From Cupriavidus necator (GTDB lineage Bacteria; Pseudomonadota; Gammaproteobacteria; Burkholderiales; Burkholderiaceae), in the NCBI RefSeq assembly GCF_013141915.1, contig NZ_SROX01000008.1, positions 124,001 to 188,000 on the forward strand: a DNA stretch of 64,000 bases, in the 5' to 3' direction. A program made the position numbers and the translations under genes. Positions 1 through 64,000 of this stretch are shown in pieces. Within the stretch, counting starts at the first letter, position 1. The number at the start of each line of letters is the position of its first letter. The notes below the pieces were generated by a model, which ran no database searches, was not told where the DNA came from, and saw nothing but the letters and a program-made list of their open reading frames with translations.

Positions 1-188
1 TGGTGCAGGAAGGCGACTCGATCACCATCGACGCGCACCAGTTGCTGCTGCAGCTGAACGTGCCGGACGAAGAACTGGCCAGGCGCCGCGCCGGCTGGAA
101 GGCGCCGGCACCGCGCTATACGCGCGGGGTGCTGGCGAAGTTTGCGCGACTGGCGTCGACGGCGAGCAAGGGGGCGGTGACGGACTGA
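1..188 (+). CDS. ilvD: Dihydroxy-acid dehydratase, C-terminal end (partial)
   Basis: Only the last 62 or so codons are present; the gene enters from the left edge in the frame starting at base 3. The product dehydrates 2,3-dihydroxy acids to 2-keto acids in valine and isoleucine synthesis. The segment GDSITIDA followed by a conserved '[11 protein letters not shown]' tail and '[12 protein letters not shown]' is typical of the IlvD/Edd C-terminus. The active-site and Fe-S cysteines lie outside the window. The gene is convergent with the next one and is followed by a good intrinsic terminator. The identification rests on recognising the C-terminal signature. Confidence 0.88.
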
Positions 189-209
189 TCAGGGAAGCGG
201 TGGATGGCG

Positions 210-238
210 AAAAGCCTGCGCGAGCCGCAGGCTTTTTT
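210..238 (+). terminator. Intrinsic terminator after ilvD
   Basis: A GC-rich stem with arms AAAGCCTGC and GCAGGCTTT is followed by a run of T on the + strand. It stands 22 bases after the ilvD stop codon. The flanking A residues on the left arm could let it work in both directions for the convergent gene. Confidence 0.8.
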
Positions 239-269
239 GTTGACTCGCGGCTTATAGCCAGGCCACCTG

Positions 270-304
270 TTTTCTCCCCTCTCCCTCTGGGAGAGGGGAG
301 AAAA
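270..304. repeat. REP-like CTCTCCC palindrome, copy 1
   Basis: This is a perfect 16-base inverted repeat (TTTTCTCCCCTCTCCC and its complement) around a 3-base loop. It sits between two convergent genes. The CTCTCCC/GGGAGAG core recurs at 5842, 29392, 29471, 38487, 38572 and 51874. It may also act as a second bidirectional terminator. Confidence 0.7.
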
Positions 305-335
305 CCGCAGGTGCAGGACGGGGCAAGGGCTTGCT

Positions 336-836
336 TCAATGCCCGTCCGGCGCCTTCTCCATCTCTTCCAGCGTCGCATCCAGCCACTCCACCAGCCGCG
401 CTTCCAGCGACTGGGTCAGCTCGCTGGCCAGCTGCGCCGTCAGCGGTGCCAGCCGCGCTTGCAGCGTGGCTTCGGTGTGGGCCGCGACCACCTGCGGCCA
501 TTCGGTGCGAAAGCGCATCATCACGCGGCTCAGCAGTTCCGTGCGCACGGCGCGCAGGTCGTCCTCGCCGGCGTCCGTGGCTGGGGCCGGTTCCGCGTCG
601 GGCTGGGCCGTCGCCAGCGCGTCGTCGAGCGCGGCGTCGCCGGTATCGCCCACCTGCATCACCAGCCCGGCATCGTCCATGCCGAAGGTGTCGATCACGC
701 CATCGTCGGCCGTGGCGCCCGCTGGCGCCGGCGCCACGCTGTCGGCATCCGGCAACTCCACGACTTCCGTCAGCAGCGGGATGCTGTCGTGCGGTTCCGG
801 CCGCGGGATCACCCGCGAAGTGGTGCGTTCGCTCAT
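336..836 (-). CDS. Hypothetical protein, DUF2486-like
   Basis: The 166-residue acidic protein has no catalytic motif that I recognise. The first 90 residues are rich in Asp, Pro and Ala and look disordered. Residues 90-160 form a predicted helical segment with regularly spaced hydrophobic residues and many Glu/Arg, possibly a coiled coil. The gene follows holC with a 4-base stop/start overlap (833-836), so the two are probably co-translated. In Burkholderiaceae a DUF2486 protein is commonly found beside the polymerase III chi gene; that assignment is from memory of this gene order. Function is unknown. Confidence 0.6.
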   Translation of the reverse strand: MSERTTSRVIPRPEPHDSIPLLTEVVELPDADSVAPAPAGATADDGVIDTFGMDDAGLVMQVGDTGDAALDDALATAQPDAEPAPATDAGEDDLRAVRTELLSRVMMRFRTEWPQVVAAHTEATLQARLAPLTAQLASELTQSLEARLVEWLDATLEEMEKAPDGH

Positions 837-1267
837 GCGGCGTCTCCCTTGGGCTGGCCGATGTCGTGGTGCGTCAGCGGATAGCCGCGTTCGCGGTAAA
901 AGCGATAGCGCTGCCGGCCGGCCTCGCGCGCGCCCTCGCCCGCGCCCACTACCTCGATCAGCCGCTCGAAGCTGGCGAACTGCGCCGGGGCTTCGTCAGC
1001 CAGGTTGATCAGCAGCTGGTGGTGCGGCACGCCGGCGGTGGTGGCGGCGAGCAAGATCGGCGTGACCGCCGCGTTCGGGCTTTCCAGCCCGCAATGCGGC
1101 AGGAAATCCAGCGCGGAGAAGGTCCACAGGCGCGCGTCCAGGTCGGCCAGCTGCGCCGGCGCGCCGTGGATCACCACCTTCTGCCCGGCGCCGTAGGCCT
1201 TGCGGACCAGGCGGCAGACATAGCCGAGCATGTCCGGCACGTTGCTGTGGAAGTCGATGCGCGTCAT
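833..1267 (-). CDS. holC: DNA polymerase III chi subunit
   Basis: The 144-residue protein begins MTRIDFHSNV, the usual start of HolC. Chi joins psi in the clamp-loader complex and links it to single-strand-binding protein during replication. Length matches the family (about 140-150). The gene lies 34 bases downstream of pepA on the same strand, and pepA-holC is a conserved pair in many proteobacteria, which supports the call. The stop codon overlaps the start of the DUF2486-like gene. Confidence 0.88.
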   Translation of the reverse strand: MTRIDFHSNVPDMLGYVCRLVRKAYGAGQKVVIHGAPAQLADLDARLWTFSALDFLPHCGLESPNAAVTPILLAATTAGVPHHQLLINLADEAPAQFASFERLIEVVGAGEGAREAGRQRYRFYRERGYPLTHHDIGQPKGDAA

Positions 1268-1301
1268 GGACGGTTGCTGCTCCTTGCCGTTGGCGCCGCG
1301 C

Positions 1302-2852
1302 TCAGGCGGCGCGGTCCATCAGGAACTGCGTCAGCAGCGGCACCGGACGGCCGGTGGCGCCCTTGGCCGCGCCGCTCTTCCAGGCGGTGCCGGCGATGTC
1401 CAGGTGGGCCCAGTCGTACTTCTCGGTGAAGCGCGCCAGGAAGCAGGCCGCGGTGACGCTGCCGGCCGGGCGGCCGCCGATATTGCCCATGTCGGCAAAG
1501 TTGGACTTGAGCTGGTCCTGGTATTCGTCGTCCAGCGGCATGCGCCAGGCGGTGTCCATGGCGCGGCGGCCGGCCTGCAGCAGCGCGTCGGCAAGCGCGT
1601 CGGAGCGCGCGTACAGGCCGCTGTTGACGTGGCCGAGCGCGATGATGCAGGCGCCGGTCAGCGTGGCGACGTCGATCACCGCGGCCGGCTTGAAGCGCTC
1701 GACATAGGTCAGCGCATCGCACAGGATCAGGCGGCCTTCGGCGTCGGTGTTGAGGATTTCGATGGTCTGGCCCGACATGCTGGTGACCACGTCGCCCGGC
1801 TTGGTGGCGATGCCGCTGGGCATGTTCTCGCAAGTGGGGACCACCGCGACGACATTGAGCTTCAGCCCCATCTCGGCCACGGCCTGGATCGTGCCCAGCA
1901 CCGAGGCGGCGCCGCACATGTCGTACTTCATCTCGTCCATGCCCTCGCCCGGCTTGAGCGAGATGCCGCCGGTATCGAAGGTGATGCCCTTGCCTACCAG
2001 CACCACCGGCGCCTGCTTGGCGCCGGCGCCGTCATAGCGCAGCACGATGAACTGGGGCGGTTCCTCGCTGCCCTTGGTCACGGCCAGGAATGCGCCCATG
2101 TTCAGGGCCTCGATCTGCTTGCGCCCGAGGATCTCGGCCTTGAGCTTATGGCGCTTGGCGATGCTGCGCGCGGTGTTGGCCAGGTAGGTCGGGGTGCAGA
2201 TATTGGACGGCAGGTTGCCGAGGTCGCGCGTCAGCTCCATGCCGTTGGCGATGGCGGTGCCGCGCACCGCGGCCTGCGTCGCGGCGCGGGCGTCGCCGCT
2301 GTCGACCGCGATCACGACCTTGCGCAGCGATGCCTTGTCGTTGCCATTGGGCTTGCCGCTGGCGGCATTCTGGGCGTTGGCGCGCTTGAGCCCCGGATGG
2401 CGCTCCAGCAGGCGGTAGCCGGCCTCGCGCACCAGCGTGATGGTAGTGATCACGGCCCAGGCCACGTCGCGCTGCAGCGGCGCCTGTTGCGCCAGACACC
2501 ACAAGGCCGAGGTCGCGCGCGTGGACGACAAGGCACGCACCGCGGCGCGCACGGCATCGGCAAAGGCCTTGTCCGAGAACTCGGCTTCCTTGCCCAGGCC
2601 CACCAGCAGCACGCGTGCGGCGCCCACGCCGGCCACTTCATGCAGCATCAGCTGCGTGCCGCGCTTGCCCTCGAAGTCGCCCTGCTTGACCAGCCGTGCC
2701 ACCAAGCCCTTGGTGGCCACATCCAGGGCCTTGGCCACGCCGCCCAGGTTCTGGCCTTCGAACAGGCCGACCACCAGGCAGTCGGTCTTGGTCGCCAGGA
2801 AACCATTTTGGCCGGCTTTGCTCAAATCCAGGGCTTTTGTGCTAAATTCCAT
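1302..2852 (-). CDS. pepA: Leucyl aminopeptidase (M17, cytosol aminopeptidase)
   Basis: The 516-residue enzyme removes N-terminal amino acids from peptides using two metal ions; PepA of this family can also bind DNA. The metal-binding segment [10 protein letters not shown] is near residues 287-296 and the M17 signature NTDAEGRL near 368-375. I chose the ATG at 2852 rather than the longer frame to 2894 because GGAAGGAAG stands just upstream as a ribosome site and the protein then starts [10 protein letters not shown], as in relatives. It is divergent from lptF, the arrangement known from enterobacteria, and upstream of holC. Confidence 0.95.
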
Positions 2853-3039
2853 CGCGCTTCCTTCCAGGGGCTCGTTAGACACGAAAGCCTCCATTATCCG
2901 CGATTTTTACCCCGCGACCTGCCGCCGCTGATACGCCCCGGTCACGTTGACAGCACGCTGTGCCGTCAGCCAGCTGTTCTGCCAGGCACCTCGCACGGCA
3001 CATCGCCCGCTCCGGCCGGCAGCCCGGAACCGAACCCGC

Positions 3040-4176
3040 ATGATCCTTCAACAAGCCCTGCGACGCGAGCTTGCCTACACCGCCGGGGCGGTGTTCCTGG
3101 TGATGCTGACCTTCATGCTCACCTCGCTCGTGATCCGCATCCTGGGGATGGCCGCCAACGGCAAGGCCAGCCCCAACGACGTGCTGATGCTGATCGGCCT
3201 GGCCACCATCGGCTACCTGTCGATCCTGCTGTCGGCGACCCTCTTCATTTCCACCCTGATCGTGCTGACGCGCTGGTACAAGGATTCGGAAATGGTGGTG
3301 TGGTTCTCGGCCGGCATCTCGCTGCGCGACCTGGTCAAGCCGGTGCTGCAGTTCGCCGCGCCCTTCATCGTGCTGGCGCTGCTGCTGGGCATGTTCGCCT
3401 GGCCGTGGGCCAACCAGCAGAGTGCGCTGTTCCGTGACCGCTTCGAGCAGCGCGGGGTGATGTCGATGATCGCCGCCGGACGCTTCATCGAGCCGGCCAA
3501 GGCCAACTACGTGCTGTTCATCGAGGGCATCGACGCCGACATGAAGCATGCGCGCAATGTCTTCGTCGCCAATGCCGAAGCCAACAAGATCGGCGTGGCG
3601 CTGGCGCACCAGGGCCAGTTCGAGACCATGCCCAACGGCGACCGCCTGGTGGTGATGGAGCACGGCCGGCGCTATTCCGGCACGCCCGGCCAGATCGACT
3701 ACCGCATCGTCGAGTTCGAGCGCTATGCGGTCAAGATCGACAACAAGCCGCCCGAGTCCGAGGCCAGCCTGCCGCCCAAGAGCCGCGACACCATCGACCT
3801 GACCCGCAATCCCACGCGCGAGAACCTGGGCGAGCTGGTGTGGCGCATCTCCCTGCCGATCCTGGCCTTCAACTTCGTCATGATCGCGATCCCGCTGGCC
3901 TATGTGAACCCGCGCCTGGGCCGCTACACGCCGCTGGTGTTCGCGGTGCTGATCTACCTGACCTACAGCAACCTGATCAACCTGTCGCAGTCCTGGGTAC
4001 GCAATGGCTCGATCCCGTTCTGGCTGGCCTGGTGGCCGATCCACCTGACGGTGTTCCTGGGGGCGCTGCTGCTGTTCCGCTATCGCCAGAACCGCAGCCT
4101 CGGCGGCTGGCGCGCCGTGTTCGGCATGCGCGGGCGCGATAGCCAGGCACGCGCTGCAACCGGAGGCCGGGCATGA
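3040..4176 (+). CDS. lptF: LPS export ABC transporter permease LptF
   Basis: LptF and LptG form the inner-membrane core of the LptB2FGC machine that extracts lipopolysaccharide and passes it to the periplasmic bridge. The 379-residue protein has an N-terminal set of about three membrane segments (roughly residues 10-125), a soluble periplasmic domain rich in beta strands, and a C-terminal set of about three (roughly 262-365). The ATG at 3040 gives the family-typical start MILQQALRREL. The stop codon overlaps the lptG start by four bases (ATGA), so translation is coupled. Confidence 0.95.
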   Translation: MILQQALRRELAYTAGAVFLVMLTFMLTSLVIRILGMAANGKASPNDVLMLIGLATIGYLSILLSATLFISTLIVLTRWYKDSEMVVWFSAGISLRDLVKPVLQFAAPFIVLALLLGMFAWPWANQQSALFRDRFEQRGVMSMIAAGRFIEPAKANYVLFIEGIDADMKHARNVFVANAEANKIGVALAHQGQFETMPNGDRLVVMEHGRRYSGTPGQIDYRIVEFERYAVKIDNKPPESEASLPPKSRDTIDLTRNPTRENLGELVWRISLPILAFNFVMIAIPLAYVNPRLGRYTPLVFAVLIYLTYSNLINLSQSWVRNGSIPFWLAWWPIHLTVFLGALLLFRYRQNRSLGGWRAVFGMRGRDSQARAATGGRA

Positions 4177-5348
4177 GGATCCTGCGCGTCTATGAGCGCT
4201 ATTTCGGCCGGCTGGTGTATGGCGTGTTCGCCTTCATCCTGTTCGCGGTGCTGTCGCTGTTCGTGTTCTTCGACATGCTCAACGAGCTGGAGAACGTCAA
4301 CGCCCAGTACACGTCGCTGATCGCGCTGTTCCACGTCCTGCTGCAAGCGCCCACGCGGGTGTACGAGGTGCTGCCGATCGCGGTGCTGATCAGCGCCATC
4401 TACGTGTTCTCGCAGCTGGCCAGCCAGTCCGAGTACACCATCTTCCGCGTGGCCGGGCTGAACACGCGCCAGGCGCTGTTCTCGCTGTTCAAGCTGGCGG
4501 TGCCGCTGGCGCTGGTGACCTTTATCTTCGGCGAGTTCATCGGCCCGCGCGCCGAGCAATATGCGCAGAAGGTCAAGCTGGAAGCGATCGGCGCCACGGT
4601 GTCTGCGGGGTTCCGCTCGGGGGTCTGGGTCAAGGACCGCGACAAAAATGACGACGCCGGTGGCGAGATCACCCGCTTCGTCAATGTGGCGGGGCTGCGG
4701 CCGGACCAGACCATCACCGGCATCACCATGTATGAGTTCGACCCGCAATACCGGCTGCGCGTGATCCGCGTGGCGCAGGAGGGGCGCTACCAGGGCGGCC
4801 AGTCATGGGAGCTGCAGAACGTCAGCGAGACCCGTTTCGTCGAACTGTCGCCGCAAGCGCAGGGCCCGCAGCCGGCGGCCCCCGCCGCGCGCGACGCGCT
4901 GGCGCCGGACTTCCGCGCCGAGCAGGTCAAGTTCCCACGCGTGGCCATGCACTCCGAACTGACGCCGCAGATCCTGTCAGTGCTGCTGGTCACGCCGGAG
5001 CGGATGTCGACGCTGGACCTGTTCCGCTATATCCGCCACCTGCGCGACAACAAGCAGGACACGCAGCGCTACGAGATCGCGTTCTGGAAAAAGGTGATCT
5101 ACCCGCTGACGCTGTTCGTGATGGTGGCGCTGGCGCTGCCGTTCGCCTACCTGCACGCACGCGCCGGCGCGGTCGGGGTGAAGGTGTTCGGCGGCATCAT
5201 GCTGGGGCTGTCGTTCCACCTGTCGAATACGCTGTTCTCGCACGTCGGCCTGCTGCATACGTGGCCGCCGATCATCTCGGCGCTGGTGCCGGGCACGCTC
5301 TACCTGATGGTGGCGCTGCTGGCGTTGCGTTGGGTGGACCGGCACTGA
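4173..5348 (+). CDS. lptG: LPS export ABC transporter permease LptG
   Basis: This is the partner permease of LptF, 391 residues, with the same plan: N-terminal membrane segments (about residues 10-120), a periplasmic domain and C-terminal membrane segments (about 305-388). The start MRILRVYERYFGRLVYGVF is typical of LptG. The ATPase LptB and the bridge proteins are not in this window, as is usual because they sit in a separate operon. Both genes should be essential or nearly so in an LPS-producing cell. Confidence 0.95.
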   Translation: MRILRVYERYFGRLVYGVFAFILFAVLSLFVFFDMLNELENVNAQYTSLIALFHVLLQAPTRVYEVLPIAVLISAIYVFSQLASQSEYTIFRVAGLNTRQALFSLFKLAVPLALVTFIFGEFIGPRAEQYAQKVKLEAIGATVSAGFRSGVWVKDRDKNDDAGGEITRFVNVAGLRPDQTITGITMYEFDPQYRLRVIRVAQEGRYQGGQSWELQNVSETRFVELSPQAQGPQPAAPAARDALAPDFRAEQVKFPRVAMHSELTPQILSVLLVTPERMSTLDLFRYIRHLRDNKQDTQRYEIAFWKKVIYPLTLFVMVALALPFAYLHARAGAVGVKVFGGIMLGLSFHLSNTLFSHVGLLHTWPPIISALVPGTLYLMVALLALRWVDRH

Positions 5349-5356
5349 GAACGGCC

Positions 5357-5752
5357 ATGGCAACGTGCAATCGCGCCCTGGTTCTGTTTGCGCATGGCGC
5401 ACGCGATGCGCGCTGGCGCGAGCCGTTCGAGCGGCTGCAACAGAAGCTGGCGGCTGCCCTGCCCGGCTGCGACGTGCGGCTGGCGTTCCTGGAGCTGATG
5501 TCACCGCTGCTGCCCGATGCGCTGGCCGAACTCGCCGCGCGTGGCGTGGCCGAGGTCACGGTGGTGCCGGTGTTCTTCGGCCAGGGCGGCCATATCCGGC
5601 GCGACCTGCCTGCCCTGATTGACCAGTGCCGGCAGGCGCATCCCGGCCTGCGCATCGATTGCGCGGCCGCGGTGGGCGAGTCGGATGCGGTGCTGGAGGC
5701 GATTGCGGCTTATTGCGTGGCGTCGTTGCCTGGAGCTGCGCCGGAGGGCTGA
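5357..5752 (+). CDS. cbiX: CbiX/SirB-type sirohydrochlorin chelatase, short form
   Basis: The 131-residue protein is a half-length chelatase of the CbiX small type, which inserts a metal (cobalt, or iron for siroheme) into sirohydrochlorin. Candidate metal ligands are the histidines in LFAHGARD near residues 9-16 and in GGHIRRDLP near residues 75-83. It begins 8 bases after lptG but points towards the uroporphyrinogen methyltransferase gene at 5893 that feeds siroheme to sulfite reductase. I therefore infer that it is the ferrochelatase step of siroheme synthesis. The metal specificity cannot be read from sequence. Confidence 0.8.
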   Translation: MATCNRALVLFAHGARDARWREPFERLQQKLAAALPGCDVRLAFLELMSPLLPDALAELAARGVAEVTVVPVFFGQGGHIRRDLPALIDQCRQAHPGLRIDCAAAVGESDAVLEAIAAYCVASLPGAAPEG

Positions 5753-5776
5753 AGTCCCTGCAACATCAAGGAAAAA

Positions 5777-5815
5777 AACCCCGTGCCGGAGTATCCGCCA
5801 CGGGGTTATTTTTTT
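5777..5815. terminator. Intrinsic terminator after cbiX, probably bidirectional
   Basis: The arms AACCCCGTG and CACGGGGTT enclose a loop of about 15 bases. T runs are present on both strands (TTTTTTT after the right arm, and A residues before the left arm), so the hairpin can end transcripts from cbiX and from the leftward cys operon. Confidence 0.8.
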
Positions 5816-5841
5816 GCAAGGCATCGATTACGGCTGGTGTG

Positions 5842-5882
5842 CTCCCCTCTCCCGCTTGCGGGAGAGGGATTGGGGGAGAGGG
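5842..5882. repeat. REP-like CTCTCCC palindrome, copy 2
   Basis: CTCCCCTCTCCCGC, a 2-base centre, and GCGGGAGAGGG form a near-perfect palindrome with the extra GGGGGAGAG tail seen in the copy at 38487. It lies between convergent cbiX and the cys operon. Confidence 0.75.
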
Positions 5883-5892
5883 AAGAAGAACC

Positions 5893-6693
5893 TCAGGCGG
5901 CGCGCGGCGTGCGCACTTCCGTGACGCCAGCATCCTCCCGCGGCGCTTCGGTCGCGCGTGCGGCCAGCGCGGCGCCGATCATCAGCAGGCTGGGCTGCAC
6001 CGGATCGATCCACTCCGCCGCTTCCCCGGCCGCCATCTGGCCGAGCGTGAACTCGCGGCTGCGCTGGCGCGGCGTGGTGGCGGCTTCCACCACCCATGCC
6101 GGCGTCGATGCGGGCTTGCCATGCGCGATCAGCTGCGCGGCAATTGACGCAGCCTGGTCGCGGCCCATGTAGTAGACCAGCGTATCGGCCTTCACCGCGG
6201 CTTCGATATCGGCCGAACCCTCGCCGTCCGCCGCCTTGGCCTGCGTGGCAAACGCCACGCTGCGCGACACGCCACGCTTGGTCAGCGGCTTGCCGATGGC
6301 CGACGCGGCCGCCAGCGCGGCGGTGATGCCGGGCACCACTTCATACTCGATGCCGGCCGCTTCCAGTGCCTGCAGTTCTTCGTCGGCACGGCCGAACAGC
6401 ATCGGGTCGCCGCCTTTCAGGCGCACCACGCGTTCGTACTTGCTGGCCAGGTCGACGATCTGGCGGTTGATGAACAGCTGCGCGGTGGAGCGCTGGCCGC
6501 AGCGCTTGCCGACTTCGACCAGCTCCGCCTGCGGACACCAGGCCAGCATCTCCGGCGCCACCAGCGCATCATGCAGCACCACCTGGGCTTCGCCCAAAAG
6601 CCGTGCACCACGCACCGTAATGAGGTCGGCCGCACCGGGGCCTGCCCCGATCAGGGTCACCTTGCCGTAAGCCTTCTGCGCCTGCTTGTCCAT
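5893..6693 (-). CDS. cobA: Uroporphyrinogen-III C-methyltransferase (siroheme synthesis)
   Basis: The 266-residue enzyme transfers two methyl groups from SAM to uroporphyrinogen III, giving precorrin-2, the precursor of siroheme. Motifs are GAGPGAADL near residue 17, the loop VRLKGGDPMLFGR near 90 and VVPGITAALAA near 118. It is the single-domain form: the N-terminal dehydrogenase/chelatase part of CysG is absent, so that step must be encoded elsewhere or, for chelation, by cbiX next door. It is the last gene of the cys operon, 27 bases after cysN, which fits the need of sulfite reductase for siroheme. Confidence 0.92.
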   Translation of the reverse strand: MDKQAQKAYGKVTLIGAGPGAADLITVRGARLLGEAQVVLHDALVAPEMLAWCPQAELVEVGKRCGQRSTAQLFINRQIVDLASKYERVVRLKGGDPMLFGRADEELQALEAAGIEYEVVPGITAALAAASAIGKPLTKRGVSRSVAFATQAKAADGEGSADIEAAVKADTLVYYMGRDQAASIAAQLIAHGKPASTPAWVVEAATTPRQRSREFTLGQMAAGEAAEWIDPVQPSLLMIGAALAARATEAPREDAGVTEVRTPRAA

Positions 6694-6720
6694 CTGCTGC
6701 CCCTTCCTGTCAGTTACCGA

Positions 6721-8025
6721 TCAGGAGAACGCACGGATCATGCCTGCCGCGACCGTGTGGTTGGTGGCTTCGTCGATCAGCACGAAGGCGCCGGTGGCCG
6801 GATTGTCGCCGTAGGCATCGCACACGATCGGCTTCTGCAGCGAGATCTGTACCGAACCGATGTCGTTCAGGCGGATGTCGTGGCGGCCGGTCTCGTGCGA
6901 CAGCGTGTGCACGTCCAGCACGCGCTCCACCGCCGACACGCGCGCGAACACGCTGGCCGTGGTGTGCTTGAGCACGTACTTGCGCGACGGGTTCAGCGAC
7001 TCGTCGTCGAACCAGCACAGGTCGGCCTGCAGCTTCTTGGCGGAAGCCGCGGTCGCATCCGCGGCGACGAACATGTCACCGCGTGATACATCGACGTCCT
7101 CGTCCAGGCGCACGGTGACGGTATCGCCGACGTTGGCCGATTCGGCAGCGCCGTTGGGCGTCAGCACTTCAGCCACTACCGCTTCGCGGTTGGCGGGCAG
7201 CACGCGCAGCTTCTGGCCGACGCGCACGGTGCCGGCTTCCACGCGGCCGGCATAGCCGCGGAAATCATCCGACTGCGAGCCGTCCTGGCGGATCACCAGC
7301 TGCACCGGGAAGCGCAGCGCGGCGTCGTCCTCGGGTGCGGCTTCTTCCACCGGCAGGTCTTCCAGCAGTGGCAGCAGCGGCTCGCCCTGGTACCACGGCA
7401 TGGCGTCGCTCTCGTGCACGATATTGTCGCCGCGCAGCGCCGAGACCGGCACGTAGCGCACGTCCTTCAGGCCCAGCTGTTCGGCCAGCTCGGCGTAGGC
7501 GGTGCGGATCTCGTTGAAGGTCCGCTCGCTGTAGTCGACCAGGTCCATCTTGTTGACGGCGACGATCACGTGCCGGATCTCCAGCAGCTTGAGGATCGCC
7601 GAATGGCGCTTGGTCTGCGCCAGCAGTTCGGCGCGACCGTCCGTGACAGTCACGCGGGTGGCATCGACCAGCACGATGGCCGCGTCGGCGGTCGACGCGC
7701 CGGTGACCATGTTGCGCGTGTACTGCTCGTGGCCCGGCGTATCCGCGATGATGAACTTGCGGCGCGCGGTCGAGAAGTAACGGTAGGCCACGTCGATGGT
7801 GATGCCCTGCTCGCGCTCGGCTTCGAGGCCGTCGGTCAGCAGCGAGAAGTCGATCTGCTCGCCGGCGGTGCGCTTGTTCTTGGCGTTGGCCAGCGCGGTC
7901 AGCTGGTCGGACAGCACCGCCTTGCTGTCATACAGCAGGCGGCCGATCAGCGTGCTCTTGCCGTCGTCGACGGAGCCGGCGGTGATGAAGCGCAGCAGGC
8001 CTTGATGGGTTGCTTGGTGAGTCAT
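6721..8025 (-). CDS. cysN: Sulfate adenylyltransferase subunit 1 (GTPase)
   Basis: CysN couples GTP hydrolysis to the formation of adenosine 5'-phosphosulfate by CysD. The 434-residue protein is an EF-Tu-like GTPase: the P loop GSVDDGKST is at residues 17-25, DTPGH is the switch II motif and NKMD the base-recognition motif. It has no C-terminal APS kinase domain, unlike CysNC fusions. The ATG at 8025 is the conserved start; the reading frame continues upstream only because of GC bias. It lies 26 bases after cysD in the cys operon. Confidence 0.95.
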   Translation of the reverse strand: MTHQATHQGLLRFITAGSVDDGKSTLIGRLLYDSKAVLSDQLTALANAKNKRTAGEQIDFSLLTDGLEAEREQGITIDVAYRYFSTARRKFIIADTPGHEQYTRNMVTGASTADAAIVLVDATRVTVTDGRAELLAQTKRHSAILKLLEIRHVIVAVNKMDLVDYSERTFNEIRTAYAELAEQLGLKDVRYVPVSALRGDNIVHESDAMPWYQGEPLLPLLEDLPVEEAAPEDDAALRFPVQLVIRQDGSQSDDFRGYAGRVEAGTVRVGQKLRVLPANREAVVAEVLTPNGAAESANVGDTVTVRLDEDVDVSRGDMFVAADATAASAKKLQADLCWFDDESLNPSRKYVLKHTTASVFARVSAVERVLDVHTLSHETGRHDIRLNDIGSVQISLQKPIVCDAYGDNPATGAFVLIDEATNHTVAAGMIRAFS

Positions 8026-8051
8026 GTTGAATTCCTTTGCTGCGTCCGGGA

Positions 8052-9017
8052 TCAGAAATAGCCTTCTTTCTTCCGGCGTTCCATCGAGGCTTCGCTGGTC
8101 TGGTCGTCCATGCGGGTGGCGCCGCGCTCGGTGATCTCGGTCACCGCGGTCTCGGCAATGATCGCTTCGGGCGAATCGGCAACGCTGGCCACCGGGCAGG
8201 TGCAGCTGATGTCGCCCACGGTCCGGAAGCGCACCGACAGCACTTCGCTGACGTCGCCGTCCTGCTTGGGCGTGATCGGCGTGACCGGCACCAGCAGACC
8301 GTTCTTGCGCACCACTTCGCGCTGGTGCGCGTAGTAGATCGGCGGCAGCGCCAGGTTTTCGCGAGCGATGTACTGCCACACGTCCAGTTCGGTCCAGTTC
8401 GAGATCGGGAACACGCGCATCTGCTCGCCCTGCGCCATGCGGGCGTTATACAGGGTCCACAACTCGGGGCGCTGCGCCTTCGGGTCCCACTGGCCGAACT
8501 CGTCGCGGAACGAGAAGATGCGCTCCTTGGCACGGGCCTTCTCTTCGTCGCGGCGGGCGCCGCCCATCAGCGCGTCGAACTTGTGCGCCTCGATGGTTTC
8601 CAGCAGCGTCACGGCCTGCGCGGCGTTGCGCGAATCGGTGTCCTTGCGCAGGCGCACGGTGCCGCGCTTGATCGAGTCTTCCACATGGCCGACCACCAGG
8701 CGCGCGCCCAGTTCGGCCACGCGCTGGTCGCGGAACGCGATCACTTCCGGGTAGTTGTGGCCGGTGTCGATATGCACCAGCGGGAACGGCAGCTCGATCT
8801 TGCGGTCGCCCAGGCGGAACGCCTTCAGCGCCAGGTGCAGCATCACGATCGAATCCTTGCCGCCGGAGAACAGCAGCGCCGGGTTGCGGCACTCGGCCAC
8901 CACCTCGCGGATGATGTAGATCGATTCCGCTTCCAGGCGGTCGAGATGGTCGTTCTGTACCTGCAACAGGTGGGCCACGCTACTGGTGGCTTCTGCGATG
9001 TCGTTCATGATGCCCAT
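8052..9017 (-). CDS. cysD: Sulfate adenylyltransferase subunit 2
   Basis: CysD is the catalytic subunit of ATP sulfurylase. The ATP pyrophosphatase loop SGGKDS is at residues 51-56. Length is 321 residues, a little longer than the enterobacterial enzyme because of an N-terminal extension of about 18 residues. Two starts are possible, at 9017 or at 9008 (MNDIAEAT); GGAA upstream fits the first slightly better. It follows cysH by 12 bases in the same operon. Confidence 0.95.
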   Translation of the reverse strand: MGIMNDIAEATSSVAHLLQVQNDHLDRLEAESIYIIREVVAECRNPALLFSGGKDSIVMLHLALKAFRLGDRKIELPFPLVHIDTGHNYPEVIAFRDQRVAELGARLVVGHVEDSIKRGTVRLRKDTDSRNAAQAVTLLETIEAHKFDALMGGARRDEEKARAKERIFSFRDEFGQWDPKAQRPELWTLYNARMAQGEQMRVFPISNWTELDVWQYIARENLALPPIYYAHQREVVRKNGLLVPVTPITPKQDGDVSEVLSVRFRTVGDISCTCPVASVADSPEAIIAETAVTEITERGATRMDDQTSEASMERRKKEGYF

Positions 9018-9029
9018 TTTGTTCCGGCC

Positions 9030-9842
9030 TCAATGCTTGATGTTCTGTTCGTGGAGCCCGCACTCTTTCGAGTCCTTGCTCTCCCACCACCAGCGCCCCG
9101 CGCGCACATCCTCGCCCGCGCGCACGGCACGCGTACAGGGCTCGCAGCCGATGCTGGGATAGCCCTTGGCATGCAGGTCGTTGACCGGCACGTTGTGGCG
9201 CTTCAGGTAGGCCCACACCTCGGCCTCGCTCCAGTCCGCCAGCGGGTTGAACTTGGGGATGCCGCGGGCTTCGTCGAGTTCCTCGAACGGCAGCTCGGCG
9301 CGCGTCACGGCCTGCTCGCGGCGCTGGCCGGTCATCCAGGCGTCGGCGTGCGACAGCGCGCGGTTCAGCGGCTCGACCTTGCGGATGCCGCAGCACGACT
9401 TGCGCGCGTCGATGCTGTCGTAGAAGCCGTTCAGCCCGTGCTTCTTCAGGTAGTTATCGACGGCCTCGGCGTCCGGCGTGTACTGCTCGATGCTGTAGCC
9501 GTAGTGCGCCTGCACCTTGTCCAGCACTGCCAGGGTCTCGGCGTGCAGCCGTCCGGTCTGCAGCGTGAACACGCGGATGCCGGCACGCACGGCTTCGCTG
9601 CCGCGCAGGATCGCGTCGGTCAGCACCATGTCCTCGGCGGCCAGGCTCGAGGCAAAGCGCGCACGGAAGAAGCGCGCGGCAATGCCGGCCAGGCGCTCGC
9701 CCAGCTCGCGCTCTTTCTGCGCCAGCGCCTCGACGCTGCCGGTGTACTGCGGCGCCACCCACAGCGCGGGCGGGCGCAGGCCCGACACCGCGCCAGAGCT
9801 GGCCTCCGCCACCACCGGGATCTCGTTGAGCACCGCGCTCAT
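9030..9842 (-). CDS. cysH: Assimilatory adenylylsulfate (APS/PAPS) reductase
   Basis: The enzyme reduces activated sulfate to sulfite using thioredoxin. Length is 270 residues. The cysteine pair at 150-151 (SCCGIRK) and the pair C233/C236 (GCEPC) are the ligands of a [4Fe-4S] cluster, which marks the APS-reducing type rather than the cluster-free PAPS reductase; no cysC kinase is seen in the operon, which agrees. The catalytic cysteine is in the C-terminal ECGLH motif (C261). The start at 9842 overlaps the DUF934 stop by four bases. Confidence 0.93.
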   Translation of the reverse strand: MSAVLNEIPVVAEASSGAVSGLRPPALWVAPQYTGSVEALAQKERELGERLAGIAARFFRARFASSLAAEDMVLTDAILRGSEAVRAGIRVFTLQTGRLHAETLAVLDKVQAHYGYSIEQYTPDAEAVDNYLKKHGLNGFYDSIDARKSCCGIRKVEPLNRALSHADAWMTGQRREQAVTRAELPFEELDEARGIPKFNPLADWSEAEVWAYLKRHNVPVNDLHAKGYPSIGCEPCTRAVRAGEDVRAGRWWWESKDSKECGLHEQNIKH

Positions 9843-10420
9843 GCCGTTTCCTTCGCCTGCGCGCCAACCTCGGCTCGCGCGCGGCGGAACAGCGGCAGCG
9901 GCTCGTCCACCGACGCCTGGTAGGTCACGGTGAACTCGGTGAAGCCCTTGATGGCGTCGTCGATGTTCTTGTCGGCGCGCACCGCGAAGGCGTCGAAGCC
10001 GCAGCGCTTCATGAAGTTGAGCTGGTCGCGCAGCACGTCGCCGATAGCGCGTAGCTGGCCTTGCCACTGGTAGCGGGTGCGCAGCAGGTACGCCGTGGAG
10101 AAGCCGCGGCCATCGCGGAACACCGGGAAGTCCACCGCCACCAGCGACACGCGGTCGAAGTACGCGGCGGCGTCGCCCGGCTCGTCTTCCGGGGCCAGCC
10201 ATACGCCGGTGCGGGCGACGTCGCGGCCCGCCAGCAGCGCTTCGTTGGCCTGCCACACCGACAGCGGGAACAGCACCGCGTCCTGGCTTTGCGCCGCGGC
10301 GGCGATCTGCTCGTCGGTCAGCGCTTGTTCCGCGGTGCCGCGCAGCACGGTCCAGGCGTCATCGACGATAACGGGGGTCACGTTGGCGCCGTCGCGTTGC
10401 AGTTGAATGATCTTTGCCAT
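9839..10420 (-). CDS. DUF934 family protein of the cys operon
   Basis: The 193-residue protein belongs to the DUF934 family, which in proteobacteria is almost always found between sulfite reductase and cysH; that is recalled family knowledge. The C-terminal half contains the conserved stretch VDFPVFRDGRGFS and 'AIGDVLRDQLNFMKRCGFDA'. No catalytic residues are known to me. It starts 16 bases after cysI and overlaps cysH by four bases, so it is translated with them. A role as an accessory or electron-transfer partner of sulfite or APS reduction is a guess from position only. Confidence 0.85.
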   Translation of the reverse strand: MAKIIQLQRDGANVTPVIVDDAWTVLRGTAEQALTDEQIAAAAQSQDAVLFPLSVWQANEALLAGRDVARTGVWLAPEDEPGDAAAYFDRVSLVAVDFPVFRDGRGFSTAYLLRTRYQWQGQLRAIGDVLRDQLNFMKRCGFDAFAVRADKNIDDAIKGFTEFTVTYQASVDEPLPLFRRARAEVGAQAKETA

Positions 10421-10436
10421 GTTCAGTCTCCGGTCC

Positions 10437-12119
10437 TCAGGCTTCGGCGCGCTCGCGCGGCTGCTTGTCTGCATACACGCGCTCCTTGAACGGGGCGATG
10501 CCGATGCGGGACAGGGTTTCGATAAAGCGCTCGTCCTCGATGCGGTTGGCAACGAAGGTGTCGATGATGCGGCTCACCACGTCGGGCATTTCCTCGGCGC
10601 TGAACGACGGGCCGATTACCTTGCCCAGCGCGGTCTGGTTGCCCTGCGCGCCGCCCAGCGTGACTTGGTACCACTCGGAGCCGTCCTTGTCGACGCCCAG
10701 CACGCCGATATTGCCGACGTGGTGGTGGCCGCAGGCGTTGATGCAGCCCGAGATGTTCAGCGAGATCTCGCCGAGGTCATAGACGTAGTCGAGATCGTCG
10801 AAGCGGTCCTGGATCGCCTGCGCAATCGGGATCGACTTGGCATTGGCCAGCGAGCAGAAATCGCCGCCCGGGCAAGCGATGATGTCAGTCAGCAGGCCGA
10901 TGTTCGGGGTGGCCAGGCCGGCCTTCTTCGCCAGCTGCCACAGCGCGTACAGATCCTGCTTTTTCACGTCCGGCAGCACCAGGTTCTGCTCGTGCGCCAC
11001 GCGCAGCTCGCCGAAGCCGAACTGGTCGGCCAGGCCGGCCACGGTTTCCATCTGCGCGTCGGTGGCATCCCCCGGCGGCGACACCAGGCCCGGCTTGGTC
11101 GACAGCGTCACCGCGGCGTAGCCCGGCACCTTGTGGCCGTGCACGCTGCGGCTGACCCAGCGCGCGAAGGCCTTGTCCTCGAGCAGGTGCTTCTCGTACG
11201 AGGCGTCGGTGTCGGCCAGCTTTTCATAGGCCGGCGGCGTGAAGTACTGTGCCACGCGGTCGAACTCGGCCTGCGTCAGCGTGGCCGGGCCGTCCTTGCT
11301 GTGCTGCCATTCTTCCTCGACTTCCTGCGCGAACTTTTCCGCGCCGATCGCCTTCACCAGGATCTTGATGCGGGCCTTGTACTTGTTGTCGCGGCGGCCA
11401 TAGCGGTTGTACACGCGGATGGCCGACTCGATGTAGGTCAGCATGTGCTGCCACGGCAGGTCGTCCTTGATGATCGTGCCCAGGATCGGCGTGCGGCCCA
11501 GGCCGCCGCCGGCCAGGATGCGCAGGCGCACTTCGCCGTCGGCATTCTTGTAGGCGTAGACGCCGATGTCGTGCATCTGCACCACCGCGCGGTCGTCGGC
11601 CGAAGCCGAGATCGCGATCTTGAACTTGCGCGGCAGGAAGGCAAATTCCGGCTGGAAGGTGCTCCACTGGCGCAGCAGCTCGGCCAGTACGCGCGGGTCC
11701 ACCGACTCGTCCGGCGCGACGCCGGCAAAGTGGTCGGTGGTGATGTTGCGCACGCAGTTGCCCGAGGTCTGGATGGCGTGCATCTCGACGCTGGCCAGCT
11801 CGGCCAGCACGTCGGGCACGCGCTCCAGCTCCATCCAGTTGTACTGGATGTTCTGGCGGGTCGAGAAATGGCCGTAGCCGCGGTCGTATTCGCGCGCGAT
11901 ATGGGCCAGCTTGCGCATCTGCTTCGACGACAGCAGGCCGTACGGAATCGCCACGCGCAGCATGTAAGCGTGGCGCTGCATGTACAGGCCGTTCTGCAGC
12001 CGCAGCGGCAGGAATTCTTCCTCGGTCAGTTCGTCCGACAGGCGGCGGCGCACCTGGTCACGGAACTGGGCGACGCGCTCGGCGACGATGCGCTGGTCAT
12101 ATTGGTCGTACTGATACAT
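10437..12119 (-). CDS. cysI: Sulfite reductase, haemoprotein (ferredoxin/nitrite-reductase type)
   Basis: The enzyme reduces sulfite to sulfide in six electron steps on a coupled siroheme-[4Fe-4S] centre. Cluster ligands are seen in ACPGGDFC (C416, C422) and NISGCINACGHHH (C459, C463). The 560-residue protein is of the one-chain nitrite/sulfite reductase type, and no NADPH-flavoprotein CysJ gene is present nearby, so electrons probably come from ferredoxin or an unlinked partner. It is followed by the DUF934 gene and preceded by the TauE-type permease, all in one leftward unit. Confidence 0.93.
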   Translation of the reverse strand: MYQYDQYDQRIVAERVAQFRDQVRRRLSDELTEEEFLPLRLQNGLYMQRHAYMLRVAIPYGLLSSKQMRKLAHIAREYDRGYGHFSTRQNIQYNWMELERVPDVLAELASVEMHAIQTSGNCVRNITTDHFAGVAPDESVDPRVLAELLRQWSTFQPEFAFLPRKFKIAISASADDRAVVQMHDIGVYAYKNADGEVRLRILAGGGLGRTPILGTIIKDDLPWQHMLTYIESAIRVYNRYGRRDNKYKARIKILVKAIGAEKFAQEVEEEWQHSKDGPATLTQAEFDRVAQYFTPPAYEKLADTDASYEKHLLEDKAFARWVSRSVHGHKVPGYAAVTLSTKPGLVSPPGDATDAQMETVAGLADQFGFGELRVAHEQNLVLPDVKKQDLYALWQLAKKAGLATPNIGLLTDIIACPGGDFCSLANAKSIPIAQAIQDRFDDLDYVYDLGEISLNISGCINACGHHHVGNIGVLGVDKDGSEWYQVTLGGAQGNQTALGKVIGPSFSAEEMPDVVSRIIDTFVANRIEDERFIETLSRIGIAPFKERVYADKQPRERAEA

Positions 12120-12147
12120 GGCGGGGTCCGTTCAGTATTCGTTGAAT

Positions 12148-12921
12148 TCAGGAGACGAGCTTGATGGCGACGAGCGTCAGCGTGGTCGCCAGGGCGGCGC
12201 GCACCAGCCGCTCGGGCAGCGCCCGCGACAGTTGCGCGCCCAGCCAGATGCCGGGGATCGAACCCACCAGCAGCGCCAGCAGCAAAGTCCAGTTGACCGT
12301 GCCAAGCCACACGTGGCCCAGCCCGGCCAGCGCCGTCAACGGGACGGCGTAGGCGATATCGGTGCCGGCCACTTCGGCCGGCTTCATATGGGGATACAGC
12401 AGCAGGATCAGCGTCGCGCCGACCGCGCCGGCACCGATCGACGAGACCGTGACCAGCACGCCGATCACCGCGCCGACCACGACGGTGGCGATGACCTGCT
12501 TGCGGCCGTGCAGCTGGAAGCGCGGATTGCGTTCCAGCCAGGCCAGCATCTGCCTACGGAACAGCAGCGACAATACGGTCAGCAACACCGACACGCCGAT
12601 GGTCACGCGGATCGCATGCAGCCACTGCGCGTTGAGCTCGCCGGCGCTTTTCAGCACCAGGATGGCGGCCACGGCCGCCGGCAGGCTGCCGATGCAGAGC
12701 CGCCGCACCACCTGCCACTGCACGTGGCCGTGGGCGCGATGCGCGATGGTGCCAAAACCCTTGGTGATGGCCGCGAAGGCCAGGTCGGTGCCGACCGCGG
12801 TGGCCGGCGAGAAGCCGAACAGCAGCGTCAGCAGCGGCGTCATCAGCGAGCCCCCTCCCACGCCGGTCAGTCCGACGAGGACGCCTACAAACAAACCGGA
12901 AACGGTATAGGCCAGGGACAT
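12148..12921 (-). CDS. TauE/SafE-family membrane permease, first gene of the cys operon
   Basis: The 257-residue hydrophobic protein has the glycine-rich start of the family (VGLTGVGGGSLMTP, roughly residues 17-30), a central charged loop and about seven or eight membrane segments. TauE/SafE proteins move sulfite, sulfonates or related anions. The ATG at 12921 was chosen because it places the first membrane helix directly at the N-terminus. It opens the cys operon, only 28 bases before cysI, and faces cysB. The position suggests sulfate or sulfite import, or sulfite export as a safety valve. Direction and substrate are not readable from sequence. Confidence 0.85.
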   Translation of the reverse strand: MSLAYTVSGLFVGVLVGLTGVGGGSLMTPLLTLLFGFSPATAVGTDLAFAAITKGFGTIAHRAHGHVQWQVVRRLCIGSLPAAVAAILVLKSAGELNAQWLHAIRVTIGVSVLLTVLSLLFRRQMLAWLERNPRFQLHGRKQVIATVVVGAVIGVLVTVSSIGAGAVGATLILLLYPHMKPAEVAGTDIAYAVPLTALAGLGHVWLGTVNWTLLLALLVGSIPGIWLGAQLSRALPERLVRAALATTLTLVAIKLVS

Positions 12922-13085
12922 GGGGACTCGGTGGGGCCCTGCCTGTGAGGCTCGCATCACAATCCGGGGGCTGCGAGCGGACGCACTGAGGGCAGGACGT
13001 TCATTAACAAAGTTCGAGAATCGTAATAAACTGGCCTCATACCTCAAACTAATAAGAAGTTGTTTGTTTATACGATGCGAGTTAT
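12922..13085. promoter_or_regulatory. Divergent control region between the cys operon and cysB
   Basis: This 164-base region must carry the promoter of the seven-gene cys operon and that of cysB. The right half (about 13000-13080) is clearly A+T-rich against its surroundings, with stretches such as TAATAAACT, CTAATAAGAAG and TTTATACG. LysR-type activators such as CysB bind A+T-rich sites of this kind upstream of sulfur genes. I cannot assign exact -35/-10 boxes. Confidence 0.6.
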
Positions 13086-14027
13086 ATGAACCTGCACCAG
13101 TTTCGCTTCGTGCGCGAGGCCGTCCGCCAGAACTACAACCTGACCGAAGCCGCCAAAGCGCTCTACACGTCACAACCCGGCGTGTCCAAGGCCATCATTG
13201 AGCTAGAAGAAGAGCTGGGTGTGGACATCTTCACGCGCCACGGCAAGCGCATTCGCAGCCTGACGGAGCCGGGCCGGCGCATTCTCGGCTCCGTTGAGAA
13301 AATCCTGCAGGAGGTTGAGAGCCTGAAGCGGGTCGGCATGGACTATGCCGCACAGGACCAGGGCAACTTCACCATTGCCACCACGCATACGCAGGCACGC
13401 TATGCGCTGCCGCGGGTGATTGGCGAGTTCACCAAGCGCTACCCCAAGGTCCGGCTGTCGATCCAGCAAGGCAACCCGTCGCAGATCGCCGACATGCTGC
13501 TGCATGACCACGCCGATATCGGCATCGCCACGGAAGGCATCACCGACGATAAAAACCTGGTGTCGCTGCCGGGCTACCAGTGGACGCATATGGTGATCAC
13601 GCCACCCGACCATCCGCTGCTGGACAAGAAGCACCTGGCGCTGGAAGACCTGATGGGCTACCCGCTGATCACCTACGACCCGAATTTCGCCGGCCGGCCC
13701 AAGATCGACAAGGCCTTCGAGCTGCGCCACCTGAAGCCGGACATCGTGCTCGAGGCGATCGATGCCGACGTGATCAAGACCTATGTGGAGATCGGCCTGG
13801 GCGTGGGCATCGTCGCCGGCGTGGCCTATGATGCCGAGCGCGACCGCAACCTGCGCGGAATTTCAGCCGGGCACCTGTTCGGCAGCAATGTGACGCACCT
13901 GGCGGTCAAGCAAGGCGCCTACCTGCGCAGCTTTGTCTACACCTTTATCGAGCTGTTCTCCCCGACGCTAAACCGCAAGCTGGTCGAACAGGCCATGTCG
14001 GGCGAGCACGAAGCCTACGAACTCTGA
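13086..14027 (+). CDS. cysB: CysB-type LysR transcriptional regulator
   Basis: The 313-residue protein has an N-terminal winged helix-turn-helix (about residues 1-60, with LTEAAKALYTSQPGVSKAI as the recognition region) and a two-lobed effector domain. The start MNLHQFRFVREAVRQNYNL is characteristic of CysB/Cbl. CysB activates sulfate-assimilation genes when the inducer N-acetylserine is present. It is divergent from the cys operon, the arrangement expected for its own target. No strong Shine-Dalgarno sequence precedes the ATG. Confidence 0.93.
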   Translation: MNLHQFRFVREAVRQNYNLTEAAKALYTSQPGVSKAIIELEEELGVDIFTRHGKRIRSLTEPGRRILGSVEKILQEVESLKRVGMDYAAQDQGNFTIATTHTQARYALPRVIGEFTKRYPKVRLSIQQGNPSQIADMLLHDHADIGIATEGITDDKNLVSLPGYQWTHMVITPPDHPLLDKKHLALEDLMGYPLITYDPNFAGRPKIDKAFELRHLKPDIVLEAIDADVIKTYVEIGLGVGIVAGVAYDAERDRNLRGISAGHLFGSNVTHLAVKQGAYLRSFVYTFIELFSPTLNRKLVEQAMSGEHEAYEL

Positions 14028-14072
14028 GCGCGGCAGCCCGCCGCCTCGCTATATAAGAAAGCAGGACCCACT

Positions 14073-14117
14073 ATGCATTCCCTATCCGTCACGCCGCGCC
14101 GGCCGGAGGCGCTGTGA
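14073..14117 (+). CDS. Possible 14-codon leader ORF before the methyltransferase
   Basis: An ATG opens a 14-codon frame (MHSLSVTPRRPEAL) whose TGA overlaps the GTG start of the next gene as GTGA. AGGA stands 7 bases upstream. The overlap would allow coupled translation. A short frame like this can occur by chance, so the call is weak. Confidence 0.25.
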   Translation: MHSLSVTPRRPEAL

Positions 14118-15301
14118 GCGAACCCATGAACGAACCCATGAGCGAAGCCCCCAGCGAACTGCCCCGCATCCACTGGACCGAGGACGGCACCGAGCGCAGC
14201 GCCGCCTGGCGCTCCGAGGCCGGCAACCCGCCGCCGCGCCGCGTGGTGGTCGCCGACGACACCACCAGCGCCGACACCGCCTACCGGCTCGCCTGCGAAG
14301 GCACGGCGCTGCTTTGGCGCGGCGACTTCCAGAACGCGCGCCAGCTGCTCAACGCCATGGCGCGGCGCACCGAGCGCAAACCCAAGAAGGCAAGCCGGCC
14401 GGGCCACAAGGCCAAGGACGCGCCTGGGTCCGTCACCGAGGCCTTCCACCTGCACCGGCTGGCACAGTCGCAGCGCGCCCGCACGCTCGGCATGCTGCTG
14501 CTGCCGTTCGAGGCCGACCACAGCGTGCCGCTGCGCCGCGCGCCCGATGTGCGCGAAGCCTGCGAACAGGTCTACGGCGCGGCGGGCGAGCCCTATGTGG
14601 CCTCGCTGCGCGAACTGCTGGGCATGATCGGCGCTTTCGAATGGCGTAGGAAGGGCGTGGAGATCGCCGCGCTGGAAGACCGCATCCACCCGTGGTACGG
14701 CGTGTTCTCGCCGGTGCGCGGCGAGTACGTCGACCTGGTCGCGGCCGAACCGCTGCCGGCCACGACGCTGGCCTTCGATATCGGCACCGGCACCGGCGTG
14801 CTGGCCGCGGTGCTGGCCCGCCGCGGCGTGCAGCGCGTGGTGGCCACCGACCAGGACCCGCGCGCGCTGGCCTGCGCGCGTGAGAACATCGCCCAGCTGG
14901 GCTACGCCGCTCAAGTCGAGGTGGTCGAGGCCGACCTCTTCCCCCCCGGGCGCGCACCGCTGGTGGTATGCAACCCGCCATGGGTGCCGGCACGACCAAG
15001 TTCGCCCGTCGAGCGCGCCGTGTATGACCCCGACAGCGCCATGCTGCGCGGCTTCCTGCAAGGGCTGGCCGACCACCTGGAACCCGGCGGCGAAGGCTGG
15101 CTGCTTCTATCCGACCTCGCCGAGCACCTGGGCCTGCGCCAGCGCGGCGAACTGACGGGCTGGATCGAAGCCGCCGGCCTGAAGGTGCTGGGTCGCTCCG
15201 ACATCCGCCCGCGCCACCCGCGCGCGGCAGATGCCGCCGACCCATTGCACGCGGCGCGCTCCGCCGAAATGACCTCGCTCTGGCGCCTGGGCGTACGCTA
15301 A
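14114..15301 (+). CDS. SAM-dependent methyltransferase (class I, NPPW motif)
   Basis: The 395-residue protein has a Rossmann-type SAM site, FDIGTGTGVLA (about residues 217-227), and NPPW (about 289-292), the motif of enzymes that methylate the amide of Gln or the exocyclic amine of adenine. The first 200 residues are not a recognised domain and may bind the substrate. The GTG at 14114 was chosen because GGAGG lies 5 bases upstream; two in-frame ATGs follow within a repeated NEPMSE-like segment. It resembles release-factor/ribosomal-protein methyltransferases, but the target is unknown. Confidence 0.75.
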   Translation: MSEPMNEPMSEAPSELPRIHWTEDGTERSAAWRSEAGNPPPRRVVVADDTTSADTAYRLACEGTALLWRGDFQNARQLLNAMARRTERKPKKASRPGHKAKDAPGSVTEAFHLHRLAQSQRARTLGMLLLPFEADHSVPLRRAPDVREACEQVYGAAGEPYVASLRELLGMIGAFEWRRKGVEIAALEDRIHPWYGVFSPVRGEYVDLVAAEPLPATTLAFDIGTGTGVLAAVLARRGVQRVVATDQDPRALACARENIAQLGYAAQVEVVEADLFPPGRAPLVVCNPPWVPARPSSPVERAVYDPDSAMLRGFLQGLADHLEPGGEGWLLLSDLAEHLGLRQRGELTGWIEAAGLKVLGRSDIRPRHPRAADAADPLHAARSAEMTSLWRLGVR

Positions 15302-15380
15302 AGCCGCTGCGGCGGGACAGGGGTGCCCCGCCCGCCGAGTTCGGCTATCCTTTCCGTCACATATAAGAACGGAGGAGACG

Positions 15381-16544
15381 ATGCTGAAACTGCCCCTGTG
15401 CCCCCTGCTGCTTGCCGGCGCACTGCTTTTCGCCGGCGCCGCGCAGGCCGACATCCGCGTCGGCATCGATGTCTCCACCACCGGGCCGGCCGCCTCGATC
15501 GGCATCCCGTCCAAGAACACCGTGCTGATGTGGCCGCAAACGCTGGGCGGGCAGAAGGCGCACTACATCATCCTCGACGACGGCACCGACCCGGCCGCCG
15601 CGGTGCGCAACGTGCGCAAGCTGATCTCCGAGGAAAAGGTCGACGTGATCGTCGGCCCCAACATCACGCCCACCGCCATCGCCGCGCTCGACGCCGTAGC
15701 CGAGGGCGAAACCCCGATGGTGGCGCTGGCGGCCTCGGCCGCCATTGTCGAGCCGCAGTCCGACGCCAAGCGCCGCTGGGCCTTCAAGATGCCGCAGAAC
15801 GACTCGCACATGGCCACCGTGCTGACCGAGTACATGAGCAACCACGGCGTCAGGACGGTCGGCTTTATCGGCTTTGCCGACGCCTACGGCGAAAGCTGGT
15901 GGCGCGAGTTTTCGAAGCTGGCCGAAGTCCGCAAGCTCAAGGTCGTCGCCAGCGAGCGCTTCTCGCGCAACGACACCTCGGTCACCGGGCAGGTGCTCAA
16001 GCTGATGGCGGCCAACCCCGACGCGATCCTGGTCGCCGGCGCCGGCACCCCCTCGGTGCTGCCGCAGAAAACGCTGGGCGAGCGCGGCTACAAGGGCAAG
16101 GTCTACCAGACCCACGGCATCGCCACCTGGGATTTCCTGCGCATGGGCGGCAAGGACGTGGAAGGCACGCTGTTCCCGACCGGTCCGGTAGTGGTTGCGC
16201 GCCAGCTGCCCGAGAGCCACCCGGTGCGCAAGGTGGCGCTGGACTTCGTCAACCGCTACGAGGCCAGGTACGGCGCCGACAGCGTGACGCAGTTCGCCGG
16301 CGATGCCTGGGGCGCGTGGATGCTGCTCGACGACGCCGCCCGCCGCGCGCTGAAGCGCGGGGCCCAGCCCGGCACGCGCGAGTTCCGCTCGGCCATGCGC
16401 GACGCGCTGGAAACCACCACCAATCTCACCATCCCCAACGGCGTGATGAACCTGAACCCGAAAGACCATCAGGGCTTCGACCAGCGTTCGCGCGTGATGG
16501 GGGTGATCCGCAACGGCAAGTTCGCCTATGCGGGCGACCAGTAG
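15381..16544 (+). CDS. LivK-like periplasmic binding protein of an ABC transporter
   Basis: The 387-residue protein has a signal peptide ending AQA (about residue 23) and then the type I periplasmic-binding fold of the Leu/Ile/Val family (DIRVGIDVSTTGPAASIG; IVGPNITPTAIAAL). No permease or ATPase gene is beside it, so it must use an unlinked transporter or be an orphan sensor. It is a distant relative of the LivK at 42557. The ligand could be a branched-chain amino acid, an aromatic acid or an amide. A dehydrogenase gene follows within 40 bases and may share its transcript. Confidence 0.85.
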   Translation: MLKLPLCPLLLAGALLFAGAAQADIRVGIDVSTTGPAASIGIPSKNTVLMWPQTLGGQKAHYIILDDGTDPAAAVRNVRKLISEEKVDVIVGPNITPTAIAALDAVAEGETPMVALAASAAIVEPQSDAKRRWAFKMPQNDSHMATVLTEYMSNHGVRTVGFIGFADAYGESWWREFSKLAEVRKLKVVASERFSRNDTSVTGQVLKLMAANPDAILVAGAGTPSVLPQKTLGERGYKGKVYQTHGIATWDFLRMGGKDVEGTLFPTGPVVVARQLPESHPVRKVALDFVNRYEARYGADSVTQFAGDAWGAWMLLDDAARRALKRGAQPGTREFRSAMRDALETTTNLTIPNGVMNLNPKDHQGFDQRSRVMGVIRNGKFAYAGDQ

Positions 16545-16581
16545 CCCGCCGCATCAACGCATCAACAAAGGAAGCATTGGC

Positions 16582-17463
16582 ATGAGCACCACTCCCACCC
16601 CCGTCACCGTCGCCTTCATCGGCCTGGGCGCCATGGGCTCGCACATGGTGCGCCACCTGCTGGGCGCCGGCCACACCGTGCGCGCGTTCGTGCGCCGCCC
16701 GGAGGCCGCGGAGGCCGCACGCGCGCTGGGGGCAGAACCGTTCTTCACCCCGGCCGAGGCGGCGCGCGGGGCCAGCGTCGTCTTCACCAACGTGACCTCG
16801 TCCGAAGACGTGCGCGAGGTGCTGCTGGGCGCGCAGGGCGTGATCCATGGGGCCGCCCCCGGCACCATTTGCGTGGACCACAGCACCATCTCGCCCATCG
16901 TCACACGCGAGATCGCCGCGGCGCTGGCCGCGCGCGGCATCGAGGCGCTGGACTGCCCGGTGTCGGGCGGCACCATGGGCGCCGAGGCCGGCACGCTGAC
17001 CATCATGGTCGGCGGCAAGCCCGAGATGCTCGAGCGCGTGCGGCCGCTGCTGCAGCGGCTGGGCCAGACCATCACCCATATCGGCGACCACGGCGCGGGC
17101 CAGGTCGCCAAGCTGTGCAACCAGATCGCCCAGGTGGTCAATATCGAAGGCATTGCCGAGGCCATGCGCTTCGCCGCCGCACAGAATGTCGACACCGGCC
17201 GCGTGTTCGAGGCCATGGCCACCGGCATGGCCGGCAGCCGCATGCTCGACCTGATGGGCCCCAAGATGGTGGCGCGCAACTTTGCCGCCGGCATCGAGGC
17301 GCGGCTGCACGACAAAGACTTCGGGCTGGCGCGCGATATCGCCGAGGAAATCGGCCTGGAGCTGCCGGCGATGCAGGCCACGTCGGCGCAACTGCGCGCG
17401 CTGATGGCCAAGGGCTGGGGCAAGGACGATACCTCGTCGCTGCTGCGCGTGCTGGAAGGTTGA
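16582..17463 (+). CDS. NAD(P)-dependent beta-hydroxyacid dehydrogenase (3-hydroxyisobutyrate dehydrogenase type)
   Basis: The 293-residue enzyme has the dinucleotide-binding motif FIGLGAMGSHMV (about residues 12-23), the substrate motif DCPVSGGTMGAEAGTL (about 131-146), and the catalytic lysine in GAGQVAKLCNQ (about residue 177). Family members oxidise 3-hydroxyisobutyrate or reduce tartronate semialdehyde. The ATG at 16582 has AGGAAG upstream. It follows the LivK-like gene and could act on the same catabolic route, but the substrate is not fixed by sequence. Confidence 0.85.
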   Translation: MSTTPTPVTVAFIGLGAMGSHMVRHLLGAGHTVRAFVRRPEAAEAARALGAEPFFTPAEAARGASVVFTNVTSSEDVREVLLGAQGVIHGAAPGTICVDHSTISPIVTREIAAALAARGIEALDCPVSGGTMGAEAGTLTIMVGGKPEMLERVRPLLQRLGQTITHIGDHGAGQVAKLCNQIAQVVNIEGIAEAMRFAAAQNVDTGRVFEAMATGMAGSRMLDLMGPKMVARNFAAGIEARLHDKDFGLARDIAEEIGLELPAMQATSAQLRALMAKGWGKDDTSSLLRVLEG

Positions 17464-17485
17464 AGCTCTGGCGCGCGGTGGCTGC

Positions 17486-18406
17486 TTAGCGCTCCATCAG
17501 CCGCAGCACCGCGCGCGTGAGTGCGCCGTCCGCACGGGTCAGGCTGTCCAGTACGTTGAAGTGATGGCAATCCGGCAGCACCAGGTCGCTCGCCGCCGGA
17601 TGCGCGACCTTGGCCGGCCACGCCGCGCGGATCAGCGCATGCTGCCGATGGTACTCGGCGGCCTCCAGCTCACCCACCGCGATCGCCAGCGGCGCATCGG
17701 TGGCCGGCGCCATGTACGCGGGCGACAGCCGCGCGACATCGTCTTCCGAGAAGCGCAGGTCGCACTGCAAAAAGGCCGCGCGCCGCAGCGGCTCCATGTC
17801 GTACAGCCCGCTCACCGAGAGCCCGCCCCGGACCAGGCCGGCGGGCAGGTCCGCCCCCAATTGCGGCCAGCGCGCGGCCATCAGCATCGCCACGAGATGG
17901 CCGCCGACGGAGTGCCCGGCCACGAACATCCGGTTCGGGTCATGGCCCAGCCGGTCCGCCTGCCGGTACAGCCAGGCGACGCTGCGCAGCACCTGCCGCA
18001 CGATCTCCGGCACCGTCGCCGTCGGCACCAGCGTGTAGTTGACCACCGCCACCGACACGCCCAGCGCTGGCAGCGCGCTCGCGACGAAGCTGTGGTCGTG
18101 CTTGTCCAGGGCGCGGTAATAGCCGCCGTGGACAAATACCAGCAGCGGCGGCAGGGCCCCGTTGGCGCGTTGCGCGGGGAAATAGTCCAGCGTCTCGCCC
18201 TGCGCATGGCGCGAGTCCTCGCCGGCATAGCTCAGGTCCGCCAGAAAGGGGCCGCGTGCGCGTACCTGCGCCGACCACTGCGCCCAGCGCGCCAGATGCG
18301 CCGGGTTGTCCGGCACATTGGCGCGGTTGTTGTACTCACGGTCATAGAAGGCCGGATCCTGCGAAGGCAGGCTGGCAAGGCACGCAAGCAAGTGCGGGTC
18401 GGTCAT
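17486..18406 (-). CDS. Alpha/beta hydrolase (esterase/formamidase-like)
   Basis: The 306-residue enzyme shows an HGGYYRA oxyanion motif, the nucleophile elbow GHSVGGHL and a late histidine in DCHHFNVLD. These are the features of the carboxylesterase/kynurenine-formamidase branch of the alpha/beta-hydrolase fold. No tryptophan-degradation genes are nearby, so I do not call it kynB. The ATG at 18406 was chosen over longer frames because the upstream part overlaps the tRNA gene. It is convergent with the dehydrogenase gene. Confidence 0.8.
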   Translation of the reverse strand: MTDPHLLACLASLPSQDPAFYDREYNNRANVPDNPAHLARWAQWSAQVRARGPFLADLSYAGEDSRHAQGETLDYFPAQRANGALPPLLVFVHGGYYRALDKHDHSFVASALPALGVSVAVVNYTLVPTATVPEIVRQVLRSVAWLYRQADRLGHDPNRMFVAGHSVGGHLVAMLMAARWPQLGADLPAGLVRGGLSVSGLYDMEPLRRAAFLQCDLRFSEDDVARLSPAYMAPATDAPLAIAVGELEAAEYHRQHALIRAAWPAKVAHPAASDLVLPDCHHFNVLDSLTRADGALTRAVLRLMER

Positions 18407-18579
18407 GGCGGTCTGGGGTGCGGTCGGGGATGCCGTCCGTGCGGCCGGGAGCGGCAAGGCTGGCCGCCATGCTACCGGATTTGCGCGGCGGCCAAAGCCC
18501 GCGTCTGCGGTTGTCCGGCGGCGCGATTTCCGGCATAATCCCCGGCTCAGCCAGGCGCCGGTTCCGGCGCCCCACACCT

Positions 18580-18664
18580 GCCCGGGTGGTGAAACAGGTA
18601 GACGCAGGGGACTCAAAATCCCCCGCCGCAAGGCGTGTCGGTTCGAGTCCGACCCCGGGCACCA
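18580..18664 (+). tRNA. tRNA-Leu (anticodon CAA)
   Basis: The acceptor arms GCCCGGG and CCCGGGC pair perfectly, and the discriminator A and CCA end are encoded. The D region contains the GGTGGTGAAACAGG pattern, the anticodon loop is CTCAAAA with anticodon CAA, and the T loop is GGTTCGAGTCC. A long variable arm (CGCCGCAAGGCG) gives 85 nucleotides and marks a class II tRNA, here Leu for UUG codons. Confidence 0.97.
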
Positions 18665-18852
18665 TCTCCAGATCCCCCAAAAGTCCGCGCCCCGGCTCCG
18701 CGAGTGCACGGCAAGCCTCGTCGCCCCCCGCATCAGGCCACATTTGACCGCGCCAGCCTGTGCCGCGATCCGCGCCCCTGTCGGACTGCGTCCACTGGCA
18801 CGCCGCCGCCGCGCTTCCTATCCTATGGCATTGCCTTCGACCGGAGCCCGAC

Positions 18853-19617
18853 ATGAAACAACCACGCTTTCCACTTGCCGCCCTCGCCCTTTGCGCCCTC
18901 GCCGGTTCCGCGCTGCTGGCCGGCTGTGCCGGCGCCAACATGGAAAGCCTGACCCAGGCCGGCGGCAGCCTGTTCACCGCCGCGACCCTGTCGGACAGCA
19001 ACGTCAAGACGCTGTCTGACCAGTCCTGTGCCGAGATGGACAAGAAGAACACCATCGCGGCGCCAGACAGCACCTACGCCCGGCGCCTGGCCACCGTGAT
19101 GAGCGGCCTGGGCAATACCGGGCTGCCGCTCGACGCCAAGGTCTACATGACCAAGGACATCAATGCCTGGGCCATGGCCAACGGTTGCGTGCGGGTCTAC
19201 AGCGGACTGATGGACCTGTTGAGCGACGACGAGGTGCGTGGCGTGGTTGGCCATGAGATCGGCCATGTGGCGCTGGGCCACACCAAGGCGGCGATGCAGG
19301 TAGCCTACACCGCGGCCGCGGCGCGCGGGTTGCTGGGGTCGACCGGCATCGCCTCGCTGACGGCGCTGTCGTCGTCGCAGGTCGGCGCGCTGGCCGAGCA
19401 GTTCGTCAATGCGCAGTTCTCGCAGCGCCAGGAGTCCGCGGCAGACGATTATTCCTTTGACCTGCTGACCAGGAATGGCGCCAACCGCCAGGCGCTGGCG
19501 TCCGCGTTCCGCAAGATGTCGACGCTCGACGGCGGGCAATCGAGCATGCTGAGTTCGCACCCGGGCTCGCTTGAGCGCGCCAAGCATATCGAGGCGCGCC
19601 TCGCCGGCGGGCGCTGA
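18853..19617 (+). CDS. M48 family metalloprotease lipoprotein
   Basis: The 254-residue protein has a lipoprotein signal with lipobox LLAGC (C25) and then an M48 protease domain with the zinc motif HEIGH (H134, H138) and the downstream glutamate in QESAADDY. It resembles LoiP/YcaL-type envelope proteases that degrade misfolded outer-membrane proteins. The ATG at 18853 gives the clear signal peptide MKQPRFPLAALALCALA. It stands alone between a tRNA gene and aspT. Residue +2 after the lipid cysteine is Ala, so outer-membrane sorting is expected. Confidence 0.88.
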   Translation: MKQPRFPLAALALCALAGSALLAGCAGANMESLTQAGGSLFTAATLSDSNVKTLSDQSCAEMDKKNTIAAPDSTYARRLATVMSGLGNTGLPLDAKVYMTKDINAWAMANGCVRVYSGLMDLLSDDEVRGVVGHEIGHVALGHTKAAMQVAYTAAAARGLLGSTGIASLTALSSSQVGALAEQFVNAQFSQRQESAADDYSFDLLTRNGANRQALASAFRKMSTLDGGQSSMLSSHPGSLERAKHIEARLAGGR

Positions 19618-20047
19618 GACCGGCGCATTCGCTGTTGCCGCCGCACCCGTCCGGGTGAGGCGGTTCTTCCCTGCGCCGGGTGCGCATTCACGCGTCGCCC
19701 ACCGCCGCGTCACACCGCACGCGCAAAGTTGACGGCGTTTAATTCGCCGACAAAACCTTTCAGTACGCCCGCCCCAACGCGGCAGAGATAATCCCCTACG
19801 CCGCCTCGACATGGCCGCTGCGGATTACCACGCGCGACATGCGTGCCGCTCCCCCCGCTGCGCGCCCCCGTCGTCGCCATGGCAGTGAGGCCGTGACCGC
19901 CTTCATGCGAAGGGACAGCCGGCCCCGCCAGCTCATGGAGAGAGACGAGCCCACTGCCCCACGCAGCCGTGCCCAGCGCCCCCACGCATCGGATGCAACA
20001 GCTGCCCCAACCCGCCTCACTCGCTTCACTCGCTTCAGGAGCCTTCG
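19618..20047. other. Gene-free region upstream of aspT (430 bases)
   Basis: No convincing gene is seen. A weak hairpin near 19640-19668 (CGCACCC against GGGTGAGGCG) may end the protease transcript. The aspT promoter is expected here, but no pair of boxes close to consensus is visible. A TTGACG at about 19730 has no good -10 partner. Confidence 0.4.
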
Positions 20048-21733
20048 ATGGATTGGTTGCACGAGATTTTCCAGAAGTCGCCCGAATCCGCACTGTTCCT
20101 TGCCCTGTCGGTCGGCTACGCGATCGGCAAGATCACCTTCGGGCGCTTCCAGCTGGGCGGCGTGGCCGGCTCGCTGCTTGCCGCGGTGGTGATCAGCCAG
20201 GTCGGGGTCGAGATCGACAACGGCGTCAAGGCGGTGATGTTCGCGGTCTTCATCTATGCGGTGGGCTATGAAAGCGGGCCACAGTTCTTCAACTCGCTGA
20301 ACCGCAGCTCGTTGCGCGAGATAGCCATGGCGGTGTTCATGGCGGTATGCGGGCTGGTCACGGTGGTGGTGCTGGCCAAGCTGTTCCATCTCGACAAGGG
20401 CCTGGCCGCGGGCCTGGCCGCCGGCGGCATGACGCAGTCGGCCATCATCGGCACGGCGGGGGACGCCATTACCAAGCTGGGCCTGCCGCCCGACCAGGTC
20501 AAGACGATGCAGGCCAACGTGGCGGTCGGCTATGCGGTGACCTATGTGTTCGGCTCGCTCGGCGCGATCATCGTGTGCGTCAACATCTTGCCGCGCTTCA
20601 TGAAATCGGACCTGAAGACCGATGCCAAGAAGGTCGAGGCCCAGCTCAACGGCGGCCTGCCGCAGTATGGCCCGGGCCAGCGCGGCGCACTGGCGCGCGT
20701 GGTCGGCCGGCTGTATCGCGTCAACGATGCTTCCGGCCAGACCGTCGCGCAGCTGGAGCTGGGCGGCGAGGACCTGGTGACCGTCGAAAAGGTGCAGCGC
20801 GCCGGCAAGCAGCTCGAGGTGACGCAAGACCTGGTGCTGCAGCATGATGACCTGGTGCTGCTGGTTGGCCGCCGCGATGCGATGGTGCCGACGGCGGCGC
20901 AGATCGGCGAGGAAGTGGCCGATGCCGACGGCATGGGCGCGGTGATGCAGTCGCGCAACGTGGTGTTTACCGCCAAGGGCATGAACAACAAGACCGTGGC
21001 GGAGATCGTCGACATGGTCGGGCGCGACATGCGCCACGGCGTCTATATCGAGCGCATCGAGCGCTACGACCACCCGCTGCCGCTGCTGCCCGACCTGAAA
21101 CTGCAGCACGGCGACATCATCACCATCTACGGCACCCCGGCCGACACCAGGCGCGCGGCGCAGACGGCCGGCTATGAACTGGTCCCCAGCGAAAAGACGG
21201 ACTTCGTCTACTTCGGCGCCGGCGTGCTGGTGGGCCTGCTGGTGGGCCTGCTGGTGTGGCGCGTCGGCTCGATTCCGCTGACGCTGGGCGCCGGCGGCGG
21301 CGCGCTGCTGTCCGGGCTGGTGTTCGGCTGGGCGCGCTCCAAGCACAAGATGTTCGGCGCCATGCCGACCGCCGCGTGCCAGCTGCTGAAAGACTTCGGC
21401 CTGGCCGCGTTCGTCGCCATCGTCGGCATCAATTCCGGCCTGCAGGCCGTGACCACGCTGCGCCAGAGCGGCCTGACCATCTTTATCCTGGGCGCGGTGG
21501 TGACGCTGCTGCCGCTGTTCCTGACCATGCTGTTCGGCCGCTACGTGCTGAAGTACGACAACGCCGCGGTGCTGGCCGGCGCGCTGTCGGGCTCGCGCAG
21601 CGCCAACCCGGCCTTCGGCGGCATTCTCGACAAGGCCGAAAGCCCGGTGCCGACGGTGCCGTTCGCCATCACCTATGCACTGGCCAACGTGTTGCTGACG
21701 CTGCTGGGACCCCTGGTGGTGGGCCTGGTCTAG
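20048..21733 (+). CDS. aspT: Aspartate:alanine antiporter
   Basis: The 561-residue protein exchanges external aspartate for internal alanine across the inner membrane. It has N-terminal membrane segments (about residues 10-180), two TrkA-C/RCK-C-like soluble domains (about 200-380) and a C-terminal membrane bundle (about 385-560), the plan of the AspT/YbjL family. aspD follows directly, forming the classical aspT-aspD pair. Electrogenic exchange plus proton use in decarboxylation creates a proton-motive force. Start MDWLHEIFQKSPESAL has CAGGAG upstream. Confidence 0.93.
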   Translation: MDWLHEIFQKSPESALFLALSVGYAIGKITFGRFQLGGVAGSLLAAVVISQVGVEIDNGVKAVMFAVFIYAVGYESGPQFFNSLNRSSLREIAMAVFMAVCGLVTVVVLAKLFHLDKGLAAGLAAGGMTQSAIIGTAGDAITKLGLPPDQVKTMQANVAVGYAVTYVFGSLGAIIVCVNILPRFMKSDLKTDAKKVEAQLNGGLPQYGPGQRGALARVVGRLYRVNDASGQTVAQLELGGEDLVTVEKVQRAGKQLEVTQDLVLQHDDLVLLVGRRDAMVPTAAQIGEEVADADGMGAVMQSRNVVFTAKGMNNKTVAEIVDMVGRDMRHGVYIERIERYDHPLPLLPDLKLQHGDIITIYGTPADTRRAAQTAGYELVPSEKTDFVYFGAGVLVGLLVGLLVWRVGSIPLTLGAGGGALLSGLVFGWARSKHKMFGAMPTAACQLLKDFGLAAFVAIVGINSGLQAVTTLRQSGLTIFILGAVVTLLPLFLTMLFGRYVLKYDNAAVLAGALSGSRSANPAFGGILDKAESPVPTVPFAITYALANVLLTLLGPLVVGLV

Positions 21734-23449
<1,716 letters not shown>

Positions 23450-23471
23450 GCCTGCGCCAGGCCTGACACGG

Positions 23472-23498
23472 AGCCCGGCATCGCGCCGGGCTTTTTTT
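23472..23498 (+). terminator. Intrinsic terminator of aspT-aspD
   Basis: AGCCCGGC and GCCGGGCT form an 8-bp stem followed by TTTTTTT on the + strand, 22 bases after the aspD stop. There is no matching T run on the other strand. Confidence 0.85.
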
Positions 23499-23512
23499 CT
23501 TCCTGCCGGTCC

Positions 23513-24325
23513 TCAACGGGATTCGACAAACCCCAGCACCGTGGCCAGCATGCCGCGCAGCGCCGGCTGCAGCGCCGTCGCCAGCGCCTCGTCGTAGGCG
23601 AACGGATAGACCTCGCTCATGTAGGCGCACTGCGACAGCTCCAGCTGCACCGCATGCACACCGTCGGCCGGCTTGCCGTATTGCCGGGTGATGTAGCCAC
23701 CCTTGAAGCGGCCGTTGAGCACGGCGGTGAGGCCCGGCACCGCACTGGCCTGCTCCAGCAGCTGGCTGGCCAGCGCGGCGTCGCAGCTGTCGCCGTTGGC
23801 GGTGCCGAGGTTGAAGTCGGGCAGCTTGCCGTCGAAGAAGCGCGGCAGCACTGAACGGATCGAATGCGCGTCCCACAGCGCGACCGTGCCGTGCGCGGCC
23901 TTCAGGCGTGCCAGCTCGGCGGCCAGCGCCTGGTGGTACGGGTGCCAGATCGCGTCGCGGCGCGCGGCGATTTCCGCGTCGTCGGGACCGTTGCCGTCGG
24001 CATAGAGCCGGGTCTTGTCGAAGGTATCGACCGGGCACAGGCCGGTGGTGTCCTGGCCCGGATACAGGTTGGCGTTGTCGGGCGGGCGGTTCAGGTCGAC
24101 CACATAGCGCGAGTGCGTGGCCACCAGCACCGACGCGCCCAATTCGCGGGCGAAATCGTACAGGCGTTCCAGGTGCCAGTCGGTATCGGGCACGGTGCGG
24201 GCTTCGGCGGTCAGCCGCTGCGAGACGGATGCCGGCAGATGCGTGCCGACATGCGGCATCGATACCAGCAGCGGGCGCGTGCCCCGGTGCAGGGTGAAGG
24301 CAGGGGTATCGGTGGAAAAGGACAT
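23513..24325 (-). CDS. hutG: N-formylglutamate deformylase
   Basis: The 270-residue enzyme hydrolyses N-formyl-L-glutamate to formate and glutamate, the last step of the five-step histidine route. The family pattern is visible in RPLLVSMPHVGTHLP near the N-terminus and in the segments VALWDAHSIRS and GRFKGGYITRQYG. It is the last gene of the hut block, 33 bases after hutF. Its presence with HutF shows that this organism uses the formylglutamate branch, as Pseudomonas does, rather than direct formamide release. Confidence 0.93.
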   Translation of the reverse strand: MSFSTDTPAFTLHRGTRPLLVSMPHVGTHLPASVSQRLTAEARTVPDTDWHLERLYDFARELGASVLVATHSRYVVDLNRPPDNANLYPGQDTTGLCPVDTFDKTRLYADGNGPDDAEIAARRDAIWHPYHQALAAELARLKAAHGTVALWDAHSIRSVLPRFFDGKLPDFNLGTANGDSCDAALASQLLEQASAVPGLTAVLNGRFKGGYITRQYGKPADGVHAVQLELSQCAYMSEVYPFAYDEALATALQPALRGMLATVLGFVESR

Positions 24326-24358
24326 GGTGTTTGCGATGCAGTGGGCGTGTGCCCGGTT

Positions 24359-25762
24359 TCAGTCGGCCAGCAGGCTGGCGCGCGCCGCGATGAACAGGCG
24401 TCCGGCGTCCGCCTGCAGCGGATGCGCGCCATGCTGCACGCGGCTGCGGCCGGCGGTGCGGACTTCCGCTAGTGTCTCATGGCCATGGCAGGCAAACACG
24501 TGCGTGGCCAGCGCCTGGGGCCCGTCGAGCCCCGCCAGCGTCGGATGCGCGCCGTCCAGCACGACGAAGTCGGCCAGCTGGCCCGCTGCCAGTCCGGCCA
24601 CCGCGCGGGCCGAGGCGCGCGCGCCGCCGGCCACCGCTTCCAGGTACAGGCGGTCCGCCACCTGCACGTGCGTGTCGGACGCCAGCACGTTGCGCCGCTG
24701 CAGCGCCAGCCGCTGCCCGTACTCGAACAACCGCAGCTCTTCCGCCACGCTGACGCTGGCATGGCTGTCCGAGCCGATGCCCCATGCGCCCTGCTGCGCC
24801 AGGTAGGGCGCGGCCTCGAACACGCCGTCGCCCAGGTTGGCCTCGGTGGTCGGGCAGATGCCGGCCACCGCGCCGCTGTGGGCGAGGCGCCGGCGCTCGT
24901 CCCAGTCCATATGGGTGGCGTGCACCAGGCACCAGCGCGCATCGACTTCGACATGGTCGAACAGCCACGTCACCGGGCGCGTGCCGGACCATGCGATGCA
25001 GTCGTCGACCTCTTTCTGCTGCTCGGCGATATGGATATGGACGGGCGCCTGCACGTCGATGGCCCGCAATCCCGCCAGCGCATGCAACAGGCTGGCTTCC
25101 GGTACCGCGCGCAGCGAATGCGGCGCCAGCCCGAGGCGCGCGCCGGACTGCGCGCACGCGGGGCGCAGCCGTTCCAGCAGCTTCAGCATCGCATCGGTAT
25201 CGTGCAGGAAGCGCCGCTGCTCCGCCAGCGGCGGCTTGCCGCCAAAGCCCGCGGCCTGGTACAGCACCGGCAGCAGCGTCATGCCGATACCGGTGCGCTG
25301 CGCCGCGCGCAGCAGCCGCAGCGACATCTCGGCGGCGTCCGCGTACGGCCTGCCGCCCTCGTCATGATGCACGTAGTGGAACTCGCACACGCTGGTGTAG
25401 CCCGCGCGCAGCATCTCGATATAGAGCTGGGTGGCGACCGCCTCCAGCGTGTCTGGCGAGAGCCGCTGCGCGAAGCGGTACATCAGCGTGCGCCAGCTCC
25501 AGAACGAATCGGCGCCGGCCGGATCGTCGCCCTGCGGACGGCTGCGGAATTCCGTCAGGCCGGCAAAGCCGCGCTGGAACGCATGCGAATGCAGGTTGGG
25601 CATGCCCGGCACCACCGGGCCTGCCGCCTGCGGCACGCCGGCGGCAGGCGCCGCACCCGGCTGCACGGCGGTGAAGCGGCCGGCCTCGTCCCAGGCCAGC
25701 AGCACATCGCGGGCCCAGCCGTCCGGCAGCAGCGCAAACGGTGCAAACAGTTGCCCGCTCAT
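24359..25762 (-). CDS. hutF: Formimidoylglutamate deiminase
   Basis: HutF removes ammonia from N-formimino-L-glutamate, giving N-formylglutamate for HutG. The 467-residue protein is an amidohydrolase with the metal motif [10 protein letters not shown] (H58, H60) and later histidines in LVHATHMD and a conserved GSDSHAS. The ATG at 25762 overlaps the hutI stop by four bases, so the two are translated together. The longer frame upstream is within hutI and is not coding. Confidence 0.94.
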
Positions 25763-27012
25763 GACGTGACCCCTTCGCAGGCGTGGACACGCCCCTGGCG
25801 CACCACCGTCGCGACCGGATTGCGGCCGAACCAGTACGCCAGCTCGGCCGGCGAATCGATGCGCCACAGCGCGAAATCGGCACCGCGCCCCGTCGCCAGC
25901 CGCCCATGGCGATCGGCGGCGCCCAGCGCGCGCGCCGCGTGCGCGGTCACGCCGGCCAGCGCTTCCGGCACCGTCAGCCGAAACTGCGTGCAGGCCATAT
26001 TCATCATCAGCAGCAGCGAAGTCACCGGCGAGGTGCCGGGGTTGTGGTCGGTAGAGATCGCCATCGGCACGCCGTACTGCCGCAGCAGCGCGATCGGCGG
26101 CAGGTTGGTGTCGCGCAGGAAGTAGTAGGCCCCCGGCAGCAGCACCGCCACCGTGCCGGCTTCGGCCATCGCGGCCACGCCGGCCTCGTCGAGGTGCTCG
26201 AGATGGTCGGCCGAGAGCGCGCGGTGGCGTGCCGCCAGCGCGGCGCCGCCGAGGTTGCTCAACTGCTCCGCATGCAGCTTGACGCGCAGGCCGTGGCGCG
26301 CGGCGGCGTCGAACACCCGCTCCGTCTGCGCGATCGAGAAACCGATCGACTCGCAGAAGGCATCGACGGCATCGACCAGGCCTTCGCCGGCCAGCGCCGG
26401 CAGCATGGTGTTGCAGACCAGGTCGATATAGTCGTCGGCACGGCCCGCGTATTCCGGCGGCAACGCGTGCGCGCCGAGAAAGGTGGTGTAGACCGCAACC
26501 CCGAAGTGCTCGCCCAGCCGGCGTGCCACGCGCAATTGCTTGCGTTCGGCTTCCAGGTTCAGCCCGTAGCCGGACTTGATCTCGATCGCGGTAACGCCCT
26601 CGGCAAGCAGCGGCTGCAGGCGCGCCGCGGCCTGCGCGAACAGCGTGTCTTCGTCGGCGGCGCGCGTGGCGCGCACCGTCGAGACAATGCCGCCGCCGGC
26701 GCGCGCGATCTCTTCATAGCCCGCGCCGGCCAGGCGCATGGCGAATTCGTCGGCGCGCTGGCCGCCATAGACCAGGTGCGTATGGCAATCGACCAGCCCC
26801 GGCGTGATCCAGGCTCCGTTGGCGTCATGGCTCGGTGCGCCGCGCCAGGCCTCGGGCAGGTCCGCCGCTGCGCCCAGCCAGGCGATACGTCCACGCTCGA
26901 CCACCAGCGCGGCATCGCGAATTGCCTGCGCGGGATCGGCATCCGGCAGCAGGTGGCAGTTGTGCCAAACGCCATCCGCGCTGGGGGCTGGCGGCAAGGA
27001 AGTCGGTGTCAT
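25759..27012 (-). CDS. hutI: Imidazolonepropionase
   Basis: HutI opens the ring of imidazolone-5-propionate to give formiminoglutamate. The 417-residue protein is a metal-dependent amidohydrolase with [10 protein letters not shown] (H77, H79), a histidine in KLHAEQLSN and the aspartate in STDHNPGTS. The ATG at 27012 overlaps the hutD stop by four bases. All neighbours are hut genes. Confidence 0.95.
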
Positions 27013-27611
27013 TGACCAGGCTCCATGTCGAGGGTGACGCACAGGCACAGGGCCGCATCACCGGCAGGTTCGAAGGCCAGCGTCGCTGCCGCGCCGTCCG
27101 CGCGCAGCAGCGCGCCTTCGCCCGCTTGCAGCCGCATGGCGGCGTCCTTTGCCTGCCAGGCACCCCTGACGGCCAGCAGGCACAGCGCATGGCTGTCGGT
27201 GCTGGCGGCAAACGCCGCGTGGAACGCGTCGACGCGCGCGCGGCAATGGCCGCGCCGCGTCATCACGTTGAAGTCGCGCGTGGCGCCGCCGAGCAGCGCC
27301 GCCTGCAGGCTGGTATCGCCGGAGAAGGCGAACGGCTCGCCGACGCGTTCCAGGCGATGGCTAAAGCTGCCGTCGTCCGCGCACAGCGTCACGCCGGCGC
27401 CGTCCAGCAGTACGATCTGGCGGTCGATGCCCGGGAACGCCGAAAACGGGCCGTCGCGTTCGATGTCGGCCACGCTCAGGCGCCAGATAAAGTCGTCCAT
27501 GCCGGCGGCCGGCGGCCACACCGCGATCTCGCGCGTGTTGCCGCCGCCGTTCTTCCAGCGCGTGGGCGCGATGTCGGCCAGCGCGAATGGTTGAGATGGC
27601 GCCGGGCTCAT
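27009..27611 (-). CDS. hutD: HutD family protein of histidine degradation
   Basis: The 200-residue protein is a bicupin of the HutD family. The conserved segments [17 protein letters not shown] and [16 protein letters not shown] are easy to see. Its exact role is unsettled: work in Pseudomonas suggests that it tempers hut expression, possibly by binding urocanate or a later intermediate. It overlaps hutU by four bases upstream and hutI by four bases downstream, so its dosage is tied to both enzymes. Confidence 0.9.
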
Positions 27612-29308
27612 GCGCCCTTCACCATCGGCAGGTCCAGGCCCTTCTCGTGCGCGCACTCGATGGCGAGCGCGTAGCCCGCATCGGCATGGCGCATCACGCC
27701 GGTGGCCGGATCGTTCCACAGCACGCGCTCGATGCGCTTCGCCGCCGCGTCGGTGCCATCGCACACGATCACTACCCCGGCGTGCTGCGAGAACCCCATG
27801 CCGACGCCGCCGCCGTGGTGCAGGCTGACCCAGGTGGCGCCGCCGGCGGTGTTCAGCAGCGCGTTCAGCAGCGGCCAGTCGGACACCGCGTCGGAGCCGT
27901 CGCGCATCGCTTCGGTCTCGCGGTTCGGCGACGCCACCGAGCCGCAGTCCAGGTGGTCCCGGCCGATCACTACCGGCGCCTTCAGCTCGCCCGACTTCAC
28001 CATCTCGTTGAAGGCCAGCCCGGCGCGGTGGCGCTCGTCCAGGCCAACCCAGCAGATCCGCGCCGGCAGGCCCTGGAAGGCGATGCGGTCGTGCGCCATG
28101 TCGAGCCAGCGGTGCAGGGACTTGTCCTCGGGGAACAGTTCCTTCATCTTGGCGTCGGTCTTGTAGATATCTTCCGGATCGCCCGACAGCGCGACCCAGC
28201 GGAACGGGCCCTTGCCGCGGCAGAACAGCGGGCGGATATAGGCCGGCACGAAGCCGGGGAAATCGAAGGCGTTCTGCACGCCTTCGTCAAACGCAACCTG
28301 GCGGATGTTGTTGCCGTAGTCGACCGTCGGCACGCCCATCTTCTGGAAGTCGAGCATGGCCTGCACGTGCCTGACGATCGACGGACGCGCGGCGGCCTCG
28401 ACCGACTTGGGCTCGTGCTGGCGCGCATGCTCCCACTGCGCAACCGTCCAGCCTTGCGGCAGGTAGCCGTTGACGAGGTCGTGCGCCGAGGTCTGGTCGG
28501 TGACGATATCCGGGCGCATGCCGCCGGCCTGCGCGCGCTTGGCCAGCTCCGGCACGATGTCAGCGGCGTTGCCGAGCAGGCCCACCGAAATCGCTTCCTT
28601 CTTCCGGGTGGCCTCGGCGATCATCGCCAGCGCCTCGTCCAGCGTGGTGGCCTTCTTGTCGAGATAGCGCGTGCGCAGACGGAAGTCGATGCGCGATTCC
28701 TGGCACTCGATCGCCAGCACGCAAGCGCCGGCCAGCACGCCCGCCAGCGGCTGCGCGCCGCCCATGCCGCCCAGGCCCGCGGTCAGGATCCACTTGCCCG
28801 ACAGGTCGCCGTTGTAGTGCTGGCGGCCGGCCTCGACAAAGGTCTCGTAGGTGCCCTGCACGATGCCCTGCGTGCCGATGTAGATCCACGAGCCAGCGGT
28901 CATCTGGCCGTACATCATCAGCCCGGCGCGGTCCAGTTCGTTGAACTTGTCCCAGTTGGCCCAGTGCGGCACCAGGTTGGAATTGGCGATCAGCACGCGC
29001 GGCGCATCGGCATGGGTGCGAAACACGCCCACCGGCTTGCCCGACTGCACCAGCAGCGACTCGTCTTCACCGAGGCGGCGCAGGCTGTCGAGGATGGCGT
29101 CGAAGCATTCCCAGTTGCGCGCGGCCTTGCCGATGCCGCCGTACACCACCAGGTCCTGCGGGCGCTCGGCCACGTCGGGATCGAGGTTGTTCTGGATCAT
29201 GCGGTAGGCGGCTTCGATCAGCCAGTTCTTGCAGTGCAGCTGGGTGCCGCGCGGGGCGCGGATCTCGCGCTGGCCGCGCTGGAGGGCTTGGGGTTCGGGA
29301 GCGTTCAT
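27608..29308 (-). CDS. hutU: Urocanate hydratase
   Basis: The 566-residue enzyme adds water to urocanate using tightly bound NAD+ as an electrophile. Family motifs are [12 protein letters not shown] near residue 50, [16 protein letters not shown] near 180 and the NAD region around [15 protein letters not shown]. Length agrees with the family (about 555-570). The ATG at 29308 is preceded by AAAGGAG. A 205-base gap holding two REP-like palindromes separates it from hutH. Confidence 0.96.
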
Positions 29309-29391
29309 CGGTTGTTCTCCTTTGGGATGGCGCTTGTGGCGCGATCGGTTTCTGTTGCCACTTGATGCGTGATGGCGAGTGGATGCGCTGG

Positions 29392-29505
29392 CCCTCTCCC
29401 CCGCCCCTCTCCCGCAGGCGGGAGAGGGGAGACACCAGGCAGCACCTGAAAGGCCGCCGGTTTGCTCCGCGCTCCCGCGCGTGGGAGAGGGGCCGGGGGA
29501 GAGGC
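29392..29505. repeat. Pair of REP-like CTCTCCC palindromes inside the hut operon, copies 3 and 4
   Basis: Copy 3 (29392-29432) reads CCCTCTCCCCCGCCCCTCTC then GCAGGCGGGAGAGGGGAGA. Copy 4 (29471-29505) is in the opposite orientation and ends in GGGGCCGGGGGAGAGG. The pair is head-to-head with a spacer of about 40 bases, as at 38487-38613. It lies between hutH and hutU, which are on the same strand, so it is transcribed with the operon and could stabilise or partly terminate the mRNA. Confidence 0.75.
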
Positions 29506-29513
29506 CCGGCGCG

Positions 29514-31088
29514 TCAACCAGCGTTGGTCGGCAAGATTGCCCGAACCGCCGCAGGCCACCCGGCCCCCGCATCGCCCTGCACCACCCACTGCTTCATCGC
29601 CTCGATATCCGGCGCCAGGTAGCGGTCGCCTTCGACAAAATCCACCCGCGCGCGGATACGTGCCAGTTCCTGCTCGACCAGCGGCGACGACTTCAGCGGC
29701 CGGTGGAACTCGATGCCCTGCGCCGCGGCCATGGCCTCGATGCCGACCACCACCGCGGTATTGGCCGCCATCTCGCCCAGGCGGCGCGCGCCGTAGGTGG
29801 CCATCGACACATGGTCTTCCTGGTTGGCCGAGGTCGGCAGGCTGTCGACGCTGGACGGATGCGCCAGCGCTTTGTTTTCCGAGGCCAGCGCGGCGGCCGT
29901 CACCTGCGCGATCATGAAGCCCGAGTTCAAACCCCCGTCGCGCACCAGGAACGGCGGCAGGCCCGACAGCCCGGTATCGAGCAGCAGCGCCAGCCGGCGC
30001 TCGGAGATCGCGCCGATCTCGGCGATCGCCAGCGCGATGATGTCGGCGGCAAAGGCCACAGGCTCGGCGTGGAAGTTGCCGCCGGAGACCACGTCGCCCT
30101 GCGCCGAAAACACCAGCGGGTTGTCGGAGGCCGCATTGGCCTCGATCTGCAGGATGCGCGCGGCGTGCTGCAGGTTGTCCAGACACGCGCCCATCACCTG
30201 CGGCTGGCAGCGGATCGAATACGGGTCCTGCACGCGGCCGCAGGCCTTGTGCGAGTCGACGATCTCGCTGCCGTCCAGCATCGCGCGCACCGCGCCGGCC
30301 ACGGCGATCTGGCCGGCCTGGCCGCGGGCGGCATGGATGCGCGCGTCGAACGGCTTGACTGAGCCCTTGATGGCCTCGAGCGACAACGCGCCCGCAACCA
30401 GGCCGGCGGCAAACGCGTCTTCGGCGGCGAACAGGCCCGCCAGCGCCAGCGCGGTCGACACCTGGGTGCCATTGAGCAGCGCCAGGCCTTCCTTCGGGCC
30501 CAGTTCGAACGCCTGCAAGCCGGCATGGGCCAAGCCCTCGGCGGCGGGAACGCGCTTGCCGCCGACCAGCACCTCGCCCACGCCAATCAGCGTGCACGAC
30601 ATATGCGCCAGCGGCGCCAGGTCGCCCGAAGCGCCCACCGAGCCCTTGGCCGGGATGCAGGGCGTCACGCCGTGATTGACCAGCGCCAGCAGTGCCGCGA
30701 TCAGTTCGGGACGCACGCCGGAATGGCCGCGCGCCAGGCTGACCGCCTTGGTGGCCAGGATCAGCCGCACCGTATCCTCGGCCAGGTCCGGGCCGGTGCC
30801 CACGCTGTGCGACAGCACCAGGTTGCGCTGCAGTTGCGCCAGCTTGTCGTTGGGGATGCGCGTCTGCGCCAGCTTGCCGAAGCCGGTGTTGATGCCATAG
30901 ACCACGGCGTCGGCGTCGATGATGTCCTGCACCGTGGCCTGCGCGGCGCGAACGCCCGCCCAGGCCGATTCGGCCATGGCCAGACGCACCTCGCCGCGGT
31001 AGATGCGGCGCAGGTCGGCCAGCGTGACTTGGCCCGGCTGCAGTGTCAGCAGCGGACGGTTGGCTTGGTCATGTGGGCTCGCAGTCAT
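29514..31088 (-). CDS. hutH: Histidine ammonia-lyase
   Basis: HutH removes ammonia from histidine to give urocanate, the pathway's first step and the source of the inducer. The 524-residue protein carries the Ala-Ser-Gly triad at 153-155 ([15 protein letters not shown]) that cyclises to the MIO electrophile, and [10 protein letters not shown] at 64-73. It follows hutC by 63 bases, and the gap contains a HutC-type operator 12 bases before the ATG. Confidence 0.96.
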
Positions 31089-31095
31089 TTGTATG

Positions 31096-31111
31096 TTCCT
31101 GTCTATACAGC
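31096..31111. promoter_or_regulatory. Probable HutC operator upstream of hutH
   Basis: TTCCTGTCTATACAGC contains the palindrome-like core TGTCTATACA (31100-31109). It ends 12 bases before the hutH start codon on the minus strand. The exact reverse complement of all 16 bases occurs at 34782-34797. GntR/HutC proteins recognise sites of the form TGTnTAnACA, and urocanate releases them. Confidence 0.75.
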
Positions 31112-31151
31112 TTAGATAAAAATCTGGATCGTCAGGCGGATTCTTGTGGAA

Positions 31152-31913
31152 TCAGCCGAAAGCGGGATTGCCGTCGGCGCGGAAGCGGCTGCCGAGGCGG
31201 TAGCGGTTGCCCGGATGCAGGCAGCGCACAAAGGTCACCGGCACGCCGTTGGTCCAGGTGCGGCGCGTCAGCATCAGGCAAGCCTGCGTCGGCGGCATTT
31301 CCAACTGGGCGGCTTGTTCCGGAGTGGCGGCAATGGCGTCGACCACATGTTCGACCTGGTCGTAGGGCACATGGCGCAGCAGGTATTCGCCGGGCTGGGT
31401 CGCGCTGAAATCCTGGCTGATGAAGTCCGGCGCCACGCGCGGGTTGACGTAGCGGTCTTCCAACTGCACCGGCACGCCGTCCTCGCGATGCACGCAGACC
31501 GAGTGGAACACCGACTCGCCGGTGCGCAGCTCCAGCGCCGCGGCCACCTCGATCGAGGCCGAGACGCGCTCCACCAGGATCACGTCGCAGGCATAGTCAT
31601 GCCCGCGCATGCGGATCTCGTCCTGCAGGTTGACCACCGACAGCAGCGTAGACTGCGGCTTGTGCTCGGCGACAAAGGTGCCCACGCCGGCCACGCGCAC
31701 CACCCGGCCCTGCTCCTGCAGCTCGCGCAGCGCCCGGTTCACGGTCATGCGCGATACGCCGAAGCGGTTCACCAGCTCCTGCTCCGACGGCACCCGGTCG
31801 CCCGGCTGCCACGCGCCGCTCTGGATCTGGCGGGCGATGTACTCCTTCACCTGCTGGTAGAGCGCGGTGGGAGAGGCAGAAGCGGAAGTCGGGGTGCCGG
31901 CGGCGTGGTTCAT
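31152..31913 (-). CDS. hutC: Histidine utilisation repressor (GntR/HutC family)
   Basis: The 253-residue regulator has an N-terminal GntR winged helix (about residues 15-85; VPSEQELVNRFGVSRMTVNRA) and a UTRA effector domain (about 100-245) that binds urocanate. In this family, urocanate binding releases the operator. The gene lies 6 bases after the ABC ATPase gene and before hutH, and matching operators occur on both sides of the unit, so it probably represses its own operon. Confidence 0.94.
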   Translation of the reverse strand: MNHAAGTPTSASASPTALYQQVKEYIARQIQSGAWQPGDRVPSEQELVNRFGVSRMTVNRALRELQEQGRVVRVAGVGTFVAEHKPQSTLLSVVNLQDEIRMRGHDYACDVILVERVSASIEVAAALELRTGESVFHSVCVHREDGVPVQLEDRYVNPRVAPDFISQDFSATQPGEYLLRHVPYDQVEHVVDAIAATPEQAAQLEMPPTQACLMLTRRTWTNGVPVTFVRCLHPGNRYRLGSRFRADGNPAFG

Positions 31914-31919
31914 AAGGTC

Positions 31920-32699
31920 TTAGTGCTCGGCCGCGGCCATCGCCTCGGCGCGGATTTCCTCGGTCAGCCGCGCCTTGAGCGCGGAGAACTCCGGCGTAGT
32001 CTTGATCGTGTAATGGCGCGGGTGCGGAAAATCGACCGCGATCTCGCTCTTGATCCGACCCGGCCTGGCGGAGAACACCGCCACCCGGTTGGCCATGAAG
32101 ATGGCCTCGTCGATATCGTGGGTCACGAATAATACCGTCTTGCGCGACGCCTCCCAGATGCCCAGCAGCAGCTCCTGCATCAGCACGCGGGTCTGGTTGT
32201 CGAGCGCGCCGAAGGGCTCGTCGAGCAGCAGGATCTTGGGGTCGTTGGCCAGCGCGCGCGCGATCGCGGTGCGCTGCTGCATGCCGCCGGACAGCTGCTT
32301 GGGGAAATGGTGCTCGAAGCCGCGCAGCCCCACGCGCTGGATAAAGAAGTCGCTGCGCTCCTTCTGCTCGGCCGCGCTCATGCCGCGCTCGCGCAGGCCG
32401 AAGCGCACGTTCTGCTCGATCGTCAGCCACGGGAACAGCGTGTACGACTGGAACACCATGCCGCGGTCGGCGCCGGGCGCGAACACCGGCTGGCCGTCAA
32501 GCAGCACGCGCCCGCTGGTCGGGGTGTCGAGCCCCGCGACGATGCGCAGCAGCGTGGACTTGCCGCAGCCCGACGGGCCCAGAATGGTGACGAAGTCGTT
32601 GTCGCGCACTTCGAAATCGACCGGCTGCAATGCCAGCGTCTGGCCGCCGCGCGGGTTGGAGAAGGTCCGCGAGACCTGCTGGATGGACAGTGCGCTCAT
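31920..32699 (-). CDS. ABC transporter ATP-binding protein, NitT/TauT family
   Basis: The 259-residue ATPase has Walker A GPSGCGKST (about residues 41-49), the signature LSGGMQQR and Walker B KILLLDEPFGALD. The Q loop and the late motif VTHDIDEA match the nitrate/sulfonate/taurine class. The start overlaps the permease stop by four bases. The whole transporter is the front part of the hut operon, so its substrate is probably histidine, urocanate or a related imidazole compound rather than a sulfonate. Confidence 0.88.
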   Translation of the reverse strand: MSALSIQQVSRTFSNPRGGQTLALQPVDFEVRDNDFVTILGPSGCGKSTLLRIVAGLDTPTSGRVLLDGQPVFAPGADRGMVFQSYTLFPWLTIEQNVRFGLRERGMSAAEQKERSDFFIQRVGLRGFEHHFPKQLSGGMQQRTAIARALANDPKILLLDEPFGALDNQTRVLMQELLLGIWEASRKTVLFVTHDIDEAIFMANRVAVFSARPGRIKSEIAVDFPHPRHYTIKTTPEFSALKARLTEEIRAEAMAAAEH

Positions 32700-33565
32700 T
32701 GGATCGAACTCCACGGGAACAGGCGCTGGTTGGCGCGCTTGAAGACAAGGTCCGAGACCAGGCCGATGCAGCCGATCACGATGATGCCGAAGATGATCTG
32801 GCCGGTATTGAGCAGCGCCTGGCTGTCGGTGATCATGTGCCCGATGCCCGACGACGAGCCGATCAGTTCGGCCACGATCACGTAGGTCCAGGCCCAGCCC
32901 AGTACCAGCCGCAGGATCTCGGCGATTTCCGGCGCCGCGCCCGGGATCAGCACGCGCCGCACGATGCCGGCGCTGTTGGCGCCCAGCGTGTACGCGGCCT
33001 CGACCAGGTCCTTGCGCGCACCGCCGACCGCCACCGCCACCATCAGCACGATCTGGAAGAACGAGCCGATGAAGATCACCAGCAGCTTCTGGGTCTCGCC
33101 GATGCCGGCCCACAGGATCAGCAGCGGGATGAAGGCCGACGCCGGCAGGTAGCGGCAGAACGAGACAAAGGGCTCGAAGAAGGCCTCGGCCGCCTTGTAC
33201 GCGCCCATGAAGATGCCCAGCGGCACCGCCAGCACCGCGGCCAGCACGAAGCCGCCGACCACGCGCCACACGGTCATGCCGATGTCGCCGATGAAGTTGT
33301 ACTCGGTGAACAGGGTCAGGCCTTCCCTGGCCATCGTCATCGGGTCGGCCAGGAACGTGCGCGGCACGAAGCCGCCCAGCGTCACCACCGCCCAGATGCC
33401 GAAGAACAGCACGAAGAAGGACAGGCCCAGCATCCAGCGGGTGTTGGGCGCCACCGGCACCAGCGGTGCCAGCCAGGGATGGCGCCGGCGCACCGGCGCG
33501 TCCCCGGCGGCGGGGGCCGCCACGGCGGCAGCCGGGGCGGGTGAACCAATACGGGCTTGCGTCAT
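32696..33565 (-). CDS. ABC transporter permease, NitT/TauT family
   Basis: The 289-residue membrane protein has an alanine/proline-rich cytoplasmic N-terminus (about 40 residues), then about six membrane segments. The EAA-type loop is visible as EAAYTLGANSAGIVRRVLIPGAAPEI, which contacts the ATPase; the first residues of this stretch are near position 166. The partner binding protein lies 28 bases upstream and the ATPase overlaps by four bases. Confidence 0.87.
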   Translation of the reverse strand: MTQARIGSPAPAAAVAAPAAGDAPVRRRHPWLAPLVPVAPNTRWMLGLSFFVLFFGIWAVVTLGGFVPRTFLADPMTMAREGLTLFTEYNFIGDIGMTVWRVVGGFVLAAVLAVPLGIFMGAYKAAEAFFEPFVSFCRYLPASAFIPLLILWAGIGETQKLLVIFIGSFFQIVLMVAVAVGGARKDLVEAAYTLGANSAGIVRRVLIPGAAPEIAEILRLVLGWAWTYVIVAELIGSSSGIGHMITDSQALLNTGQIIFGIIVIGCIGLVSDLVFKRANQRLFPWSSIQ

Positions 33566-33593
33566 GACGTCACGCCTCCTGAGAACTGCCGGG

Positions 33594-34562
33594 TTACTTG
33601 AGGAAACGTGCGTCGTACAGCTTGGTCACGTCCGGCACCTGGCGGATCACGCCGATGTCCAGCAGCACCGCGGCCGCTTCCTTGCTGAAGCTGGCGAGCT
33701 CGCCTTCAAAAAACTTCTTGTTGGCCTCGCGGTCCTGCCAGCGCAGGTAGGCGGATGACTTGGCGAACTGCTCGCCGGTCTGCTTGACCGCCGCGCCCAT
33801 GATGTCGTTGGCCTTGGCCGGCTCCTTGCGGATCATCTCGAGCGCCTCGAAGTAGCTGTCGACCAGCGCCTGCGCGGCCTTGGGATTGTCCTTGAGCCAC
33901 TTGGGCGCGCAGCCGAGCGTGTCGGTCACCATCGGATAGTCGAGCGTGGTCGCCAGGATCTTGCCCTTGTCCGGGTTCTGGCGCACCGTCGACAGGTACG
34001 GCTCATAGGTCATGGCGCCGTCGTTCTGCCCCGCCACGAAGGCTTGCGCGGCGGCTTGCGGCGACAGCGTGGTGGTTTTCACGTCCTTGAGCGACATGCC
34101 GTTCTTCTTCAGCATCCAGGCCAGGCCAAAGTACGGCGCGGTGCCCGGCGCATCGACGCCGATGGTCTTGCCCTTCAGGTCGGCAAAGGTCTTCACGTCG
34201 GTGCGCACGGCCAGGCCGTCGGCGCCGTAGGACTTGTCGAGCTGCACGATCTGGGTGATGGGCACGCCATTGGCGTTCCAGGCCACATGGGTTTCGACGG
34301 TGGTCGCCGCGCACTGGATCGCGCCGGAGGCCAGCGCCAGGTGGCGGTCCTTCTGCGGGATCATCTTGATGTCGACGTCGACACCGTGCTTCTTGAAGAT
34401 GCCGGCCTTGTCGGCCAGTGTCAGCGGCGCGAAACCGGTCCAGCCGCTCATGCCCAGCGTCACCGGAGTGTTATCCGCCTGCGCCGCACCGGCTCCCAAT
34501 GCCGCCATCAGCATCGCCGCCTGCACTGCCATCCGACCGCGAAACCTGCCTGGATTCCTCAT
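33594..34562 (-). CDS. ABC transporter substrate-binding protein, NitT/TauT family
   Basis: The 322-residue periplasmic protein has a signal peptide ending AAQA (about residue 29) and then the SsuA/TauA-type fold (VTLGMSGWTGFAPLTLADKAGIFKKHG). I chose the ATG at 34562, with AGGAGC upstream, over the longer frame to 34601. It is the first gene of the hut unit, and its promoter carries a HutC-type operator in the spacer. Binding-protein sequence alone would suggest sulfonates; context suggests an imidazole ligand. Confidence 0.87.
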   Translation of the reverse strand: MRNPGRFRGRMAVQAAMLMAALGAGAAQADNTPVTLGMSGWTGFAPLTLADKAGIFKKHGVDVDIKMIPQKDRHLALASGAIQCAATTVETHVAWNANGVPITQIVQLDKSYGADGLAVRTDVKTFADLKGKTIGVDAPGTAPYFGLAWMLKKNGMSLKDVKTTTLSPQAAAQAFVAGQNDGAMTYEPYLSTVRQNPDKGKILATTLDYPMVTDTLGCAPKWLKDNPKAAQALVDSYFEALEMIRKEPAKANDIMGAAVKQTGEQFAKSSAYLRWQDREANKKFFEGELASFSKEAAAVLLDIGVIRQVPDVTKLYDARFLK

Positions 34563-34627
34563 CTGTACGCTCCTTTGGTGTGTCCGTCGACGGCGGGCCA
34601 TGCATGTGGCCGCACTCGTTTTCGGGC

Positions 34628-34656
34628 ATTAAACAATGCCTGTATATACAAGTCAA
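34628..34656 (-). promoter_or_regulatory. Promoter of the ABC-hut operon with a HutC operator in its spacer
   Basis: Read on the minus strand, TTGACT (34656-34651) and TTTAAT (34633-34628) are separated by exactly 17 bases. The spacer starts with the perfect palindrome TGTATATACA (34650-34641), directly next to the -35 box. A repressor bound there would block RNA polymerase. The substrate-binding protein starts 66 bases downstream. Confidence 0.75.
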
Positions 34657-34781
34657 CGTAGGGCTTCCACCAAGCAACCGGGCGGATAAATACTACGAAA
34701 TGCGCCATACATCACGCCATCACCACTGGATGGGCACCATTCCAGGCACGCGGGCACCAGCCCGGCGCACAAAAAGTGTTG

Positions 34782-34797
34782 CTGTATAGACAGGAAT
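34782..34797. promoter_or_regulatory. Upstream HutC-type operator
   Basis: GCTGTATAGACAGGAA is the exact reverse complement of the operator at 31096-31111, with core TGTATAGACA (34784-34793). It lies 133 bases upstream of the promoter at 34628-34656, a spacing that would allow DNA looping between two repressor dimers. It is 61 bases beyond the 3' end of the neighbouring oxidoreductase gene. Confidence 0.65.
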
Positions 34798-34857
34798 CTG
34801 ACGACGCACTTGGGCAGCAAACCCCATGCCACGGTCGCGTGGCAGCCCGCGGGAAGT

Positions 34858-35865
34858 TCAGGCGTCGAAGAAGGCGTTGACGGTGGGATATCGCAGCCGC
34901 AGCCGCAGTTCGCGCTTGAGCCGGCGGTTGTCGAGCCGGCGCGACTCGCTCATGAAGCTGAGCAGGGTCTTGTCGATCACCTGGAGCGCCTCGGGGCGGG
35001 TAATGCGTGGCGGACGCGGCAGCCCGCGGCGCTCGGCGACAAGGTCGAAATAGTCGGCCATGCGCAGTTCGGTATCGTCGCTGGCATGGACCACGCGCTG
35101 CGGGCGGCCGCGGAACAGCGCAGCCACCATGATGCGCGCGAGGTCGTCGGCATGGATGTGGCTGGTGTAGACGTCGTCTTGCGGCGCCAGCGCGGGCGTG
35201 CCGCGCCGCAGCCGGGCCACCGGCAGGCGGTCTTCGGCGTAGATGCCCGGGATGCGCACCACGCTGGCGCGCCAGCCGGCATCGCGGCCGAACCTGCGCA
35301 CCGCCTGCTCGGCGGCGACGCGGCGGCGCGCGCGCGCGGTCTGGGGTCGCACTGCATGGAATTCGGCCACGCGCGCGCCCTGGCGGTCGCCGTAGACGCC
35401 GGTGGTGCTGGCGTAGACAAACGCAGCGCGGGGCAGGGTACGGTCGGGTAGAATGGCGGGCTCGCCGGGAAGCATGCCGGCAGCCGTGCTGGCACGGCGC
35501 CAGGCCGTCCGGCGCAATGCGGCGAGCAATGCACGCGTGCGCGGATCGCCTTCGCCCTGCCCGGGTGGCGGCGCCAGGTCCAGCACCCGCGTGGCCAGCC
35601 CGCGCAGCCGTGCCAGCGTGGCCGGCCGGTCCAGGTCCGCCACCAGCGGCACCGCGCCGGCGGCACGCAGTTCGGCGCGGCGCGCCGGCTGCGAGGTCAC
35701 GGCGAAGACCCGCATGCGCGACGACAGGATACGCAGGCAGCGCGTCCCCACATCCCCGCAGCCTACGATCAGCAGGCGCGGGCGGCCCAGCCGGCGCGAC
35801 GGCACCGGCAGCCGCGGAAATTGTGGGGGGCGCGCAGGCTGCTGCTTCGACAGAATTTGGCTCAT
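34858..35865 (-). CDS. NAD(P)-binding epimerase/dehydratase-like protein (YeeZ type)
   Basis: The 335-residue protein has an N-terminal Rossmann motif LLIVGCGDVGTRCL (about residues 31-44; a GxGxxG variant) and the extended-SDR pattern VYASTTGVYGD in which the usual YxxxK pair is not obvious. That fits the YeeZ-like group of uncertain function. The first 28 residues are Pro/Arg-rich and may not be translated: the ATG at 35865 is only 9 bases from the divergent start at 35875, and a GTG about 20 codons inside is an alternative. Confidence 0.7.
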   Translation of the reverse strand: MSQILSKQQPARPPQFPRLPVPSRRLGRPRLLIVGCGDVGTRCLRILSSRMRVFAVTSQPARRAELRAAGAVPLVADLDRPATLARLRGLATRVLDLAPPPGQGEGDPRTRALLAALRRTAWRRASTAAGMLPGEPAILPDRTLPRAAFVYASTTGVYGDRQGARVAEFHAVRPQTARARRRVAAEQAVRRFGRDAGWRASVVRIPGIYAEDRLPVARLRRGTPALAPQDDVYTSHIHADDLARIMVAALFRGRPQRVVHASDDTELRMADYFDLVAERRGLPRPPRITRPEALQVIDKTLLSFMSESRRLDNRRLKRELRLRLRYPTVNAFFDA

Positions 35866-35874
35866 AGACCGATT

Positions 35875-36933
35875 ATGGCTTATCAAGTAACCGTCATGCC
35901 CAGCGGCCACAAGTTTGAAGTGGCCACGGACGAAACCATCCTCGGCGCGGCCCTGCGCCACAGCATCGGGCTGCCCTACGGCTGCAAGAACGGCGCCTGC
36001 GGTTCGTGCAAGGGCCGCGTGCTCGAAGGCACCATCGTGCAGGGCGACCATGCCCCTTCGGCCCTGACTGCTCAGGAAAAGACCGAGGGCCGCGCGCTGT
36101 TCTGCTGCGCCAACGCCGCCTCGGACATCACCATCGAATGCCGCGAAGTCCACGGCGCGGGCGACATCCCGATCAAGAAGGTGCCGTGCCGCGTGACCTC
36201 GCTCGAGCGCCTGGCCGACGACGTGATCGCGATCAAGCTGCAGTTGCCCGCCACCGAGCGCATGCAATACCTGGCCGGCCAGTACGTGGAATTCCTGCTG
36301 CGCGACGGCAAGCGCCGCAGCTATTCGATCGCCACGCCGCCGCACGAGGACGGCCCGATCGAACTGCATATCCGCCATATGCCCGGCGGCGCGTTTACCG
36401 ATTACGTGTTCGGCGCCAAGGAAGGCCAGCCGGCCATGAAGGAACGCGACATCCTGCGCTTCGAAGGCCCGCTGGGCAGCTTCTTCCTGCGCGAGGAGTC
36501 CGACGCCCCGATCATCCTGCTGGCCTCCGGCACCGGCTTCGCCCCCATCAAGGCCATCGTCGAGCACGCCGCCTACACCGGCATCACGCGCCCGATGACG
36601 CTGTACTGGGGCGGTCGCCGGCCCAAGGACCTGTACATGCACGCGCTCGCCGAGCAGTGGGCGCGCGACCTGCCCAACTTCAAGTACGTGCCGGTGGTCT
36701 CCGACGCGCTGCCCGAAGACAACTGGCAGGGCCGCACCGGCTTCGTCCACCAGGCCGTGATTGCAGATCACCCCGACCTGTCTGGCCACGAGGTCTACGC
36801 CTGCGGTGCGCCGGTGATGATCAACGCCGCGCGCGGCGACTTCACGCGCCAGTGCCAGCTGCATGAAGACGCGTTTTTCGCCGACTCGTTCACCTCCGAG
36901 GCCGACATGCACGCGGCCACGCCCGCGGCCTGA
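35875..36933 (+). CDS. Ferredoxin-type flavin reductase (annotated family: CDP-6-deoxy-glucoseen reductase)
   Basis: The 352-residue protein joins an N-terminal plant-type [2Fe-2S] ferredoxin (YGCKNGACGSCKGRV, with the fourth cysteine in LFCCANA) to a ferredoxin-NADP reductase module (FAD motif RRSYSIATPP; NAD motif LLASGTGFAPI). Relatives are named AscD or RfbI, the NADH-dependent reductase of 3,6-dideoxysugar synthesis. No sugar genes are nearby, so it more likely supplies electrons to some other enzyme. The ATG at 35875 has no clear Shine-Dalgarno sequence. Confidence 0.82.
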   Translation: MAYQVTVMPSGHKFEVATDETILGAALRHSIGLPYGCKNGACGSCKGRVLEGTIVQGDHAPSALTAQEKTEGRALFCCANAASDITIECREVHGAGDIPIKKVPCRVTSLERLADDVIAIKLQLPATERMQYLAGQYVEFLLRDGKRRSYSIATPPHEDGPIELHIRHMPGGAFTDYVFGAKEGQPAMKERDILRFEGPLGSFFLREESDAPIILLASGTGFAPIKAIVEHAAYTGITRPMTLYWGGRRPKDLYMHALAEQWARDLPNFKYVPVVSDALPEDNWQGRTGFVHQAVIADHPDLSGHEVYACGAPVMINAARGDFTRQCQLHEDAFFADSFTSEADMHAATPAA

Positions 36934-36991
36934 GGGCCGTCGGCGCGCCGTTCCGCCAGCGCAACAGTGCCCGGGCCCGCCAAAATTCGTT

Positions 36992-37020
36992 TTGACACCC
37001 GGGCCCATGCGCCTTATATT
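36992..37020 (+). promoter_or_regulatory. Consensus sigma-70 promoter upstream of the argD-like gene
   Basis: TTGACA (36992-36997) and TATATT (37015-37020) are separated by 17 bases. This is the best promoter match in the window. Transcription should begin near 37027-37028, at or next to the ATG of the 22-codon leader frame. Confidence 0.8.
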
Positions 37021-37027
37021 TGCCCGC

Positions 37028-37096
37028 ATGCACACGACCTTCAACCGACGCCGCAGCTTCCGTACGTCGCTCCCCGCTGGGGTGCCGCGCGGCTGA
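37028..37096 (+). CDS. Candidate arginine-rich leader peptide
   Basis: A 22-codon frame reads MHTTFNRRRSFRTSLPAGVP followed by Arg-Gly and TGA. Five of the 22 residues are Arg, three of them consecutive (codons CGA, CGC, CGC at 37046-37054), and the third codon positions are mostly G or C, as in real genes here. The ATG lies about where transcription should start, so the mRNA would be leaderless. The terminator at 37124-37153 and an argD-like gene follow, which suggests attenuation by arginine supply. That it is translated is inference. Confidence 0.45.
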   Translation: MHTTFNRRRSFRTSLPAGVPRG

Positions 37097-37123
37097 CCGT
37101 CGACTGCGTCTGTTCATGTCAAC

Positions 37124-37153
37124 GAGCCACGGGCAACCCCCGTGGCTTTTTGT
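37124..37153 (+). terminator. Terminator in the argD leader (putative attenuator)
   Basis: GAGCCACGGG and CCCGTGGCT form a strong stem followed by TTTTTGTTTTTG. It lies between the promoter and the aminotransferase gene on the same strand, so it must be bypassed for expression. The segment CCCGCTGG (37073-37080) can pair with CCACGGG (37127-37133) with one bulged base and would break the stem, giving a possible antiterminator. Confidence 0.7.
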
Positions 37154-37219
37154 TTTTGTTCTCGTTGCGTCTTTCGCGCCCGTCCGTCCATCGTTACACG
37201 CCGACCCCTGGAGTCCGCC

Positions 37220-38407
<1,188 letters not shown>

Positions 38408-38486
38408 GCCTTCCGGCAACGCCTGAAAGAGGCCTCGTTTGCGCGAGCCTTCAGATTACTGACAAAGCAACCATCCCGCCGGGCTG

Positions 38487-38613
38487 CTCCCCTCTCCCGC
38501 CTGCGGGAGAGGGGCCGGGGGAGAGGGCAGGAGCATCCATGAAGTGAAGTGCGTCGGTACTGCCAGCGCCTGCCCTCTCCCCCACCCCTCTCCCATAAAT
38601 GGGAGAGGGGAGA
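38487..38613. repeat. Pair of REP-like CTCTCCC palindromes, copies 5 and 6
   Basis: Copy 5 (38487-38527) carries CTCCCCTCTCCCGC and GCGGGAGAGGGGCCGGGG. Copy 6 (38572-38613) is in the opposite orientation with an ATAAAT loop. The composite lies between the convergent argD-like gene and livF and matches the arrangement at 29392-29505. Confidence 0.75.
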
Positions 38614-38644
38614 CAACACGCGCAGGGCAGACTATGTCAGGAGC

Positions 38645-38675
38645 AAAAAAGCCTCGCTTGCGCGAGGCTTTTTTG
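38645..38675. terminator. Bidirectional terminator between argD and livF
   Basis: AAAAAAGCCTCGC and GCGAGGCTTTTTT form a perfect stem around a 4-base loop, with A and T runs on the two sides. It serves both convergent transcription units. Confidence 0.88.
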
Positions 38676-38698
38676 CTCTGCGGCGGGCGCTACGCCGC

Positions 38699-39448
38699 TT
38701 ACTCCCCCAGGTACGCTGCCCGCACCTTCGGATCATCCAGCATCTGGCTGGCCTCGCCGCTCATGGTGATCAGGCCGGACTCCATCACGTAGCCGCGGTG
38801 CGCGGCCTGCAGCGCCAGGCGCGCGTTCTGCTCGACCAGCAGCACGGTCACCCCCTGCGCCGAGATGTCGCGCACGACCTCGAAGATCTTCTCCACCATG
38901 ATCGGCGACAGACCCATCGACGGTTCGTCCAGCAGCAAAACCTTGGGCTGGCTCATCAGCGCGCGCGCCATCGCCAGCATCTGCTGCTCGCCGCCGGACA
39001 TGGTGCCCGCCAGCTGGTTGGCGCGCTCCTTCAGGCGCGGGAAGATGCCGAACATGCGCTCGACGTCGGCCTTGATGCCGGCCTCGTCGTTGCGCGTGTA
39101 GGCGCCCATCTGCAGGTTCTCGGTGATGGTCATGCGCGCAAATACGCCGCGGCCTTCCGGCACCATCGCCAAACCCTGCTTGAGCAGCGCGTAGCTGGGC
39201 ACGCCCTTGATCGACTTGCCCATGTACTCCACGTCGCCGCCGGCCCAGCCCTGCAGGCCGGTGATGGCCTTCATGGTGGTGGTCTTGCCGGCACCGTTGG
39301 CGCCGATCAGCGTGACGAGCTCGCCGTCCCGGATTTCCAGGTCGATGCCCTTGACGGCCTGGATGCCGCCGTAGGCAACCTTCAGGCCGGAGATCTTCAG
39401 TACTGTCTGTTTCATTGCAGGCTGATTCATTACGTCCGCTCCCGCCAT
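38699..39448 (-). CDS. livF: Branched-chain amino acid ABC transporter, ATPase LivF
   Basis: The 249-residue ATPase has Walker A GANGAGKTT, the signature MSGGEQQM and Walker B VLLLDEPSMGLSP. The last motif with 'GLSP' separates LivF from LivG. I chose the ATG at 39448, which overlaps the livG stop by one base; in-frame ATGs at 39430 and 39415 are alternatives, the last giving the usual LivF length. It is the last gene of livKHMGF. Confidence 0.93.
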   Translation of the reverse strand: MAGADVMNQPAMKQTVLKISGLKVAYGGIQAVKGIDLEIRDGELVTLIGANGAGKTTTMKAITGLQGWAGGDVEYMGKSIKGVPSYALLKQGLAMVPEGRGVFARMTITENLQMGAYTRNDEAGIKADVERMFGIFPRLKERANQLAGTMSGGEQQMLAMARALMSQPKVLLLDEPSMGLSPIMVEKIFEVVRDISAQGVTVLLVEQNARLALQAAHRGYVMESGLITMSGEASQMLDDPKVRAAYLGE

Positions 39449-40224
39449 CAGTGCGCCGAGGTGCCGAGGTAAGCCTCGATCACGGCGGGGTTGTTCTGCA
39501 CCTCGTGCGGCAGGCCCTGGGCAATCACCTTGCCGTAGTCCAGCACCGTCATGCGGTTGCAAAGCCCCATCACCAGCTTCACGTCGTGCTCGATCAGCAG
39601 GATGGTCTTGCCGTCGTTCTTGATCTTGTCGAGCAGGCCGCGCAGCTCGACCTTCTCGGTCGCGTTCATGCCCGCGGCCGGTTCGTCCAGTGCCAGCAGC
39701 TTGGGCTCGGTCGCCAGCGCCCGGGCGATCTCCAGCCGGCGCTGGTGGCCGTACGACAGGTTGCGCGCGGTGAAGTTGGCGTATTTGCCGATGCCGACGT
39801 AGTCGAGCAGGTCATGCGCCATGTCTTCGATACCGTCTTCCTCGCGCCGCACCGAGGGCGGGCGGAAGATCGCGCCGAACACGCCGGCCTTGGAGCGCAC
39901 GTGGCGCCCGACCATCACGTTCTCGAGCGCGGTCATGTCGCCGAACAGCCGGATATTCTGGAACGTGCGCGCGATGCCGGCCTTGGCCACCTCATGCACG
40001 GCGGTCGGCTGGTAGGGCTTGCCGCCCAGCACGAACTCGCCCGAATCCGGCGTGTACAGGCCGGTGATCACGTTGAAGAAGGTGGTCTTGCCGGCGCCGT
40101 TGGGGCCGATCAGTCCATAGATCTCGCCCGGCTTGATCTGCAGGCCTACGTCGGACAGTGCCTGCAGCCCGCCGAAACGCTTGTTGACCCCCTGCACCGA
40201 CAGGAGGAAATCGTTGTTGCTCAT
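39448..40224 (-). CDS. livG: Branched-chain amino acid ABC transporter, ATPase LivG
   Basis: The 258-residue ATPase has Walker A GPNGAGKTTFFN, the signature LSYGHQRR and Walker B LLALDEPAAGMNATE. 'AAGMN' is typical of LivG. It pairs with LivF to power the LivHM channel in the inner membrane. The gene starts 13 bases after livM. Confidence 0.94.
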   Translation of the reverse strand: MSNNDFLLSVQGVNKRFGGLQALSDVGLQIKPGEIYGLIGPNGAGKTTFFNVITGLYTPDSGEFVLGGKPYQPTAVHEVAKAGIARTFQNIRLFGDMTALENVMVGRHVRSKAGVFGAIFRPPSVRREEDGIEDMAHDLLDYVGIGKYANFTARNLSYGHQRRLEIARALATEPKLLALDEPAAGMNATEKVELRGLLDKIKNDGKTILLIEHDVKLVMGLCNRMTVLDYGKVIAQGLPHEVQNNPAVIEAYLGTSAH

Positions 40225-40237
40225 GTCTTCCTCCGGT

Positions 40238-41395
40238 TTACAGACGGCCGATATTGCCCGCGCGGCGCACCACCGGGCGGTCTTCCTTGCGCGGCGACGG
40301 CCAGATGCCTGACGGGCGGTACAGCATCACGCCGACCAGGGCCAGGCCGAACAGCAGCTGGCGCAGCACCTCGGCATCGACGATCACATGGCCGAACAGG
40401 CCGGTCTGCATCGGCTCGGCGACCACGCGCAGCAGTTCCTGGAAACCCACCAGCAGCACGCCGCCCAGGATCACGCCCGGAATATGGCCCATGCCGCCCA
40501 GCACCACGATCGCCAGCACGTAGATCGACTCCCACAGCGTGAACGATTCCGGGGAGACGAAGCCCTGGAACGCACCGAACACCGCACCCGATGCACCGCC
40601 GAACGACGCGCCCATGGCAAAGGCCAGCAGCTTGATGTTGCGGGTGTTGATGCCCATCGCCTTGGCGGCGATCTCGTCTTCGCGGATGGCCACGAAAGCG
40701 CGGCCGATGCGCGAGTTCTGCAGCCGCAGGCTCACGAACACGATCACGATGACCAGGAACACCAGCAGGTAGTAGTACATGAACACCGGCGTGAACTTGA
40801 GCCCGAAGATCTCGTGCGACTTGGAGAAATCGAAGCCGAAGATATGCACCGGGTCGACCGCGGTAATGCCCTTGGGACCGTTGGTGATGTTGACCGGACG
40901 GTCCAGGTTGTTCATGAAGATCCGGACGATCTCGCCGAAGCCCAGCGTCACGATGGCCAGGTAGTCGCCGCGCAGCTTGAGCGTTGGCGCCCCGAGCAGC
41001 ACGCCGAACGTGGCGGCTACCAGGATCGCGATCGGCAACACGAACCACATCGACAAATGGATGCCAGTGGGGAACAACTGGTGGATCCACTCGAACTGGT
41101 TCGCCAGATGCGGCGAGCCGAGCAGCGCCATCAGGTAGGCGCCCACCGCGTAGAACGCGATATAGCCCAGGTCAAGCAGGCCGGCAAAGCCGACCACGAT
41201 GTTCAGGCCCAGCGCCAGCATGATGTACAGCAGCGCAAAGTCCAGCACGCGGACCCAGTAGTTGCCGCCCATGGTCTGGACGAAGAACGGTGCGCACAGG
41301 GCGATCACCAGGAAGCCAAGCAGTGCCGCCAGGGTCTTGGCCGGCACCTTCGATGGCGCCGCGACGGCAGCCGTGGATGGAATCGGAGTATTCAT
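40238..41395 (-). CDS. livM: Branched-chain amino acid ABC transporter, permease LivM
   Basis: The 385-residue membrane protein has about eight to ten hydrophobic segments and the LivM motif YGELSLG-like region replaced here by VVGFAGLLDLGYIAFYAVGAY (first part near residue 63). The cytoplasmic loop with AIREDEIAAKAMGIN contacts the ATPases. Short 13-base gaps on both sides place it in the middle of the liv operon. Confidence 0.93.
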   Translation of the reverse strand: MNTPIPSTAAVAAPSKVPAKTLAALLGFLVIALCAPFFVQTMGGNYWVRVLDFALLYIMLALGLNIVVGFAGLLDLGYIAFYAVGAYLMALLGSPHLANQFEWIHQLFPTGIHLSMWFVLPIAILVAATFGVLLGAPTLKLRGDYLAIVTLGFGEIVRIFMNNLDRPVNITNGPKGITAVDPVHIFGFDFSKSHEIFGLKFTPVFMYYYLLVFLVIVIVFVSLRLQNSRIGRAFVAIREDEIAAKAMGINTRNIKLLAFAMGASFGGASGAVFGAFQGFVSPESFTLWESIYVLAIVVLGGMGHIPGVILGGVLLVGFQELLRVVAEPMQTGLFGHVIVDAEVLRQLLFGLALVGVMLYRPSGIWPSPRKEDRPVVRRAGNIGRL

Positions 41396-41408
41396 GGATT
41401 CGCTCTCC

Positions 41409-42344
41409 TCAGGCGCGATCCGCCACGCGTTCGCCCATGATGCCGGACGGACGGAAGACGAGCACGGTGATCAGCACGATAAAGGCAAAGACGTCCTGGT
41501 AGTTCGAACCGAAGACGCCGTTGGTCAGGTCGCCGATATAGCCGGCGCCGAGCGCTTCGATCAGGCCCAGCAGCATGCCGCCGACCATGGCGCCAGCCAG
41601 GTTGCCGATGCCGCCCAGCACCGCGGCGGTAAACGCCTTCAGGCCGGGGATGAAGCCCATGTAGAAGTGGGCATTGCCGTAGTTGGTGGCCATCATCACG
41701 CCGGCCAGCGCGGCCAGCGTGGCGCCGATCATGAAGGTGGCGGAAATGACGAAATTGGGGTTCACGCCCATCAGGCCGGCCACCTTCTGGTTCTCGGCGG
41801 TGGCGCGCATGGCGCGGCCGAGCTTGGTGCGGTTGACCAGGGCCAGCAGGCCGGACATCACCATCACGGCCATGCCGATGATGACCATTTCCTTGCCAGT
41901 GATGGTGGCGCCGGTCGAGCCGATGTCGATCGGGCTGGACGGCAGCAGCTGCGGGAACGTCAGCGGGTTGCGCGACCAGATCAGCATGCCCATGGTCTGC
42001 AGGATGATGGAAACCCCGATCGCGGTGATCAGCGGTGCCAGCCGTGGCGCATTGCGCAAGGGCCGGTAGGCGATCCGCTCGATCGAATAGGACAGGATCG
42101 CGCAGACCGGCATGGCGATCAGCGTGGCGATCACCAGCGTCAGCCATTCAGGCAGGCCGGGGGCGAATTTCTGCAATCCGAGGATGGCTGACAGGGCGGT
42201 CAGCGCGCCGATCATCAGCACGTCGCCGTGGGCGAAGTTGATGATGCCGAGAATACCGTAGACCATGGTGTAGCCCAGTGCGATCAGCGCATAAATACTG
42301 CCGAGCACCAGACCGTTCACGATCTGCTGGATAAAGATATCCAT
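41409..42344 (-). CDS. livH: Branched-chain amino acid ABC transporter, permease LivH
   Basis: The 311-residue membrane protein begins MDIFIQQIVNGLVLGSIYAL and contains GYTMVYGILGIINFAHGD, the hallmark of LivH. About eight hydrophobic segments follow. The ATG at 42344 has AGGAG upstream. A terminator-like hairpin between livK and livH probably lowers expression of the membrane genes relative to the binding protein. Confidence 0.94.
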   Translation of the reverse strand: MDIFIQQIVNGLVLGSIYALIALGYTMVYGILGIINFAHGDVLMIGALTALSAILGLQKFAPGLPEWLTLVIATLIAMPVCAILSYSIERIAYRPLRNAPRLAPLITAIGVSIILQTMGMLIWSRNPLTFPQLLPSSPIDIGSTGATITGKEMVIIGMAVMVMSGLLALVNRTKLGRAMRATAENQKVAGLMGVNPNFVISATFMIGATLAALAGVMMATNYGNAHFYMGFIPGLKAFTAAVLGGIGNLAGAMVGGMLLGLIEALGAGYIGDLTNGVFGSNYQDVFAFIVLITVLVFRPSGIMGERVADRA

Positions 42345-42503
42345 GAAAACTCCTGCTTCAGTCCCGGACCTTACGGCATGGTGTGGATGCCGGGGGGACC
42401 CTGGTGTGTGATGGGTAACGTTGCGGTGGTTGCTTTGCTGGTGAGCGGCCTGCCCTGCTCCATCCATGGTAAGGATGCTTCTACATTAGGCCAGGCTAAA
42501 AAG

Positions 42504-42534
42504 AACGGCACCGCAAAATACTCACGGTGCCGTT
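42504..42534 (-). terminator. Partial terminator between livK and livH
   Basis: ACGGCACCG and CGGTGCCGT form a 9-bp stem with a 13-base loop. On the minus strand it is followed by TTCTTTTT. It sits 23 bases after the livK stop, upstream of livH, so it should reduce but not abolish transcription of livHMGF. Confidence 0.7.
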
Positions 42535-42556
42535 CGGATGGGCCGGTAAGCCCAGG

Positions 42557-43768
42557 TTACATCTTCACGACGTCGAGGACGGACTTCTTCTTGTCCTTGT
42601 ACTCGTACAGCGTGATGGTGCCTTCCTTCATGTCGCCCTTCTCGTCGAAGGCGATATTGCCGATCACACCCTTGTAGTTGGTCTTGGGCATTTCGGCCAG
42701 GATGGCAGCCGGTTCGGTCGAGTTGGCGCGTTTCATGGCATCGACGATGACCATCACGGCGTCGTACGTGAACGGTGCGTAGATCTGCACCGGGGCGTTG
42801 AAGCGAGCCTGGTAGCGCTTGTCAAAGTCGGCACCGGTCTCCATCTTCGACAGCGCCAGGCCTGCCTCCGAGCAGATGATGTTGGTCACGGCATCGCCGG
42901 CCAGCTCGGCCACCTTGTCGGTGCAGACGCCGTCGCCGCCAACGATCTTGGCGCCGATGCCCAGTTCCTTGGCCTGCTTGGCGAACGGGCCGCCGGTGGC
43001 GTCCATGCCGCCGTACATGATGACGTCCGGCTTCTTGCCCTTGATCTTGGTCAGGATGGCCTTGAAGTCGGTGGCCTTGTCGTTGGTGGCCTCACGCGCG
43101 ACCACGTTCACGCCGGAAGCCTTGGCGGTCTTCTCGAACTCGTCGGCCAGGCCCTTGCCGTAGGCAGTGGCATCGTCGACGATGGCCACGCTCTTGGCGT
43201 GCAGGGTCTTGGCGGCGTAGTTGGCCAGCGCCGGGCCCTGCTGGGCGTCGGTGGCGACCACGCGGTAGGTGGTCTTGAAGCCTTGCTTGGTGTAGTCCGG
43301 GTTGGTCGACGACGGCGAGATCTGCACGATGCCGGCGTCGCTGTAGATCTTCGAGGCAGGAATCGACACGCCCGAGTTCAGGTGGCCGACCACGGCGACG
43401 ACCTTGGCGTCGACCAGCTTCTGCGCCACGGCGGTGCCGGTCTTGGGATCGGCCGCATCGTCTTCGCCGACCAGTTCCAGCTTGACCTTCTTGCCGCCGA
43501 TCTCCAGGCCCTTCTTGTTGACTTCTTCCACGGCCAGGCGGGCGCCGTTTTCGTTGTCCTTGCCAAGGTGCGCGATGCCGCCGGTCAGCGGGGCCGCGTG
43601 GCCGATCTTGACGACGGTTTCGCCGCCGCCGGCTGCCGGCGCTGCGGGAGCCGCTGCTGCCGGCGCCGAAGAGGCCGTATCCGCCGGCTTTTCTTCCTTC
43701 TTGCCGCAAGCTGCGACCAGCGCCACTGCGGCCGCGATCGGCAGAATCTTGGCAAACGTGATTTGCAT
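42557..43768 (-). CDS. livK: Branched-chain amino acid ABC transporter, binding protein LivK
   Basis: The 403-residue protein has a signal sequence with the lipobox-like LVAAC (about residue 21), a Pro/Ala-rich linker (about 30-50) and then a type I binding-protein domain (VVKIGHAAPLTGGIAHLGKD). The linker and lipid anchor are less usual for a Gram-negative LivK and suggest attachment to a membrane. The ATG at 43768 has AGGAGATC upstream; the longer frame is not supported. It is the first gene of the liv unit. Confidence 0.92.
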   Translation of the reverse strand: MQITFAKILPIAAAVALVAACGKKEEKPADTASSAPAAAAPAAPAAGGGETVVKIGHAAPLTGGIAHLGKDNENGARLAVEEVNKKGLEIGGKKVKLELVGEDDAADPKTGTAVAQKLVDAKVVAVVGHLNSGVSIPASKIYSDAGIVQISPSSTNPDYTKQGFKTTYRVVATDAQQGPALANYAAKTLHAKSVAIVDDATAYGKGLADEFEKTAKASGVNVVAREATNDKATDFKAILTKIKGKKPDVIMYGGMDATGGPFAKQAKELGIGAKIVGGDGVCTDKVAELAGDAVTNIICSEAGLALSKMETGADFDKRYQARFNAPVQIYAPFTYDAVMVIVDAMKRANSTEPAAILAEMPKTNYKGVIGNIAFDEKGDMKEGTITLYEYKDKKKSVLDVVKM

Positions 43769-43843
43769 GAGTGATCTCCTAGGATTCACAAAAACAGGGA
43801 TTTGCAACGCCGCCCGGACGTTTCCCTGGACCGCCTTTGTTTA

Positions 43844-43858
43844 GTTTCAATTTGAAAC
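43844..43858. promoter_or_regulatory. Perfect palindrome at the livK transcription start (operator candidate)
   Basis: GTTTCAATTTGAAAC is a perfect 7+1+7 inverted repeat. It begins 6 bases beyond the -10 box of the livK promoter on the minus strand, so it covers the expected start site. This is a typical repressor position. The cognate regulator is not known to me. Confidence 0.6.
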
Positions 43859-43864
43859 GCGCGC

Positions 43865-43892
43865 ATTGTATCCCCTTTCCAAGTCGATGCAA
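43865..43892 (-). promoter_or_regulatory. Sigma-70-like promoter of livK
   Basis: On the minus strand TTGCAT (43892-43887) and TACAAT (43870-43865) are separated by 16 bases. The start codon of livK lies about 97 bases beyond the -10 box. Confidence 0.65.
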
Positions 43893-44324
43893 TACGCGAC
43901 GCAACATCCTTGACGATTTACCGTTCATTTAAGCTAGGGAATTTCCCCAATGCACAGATTGCGGCAATTCCCGCTCACATGACGCTGCCGCCCCTCCTTC
44001 TTACAAGAACCGTGCCTGCACCGCCCCAGGCGGCAAAGAAGCATCGCCGGCACCACCTATAATGCACCTTTATTAATTAGGTGTTCCATTTAAATCGCGT
44101 GGCGCTTCGCTCTAATGTGCAGAATGTAGCGCCGCACCATAATAGGGAAAACCCCAGCTTCGGGGATTACCCTGATTAGCCCACCGGCACGAATCGCGGG
44201 CGCGCCGGCACCGGCGGCGGGCATTATCCCCAGCCTGGGAGACGCCAGAAACAAAAAGGGCGCCGCAACAGCGGCGCCCTTTATCAGGCAGGCCTTCAAG
44301 CGGCGGGCCACGCCCGCAACGCGC
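43893..44324. other. Gene-free region between livK and ispH
   Basis: Together with the promoter segment this makes 556 bases without a gene. The part at about 44055-44100 is A+T-rich (CTTTATTAATTAGG) and contains a TATAAT at 44058 with no -35 partner or gene. A small hairpin AACCCC/GGGGATT lies near 44153. The strong terminator at 44252 ends the ispH transcript. Confidence 0.5.
44252..44283 (-). terminator. Intrinsic terminator after ispH
   Basis: GGGCGCCGC and GCGGCGCCC form a 9-bp stem with loop AACA. On the minus strand it is followed by TTTTTGTTT. It is about 40 bases beyond the ispH stop. Confidence 0.88.
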
Positions 44325-45290
44325 TCAGGCGGCTGCACTGGTGGGCAGCAAGCCACGCGGCAGCGGGAACGCCATGTTTTCCTCGATGCCCTCGAGCGGA
44401 CGCACCTGGCGCGCACCGAGTTCGCGCAGGCGCTCGACGATGGACTGGGCCAGCGCCTCGGGCGCCGAGGCTCCGGCGGTCAGGCCGATGCGTCGCTTGC
44501 CGGCGATCCACTCCGGCCGCACCTGCTCGGGCGCGTCCACCATGTAGGCCGGCACGCCCAGGCGCTCGGCCAGCTCGCGCAGGCGGTTGGAGTTGGAACT
44601 GTTGGGACTCCCCACCACGATCACCACTTCCACCTGCGGCGCCATGAACTTCACCGCGTCCTGGCGGTTTTGCGTGGCATAGCAGATGTCCTGCTTCTTG
44701 GGCTCGCGGATGTCCGGGAAGCGGGCCTTGAGCGCGGCCACGATCTCGCGGGTCTCGTCCACCGACAGCGTGGTCTGGGTGACGTACGCCAGCCGCGACG
44801 GATCGGCGATCTGCAGCGTCTGGACATCGCCGACCGACTCCACCAGCACCATGCCGCCGTTGGCCTGGCCCATCGTGCCTTCGACTTCCGGGTGGCCGCG
44901 ATGGCCGATCATCACGATCTCGCAGCCCTGCGCGCGCAGCTTGCTCACTTCCACGTGCACCTTGGTCACCAGCGGGCAGGTGGCATCGAAGACGTGCAGC
45001 CCGCGCCGGGCGGCGTCTTCGCGCACTTCGCGCGACACGCCATGAGCGCTGAAGATGACGGTGGCGCCGGCGGGCACCTCGTCGAGCTCGCCCACGAACA
45101 CCGCGCCCTTGCGGCGCAGGTCGGCCACCACATAGGCGTTGTGGACGATTTCGTGGCGGACGTAGATGGGCGCGCCGAAGCGCTCGAGCGCGCGCTCGAC
45201 GATCTCGATGGCGCGGTCCACGCCGGCGCAGAAGCCGCGTGGCTGGGCCATCAGGATTTCTGCGGCGGATGCGGGGGTCAGGTCAGGCAT
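44325..45290 (-). CDS. ispH: 4-hydroxy-3-methylbut-2-enyl diphosphate reductase
   Basis: IspH makes IPP and DMAPP in the last step of the MEP isoprenoid route and is normally essential. The 321-residue protein has its three [4Fe-4S] cysteines at C21 ([11 protein letters not shown]), C105 (DATCPLVTK) and C203 (DICYATQNR). It follows fkpB by 36 bases, the same pair as in E. coli. With a group II intron in the leader of fkpB, expression of ispH depends on how that intron is transcribed and spliced, or on an internal promoter. Confidence 0.96.
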
Positions 45291-45326
45291 GCGGCGGTAT
45301 CCGGACAGGTTCGACGTGGCAACGGT

Positions 45327-45815
45327 TCAGAGAATGCCGATCAGCTGCACGTCGAACAGGATGGTCTGCCCGGCCAGCGGATGGTTGAAGTCGAACAACG
45401 CGGCGGTCTCGCCGATCTCCTTGAGCACGCCGGCGTACTTGCCGCCGCCGGGCGCGTTGAACTCGACCAGATCGCCAGGGCTGTAGTCCTCTTCGAACGA
45501 ACTGTTCTCGCGCAGCGTGGTCAGCGACACCCACTGCAGCAGATCGGTGTTGCGGGGGCCGAAGGCCTGCTCCGGCGCCAGGCGGTAGGTCATGCGCTCG
45601 CCTTCGGGCATGCCCAGCAGCGCCTGCTCAAGCGTCGGCGCGAACTGGCCCTGCCCCAGCAGCAGCGTGGCGGGCTTCTCCTCGAACGTGCTGACGACCT
45701 CGGTGCCGTTCTCGAGCGCGAGGCTGTAGTGCAGGGTCAGGAAGGAGTCGGCCTGGACAGTCTTGCGGCCAGCCGTGCCGCCGTCGGCTTCCGACGCGAA
45801 AGTTTGCAAATTCAT
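45327..45815 (-). CDS. fkpB: FKBP-type peptidyl-prolyl isomerase (SlpA/FkpB type)
   Basis: The 162-residue protein has an FKBP core (FLTLHYSLALENGTEV from about residue 25) with an inserted 'flap' domain and the late segment FDFNHPLAGQTILFDV, as in SlpA/FkpB. It catalyses proline isomerisation and can act as a chaperone. The gene pair with ispH is conserved. The ATG at 45815 has only a weak ribosome site (GGTTGAT), and the group II intron ends about 15 bases before it. Confidence 0.9.
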   Translation of the reverse strand: MNLQTFASEADGGTAGRKTVQADSFLTLHYSLALENGTEVVSTFEEKPATLLLGQGQFAPTLEQALLGMPEGERMTYRLAPEQAFGPRNTDLLQWVSLTTLRENSSFEEDYSPGDLVEFNAPGGGKYAGVLKEIGETAALFDFNHPLAGQTILFDVQLIGIL

Positions 45816-45871
45816 GGGTGATCAACCAGGGGAGGGTAGGAGCAGGCCATTGCTGGCCCACTCCCCCCTAA

Positions 45872-45905
45872 GAACCGTACGTGCGGGTTTCCCCGCATAC
45901 GGCTC
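45872..45905 (-). ncRNA. Group II intron domain V
   Basis: The 34-nucleotide hairpin starts GAGCCGTATGCGGG, has the GAAA tetraloop and ends CCCGCACGTACGGTTC on the minus strand, with the 2-base bulge expected. This is the catalytic heart of a group II intron and the most reliable marker of one. Confidence 0.95.
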
Positions 45906-45925
45906 AAGCCTTCACAAAAATACCA

Positions 45926-47629
45926 TCAAATCGATGACACCGGCTTAACAACAGAAAGCCCTTGGTTATGCACTTGGACGTGACAGTTCGGATGCAGCAG
46001 CACGCGGTTCCTCAGACCATCGGAGCCCCCGCGTACGCGGTACTCGATGTGGTGGTCATGCCACCCAGTGTCCTTGGTCATCTTGCACTGACACAGAGCA
46101 CACAAGCCCCGCTGGGACATGTACAGTTTGATCCACTGCTTTCGGTGCGCCATGCTGTCAAGCAGCCGCTCCTGTCGCAATGCTTCACCATACACCTCCT
46201 GCGCCGGATCAAAGGGGTTGTAATCCCCTCTGACCTTCTTGTGCCTTTGGATGGGCGTGCTCGCGAGCGAGTACAACTCAACCCATACCTCACTATCGAC
46301 ATCTTTCACTACTGTGGTGCCAAACACCCAGCTGCGCTGACCGACTGAGCCGAAGTACTTCTTCCGCACCCAATCCGCCTTCTTGCCTGGATGTCGCCGC
46401 TTGGCCCACCGCCATAGGGCACGAAATATGTCATGCCCCAAACGGTTGAAAGCCGCCTTTGCCACTACGGCGCGGTGGTACTGCGCCCAACCTCGTAGCA
46501 TCGGGTTCAGCAGTCGAATCAGCTCTGACTGCTTCACCGTCTTGTTGGCACTGATGACATCCTTCACCTTGCGGTAGAACGTCTGCACGTTCTTCCTGCT
46601 CGGCTTGATGAGCAGCGTTCCGGAGTACTTCCGGAAGTTCCACCCTAGAAAGTCAAAGCCGTCGGCTATGTTTACGATCCGCGTCTTCTCCGTTGATAGC
46701 GTCAGCCCTCGTACCGCTAGGAACTGCTCCACCCACGGCTTCACCTCGTTTTGTAGGATCTCAGGCGTAGTGCCCGTGATCACGAAGTCGTCCGCATAGC
46801 GCACAACATTCACCTTCAGCTTCCGCGTTTTGGCGACCCCCAGCTTCTTCTCGAAGGAAGCAGCCAGTTGTCGTTCCAACCCGTTCAGCGCCACGTTTGC
46901 CAGAGTCGGGGAGATGATTCCTCCCTGCGGTGTTCCGGCTTCGGTCGCCTGAAACTGGCCCTGAAATATCACGCCAGCCTTCAGCCACTTGCGGAGGATG
47001 GCTCGGTCCATCGGGACATTGCGCTCCAGCCAGTCGTGACTGATGTGGTCAAAGCAACCTTTGATATCCGCCTCCAGAATCCATTGGGCTGAGTGCCCTC
47101 TGGACAGGTTGACGAACAGCTGTGACATGGCATCCGCCGTGGAACGATTGATCCGGAACCCATAAGAATTCGGATCGCTCGTCCCTTCGGACACCGGCTC
47201 CAGCGCCAGCAGGTGCAAGGCCTGCATGGCTCGATCCAACATGGTCGGAATGCCTAGTGGGCGCTCCTTCCCGTTGGCCTTGGGAATAAAGACCCGCCGC
47301 AATGGCAATGGCCTGTACCCTCGGCGCTTCAACCGTCCGATGGCTTCCCACCGGACTTCAGGCGAGTCCCACAGTTCGCGATCGACGCCTGCCGTTCGCT
47401 TACCTTGGTTCTCCGTCACTCGCTTTACCGCCGATGCCTTGGCGGAAAACGAGCGGGTCAGAGACCGTTGCAAGGCTTTCACCCTGCGCCAGTCCCCTTC
47501 CTGTGTTGCCTTCGCAATTCGAATCTGCATTGCCCGGACGTTCCGTTCCACTTGGCGCCAATTGATGGCATCCCAGCGTTGCGGTGCGCCGGAGAGCGCA
47601 GATTCATCCTCACGGATAAATGCTTCCAT
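45926..47629 (-). CDS. ltrA: Group II intron reverse transcriptase/maturase (LtrA family)
   Basis: The 567-residue protein has the fingers-palm reverse transcriptase domain with RVFIPKANGKERPLGIPT (about 112-129), QGGIISP (235-241) and the catalytic YADD (278-281). A maturase X domain follows (about 350-450), and a C-terminal HNH endonuclease ends the protein (cysteines from residue 510, HHIEYR and LLHPNCH). All key residues are present, so splicing and retrohoming could be active. AGGAGAG precedes the ATG. It lies in domain IV of the intron. The W-x-x-INW start and QGKRTAGVD motif resemble the chloroplast-like class. Confidence 0.95.
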   Translation of the reverse strand: MEAFIREDESALSGAPQRWDAINWRQVERNVRAMQIRIAKATQEGDWRRVKALQRSLTRSFSAKASAVKRVTENQGKRTAGVDRELWDSPEVRWEAIGRLKRRGYRPLPLRRVFIPKANGKERPLGIPTMLDRAMQALHLLALEPVSEGTSDPNSYGFRINRSTADAMSQLFVNLSRGHSAQWILEADIKGCFDHISHDWLERNVPMDRAILRKWLKAGVIFQGQFQATEAGTPQGGIISPTLANVALNGLERQLAASFEKKLGVAKTRKLKVNVVRYADDFVITGTTPEILQNEVKPWVEQFLAVRGLTLSTEKTRIVNIADGFDFLGWNFRKYSGTLLIKPSRKNVQTFYRKVKDVISANKTVKQSELIRLLNPMLRGWAQYHRAVVAKAAFNRLGHDIFRALWRWAKRRHPGKKADWVRKKYFGSVGQRSWVFGTTVVKDVDSEVWVELYSLASTPIQRHKKVRGDYNPFDPAQEVYGEALRQERLLDSMAHRKQWIKLYMSQRGLCALCQCKMTKDTGWHDHHIEYRVRGGSDGLRNRVLLHPNCHVQVHNQGLSVVKPVSSI

Positions 47630-48711
47630 GCTGCTCTCCTATCTTGAGGTCTTCCCCCCAAAACGCAGAGACAACATGCCCCCTGAGGGGCATATTGCCC
47701 CTCAGGGGAAGAAATTTCGGTTTCAAGCGGGTTAGCCAGTCGTCCTGCGACGAAAGACCAGTTGGAAGTCTGCCCGCTTTCGCGTGAGGTGATGTTTCAA
47801 CCCCTATCCGAATCATTACAACCCGGCGTTCGCTTCCTCCAACCTCCCATACCCGCACAGCCAACAGCGTTCCTTACGGTCCGCCTGCCTGAGCCGCACT
47901 GCGCCCCGGGCAGCCATACGGGCTTACCACGTTCCCTGCACGCTACAAGACCGGGTTAGGGTCTGCCTCTTCGCCGATGGTCAAGTGACGACGTGCTCCG
48001 AATGTCCAGCGGAGCAACCGACCAAATACCGTTTTGGTTAGTGCCTGTCAGCAGCTTTGGCACCGCAATACTCACGACGTTTATCAGCAGTTCACTTCCG
48101 TTACCCATACCAGTCAGCCTAGCTCCTCGACCCCATGGCTGCTCGGAGTCTCTACCAGAAGACCTCACGGTCCTCTGGCACCCTTACGGGGGCTACATTG
48201 TCAGGAGAGCTTCATACCCCACCGTTACCAGTGACGCATGTCTCCCTAGGCTACTGCTAGTCGCATAGCAGGTTCTCTATCAAAGCGCCCTCGCGGACGT
48301 ATTTGACCGAACCATAGCGTGCAGAGCTTTCGCTCCGCCTGAACCCTACCTGCCGGTCCAACTGGACCGGAAATGCAAATGCTCCGCCTTGTGGGCAGAA
48401 AACATTCGCCCACTTGGCGTTTGGTGGCCAACGTGGCCACGTTCAAACTTGATGCCTGACTTCGGCATGTAAAGCCATTGCCCTCTCGTAGAGAGTGGAC
48501 AAGCCACGCCCGAGAGCGTGGTTCGCGCCTTTGGGCGGGCACTGGCTGGTAAGCCAGTACTGCAAGCAACGCTTCTCAGACAACTCTGAAAAGTGAGCAG
48601 GCGCTAGCGGCGTAAGCTATGGTGGGCTTCGTTTCACTAGCATGCGGGAGTACTCTCCCAGGGTCGATGCGTCTAACGTGACGCGGACGGACACGAGTGT
48701 GCGTGTCGCAC
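47630..48711 (-). ncRNA. Group II intron RNA, domains I to III and start of IV
   Basis: This stretch has no gene but is dense in short inverted repeats. One is CCCCTGAGGGGCA against TGCCCCTCAGGGG (47679-47707), near the protein gene. It represents the structured 5' part of the intron, starting GTGCGAC at 48711. I did not fix individual domains or the exon-binding sequences. Confidence 0.8.
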
Positions 48712-48793
48712 GAACAACCCGTATTGTATTCGACTGGCCCCTAGCCCGCCGCCCCAGGGCCACAGGCCCCTGTTCCTGACGCGACTACTCTGG

Positions 48794-49486
48794 ATGCCCA
48801 TGACCATTGCCAAATGGCCCGCCTGCGAGCGGCCCCGCGAAAAACTGCTGGAATGCGGCGCTGCCGCCCTGTCCGATGCCGAATTGCTGGCCGTTTTGCT
48901 GCGCGTGGGCGCGGCCGGCAAAAGTGCCGTGGACCTGGCACGCGAGCTGCTGCACCGCTTCGGCTCGCTGACCGCCCTGTTCGCGGCCGAGGGGCACGCC
49001 CTGACCGGCGTCCGTGGCATGGGCGCCGCAAAGTTCGCCCAGCTGCAGGCCATCCCGAAACTGGCCCGGCGCGCGCTGGCCGAGTCGCTGCGGCTCCCCG
49101 CCGGCTTCAACTCGCCGGAGTCGGTGCGCGGCTACCTGCGCCTGACTCTGGCACCGCTGCAGCATGAGGTCTTCATGTGCCTGTTCCTGGATCCCGGCAA
49201 CCGCATGCTTGCCAGCGAAGAGTTGTTCCGCGGCACGCTGACGCGGACCTCGGTCTATCCGCGCGAGGTGGCACGCCAGGCCCTGGCGCATAATGCGGCC
49301 GGCATCATCGTCGCCCACAACCATCCGCGCGGCACCACCGAGCCCAGCCAGAGCGACATCCACTTGACGCGCGAACTGGCGCGCACGCTCGACCTGATCG
49401 ATGTGCGGCTGCTCGACCACTTCATCGTGGCGGGGCACGAAATCCGCTCGCTGGCGGAATCCTGCGAGCGCCTGCCGGGGCTGTGA
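48794..49486 (+). CDS. radC: RadC family protein (JAB/MPN domain)
   Basis: The 230-residue protein has an N-terminal UPF0758 helix-hairpin-helix region (about residues 1-95; GVRGMGAAK) and a C-terminal JAB metal-protease-like fold with HNHPRG (H175, H177) and D188. The name comes from an old repair phenotype; the real function is unsettled. A second ATG at 48800 is possible. It is divergent from fkpB, and the intron was inserted in the gap between them. Confidence 0.92.
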   Translation: MPMTIAKWPACERPREKLLECGAAALSDAELLAVLLRVGAAGKSAVDLARELLHRFGSLTALFAAEGHALTGVRGMGAAKFAQLQAIPKLARRALAESLRLPAGFNSPESVRGYLRLTLAPLQHEVFMCLFLDPGNRMLASEELFRGTLTRTSVYPREVARQALAHNAAGIIVAHNHPRGTTEPSQSDIHLTRELARTLDLIDVRLLDHFIVAGHEIRSLAESCERLPGL

Positions 49487-49676
49487 CGCCTACGCCACGA
49501 CTGAACCGGAGAGCAACACCCGGCTGTGGCGGAGCACAGAAAGCATTGATTCGCCGGGGGAATCCGGTCTATAATGCCCGTTTTGCTGAAGTCTCAACCG
49601 CTGCAGTCCGGGCCCGCGCGCCTTTTGTTGATCTGTTGCGAACATTGTCCACGAATAGAAGATTTAGGAGTGCTTC
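49487..49676. promoter_or_regulatory. Promoter region of rpmB-rpmG
   Basis: TTGATT (49546-49551) and TATAAT (49570-49575) are separated by 18 bases, a good sigma-70 promoter. The predicted start is about 95 bases before rpmB, leaving a leader that could be regulatory. AGGAG stands 8 bases before the rpmB ATG. Confidence 0.75.
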
Positions 49677-49910
49677 ATGGCACGCGTCTGTCAAGTGACC
49701 GGGAAAGCGCCGATGGTCGGCAACAACGTTTCCCACGCAAACAACAAGACCAAGCGCCGTTTTCTGCCCAACCTGCAGAATCGTCGTTTCTTCGTTGAAT
49801 CCGAAAACCGCTGGGTGAGCCTGCGCGTCTCGAACGCCGGCCTGCGCCTGATCGACAAGAAAGGCATCGACTCCGTGCTCGCCGACCTGCGCGCACGCGG
49901 CGAAGTCTAA
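49677..49910 (+). CDS. rpmB: 50S ribosomal protein L28
   Basis: The 77-residue basic protein begins [20 protein letters not shown] and contains [13 protein letters not shown], the L28 signature. It belongs to the large ribosomal subunit. Only one cysteine is in the N-terminal CQVTGK segment, so it is the zinc-free form. rpmG follows 13 bases later with its own AGGAG site; the pair is conserved in proteobacteria. Confidence 0.98.
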
Positions 49911-49923
49911 TTAGGAGTACATC

Positions 49924-50094
49924 ATGGCAAGCAAGGGCGGCCGCGACAAGATCAAGCTGGAATCGACCGCAGGTACGGGTCACTTCTACACCACCACCAA
50001 GAACAAGCGCACCATGCCGGAAAAGATGGAGATCATGAAGTTCGATCCCGTCGCCCGCAAGCACGTCGCTTACAAGGAAACCAAGATCAAGTAA
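49924..50094 (+). CDS. rpmG: 50S ribosomal protein L33
   Basis: The 56-residue protein reads [20 protein letters not shown] followed by a [13 protein letters not shown] segment and ends in ETKIK. It lacks the CxxC zinc pairs, so it is the zinc-independent type. It is co-transcribed with rpmB and followed by a terminator. Confidence 0.98.
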
Positions 50095-50114
50095 TTGATC
50101 CGGTATCCCGCCAG

Positions 50115-50143
50115 AAAGCCCCGCCCTGCCGCGGGGCTTTTTG
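50115..50143 (+). terminator. Intrinsic terminator after rpmB-rpmG
   Basis: AAAGCCCCGC and GCGGGGCTTT form a 10-bp stem with loop CCTGCC, followed by TTTTTG. It is about 20 bases after the rpmG stop. Confidence 0.9.
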
Positions 50144-50257
50144 TTGCCCGGCGATTTCACTTCGGGCCCGCGTACTGATGCACGGGATGGTGCGCCGGGT
50201 GTAGACTTTGCCGTTTCCCCTATCTGCCAAGCGCCCTGCCGGCGCTCTCCTTGCACC

Positions 50258-51850
50258 ATGAATTTCGACGTCGCCATCGTCGGCAGCGGCCTGGCCGGCC
50301 TTACGGTCGCATTGCAACTGGCCGACACCCATCGGGTGGCCATCCTCAGCAAGCGCGCCATGACGCAAGGCGCCAGTGACTGGGCGCAAGGCGGCATCGC
50401 CGCGGTGCTGGACTCGGGCGACAGCCACGACGAGCATACCCAGGACACGCTCGTTGCCGGTGCGGGGCTGTGCGACGAAGACGCCACGCGCTTTATCGTG
50501 GAGCACGGGCGCGAGGCGATCCAGTGGCTGATCGACCGCGGCGTGCCGTTCACCCGCGATGCCCAGGCCGAACTGGGCTTCCACCTGACGCGCGAAGGCG
50601 GCCATAGCCGCCGGCGCATCATCCACGCCGCCGACGCCACTGGCCATGCCGTGGTCAGCACGCTGCTGCAGCAGGCCACGCAGCACCCGAACATCACCAT
50701 CCTGGAAGACCACTTCGCGATCGACCTGATCACTTCGCGCAAGATGGGGCTGCCGGACAACCGCTGCTACGGCCTTTACGTGCTGGACGACCGCACCGGG
50801 GCCGTGCACACCCTCACCGCCACGCACACCGTGCTGGCCGCGGGCGGCGCGGGCAAGGTCTATCTTTACACCACCAACCCGGACACGGCCACCGGCGACG
50901 GCATTGCCATGGCTTGGCGCGCGGGCTGCCGGGTGTCGAACATGGAGTTCATCCAGTTCCACCCGACCTGCCTGTACCACCCCTACGCCAAGTCCTTCCT
51001 GATCTCCGAAGCGGTGCGCGGCGAAGGCGGGCTGCTCAAGCTGCCCGACGGCACGCGCTTCATGCCCGAGCACGATGAGCGCGCCGAACTGGCCCCGCGC
51101 GACGTGGTCGCGCGCGCGATCGATTTCGAAATGAAGAAGCGCGGGCTGGATTGCGTCTATCTCGATATCACGCACCAGCCTGAAGCCTTCCTGAAAGAAC
51201 ACTTCCCGACCATCCATGCGCGCTGCCTGGAACTCGGCATCGATATCACGCGCGAGCCCATCCCGGTGGTGCCGGCCGCGCACTACACCTGCGGTGGCGT
51301 GGTCACGGACACCATGGGCCGTACCGATATCGGCAACCTCTACGCCGTGGGCGAGACCGCCTGCACCGGCCTGCACGGCGCCAACCGGCTGGCTTCGAAC
51401 TCGCTGCTCGAATGCATGGTGATCGGCCGCGCCGCCGCGGAAGACATCGCAGCGAAGGACAAGGCCGGCGCGCCCAATATCGCGCTGCCAGCGTGGGACG
51501 AGAGCCGCGTGTCGGATGCCGACGAAGAAGTCGTGGTGTCCCACAACTGGGACGAGTTGCGTCGCATGATGTGGAATTACGTCGGCATCGTGCGCACCAG
51601 CAAGCGCCTCGAACGCGCGCAGCACCGCATCGTGCTGCTGCGCGAGGAGATTGCCGAGTATTACGCCAACTTCCGCGTCACGCGCGATTTGCTGGAACTG
51701 CGCAACCTGGTGGAGGTAGCCTCGCTGATCGTCGACAGCGCCTACTCGCGCCATGAAAGCCGCGGCCTGCATTTCAGCCGGGACTATCCGGATTCGTTGC
51801 CGAAAGCGCTGCCGACGGTCATGCAGCCGCCTGCAGTTCGCAAGCGCTGA
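50258..51850 (+). CDS. nadB: L-aspartate oxidase
   Basis: NadB oxidises aspartate to iminoaspartate, the first step of de novo NAD synthesis. The 530-residue flavoprotein has the FAD site [13 protein letters not shown] (residues 4-16), the segment [12 protein letters not shown], and the active-site regions HPT (QFHPTCLY) and [11 protein letters not shown]. The C-terminal helical domain is full length. nadC and nadA lie on the opposite strand just beyond, so all three genes for quinolinate and its use are together but in convergent units. Confidence 0.95.
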
Positions 51851-51873
51851 GCCGCCAATCTGCCGACAGGGTG

Positions 51874-51900
51874 CTCCCTCTCCCGCTTGCGGGAGAGGGA
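51874..51900. repeat. REP-like CTCTCCC palindrome, copy 7
   Basis: CTCCCTCTCCCGC and GCGGGAGAGGGA form a near-perfect palindrome between the convergent nadB and nadC stops. Like copies 1 and 2, it may help to end both transcripts. Confidence 0.75.
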
Positions 51901-51909
51901 AACAAGCCT

Positions 51910-52773
51910 TCAGGCAATGATCCGCAGCGAGTAATCCGTCGCGCGCACGTCCTTGGTCAGCGCGCCAACCGAGATCCGGTCGACGCCGGTCTCGGCGAAG
52001 GAGCGGATGGTCTCGGCGTTGACGCCGCCCGACACTTCCAGCAGCGCCCTTCCCTGGTTGATCTTCACTGCGTCCTGCATCATCGGCACGGTGAAGTTGT
52101 CGATCAGCACCGACTTCGCCCCGGCAGCCAAGGCTTGTTCCAGCTCAGCCAGGGACTCTACCTCGATCTGCACCGACGCCTGCGTATCGAGCGCCAGCGC
52201 CGCCCGCATCGCCGCGCCGATGCTGCCGGCCGCGGCGATATGGTTTTCCTTGATCAGGATGCCGTCATACAGCGCCAGCCGCTGGTTCTCGCCACCGCCG
52301 ATACGGACCGCGTACTTCTGCGCCAGGCGCAGGCCGGGCAGCGTCTTGCGGGTATCGAGCACGCGCGCACGGGTGCCGGCGATCAGGTCGGCATAGCGAC
52401 GCGTGGCGGTCGCCACGCCGGACAACAATTGCAGGAAATTCAGCGACGGCCGCTCGGCGGTCAGCAGCGCGCGGGCCGGGCCCGTGATCTCGCACACCAG
52501 CGAGTCCGGCGCCATGCGGTCGCCTTCCTGCTGCAGCCAGCGCACTGCCAGGGCCGGGTCCACCGCGCGCATGCAGGCATCGAACCACGGCTGGCCGCAC
52601 AGCACCGCCGACTCGCGCACGATCACGCGCGCGAGCGCGGCCTTGTCCGCGGGCACCAGCAGGCCGGTCAGGTCGCCGCTGCCGACATCCTCTGCGATGG
52701 CAGCCTGCACGTTGGCCTGCAGCGCTGCCTGCAGCGCCGGGCCGTAGCTATCGAAAATCGGGTTCACGCTCAT
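51910..52773 (-). CDS. nadC: Nicotinate-nucleotide pyrophosphorylase (carboxylating)
   Basis: NadC joins quinolinate to PRPP, releasing CO2, to form nicotinate mononucleotide. The 287-residue protein has EDVGSGDLT (about 28-36), the substrate-binding region TRKTLPGLR and the barrel motifs IEVESLAEL and LLEVSGGVN. The ATG at 52773 overlaps the nadA stop by four bases. The upstream part of the open frame lies within nadA and is not coding. Confidence 0.95.
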
Positions 52774-53924
52774 GCCGGGCCAATCCCCTGGAACAGCGCC
52801 TGCTCTTTGGCCAGGTCGGCCGACGGACGCAAATTGCGCTTCTGCGCGGCAGCGAAGTCCAGCATGCGGTCGATGCAAGTGACCGCCTGGCGGCCGATCA
52901 CGGGGTCGACATGGACCTCGTTGCGCCCGGTTTCCAGCACCTCGGCCAGGTTGGTCAGCGCGTTCATCGCCATCCACGGGCAATGCGCGCAGCTCTTGCA
53001 GGTGGCGCTGTTGCCGGCCGTGGGCGCCTCGATGAAGCGCTTGCCCGGCGCCGCCATGCGCATCTTGTGCAGGATGCCGTTGTCGGTGGCGACGATGAAT
53101 TCGGTCGCGTCCAGCTTCTGCGCGGCCTCGATCAGCTGCGAGGTGGAGCCGACCACATCGGCCTGCGCCACCACGTTCTCCGGCGATTCCGGATGCACCA
53201 GGATCTTGGCGTTGGGAAATTCACGGCGCAGCAGGTCCAGCTCGATGCCCTTGAACTCGTCGTGCACCAGGCACGACCCCTGCCACAGCAGCATGTCGGC
53301 ACCGGTCTGCTTCTGGATATAGCTGCCCAGGTGCTTGTCCGGTGCCCACAGGATCTTCTTGCCCTGCGCATGCAGGTGCTCGACGATCTTCAGGCCGATG
53401 CTCGAGGTCACCATCCAGTCGGCGCGCGCCTTCACGGCGGCGCTGGTGTTGGCGTAGACCACCACGGTGCGATCCGGATGCGCATCGCAGAAGGCGGCGA
53501 ATTCGTCGGCCGGGCAACCCAGGTCGAGCGAGCAGGTCGCGTCCAGGTCCGGCATCAGCACGGTCTTCTCGGGGCTGAGGATCTTGGCGGTTTCGCCCAT
53601 GAAGCGCACGCCGGCCACCACCAGCGTCCTGGCTTCGTGGTCGCGGCCGAAACGCGCCATTTCGAGGGAGTCGGAAACACAGCCGCCGGTTTCTTCGGCG
53701 AGGTCCTGCAGGTCGGCGTCGACGTAGTAGTGCGCCACCAGCACCGCATTGCGCTCCTTCAGCAAGCGGCGGATACGCGCCTTCAGCGACTGGCGTTCAT
53801 CAGGCGACAGCACCGGCGGCACCTTGGCCCAGGCATGGGCCACGCAACTGGCGCCTGCGGCGTTTTCGGCATCCATCAGGTTCGGCTTCTCGAACTCGAC
53901 GGTCTTGATCGATTGTGGGGTCAT
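52770..53924 (-). CDS. nadA: Quinolinate synthase
   Basis: NadA condenses iminoaspartate with dihydroxyacetone phosphate to quinolinate, using a [4Fe-4S] cluster. The 384-residue protein shows three copies of the family's related domains. It has the YYVDADLQD segment, the cluster cysteine C131 in [13 protein letters not shown], a second in GSCLVHDEF and the third in the CKSCAHCPW region. It is co-transcribed with nadC, and its substrate is made by NadB opposite. Confidence 0.95.
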
Positions 53925-53996
53925 CTCCGGGTACTCCTCTAGACCTCCGCCAACAGGGTGCGGCCGGCCAGAACATGGGGGAGTTTATCTAAAACA

Positions 53997-54022
53997 AAAG
54001 CCCCGCCATGGGCGGGGCTTTG
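53997..54022 (-). terminator. Intrinsic terminator after the desaturase gene
   Basis: AAAGCCCCGCC and GGCGGGGCTTT form an 11-bp stem with loop ATG. On the minus strand it is followed by TGTTTT. It stands about 30 bases beyond the desaturase stop and just upstream of nadA. Confidence 0.85.
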
Positions 54023-54050
54023 TCAAACCATACGGCGCGGCCGAATTGTA

Positions 54051-55241
54051 TCAGGCGTAGCGGCGCAGGCGCAGCGAGAAATCATGCAGCGCCTGGATAC
54101 CGCTGGCCTCGGCACGGTGGCACCAGGCCTGCAGCTGCTGCAGCAGCTGCTCGCGCGTCAGGTTGGAACGGCCCCAGATGGCGGCCAGTTCACGGCGCAT
54201 TTCGACAAAAGTCTGCAGCGCCTTGTTGTGCTCGACGATGCTCGCCAGCTGCTCGCGCTGCTGCGCGGCCAGCTTGGTTTCCTCGCGGTGGAACCACTTG
54301 CCGGCGGGCTTGAAGCTGCGGTATTCAGCCACGCGCCCTTCCTTGAGCTTTTCCAGCTCCTGGCGGAACGCGCCCTTGACGGCCTTGGCGTAGCGCGCCA
54401 TTACGTCATAGCGGTTGGCGATGATGGCCTCCAGCGTGTTGTGGTCGACCGGACGGGCTTCCACCAGGCGCGCCTTGGGCGGGGTCTTCTTGACCTTGGC
54501 CAGGCCGACCGCCTGCATCGCGCGGATATAGCCCCAGCCCACGTCGAACTCATACCACTTGATCGAAAACTTGGCCGAGGTCGGATACGTGTGATGGTTG
54601 TTGTGCAGCTCTTCGCCGCCGATGATCAGGCCCCACGGCGACACGTTGGTCGATGCGTCCTCGCAATCGTAGTTGCGGTAGCCCCACCAGTGGCCCAGGC
54701 CGTTGATGACGCCGGCGGCATGGATCGGGATCCACAGCATCTGCACCGCCCACACGGTCATGCCGATCACGCCGAACAGCGCCAGGTCGATGATCAGCAT
54801 CAGGCCGACGCCCTGCCAGCCGAAGCGCGAGTACACGTTGCGCTCGATCCAGTCGTTGGGGCAGCCATGGCCGAACTTGGCAACGGTTTCCTTGTTCTTG
54901 GCCTCGGCGCGATACAGTTCGGCGCCTTCCAGCAGCACCTTGCGGATGCCGCGGGTCTGCGGGCTGTGCGGATCGTCTTCGGTTTCGCACTTGGCGTGGT
55001 GCTTGCGATGGATGGCGGTCCACTCGCGCGTGACCATGCCCGTGGTCAGCCACAGCCAGAAGCGGAAGAAGTGCTGCGCGATGGGGTGCAGGTCCAGCGA
55101 CCGGTGCGCCATGCAGCGGTGCAGGAAGATGGTGACGCCGGCGATCGTGATATGCGTCATCACGAGCGTGTAGATGACGATCTCCCACCAGGTCCAGTTG
55201 GCAAGGCCATTGGCGGCCCAGTCAAGAATAGTGTCGAACAA
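54051..55241 (-). CDS. Membrane fatty acid desaturase (delta-9 type) with C-terminal extension
   Basis: The 396-residue protein has the three histidine boxes of acyl desaturases: HRCMAH (about 41-46), HRKHH (about 78-82) and HNNHH (about 214-218), set between two pairs of membrane helices. It should introduce a cis double bond into acyl chains and so adjust membrane fluidity. From about residue 245 to the end, roughly 150 residues are highly charged and helical and are not part of the core. This tail appears in some proteobacterial homologues, but I know no function for it. Confidence 0.88.
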   Translation of the reverse strand: MFDTILDWAANGLANWTWWEIVIYTLVMTHITIAGVTIFLHRCMAHRSLDLHPIAQHFFRFWLWLTTGMVTREWTAIHRKHHAKCETEDDPHSPQTRGIRKVLLEGAELYRAEAKNKETVAKFGHGCPNDWIERNVYSRFGWQGVGLMLIIDLALFGVIGMTVWAVQMLWIPIHAAGVINGLGHWWGYRNYDCEDASTNVSPWGLIIGGEELHNNHHTYPTSAKFSIKWYEFDVGWGYIRAMQAVGLAKVKKTPPKARLVEARPVDHNTLEAIIANRYDVMARYAKAVKGAFRQELEKLKEGRVAEYRSFKPAGKWFHREETKLAAQQREQLASIVEHNKALQTFVEMRRELAAIWGRSNLTREQLLQQLQAWCHRAEASGIQALHDFSLRLRRYA

Positions 55242-55625
55242 ACTGTTCTCCGTCGGTTAAACATGGACTTTCCCGTGCAAGCCGGCTCGGCCGGTACACA
55301 CAACGCGCAGAAAAAATAGCTGCGAATCAGTTGATTGCGATAGCTGTCTGGCGCTTGCCACAGGACCCCTCCGGGCTCCCCAGGGCAGGCAAGTCTGGCG
55401 CCGCCCGTGGCTAGCGGCTCGTGAATCGAGCCAGGTACGAGCCGCTGCAATCTGGCGGCTGTCTGATGTCGGAGCGGGATGCCTCAACCCGCGACAACCC
55501 GGTATTCTACAGGATCGCAAAGGGCGCAAGCATACGCTATTTCCCGGATTTGGACGGGCCGCAACGGTTTTCGTTCCATGGGTGCTGAATCCGCCGCTCA
55601 TCCGGCTGGTAGCGTGCCGAGGCAC
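55242..55625. other. Gene-free region between the desaturase and MscS genes (384 bases)
   Basis: This region must hold the desaturase promoter (minus strand). I see no near-consensus promoter pair and no strong hairpin. A short GC palindrome (AGCCGGCTCGGCCGGT, near 55280) is the only structure noticed. Confidence 0.4.
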
Positions 55626-57023
55626 TCAGGATACGTTGGCGGCCTCTGACAACCGGTTCGCCGTCGGCGCACCAGGGCCCCACAACGGGGCCTCATGCAT
55701 CACACGCAACTCGCGCTGCGGGTATGGGATGGAGATGCCGTGCTCGCGCAGCGTGCGCCAGATGGCGCGGTTCATCGCCGACTGCACCCCGAGCTTGCCG
55801 TTTTGCGGATCGGCCACAAAGACCGCGACTTCATACTCGATGCCGCTGTCGGCGAACAGCACCAGGAAGGCGGCCGGCTCCGGATCAGGCAACACGCGCG
55901 GCAGGTCGCGCACGCACGCCGTCAGCAGGGCGATCACGGTTTCCGGATCGGCACCGTAGTCGGCCTGCACGCGCGTCGCCACGCGCACATTGGTATTCGA
56001 AAACGAATGGTTCTGCACCGACTGTGCCACCAGTTGCTCGTTCGGCACCAGTGTCTCGCCATCGCCATTGCGCACCACGGTATAGCGGGTACGGATCTGC
56101 GACACGATGCCGGTGTACTTGTCCACCGTGATCTGGTCGCCCAGCTTGACCGAGCGGTCCAGCAGGATGATGAAGCCCGAGATGTAATTGCTGGCGATCT
56201 TCTGCAGCCCCAGCCCCAGGCCCACGCCGAGTGCACCGCCGAATACCGACAGCACGGTCAGGTCGATGCCCACCAGCGACAGGCTCAGCAGCAGCGACAC
56301 CAGCAGCAGCAAGGCCTTGGAAATCCGCGTCAGCACCACTTTCAGGTTGCCGTCGAGGTTGGCCGAACGCATCAGCCGCTCTTCCAGCCACGAACCGAAC
56401 CACAGCGCCACCAGCACCGTCAGCAGGATCCAGACCACCGCCATCAGGGTCTCGGCGACGCTGATCTTCTGCTTGCCGCCAATGGAGAAGCGCACGCTCT
56501 CCATCCAGCCCACCACGTCGCCCAGCACACCCAGCACATACAGCGCCATGCCGACCCAGACCAGCGTGGTCAGCACCTTTTCCACCAGCAGCAGCATGCC
56601 GTGCAGCTGGCCGCTGCCCGACATCACGCGGCGCAGCACGTAGAAGGTGAAATTCAGCGCTGTGATGCCGAACAGCGGCACCAGCGCCAGCCGCAGCACG
56701 CTGACCGGGATCAGCGGGGCCAGCGCAAAGCGGGCCACCAGCACCAGCGCCCAGCCGGCGAGCGGAAACATCGCGCGCTCCAGGCTGGCGGCGGCAAAGC
56801 GCACGGAGAAGCTGGAACCTTCGTAGCGCGCCTCCAGCCGCCGCACCACGAAGCGCGCCAGCGGCCACGCCACCGCCAGGCAACCGGCCAGCACCAGCAA
56901 TTGCCAGAAAAAGCCGGGACCGCCGGCATCGCGGATCAGGTCGTCCAGCATCTTGCCGAACATCGAATGCGAGGCTTTCAGGTCCTTCAGGCCGCCGAGG
57001 TCGGGCAGGGTTTCACCGTTCAT
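55626..57023 (-). CDS. Mechanosensitive ion channel, MscS family
   Basis: The 465-residue membrane protein has about five or six hydrophobic helices ahead of a standard MscS domain. The pore-lining helix is glycine/alanine-rich (LSVFGGALGVGLGLGLQKI), followed by the beta domain with DRSVKLGDQITVDKYTG and VPNEQL. It opens on membrane tension to release solutes. It is longer than E. coli MscS (286 residues) because of extra N-terminal helices. The gene stands 60 bases upstream of nothing related, between an rRNA methyltransferase and the desaturase. Confidence 0.9.
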   Translation of the reverse strand: MNGETLPDLGGLKDLKASHSMFGKMLDDLIRDAGGPGFFWQLLVLAGCLAVAWPLARFVVRRLEARYEGSSFSVRFAAASLERAMFPLAGWALVLVARFALAPLIPVSVLRLALVPLFGITALNFTFYVLRRVMSGSGQLHGMLLLVEKVLTTLVWVGMALYVLGVLGDVVGWMESVRFSIGGKQKISVAETLMAVVWILLTVLVALWFGSWLEERLMRSANLDGNLKVVLTRISKALLLLVSLLLSLSLVGIDLTVLSVFGGALGVGLGLGLQKIASNYISGFIILLDRSVKLGDQITVDKYTGIVSQIRTRYTVVRNGDGETLVPNEQLVAQSVQNHSFSNTNVRVATRVQADYGADPETVIALLTACVRDLPRVLPDPEPAAFLVLFADSGIEYEVAVFVADPQNGKLGVQSAMNRAIWRTLREHGISIPYPQRELRVMHEAPLWGPGAPTANRLSEAANVS

Positions 57024-57083
57024 GGTGGAGCTTCAGTGTGGGCCGCCCGCACGCGTGGCGGGCGGCGCGGCGAGGAACCGCAA

Positions 57084-58478
57084 TCAGCTGGTGCGCTCCA
57101 GCACCGCGGCAAAGAAGCCATCGGTCTGGTGCAGGTGCGGGTACAAGGCAAACATGCCGTTGTCCGGCAGTCCCGTCACTTCGATCTTCTGCTCGGCCAG
57201 CACTTCGGCGGCCGGCACCAGGCGGAAGTTGGGGTGCGCCGCGAGGAAGTCGCGCACGATCTGTTCGTTCTCGGCTTCCAGCACGCTGCAGGTCGCGTAA
57301 ACTACCCGCCCGCCGCCCTTCACCAGCCGCGCCGCGGAGTCCAGGATCGCGCTCTGCTTGGCGGTCAGTTCCAGCACCGACTCCGGCGATTGCCGCCATT
57401 TCAGGTCGGGATTGCGGCGCAGCGTGCCCAGGCCGCTGCAAGGGGCGTCCACCAGCACGCGGTCGGCCTTGCCGGCCAGGCGCTTGATCTTGGCGTCGCG
57501 CTCCGAATCGATCAGCACCGGATGGACGTTGGACAGGCCGCTGCGCGCCAGCCGCGGCTTCAGGTTGGCCAGGCGCTTTTCCGAGACGTCAAAGGCATAG
57601 AGCCGGCCGGTCGAGCGCATTGCCGCGCCCAGCGCCAGGGTCTTGCCGCCCGCGCCGGCGCAGAAGTCGACCACCATCTCGCCGCGCTTGGGCGCGACCA
57701 GGTTGCACAGCAGCTGGCTGCCTTCGTCCTGCACCTCGACCAGGCCATTGACGAAGATCGGCAGCTGGTTCAGCGCCGGCTTGCCAGCCATGCGGATGCC
57801 GGCCGGCGCCATCGGCGTCGGTTCGGCGCCGAGGCCTGCGGCCTGCAGCTCGGCCAGCGCGGCCTCGCGGCTGGTCTTGGCCAGGTTGACGCGCAGGTCC
57901 AGCGGCGCCGGGCGCAGCCAGGCGTCGCCCAGGGCCGCGGCAAAGGCCTCGCCATGCTGGCGCACCAGTTCGTCGTACAGCCACTCGGGCAGGTTGGCGC
58001 GCACGCGGGGCGCCAGGCTGGCACGCTCGATGGTGGTCAGGCGGTCCAGCCATTCGGCTTCATCGGGATACAGGAACGGCGACAGCGTATCGCGGCCCAG
58101 CGTCGCCGCCAGCCCCAGCAGCGCCAGGCGGCGCGAGGCCGGCCCCGTGCCGCTCTCGGCAAACTGCGCGAACTCGACGCGCCGGCGCAGCACCGCGTAG
58201 ATCGCTTCGGCAATGATGCCGCGCTCGCGGTGGCCAAGCTTGGCGTTTTCGCGGAAGTAGTAGCTGACCACCGCATCGGCGGGACGCGCGAACAGCATGA
58301 CCTTGCCCAGCAGGCGATCGATATGCTGGATATGGGTGGCATGCAGCCCGCCATGCGTGCGCACCGGGGCGCCGTTGGCGTTGGGCGACTTGCGGATCGG
58401 GCTGCCCTTGCCCTTGCTGCGCGCGGGGGCGCGGCCCTCGCCGCGCGGGGAACGGTTGCCTGCCTGGGTACGGCTCAT
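57084..58478 (-). CDS. RsmB/NOP-family RNA (cytosine-5)-methyltransferase
   Basis: The 464-residue enzyme methylates cytosine C5 in rRNA, most likely 16S C967 as RsmB does. Motifs are the SAM site DFCAGAGGKTLAL, the catalytic loop DAPCSGLGTLRRNPD and the second cysteine in YATCSVLEAEN. The first 45 residues are basic and Pro/Gly-rich and probably disordered; next comes a NusB-like helical region. The ATG at 58478 overlaps the purN stop by four bases. An exact site cannot be read from sequence. Confidence 0.88.
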   Translation of the reverse strand: MSRTQAGNRSPRGEGRAPARSKGKGSPIRKSPNANGAPVRTHGGLHATHIQHIDRLLGKVMLFARPADAVVSYYFRENAKLGHRERGIIAEAIYAVLRRRVEFAQFAESGTGPASRRLALLGLAATLGRDTLSPFLYPDEAEWLDRLTTIERASLAPRVRANLPEWLYDELVRQHGEAFAAALGDAWLRPAPLDLRVNLAKTSREAALAELQAAGLGAEPTPMAPAGIRMAGKPALNQLPIFVNGLVEVQDEGSQLLCNLVAPKRGEMVVDFCAGAGGKTLALGAAMRSTGRLYAFDVSEKRLANLKPRLARSGLSNVHPVLIDSERDAKIKRLAGKADRVLVDAPCSGLGTLRRNPDLKWRQSPESVLELTAKQSAILDSAARLVKGGGRVVYATCSVLEAENEQIVRDFLAAHPNFRLVPAAEVLAEQKIEVTGLPDNGMFALYPHLHQTDGFFAAVLERTS

Positions 58479-59143
58479 GCCTCGACTCCTGCCGCCGGGG
58501 TTGCGGCGGAGATGGCCATCAGCAATTGCGGTTCGGCCGGGTTGATAACGTTGACAACGCCGTTCTGGAGCTGCAGCCGGTCCTCGACGAACCACTGCAC
58601 GGCGCGGGGGTAAATCACGTGCTCGCACGCAAGCAGGCGCTCGGCCAGGGTAGCGGGCGTGTCCGCCGGCTGCACGTCGAGTGCGGCCTGGATCACGATC
58701 GGCCCATGATCCAGCTCCGGCGTCACGAAATGCACGGTGGCGCCATGCAGCTTGACGCCGGCATCCAGCGCCTGCTGGTGGGTGTTCAGGCCGGGGAAGC
58801 AGGGCAGCAGCGACGGATGGATGTTTAGCAGCCGGCCCGCGTAGCGGTCGACAAAGCCGGGCGTGAGTATACGCATGAAACCCGCCAGCACCACCAGGTC
58901 GGGGGCGTGCGCGTCGATGGCCTCGGCCAGCGCCGCGTCGAATGCGGCCCGGTCAGGGTGCTGGCGGTGGTCCACCACGCCGGTTTCAATGCCTTGCTGG
59001 CGCGCAAACTGCAAGCCCGGGGCGTCCGGCCGGTTCGACAGGACCGCCGCCACGCGGGCGGGCCAGCCGCCGCCTGCGCAGGCCCGGACGATGGCTTCCA
59101 TGTTGGAGCCTCGCCCGGAAATCAAGATGACAATTTTTTTCAT
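58475..59143 (-). CDS. purN: Phosphoribosylglycinamide formyltransferase
   Basis: PurN transfers a formyl group from 10-formyltetrahydrofolate to GAR in purine synthesis. The 222-residue protein has the phosphate loop SGRGSNMEAI (residues 9-18), the catalytic asparagine in NIHPSLLP with the following H, and the aspartate in ELDHGPIV. It overlaps the rRNA methyltransferase gene by four bases and is the first gene of this pair. Confidence 0.95.
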   Translation of the reverse strand: MKKIVILISGRGSNMEAIVRACAGGGWPARVAAVLSNRPDAPGLQFARQQGIETGVVDHRQHPDRAAFDAALAEAIDAHAPDLVVLAGFMRILTPGFVDRYAGRLLNIHPSLLPCFPGLNTHQQALDAGVKLHGATVHFVTPELDHGPIVIQAALDVQPADTPATLAERLLACEHVIYPRAVQWFVEDRLQLQNGVVNVINPAEPQLLMAISAATPAAGVEA

Positions 59144-59273
59144 CGCGCAATTCTACCAAGGCGAGGGGCTAAACTCCGGTAAAGCCAAACCAGTACGTGC
59201 TTAATTCACGAGATCCGGACAGGCGCCAAACCGGGCACCTGTGGTAGCGAAGCCGTATCACCCGATTGACGGA

Positions 59274-59302
59274 TTGTGACGCTTCGCCCCCTCTGCTAGA
59301 GT
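59274..59302 (+). promoter_or_regulatory. Possible promoter of the response-regulator gene
   Basis: TTGTGA (59274-59279) and TAGAGT (59297-59302) are separated by 17 bases. The match is moderate. The start codon is 95 bases downstream. Confidence 0.4.
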
Positions 59303-59396
59303 GGGCCCCACGTCCACGCGCCATTCCTGTGCATGACACAGGTCCTCTGCAGAGGTGACAACAAGGACGAAACGGGTAAATTGAACGGGAATTCGC

Positions 59397-60056
59397 ATGT
59401 CGAACGCTGCACCGACGTTGTTGGTGGTCGATGATCATCCTATGGCCTTGTCAGGGACCACCGCCTTCCTGGCCGAAGTCATGCCGGATGTGGCAGTCCA
59501 TGCCGCCGGCAGCGCCCGCGAGGCCCTGGCCAGCCTGCAGCAAGGCTTGCGCCCGGATATCGTGCTGCTCGATATCTGGCTGAACGACGGTACCGGCTTC
59601 GATGCCATGCAGACGTTCAAGACCGTGATCCCGGGCGCGCGCTTTATCTTCATGTCGGCCGAGGCCACCCCTGAAATCGTCGGCCGGGCCCGTGCGCTGT
59701 CGGCGTGCGGCTTCGTCGGCAAGCACCTGGATGCCAATGCCTTCACCGCCGCGGTGCGCAAGGTTCTGGCCGGTGACACCGCCTTCCCCACCGATGAAGC
59801 CCTTAACGGGCGCGCGCAGTCGTTCGGCCCGGCCCACGGCATTCCGGTCACGCCCGCCGAACTGGGCCTGACGCCGCGCCAGGGCTCGGTGCTGGCGCTG
59901 GTGCTGGAAGGCCTGCCGAACAAGGTGATCGCGCGGCGGCTCGGGCTGACCGAGAACACCGTCAAGGAACACGTGTCCGCCATCCTGCAGCGGCTGGGCG
60001 TGCGCACCCGCATGCAGGTGATGTCGCGCATGGAACGGTTCCGGCTGCGCCAGTAA
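59397..60056 (+). CDS. Two-component response regulator, REC plus LuxR-type HTH
   Basis: The 219-residue protein has a receiver domain with the acidic pair D12/D13, the phosphorylation site D59 (IVLLDIWLND) and the late lysine in GFVGKHLD. A LuxR/GerE helix-turn-helix is at about 150-212 (LTPRQGSVLALVLEG, NKVIARRLGLTENTVKEHV). It is of the NarL class. The hybrid kinase gene lies convergent and only 39 bases away, so the two very likely form a pair. The signal and targets are unknown. Confidence 0.9.
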   Translation: MSNAAPTLLVVDDHPMALSGTTAFLAEVMPDVAVHAAGSAREALASLQQGLRPDIVLLDIWLNDGTGFDAMQTFKTVIPGARFIFMSAEATPEIVGRARALSACGFVGKHLDANAFTAAVRKVLAGDTAFPTDEALNGRAQSFGPAHGIPVTPAELGLTPRQGSVLALVLEGLPNKVIARRLGLTENTVKEHVSAILQRLGVRTRMQVMSRMERFRLRQ

Positions 60057-60080
60057 GGCGAGCCACCGCCCTCACTGCTG

Positions 60081-60112
60081 GGCTGCGGCCGCCCCTTAGG
60101 CCGGCCGCAGCC
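60081..60112. terminator. Hairpin between the convergent regulator and kinase genes
   Basis: GGCTGCGGCCG and CGGCCGCAGCC form an 11-bp perfect stem with a 10-base loop. The right arm lies within the last codons of the kinase gene. No T run follows on either strand, so intrinsic termination is uncertain. Confidence 0.4.
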
Positions 60113-61994
60113 AGCGCCGCAGCAGCATCCGCAGCGAGGCCGGATCCACCGGCTTGGGCAGCACGAAATAGCCCGCCTCTTCCGCCGCCGCCAGCGCGGC
60201 TGACTTCAAATCCCCCGTCAGCAATGCGCTGCGCGCCTGCGGTTGCGTATTCTGCCAGCGCTCGAGCAAGTCCAGGCCATTCTCGCTGCCCGGCAGACGC
60301 AGGTCGCAGAAGATGATGTCCGGGCGCAGGCCCTGGGCAAACAGCTTGTCGGCCTCGGCGCCATGCGCGGCGCAGGCCACGCGGATGCCCCAGGCCTCCA
60401 TCAGCGCAATCCAGGCCTTGCGGATCTGGCTGTCGTCGTCGACCACAAGGACCGTGCCCTGCAGGCGATCGGGCTTGGCTTCCTCGGCCTGCGCCATGGC
60501 GCGCATCTCGCGCACGTTGGCCACGGTCTCGGCCGGCACCGGCGCCAGCGCGAACCAGAACACCGATCCCTTGCCCGGCACCGAGCGCACGCCATAGGTG
60601 CCCCGCATCAGCCGCACGCATTCCTTGAAGATCGCGAGCCCCAGGCCCAGACCCTGCGACGGATCGCGCTGCGGGTTATGGACCTGGTAGTACGGCGAGA
60701 AGATGTCCGGCAGATGCTCGGGCGTGACGCCGGCGCCAGTGTCCCAGACTTCCAGCCGCACGTTCTTGCGACGCTGGCGCGCGGTCACCAGCACGCCGCC
60801 GCGCTGGGTGTAGCGCAGCGCGTTCTGCACCAGGTTGAACAGGGCCCGGCGCAGCAGCACCGGCTCGGCCATCGCGTACAGCTCGTCGGGCACGCGCGGG
60901 GTCAAGGTCAGCCCGCTTTCGCGCGCATCGGCGGCAAACTGGCTCATCACATCGCGGATCAGTGCGCCCAGTTCGCAAGGCTCCAGCGTGGGCAGCACCT
61001 TGCGCCCTTCCAGCTTGGACAAGTCCAGCAGCGAGCGGAACAACAGGTCGATGGTCTGGGTGCCCGCCGCCACCTGCTCCACCAACGGATGCAGCGCGCT
61101 CGACTGGTTGCGCGCGCGCAGCGCCTCGACCAGCATCACCAGCGCATGCACCGGTTGGCGCAAGTCATGGCTGGCCGCGGCCAGGAAGCGCGACTTCTCT
61201 TCGCTGGCATGCAGCGCCCGCTCTTTTTCGTCCTGGAACTGCTTGGCCAGGCGCCGGCTGTCGCCCTCCAGCTGGATCGCGCGCACCAGCGTGAGCTGCA
61301 GGTTGAAGGCGTGGCGCGACAGCATCAGCGCGTAGATCGCCAACAGGCCCTGCACATAGGCGCCATGGCCCGGGAAGGCGAATTCCGCCATCAGCAGGTT
61401 TGGCACCAGGATCGGCACGCCGGCGTAGATCAGATTCGACGGCACCGGTGCCTGCGATACCGCGCCGCCGGCAAGCACCCCGAGCGTCAGCAGGTACAGC
61501 ACGCTGGAGAACACCGGCGAGCCTGTATACAAATGCAGCAGCGCCGAACTGCCCCAGGTCACGCCGGTCAGGAAAGCGACCGCGCGCATGTTGTTCCACC
61601 ACTTGCGCGTGTGCGCGGAACGGCTCATCAAGGCGTGGTCGCGCTGGTAGCCAATGTAAAACCACAGCCCGCCGGCCGTCAGCACCAGCATCACCGCGCA
61701 CCAGCCCAGCAGCGCGGCGCGGCTGACGTCGTTCCAGAAGCCGATGGTGGTCAGCGCGGGCAGCAGCACCGAGGAGACGATCGCGGTCGGCGCATTCTTG
61801 TGCACGATCGCCATCAGCTTGGCGCGCGTTTCGACGTCGAGTTCGGCGCTCGACTGAGGCAGGCCCCGGGGCAGGAGCCGCGAAAAGAACCGATAGGTCA
61901 GCGCTTTCAACTGGGAATCAGGAATGGGCGAAGATCGGGCACGCCGCGCGGCGACGCCTGCGTCAGGCCTGTAGTGGGCTATCGCAGTGGCCAC
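60096..61994 (-). CDS. Hybrid sensor histidine kinase/response regulator
   Basis: The 632-residue protein has about six or seven membrane segments (residues 70-235), a short coiled linker (245-268), the HisKA domain with H276 in ASHDLRQPVHAL, an HATPase domain with NLVQNALRYT and GLGLGLAIF, and a C-terminal receiver (about 505-632; VVDDDSQ, phospho-acceptor in IIFCDLRLPG). There is no periplasmic sensor domain of note, so the membrane part itself may sense the signal. The phosphate probably passes to the convergent LuxR-type regulator directly or through the receiver. Confidence 0.9.
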   Translation of the reverse strand: MATAIAHYRPDAGVAARRARSSPIPDSQLKALTYRFFSRLLPRGLPQSSAELDVETRAKLMAIVHKNAPTAIVSSVLLPALTTIGFWNDVSRAALLGWCAVMLVLTAGGLWFYIGYQRDHALMSRSAHTRKWWNNMRAVAFLTGVTWGSSALLHLYTGSPVFSSVLYLLTLGVLAGGAVSQAPVPSNLIYAGVPILVPNLLMAEFAFPGHGAYVQGLLAIYALMLSRHAFNLQLTLVRAIQLEGDSRRLAKQFQDEKERALHASEEKSRFLAAASHDLRQPVHALVMLVEALRARNQSSALHPLVEQVAAGTQTIDLLFRSLLDLSKLEGRKVLPTLEPCELGALIRDVMSQFAADARESGLTLTPRVPDELYAMAEPVLLRRALFNLVQNALRYTQRGGVLVTARQRRKNVRLEVWDTGAGVTPEHLPDIFSPYYQVHNPQRDPSQGLGLGLAIFKECVRLMRGTYGVRSVPGKGSVFWFALAPVPAETVANVREMRAMAQAEEAKPDRLQGTVLVVDDDSQIRKAWIALMEAWGIRVACAAHGAEADKLFAQGLRPDIIFCDLRLPGSENGLDLLERWQNTQPQARSALLTGDLKSAALAAAEEAGYFVLPKPVDPASLRMLLRRWLRPA

Positions 61995-62171
61995 CGCAGT
62001 GAGCCAAAGTGGCGCCTATCATGCCGCCTTTTGTGGCATAGCGCCATGGCGGGAGGGCCGGTTGCGGCACAAAAGCCGCAGCGCGGGCGCGAGCCCGGGC
62101 CGGCGGCAGCGGCAAGCCGACCCATTCGCCTTATAATGCTCGCTTTACCCGAATCCCTTCCCGCCGTCCCC

Positions 62172-63170
62172 GTGAAAGTCTTCCGCGGCCTGCCCAACGC
62201 CGAGAGCCGGGCGCCCTGCGCGCTCACCATCGGCAATTTCGACGGTGTGCATCGCGGCCACCAGTCGCTGCTCGCGCGTGCGCGCGCGGCGGCGGACGCG
62301 CGCGGTCTGCCGCTGTGCGTGATGACTTTCGAGCCGCATCCGCGCGAGTTCTTCACGCCTGACAAGGCCCCCACCCGCATCGCACTGCTGCGCGACAAGC
62401 TGGAAAGCCTGCGCCGCAACGGCGTGGACCGCGTGGTGGTGGAACATTTCAACGCCCACTTTGCCGGCCAGTCGCCGCAGGAATTCGTCGAGAACGTGCT
62501 TTGGCACGGCCTGCATACCCGCTGGCTGCTGGTCGGGGACGATTTCCGCTTCGGCGCCAAACGCGCCGGCGACTTTGCCTACCTGCAGGAAGCCGGGCGC
62601 CGCTACGGGTTCGATGTCGAGCAGATGGGCTCGGTGTCCGAGGGCGGCATCCGCATCTCCAGCTCGGCGGTGCGCCAGGCGCTGGCCGAGGGCGACCTCG
62701 AGCACGCGCGACGCCTGCTCGGGCACGGCTACGCCATCAGCGGCCACGTGATCCACGGCCGCAAGCTGGGCCGCGACCTCGGCTTCCCGACGCTGAACCT
62801 GCGCATTTCGCACAAGCGGCCCGCCGTCAGCGGCATCTTCGTGGTGCAGGTGCACGGCATCGCCGACCAGCCGCTGCCCGGCGTGGCCAGCATCGGCGTG
62901 CGGCCGACCATCGAGGACGCCGGCCGGGTGCTGCTGGAAGTTCACCTGTTCGATTTCAATGAAAGCCTGTACGGCAAGCTGGTGCGGGTCGAATTCATGA
63001 AGAAGCTGCGCGACGAGGCGCGCTTCGACTCCCTCGACGAACTCACCGCCGCGATCGCCAAGGACAGCGCCGATGCGCGCGCCTTCTTCGGCCTGACGGC
63101 GCCCGGCGCCGCGGTGGAAGGCATCGGCAGCCGCGATTTCGCCACCTCGGCCACCGACCGAATTAGGTAG
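62172..63170 (+). CDS. ribF: Bifunctional riboflavin kinase/FAD synthetase
   Basis: RibF phosphorylates riboflavin to FMN and adenylates it to FAD. The N-terminal nucleotidyltransferase part shows [12 protein letters not shown] (about 25-36) and ISSSAVR; the C-terminal kinase has [12 protein letters not shown] prefer the GTG at 62172 (332 residues, start [13 protein letters not shown]) to the ATG at 62136, because that ATG overlaps a TATAAT box (62132-62137) which would place the transcript start after it. No strong Shine-Dalgarno is seen at either. ileS follows, the usual ribF-ileS order. Confidence 0.9.
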
Positions 63171-63289
63171 CGGCCGGCGCCCCGCACCCCGCTGCGCGGG
63201 CCCGGTTCGCACCCCGCCTGCCCCAGTCTTTACGCGCGCCCGCCGCCCAGCGCCGGCCGCGCGCCAACCGAATTGCCCTGAGAATCGAA

Positions 63290-64000
63290 ATGTCTGACGA
63301 CAAACGCGCCAAGCCCGAGAAGAACAAGTATCCCGTCAACCTGCTCGACACGCCCTTCCCGATGCGTGGCGACCTGCCCAAGCGCGAGCCGCAATGGGTC
63401 AAGCAGTGGCAAGACAAGCAGCTCTACAAAAAGATCCGCGCGGCGCGCAAGGGCGCGAAGAAGTTCGTGCTGCACGACGGCCCCCCCTACGCCAACGGCG
63501 ATATCCATATCGGCCACGCCGTCAACAAGGTGCTCAAGGATATGATCATCAAGGCGCGCGGCCTGACCGGGCTGGACGCCGTCTACGTGCCGGGCTGGGA
63601 CTGCCACGGCATGCCGATCGAGATCCAGATCGAAAAGAAGTTCGGCAAGGGCCTGCCGGTGCAGGAAGTCCAGGCCAAGGCACGCGCCTATGCCACCGAG
63701 CAGATCCAGCGGCAGAGGGTGGACTTCGAGCGCCTGGGCGTGCTCGGCGACTGGGACCACCCGTACCTGACCATGAACTACAGCAACGAGGCGGATGAGT
63801 TGCGCGCGCTCGGCAAGATCATGGAAAAGGGCTATGTGTTCCGCGGGCTGAAGCCGGTGAACTGGTGCTTCGACTGCGGCTCGGCGCTGGCCGAGGCCGA
63901 AGTCGAATACAAGGACAAGGTCGACCTGTCGATCGACGTGGGCTTCCCGTTCGCCGAGACCGACAAGCTGGCACACGCGTTCAAGGTGCCGGTCGAGCAG
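63290..64000 (+). CDS. ileS: Isoleucyl-tRNA synthetase, N-terminal part (partial)
   Basis: The first 237 codons are present; the gene runs off the right edge. The class I signature is in [16 protein letters not shown] (HIGH motif), followed by [13 protein letters not shown]. The start of the CP1 editing insertion is visible after [12 protein letters not shown]. It charges tRNA-Ile. The gene lies 119 bases after ribF; lspA usually follows in this order but is out of view. Confidence 0.95.

Follow-up and report, generated by a model that had tools for sequence, protein, structure and literature searches.

A Candidate Leaderless Arginine Attenuator Upstream of argD in Cupriavidus and Other Burkholderiales

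Introduction

How do bacteria of the order Burkholderiales sense arginine? ArgR governs arginine synthesis in many bacteria, and its C-terminal domain (PF02863) was found in none of 120 genomes of the order and in none of 31 relatives (the control was found in 8 of 14 genomes). The question becomes concrete at the argD locus of a 64-kb window of Cupriavidus necator DNA (the whole stretch analyzed here), in which a short reading frame with consecutive arginine codons and an intrinsic terminator precede the gene for acetylornithine transaminase. Given that no ArgR C-terminal domain was found in the 120 order genomes, a conserved attenuator in front of argD would offer a direct answer on arginine sensing. 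Leader-peptide attenuators of the trp, his, leu, phe and thr type are known in proteobacteria, and a first-pass annotation of the window had seen the same logic in this upstream region. We find that logic supported by a conserved frame, conserved Arg codons, the terminator, the position of argD and a lineage-specific pairing between two segments termed R2 and R3. Thus, we argue that the element is very probably a ribosome-mediated arginine attenuator of the trp/his type, with a leaderless leader ORF, that controls argD, where both ribosome stalling and the response to arginine are what we infer from the sequence comparisons presented below.

The argD Locus and Its Upstream Region

The features considered in this work, in window coordinates, are as follows.

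36992–37020, + strand: sigma-70 type promoter, TTGACA-17-TATATT (promoter scan, 11/12 matches), with the −35 hexamer TTGACA at 36992–36997, a 17 nt spacer and the −10 hexamer TATATT at 37015–37020
37026–37028, + strand: predicted transcription start, placed from the −10 and at most 2 nt from the ATG (leaderless)
37028–37096, + strand: leader ORF, MHTTFNRRRSFRTSLPAGVPRG and stop, 22 codons, ATG at 37028–37030 and stop codon at 37094–37096 (conserved frame)
37046–37054, + strand: Arg run CGA CGC CGC, codons 7–9, predicted stall site
37079–37094, + strand: R2, the predicted 5′ arm of the antiterminator (GGG, UGCC, CG, GGCU), pairing with 37125–37139
37098–37102, + strand: CGTCG, which can pair with CGACG at 37046–37050 (competing R1:R2 hairpin, from single folds)
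37124–37155, + strand: intrinsic terminator, stem 37124–37133/37139–37148 with a U-rich tail (terminator scan)
37125–37139, + strand: R3, the predicted 3′ arm of the antiterminator, and also the 5′ arm and loop of the terminator
37220–38407, + strand: argD, acetylornithine transaminase, preceded by a GGAG of its own at 37210–37213 (NF002985, PF00202)

The promoter, the ATG, the 22-codon frame, its Arg codons, the terminator and argD had all been proposed in the first-pass annotation, and each was recovered at the position first assigned to it. ArgD is identified by a match of 785 bits to NCBIfam NF002985 (cut-off 568) and by a match to the class-III aminotransferase family of Pfam (PF00202), and the co-directional gene upstream of it, which ends at 36933, encodes a 2Fe-2S/FAD/NAD reductase. 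In the window copy, the leader carries Arg at codons 7, 8, 9, 12 and 21. Scans of positions 36500–37700 returned one promoter site, with 11/12 matches (shuffle mean 0.0), and one terminator (shuffle mean 0.6). Across both strands of the 64-kb window, just three ATGs stand 6–8 nt behind a promoter-like site (defined for this count as at least 4/6 matches in each hexamer), and the argD leader alone among them continues into three successive CGN codons.

Folded alone, the window element gives a z-score of −2.2, with an equal or better fold in 6 of 200 shuffles, and the antiterminator segment alone folds no better than its shuffles (z = +0.4, window copy). As this segment by itself does not beat shuffled sequence, the case for an attenuator rests on conservation.

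We also considered, and rejected, a second clear copy in the same genome. A model search gave 11 matches at E values up to 5; of the five that were read, one is the element itself, one (L276) is the opposite strand of its terminator, one (L275) is a plain terminator, and two (L277 and L278) look like coding sequence, with the remaining six being weaker matches (E 0.8–4). Elsewhere in the window, there is probably a group II intron at about 45.8–48.3 kb, as indicated by minus-strand matches to Rfam RF00029 and RF02012 (45831–45907 and 48123–48272).

Conservation in Cupriavidus and Burkholderiaceae

Alignment across relatives, which the first-pass annotation had named as a check on its proposal, bears that proposal out: the frame, the Arg codons, the short distance from −10 to ATG, the terminator and the position of argD recur within Burkholderiaceae as well as in further families of the order. 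The DNA between 36967 and 37260 was matched in 35 of 36 genomes of the same genus (the single miss being a genome that is 54% complete), and the leader was present in all 35 matching loci when these were read. A related query of 221 bases found a match in 65/65 genomes of the Burkholderia-type genus, and all 20 of the loci fetched from these carry both leader and terminator.

When family loci were instead fetched by ArgD protein, leader and terminator were found together in 57 of 70, comprising 30/30 in Cupriavidus, 19/20 in a second set and 8/20 in a third set drawn mostly from genera not yet seen, such that fractions of this kind are not those of random samples. The other 13 loci consist of 12 without a terminator of the argD-leader type and one (L226) with an N at the place of the ATG. 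Finally, among the matches listed for a pattern that contains the Arg run, 90 of 119 have ArgD at most 1 kb downstream on the same strand, and among the remaining 29 are elements truncated where the stored sequence of the locus ends (L086, L150) as well as chance-looking ones in unrelated taxa, for example Streptomyces. The genera with the element before argD, again among the matches listed, include Cupriavidus, Ralstonia, Paraburkholderia, Burkholderia, Caballeronia, Pandoraea, Mycetohabitans and Trinickia. As the pattern itself contains the Arg run, the 119 loci (those among the matches listed) did not enter the counts of frames and codons, and were included in the structure counts (120 and 146 elements) and in the alignment.

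The Leader Frame and Its Arginine Codons

The frame test was performed on loci with ArgD downstream and a GCCACGG-type terminator, which were fetched by ArgD protein or DNA similarity and not by Arg pattern. In each locus, the promoter was located first, then the first ATG, and then CGACG, with no frame demanded. The best promoter site matches the consensus at 9–11 of 12 positions in 79 of the 91 distinct elements obtained, and at 7–8 of 12 positions in the other 12. The ATG lies 6–8 nt behind the −10 in all 90 distinct elements in which it can be read (7 nt in 73, 6 nt in 11 and 8 nt in 6; the 91st is L226), and this position of the −10 suggests that transcription starts at or next to the leader ATG. 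The first-pass annotation had called such a leader unusual. The short distance from −10 to ATG recurs across the family, and a leaderless leader is not without precedent, as the accessible text of PMC7298713 describes rnTrpL of Sinorhizobium meliloti as starting at the ATG of trpL.

The distance of CGACG from the A of the ATG is 18 nt in 40 elements, 24 nt in 37, 21 nt in 9, 27 nt in 2, and 9 and 30 nt in one each, and is thus always a multiple of 3. Over the first 20 codons after the ATG, Arg accounts for 26% of codons in frame, versus 12–13% in the other two frames. The leader peptides differ across the family (e.g., MHTTFNRRRSFRTSLPAGVPRG, MNQALHLRRRRTLLPPGSRAAVC and MNRIQSELRRRRSPLP). Inside Cupriavidus, the peptide end LPxGVPRG and close variants of it are well conserved; family-wide, the peptide after the Arg run, its length (15–32 codons) and its stop all vary, and the Arg run stays.

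The composition of the run was determined for 85 distinct elements that were not picked by Arg pattern. Counting six codons from the start of the run, there are four Arg codons in 67 elements and three in 18. The 282 run codons comprise 153 CGC, 86 CGA, 43 CGT and no CGG; the first run codon is CGA in 85/85, and the second is only ever CGC (50) or CGT (35). For orientation, CGG makes up 20 and CGA 2 of the 126 Arg codons in eight genes of the window, and whole leaders, with 482 Arg codons, contain 24 CGG and 9 AGG. In the subset fetched by the ArgD route only, CGA comes first in 49/49 and CGG is again absent from the runs. We note that CGA, CGU and CGC are decoded by one tRNA-Arg, and that CGA is decoded slowly. 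RNA pairing of CGACG is a possible further reason for the constancy of this motif.

Terminator and Antiterminator Pairing

In the window, R2 and R3 can pair through GGCU (37091–37094 with 37125–37128), CG (37088–37089 with 37130–37131), UGCC (37083–37086 with 37132–37135) and GGG (37079–37081 with 37137–37139). The antiterminator predicted in this way would be mutually exclusive with the terminator, and appears to be retained while the sequences of its arms change. In particular, the loop-side part of R2:R3 changes in step, with GGAUGCCG facing CGGCAUCC in L218, GGCC facing GGCC in L074, CCC facing GGG in L157 and AGCCG facing CGGCU in L143. In the four loci of family f24, the terminator arm starts with GGCCGC in three, with R2 reading GUGCGGCC or GUGUGGCC, and the fourth (L258) has GGCCACGAG and CUCGUGCGCC.

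A different antiterminator had initially been proposed, formed by 37073–37080 (CCCGCTGG) and CCACGGG at 37127–37133. This pairing is possible in the window, but the upstream segment varies among relatives (CCCGCTGG, CCCACCGG, CCCTTAGG), whereas 37079–37094 is kept together with its partner at 37125–37139, and we therefore reject the former as the conserved antiterminator. Separately from either pairing, many single folds, when inspected by eye, contain a small hairpin (CCC/GGG or UCC/GGA) at 37072–37082 in the window and at the equivalent position in relatives, located just upstream of R2 or reaching into its first bases. Its letters change, and it may be a pause or timing hairpin.

Of the 120 distinct R2:R3 pairs of the family set, 118 pair better than shuffled R2 does on average, and the cognate pair beats the non-cognate mean in 82/120 pairs of the family set and in 17/22 outside the family. 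To these we add a comparison of 40 lineages (18 hand-chosen family representatives and 22 from outside the family), in which the cognate pairs have a mean energy of −16.6 kcal mol–1 compared to −14.6 kcal mol–1 upon permutation, with 0 of 100,000 permutations as low when kinship is ignored, and with a negative R2:R3 interaction term in 30/40 lineages. Covarying stems, which the first-pass annotation had suggested looking for, are therefore supported in the case of R2:R3 but not in the case of the competing upstream R1:R2 hairpin. The latter is present in single folds and beats shuffled R2 in 28/40 lineages, but R1:R2 covariation is absent across the same 40 lineages, where 13,990 of 100,000 permutations are as strong. 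In both lineage tests and in the comparison of the 22 outside loci, L308 is counted from an isolated Arg codon further upstream, and the L293 leader may begin at an ATG ahead of that assigned to it.

All 65 aligned elements have an identical terminator stem (GCCACGG/CCGTGGC), partly since the selection filter demanded that stem; as only elements matching it were kept, its near-invariance is weaker than it looks. RNAalifold applied to the whole alignment returns the terminator alone (9 pairs), as insertions and deletions fragment R1 and R2.

Other Families of the Order

Among 300 genomes of the order, 39 argD matches were obtained outside the family at E 1e-100, with an Arg-rich leader and a terminator in 22, and argD without the element in 17. 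Both the leaders and their short distance to the −10 were judged by eye. By family, the element was found in 4/4 loci of f3, 6/6 of f5, 4/5 of f8, 1/1 of f15, 1/4 of f21, 4/4 of f24, 1/1 of f35 and 1/3 of f39, and leader and terminator were absent upstream of argD in f30 (0/3) and f4 (0/8), all 39 upstream regions having been read. The eight f4 loci (L281–L285, L290, L292 and L298) thus have argD without such a switch, which was either lost or never gained. The run starts with CGA in 18 of the 22 leaders, and L257 has CGG as the fourth codon of its run.

The f5 leaders (L304–L309), which lie upstream of argD, have GRGA in common and are rich in Ala codons in addition to those for Arg, such that more than arginine may be read. 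As they are Ala-rich, and as some carry just two adjacent Arg codons or scattered ones, specificity for Arg is less sure in this family. A model search of the order matched 96 of 300 genomes at E 0.05, with many of these matches covering the terminator end of the model only; of 19 model-matched loci that were read, argD follows in 7, a transporter in 2 (L254, L256), and no leader is visible in 10. At the two transporter loci, from family f15 (L254:1512–1610 and L256), a similar leaderless-looking leader (MNSQSLTLVRVRPVARLHKACRSSFRGRESQR in L254) and a terminator precede a gene other than argD, the product of which is of EamA/DMT type by the look of the protein and is possibly an amino-acid responsive exporter.

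Proposed Mechanism and Ribosome Geometry

In the mechanism that we propose, RNA polymerase would start at or beside the ATG, and the ribosome would load on the leaderless end of the RNA. When charged tRNA-Arg is short, the ribosome would stall on the CGA CGC CGC run, leaving R2 (37079–37094) free to pair with R3 (37125–37139), so that no terminator would form and argD would be transcribed. When arginine is plentiful, the ribosome would instead reach the stop codon (37094–37096) at the end of R2 and cover R2, allowing the terminator to form. The terminated product would be a leader RNA of about 121–128 nt, which in Burkholderia would correspond to Rfam BcKCsr7.

We examined the geometry of this mechanism using assumed ribosome footprint sizes, with the search for R2 beginning 4 nt past the edge of the stalled ribosome. 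With the first Arg codon placed in the A site of a stalled ribosome, R2 starts at least 13 nt past the assumed ribosome edge in 146/146 distinct elements. With the same kind of assumed footprint, a ribosome at the stop codon overlaps R2 by at least 50% in 78/146 elements (and fully in the window copy), and does not overlap it in 40/146. As R2 would be left uncovered in these 40 elements, re-forming of R1:R2 behind the ribosome must be assumed there.

A Published Small RNA

Of 20 related sources chosen for the comparison, 15 have a match to the Rfam family RF02884 (BcKCsr7) that covers the leader and reaches the gathering score. No such match was obtained in L084, which lacks the element, nor in L082, L113 (a Pandoraea) or the two Ralstonia-type loci L066 and L069. 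Against RF02884, the window copy reaches 26.7 bits, below the 59-bit cut-off; as 15/20 relatives do match, this copy looks homologous, while falling outside the family as drawn.

In the accessible part of the review PMC10987360, Bc_KC_sr7 is the same RNA as nc5U30, RIT34 and IG1_2967543, a 147 nt transcript at 2,967,641–2,967,787 of B. cenocepacia chromosome 1. There, its expression is noted in biofilms, with lower levels during C. elegans infection and higher levels upon exposure to organic peroxide, and no mechanism is given; the two latter responses are not predicted by the attenuator reading. Two Burkholderia-type loci, L077 and L076, have 146 and 153 nt, respectively, between the AUG and the end of the RF02884 model, which is compatible with a start at the AUG. 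None of the matches in the 65 genomes of the Burkholderia-type genus was located at the published start coordinate, which had been looked for there in strain J2315. In addition, the name nc5U30 would by its form point to a 5′UTR. The available main text of PMC5688073 (Sass 2017) reports 82 short 5′UTRs that arise from processing or attenuation, with carA among those named, and contains neither the string "nc5U" nor the terms "arginine", "argin" or "acetylornithine". Most simply, BcKCsr7 in Burkholderia would be the terminated argD leader.

Alternative Explanations

The catalogued RNA could also be read the other way around, with BcKCsr7 being the gene of a trans-acting sRNA that sits by chance before argD, and the ORF being incidental. 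The coverage of the element by RF02884 in 15 of the 20 chosen sources would fit such a gene, as would the listing of the B. cenocepacia RNA as an sRNA in the accessible part of PMC10987360. We nevertheless consider it very improbable, as the Arg codons remain in frame despite variable spacers, ArgD lies downstream of 90/119 pattern matches (among the matches listed), the R2:R3 pairing competes with the terminator in cis, and the second name, nc5U30, seems to denote a 5′UTR. The two roles are not exclusive, and a terminated leader could also act in trans. Alternatively, the terminator might serve to end the transcript of the upstream reductase gene, which ends at 36933 on the same strand, with the argD promoter located further down and the ORF present by chance. 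This is barely conceivable given the near-consensus promoter between the reductase gene and the terminator, as well as the conservation of the ORF frame, the Arg codons and R2:R3.

Two further explanations accept the conserved run but differ in what it is for. SpeFL and TnaC are leader peptides that sense a ligand in the ribosome, and the argD leader peptide might likewise sense arginine or ornithine inside the ribosome and arrest as a nascent chain, in keeping with the well-conserved LPxGVPRG-type peptide end within Cupriavidus. Across the family, however, it is the Arg run that is kept, with variable peptide sequence after it, variable peptide length (15–32 codons) and a variable stop, making arrest of this type very improbable. 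The run could, on the other hand, be kept for R1:R2 RNA pairing with translation being irrelevant, given that CGACG can pair with CGTCG downstream of R2 and that the first run codon is constant in 85 distinct elements. Taking into account that the frame is kept in 90/90 elements, that the second run codon is only CGC (50) or CGT (35), and that R1:R2 shows no covariation, we give this explanation only the slightest chance.

Implications and Comparison with Known Systems

If argD is controlled by ribosome-mediated attenuation as we propose, arginine would join the amino acids that are sensed by leader-peptide attenuation, and an Rfam sRNA family for which no mechanism is described would be explained as a cis-acting leader. 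Cupriavidus serves as a production host, and the element is a possible arginine-responsive switch for it. We also advance, as a speculation that is more doubtful than probable, that the argD attenuator is an old and still the main arginine sensor of the ArgR-less Burkholderiales, reading the charge of one tRNA-Arg (that for CGA, CGU and CGC) via a leaderless RNA, and that the terminated leader BcKCsr7 is a stable RNA, or encodes a peptide, acting in trans on other arginine or nitrogen genes.

The first-pass annotation had known of no arginine case of this kind in Burkholderiaceae. This stands insofar as we found no printed one, and no arginine attenuator or leader peptide before argD, in the open-access literature (none is described in the accessible parts of PMC8632094, PMC3110155 and PMC2965389), but the RNA itself had been catalogued, without a mechanism, as RF02884 BcKCsr7. 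The element would thus be an arginine-specific member of the leader-peptide attenuators that we have not found in print, and as such it is well supported by comparison.

Among known systems, BcKCsr7 appears to be the same RNA in Burkholderia relatives (147 nt as published, compared to 146 and 153 nt between the AUG and the end of the model), but is catalogued as an sRNA without a mechanism, with the window copy under its cut-off. The Salmonella speF leader has conformations that respond to arginine, as described in the accessible part of PMC6386406. It controls polyamine synthesis (ornithine decarboxylase) and not argD. A parallel for the leaderless arrangement is trpL/rnTrpL of S. meliloti, where, according to the available text of PMC7298713, the leader ORF is leaderless, the RNA starts at the ATG and the terminated RNA is known as an sRNA; rnTrpL and the peptide peTrpL differ from our case in that Trp and not Arg is involved, in belonging to another bacterial class, and in acting in trans. 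With the trp, his, leu, phe and thr attenuators, finally, the argD element shares a short ORF carrying codons for the amino acid of the pathway, mutually exclusive antiterminator and terminator structures, and a position before a biosynthetic gene, whereas it differs from them in that it would read arginine and in that it looks leaderless.
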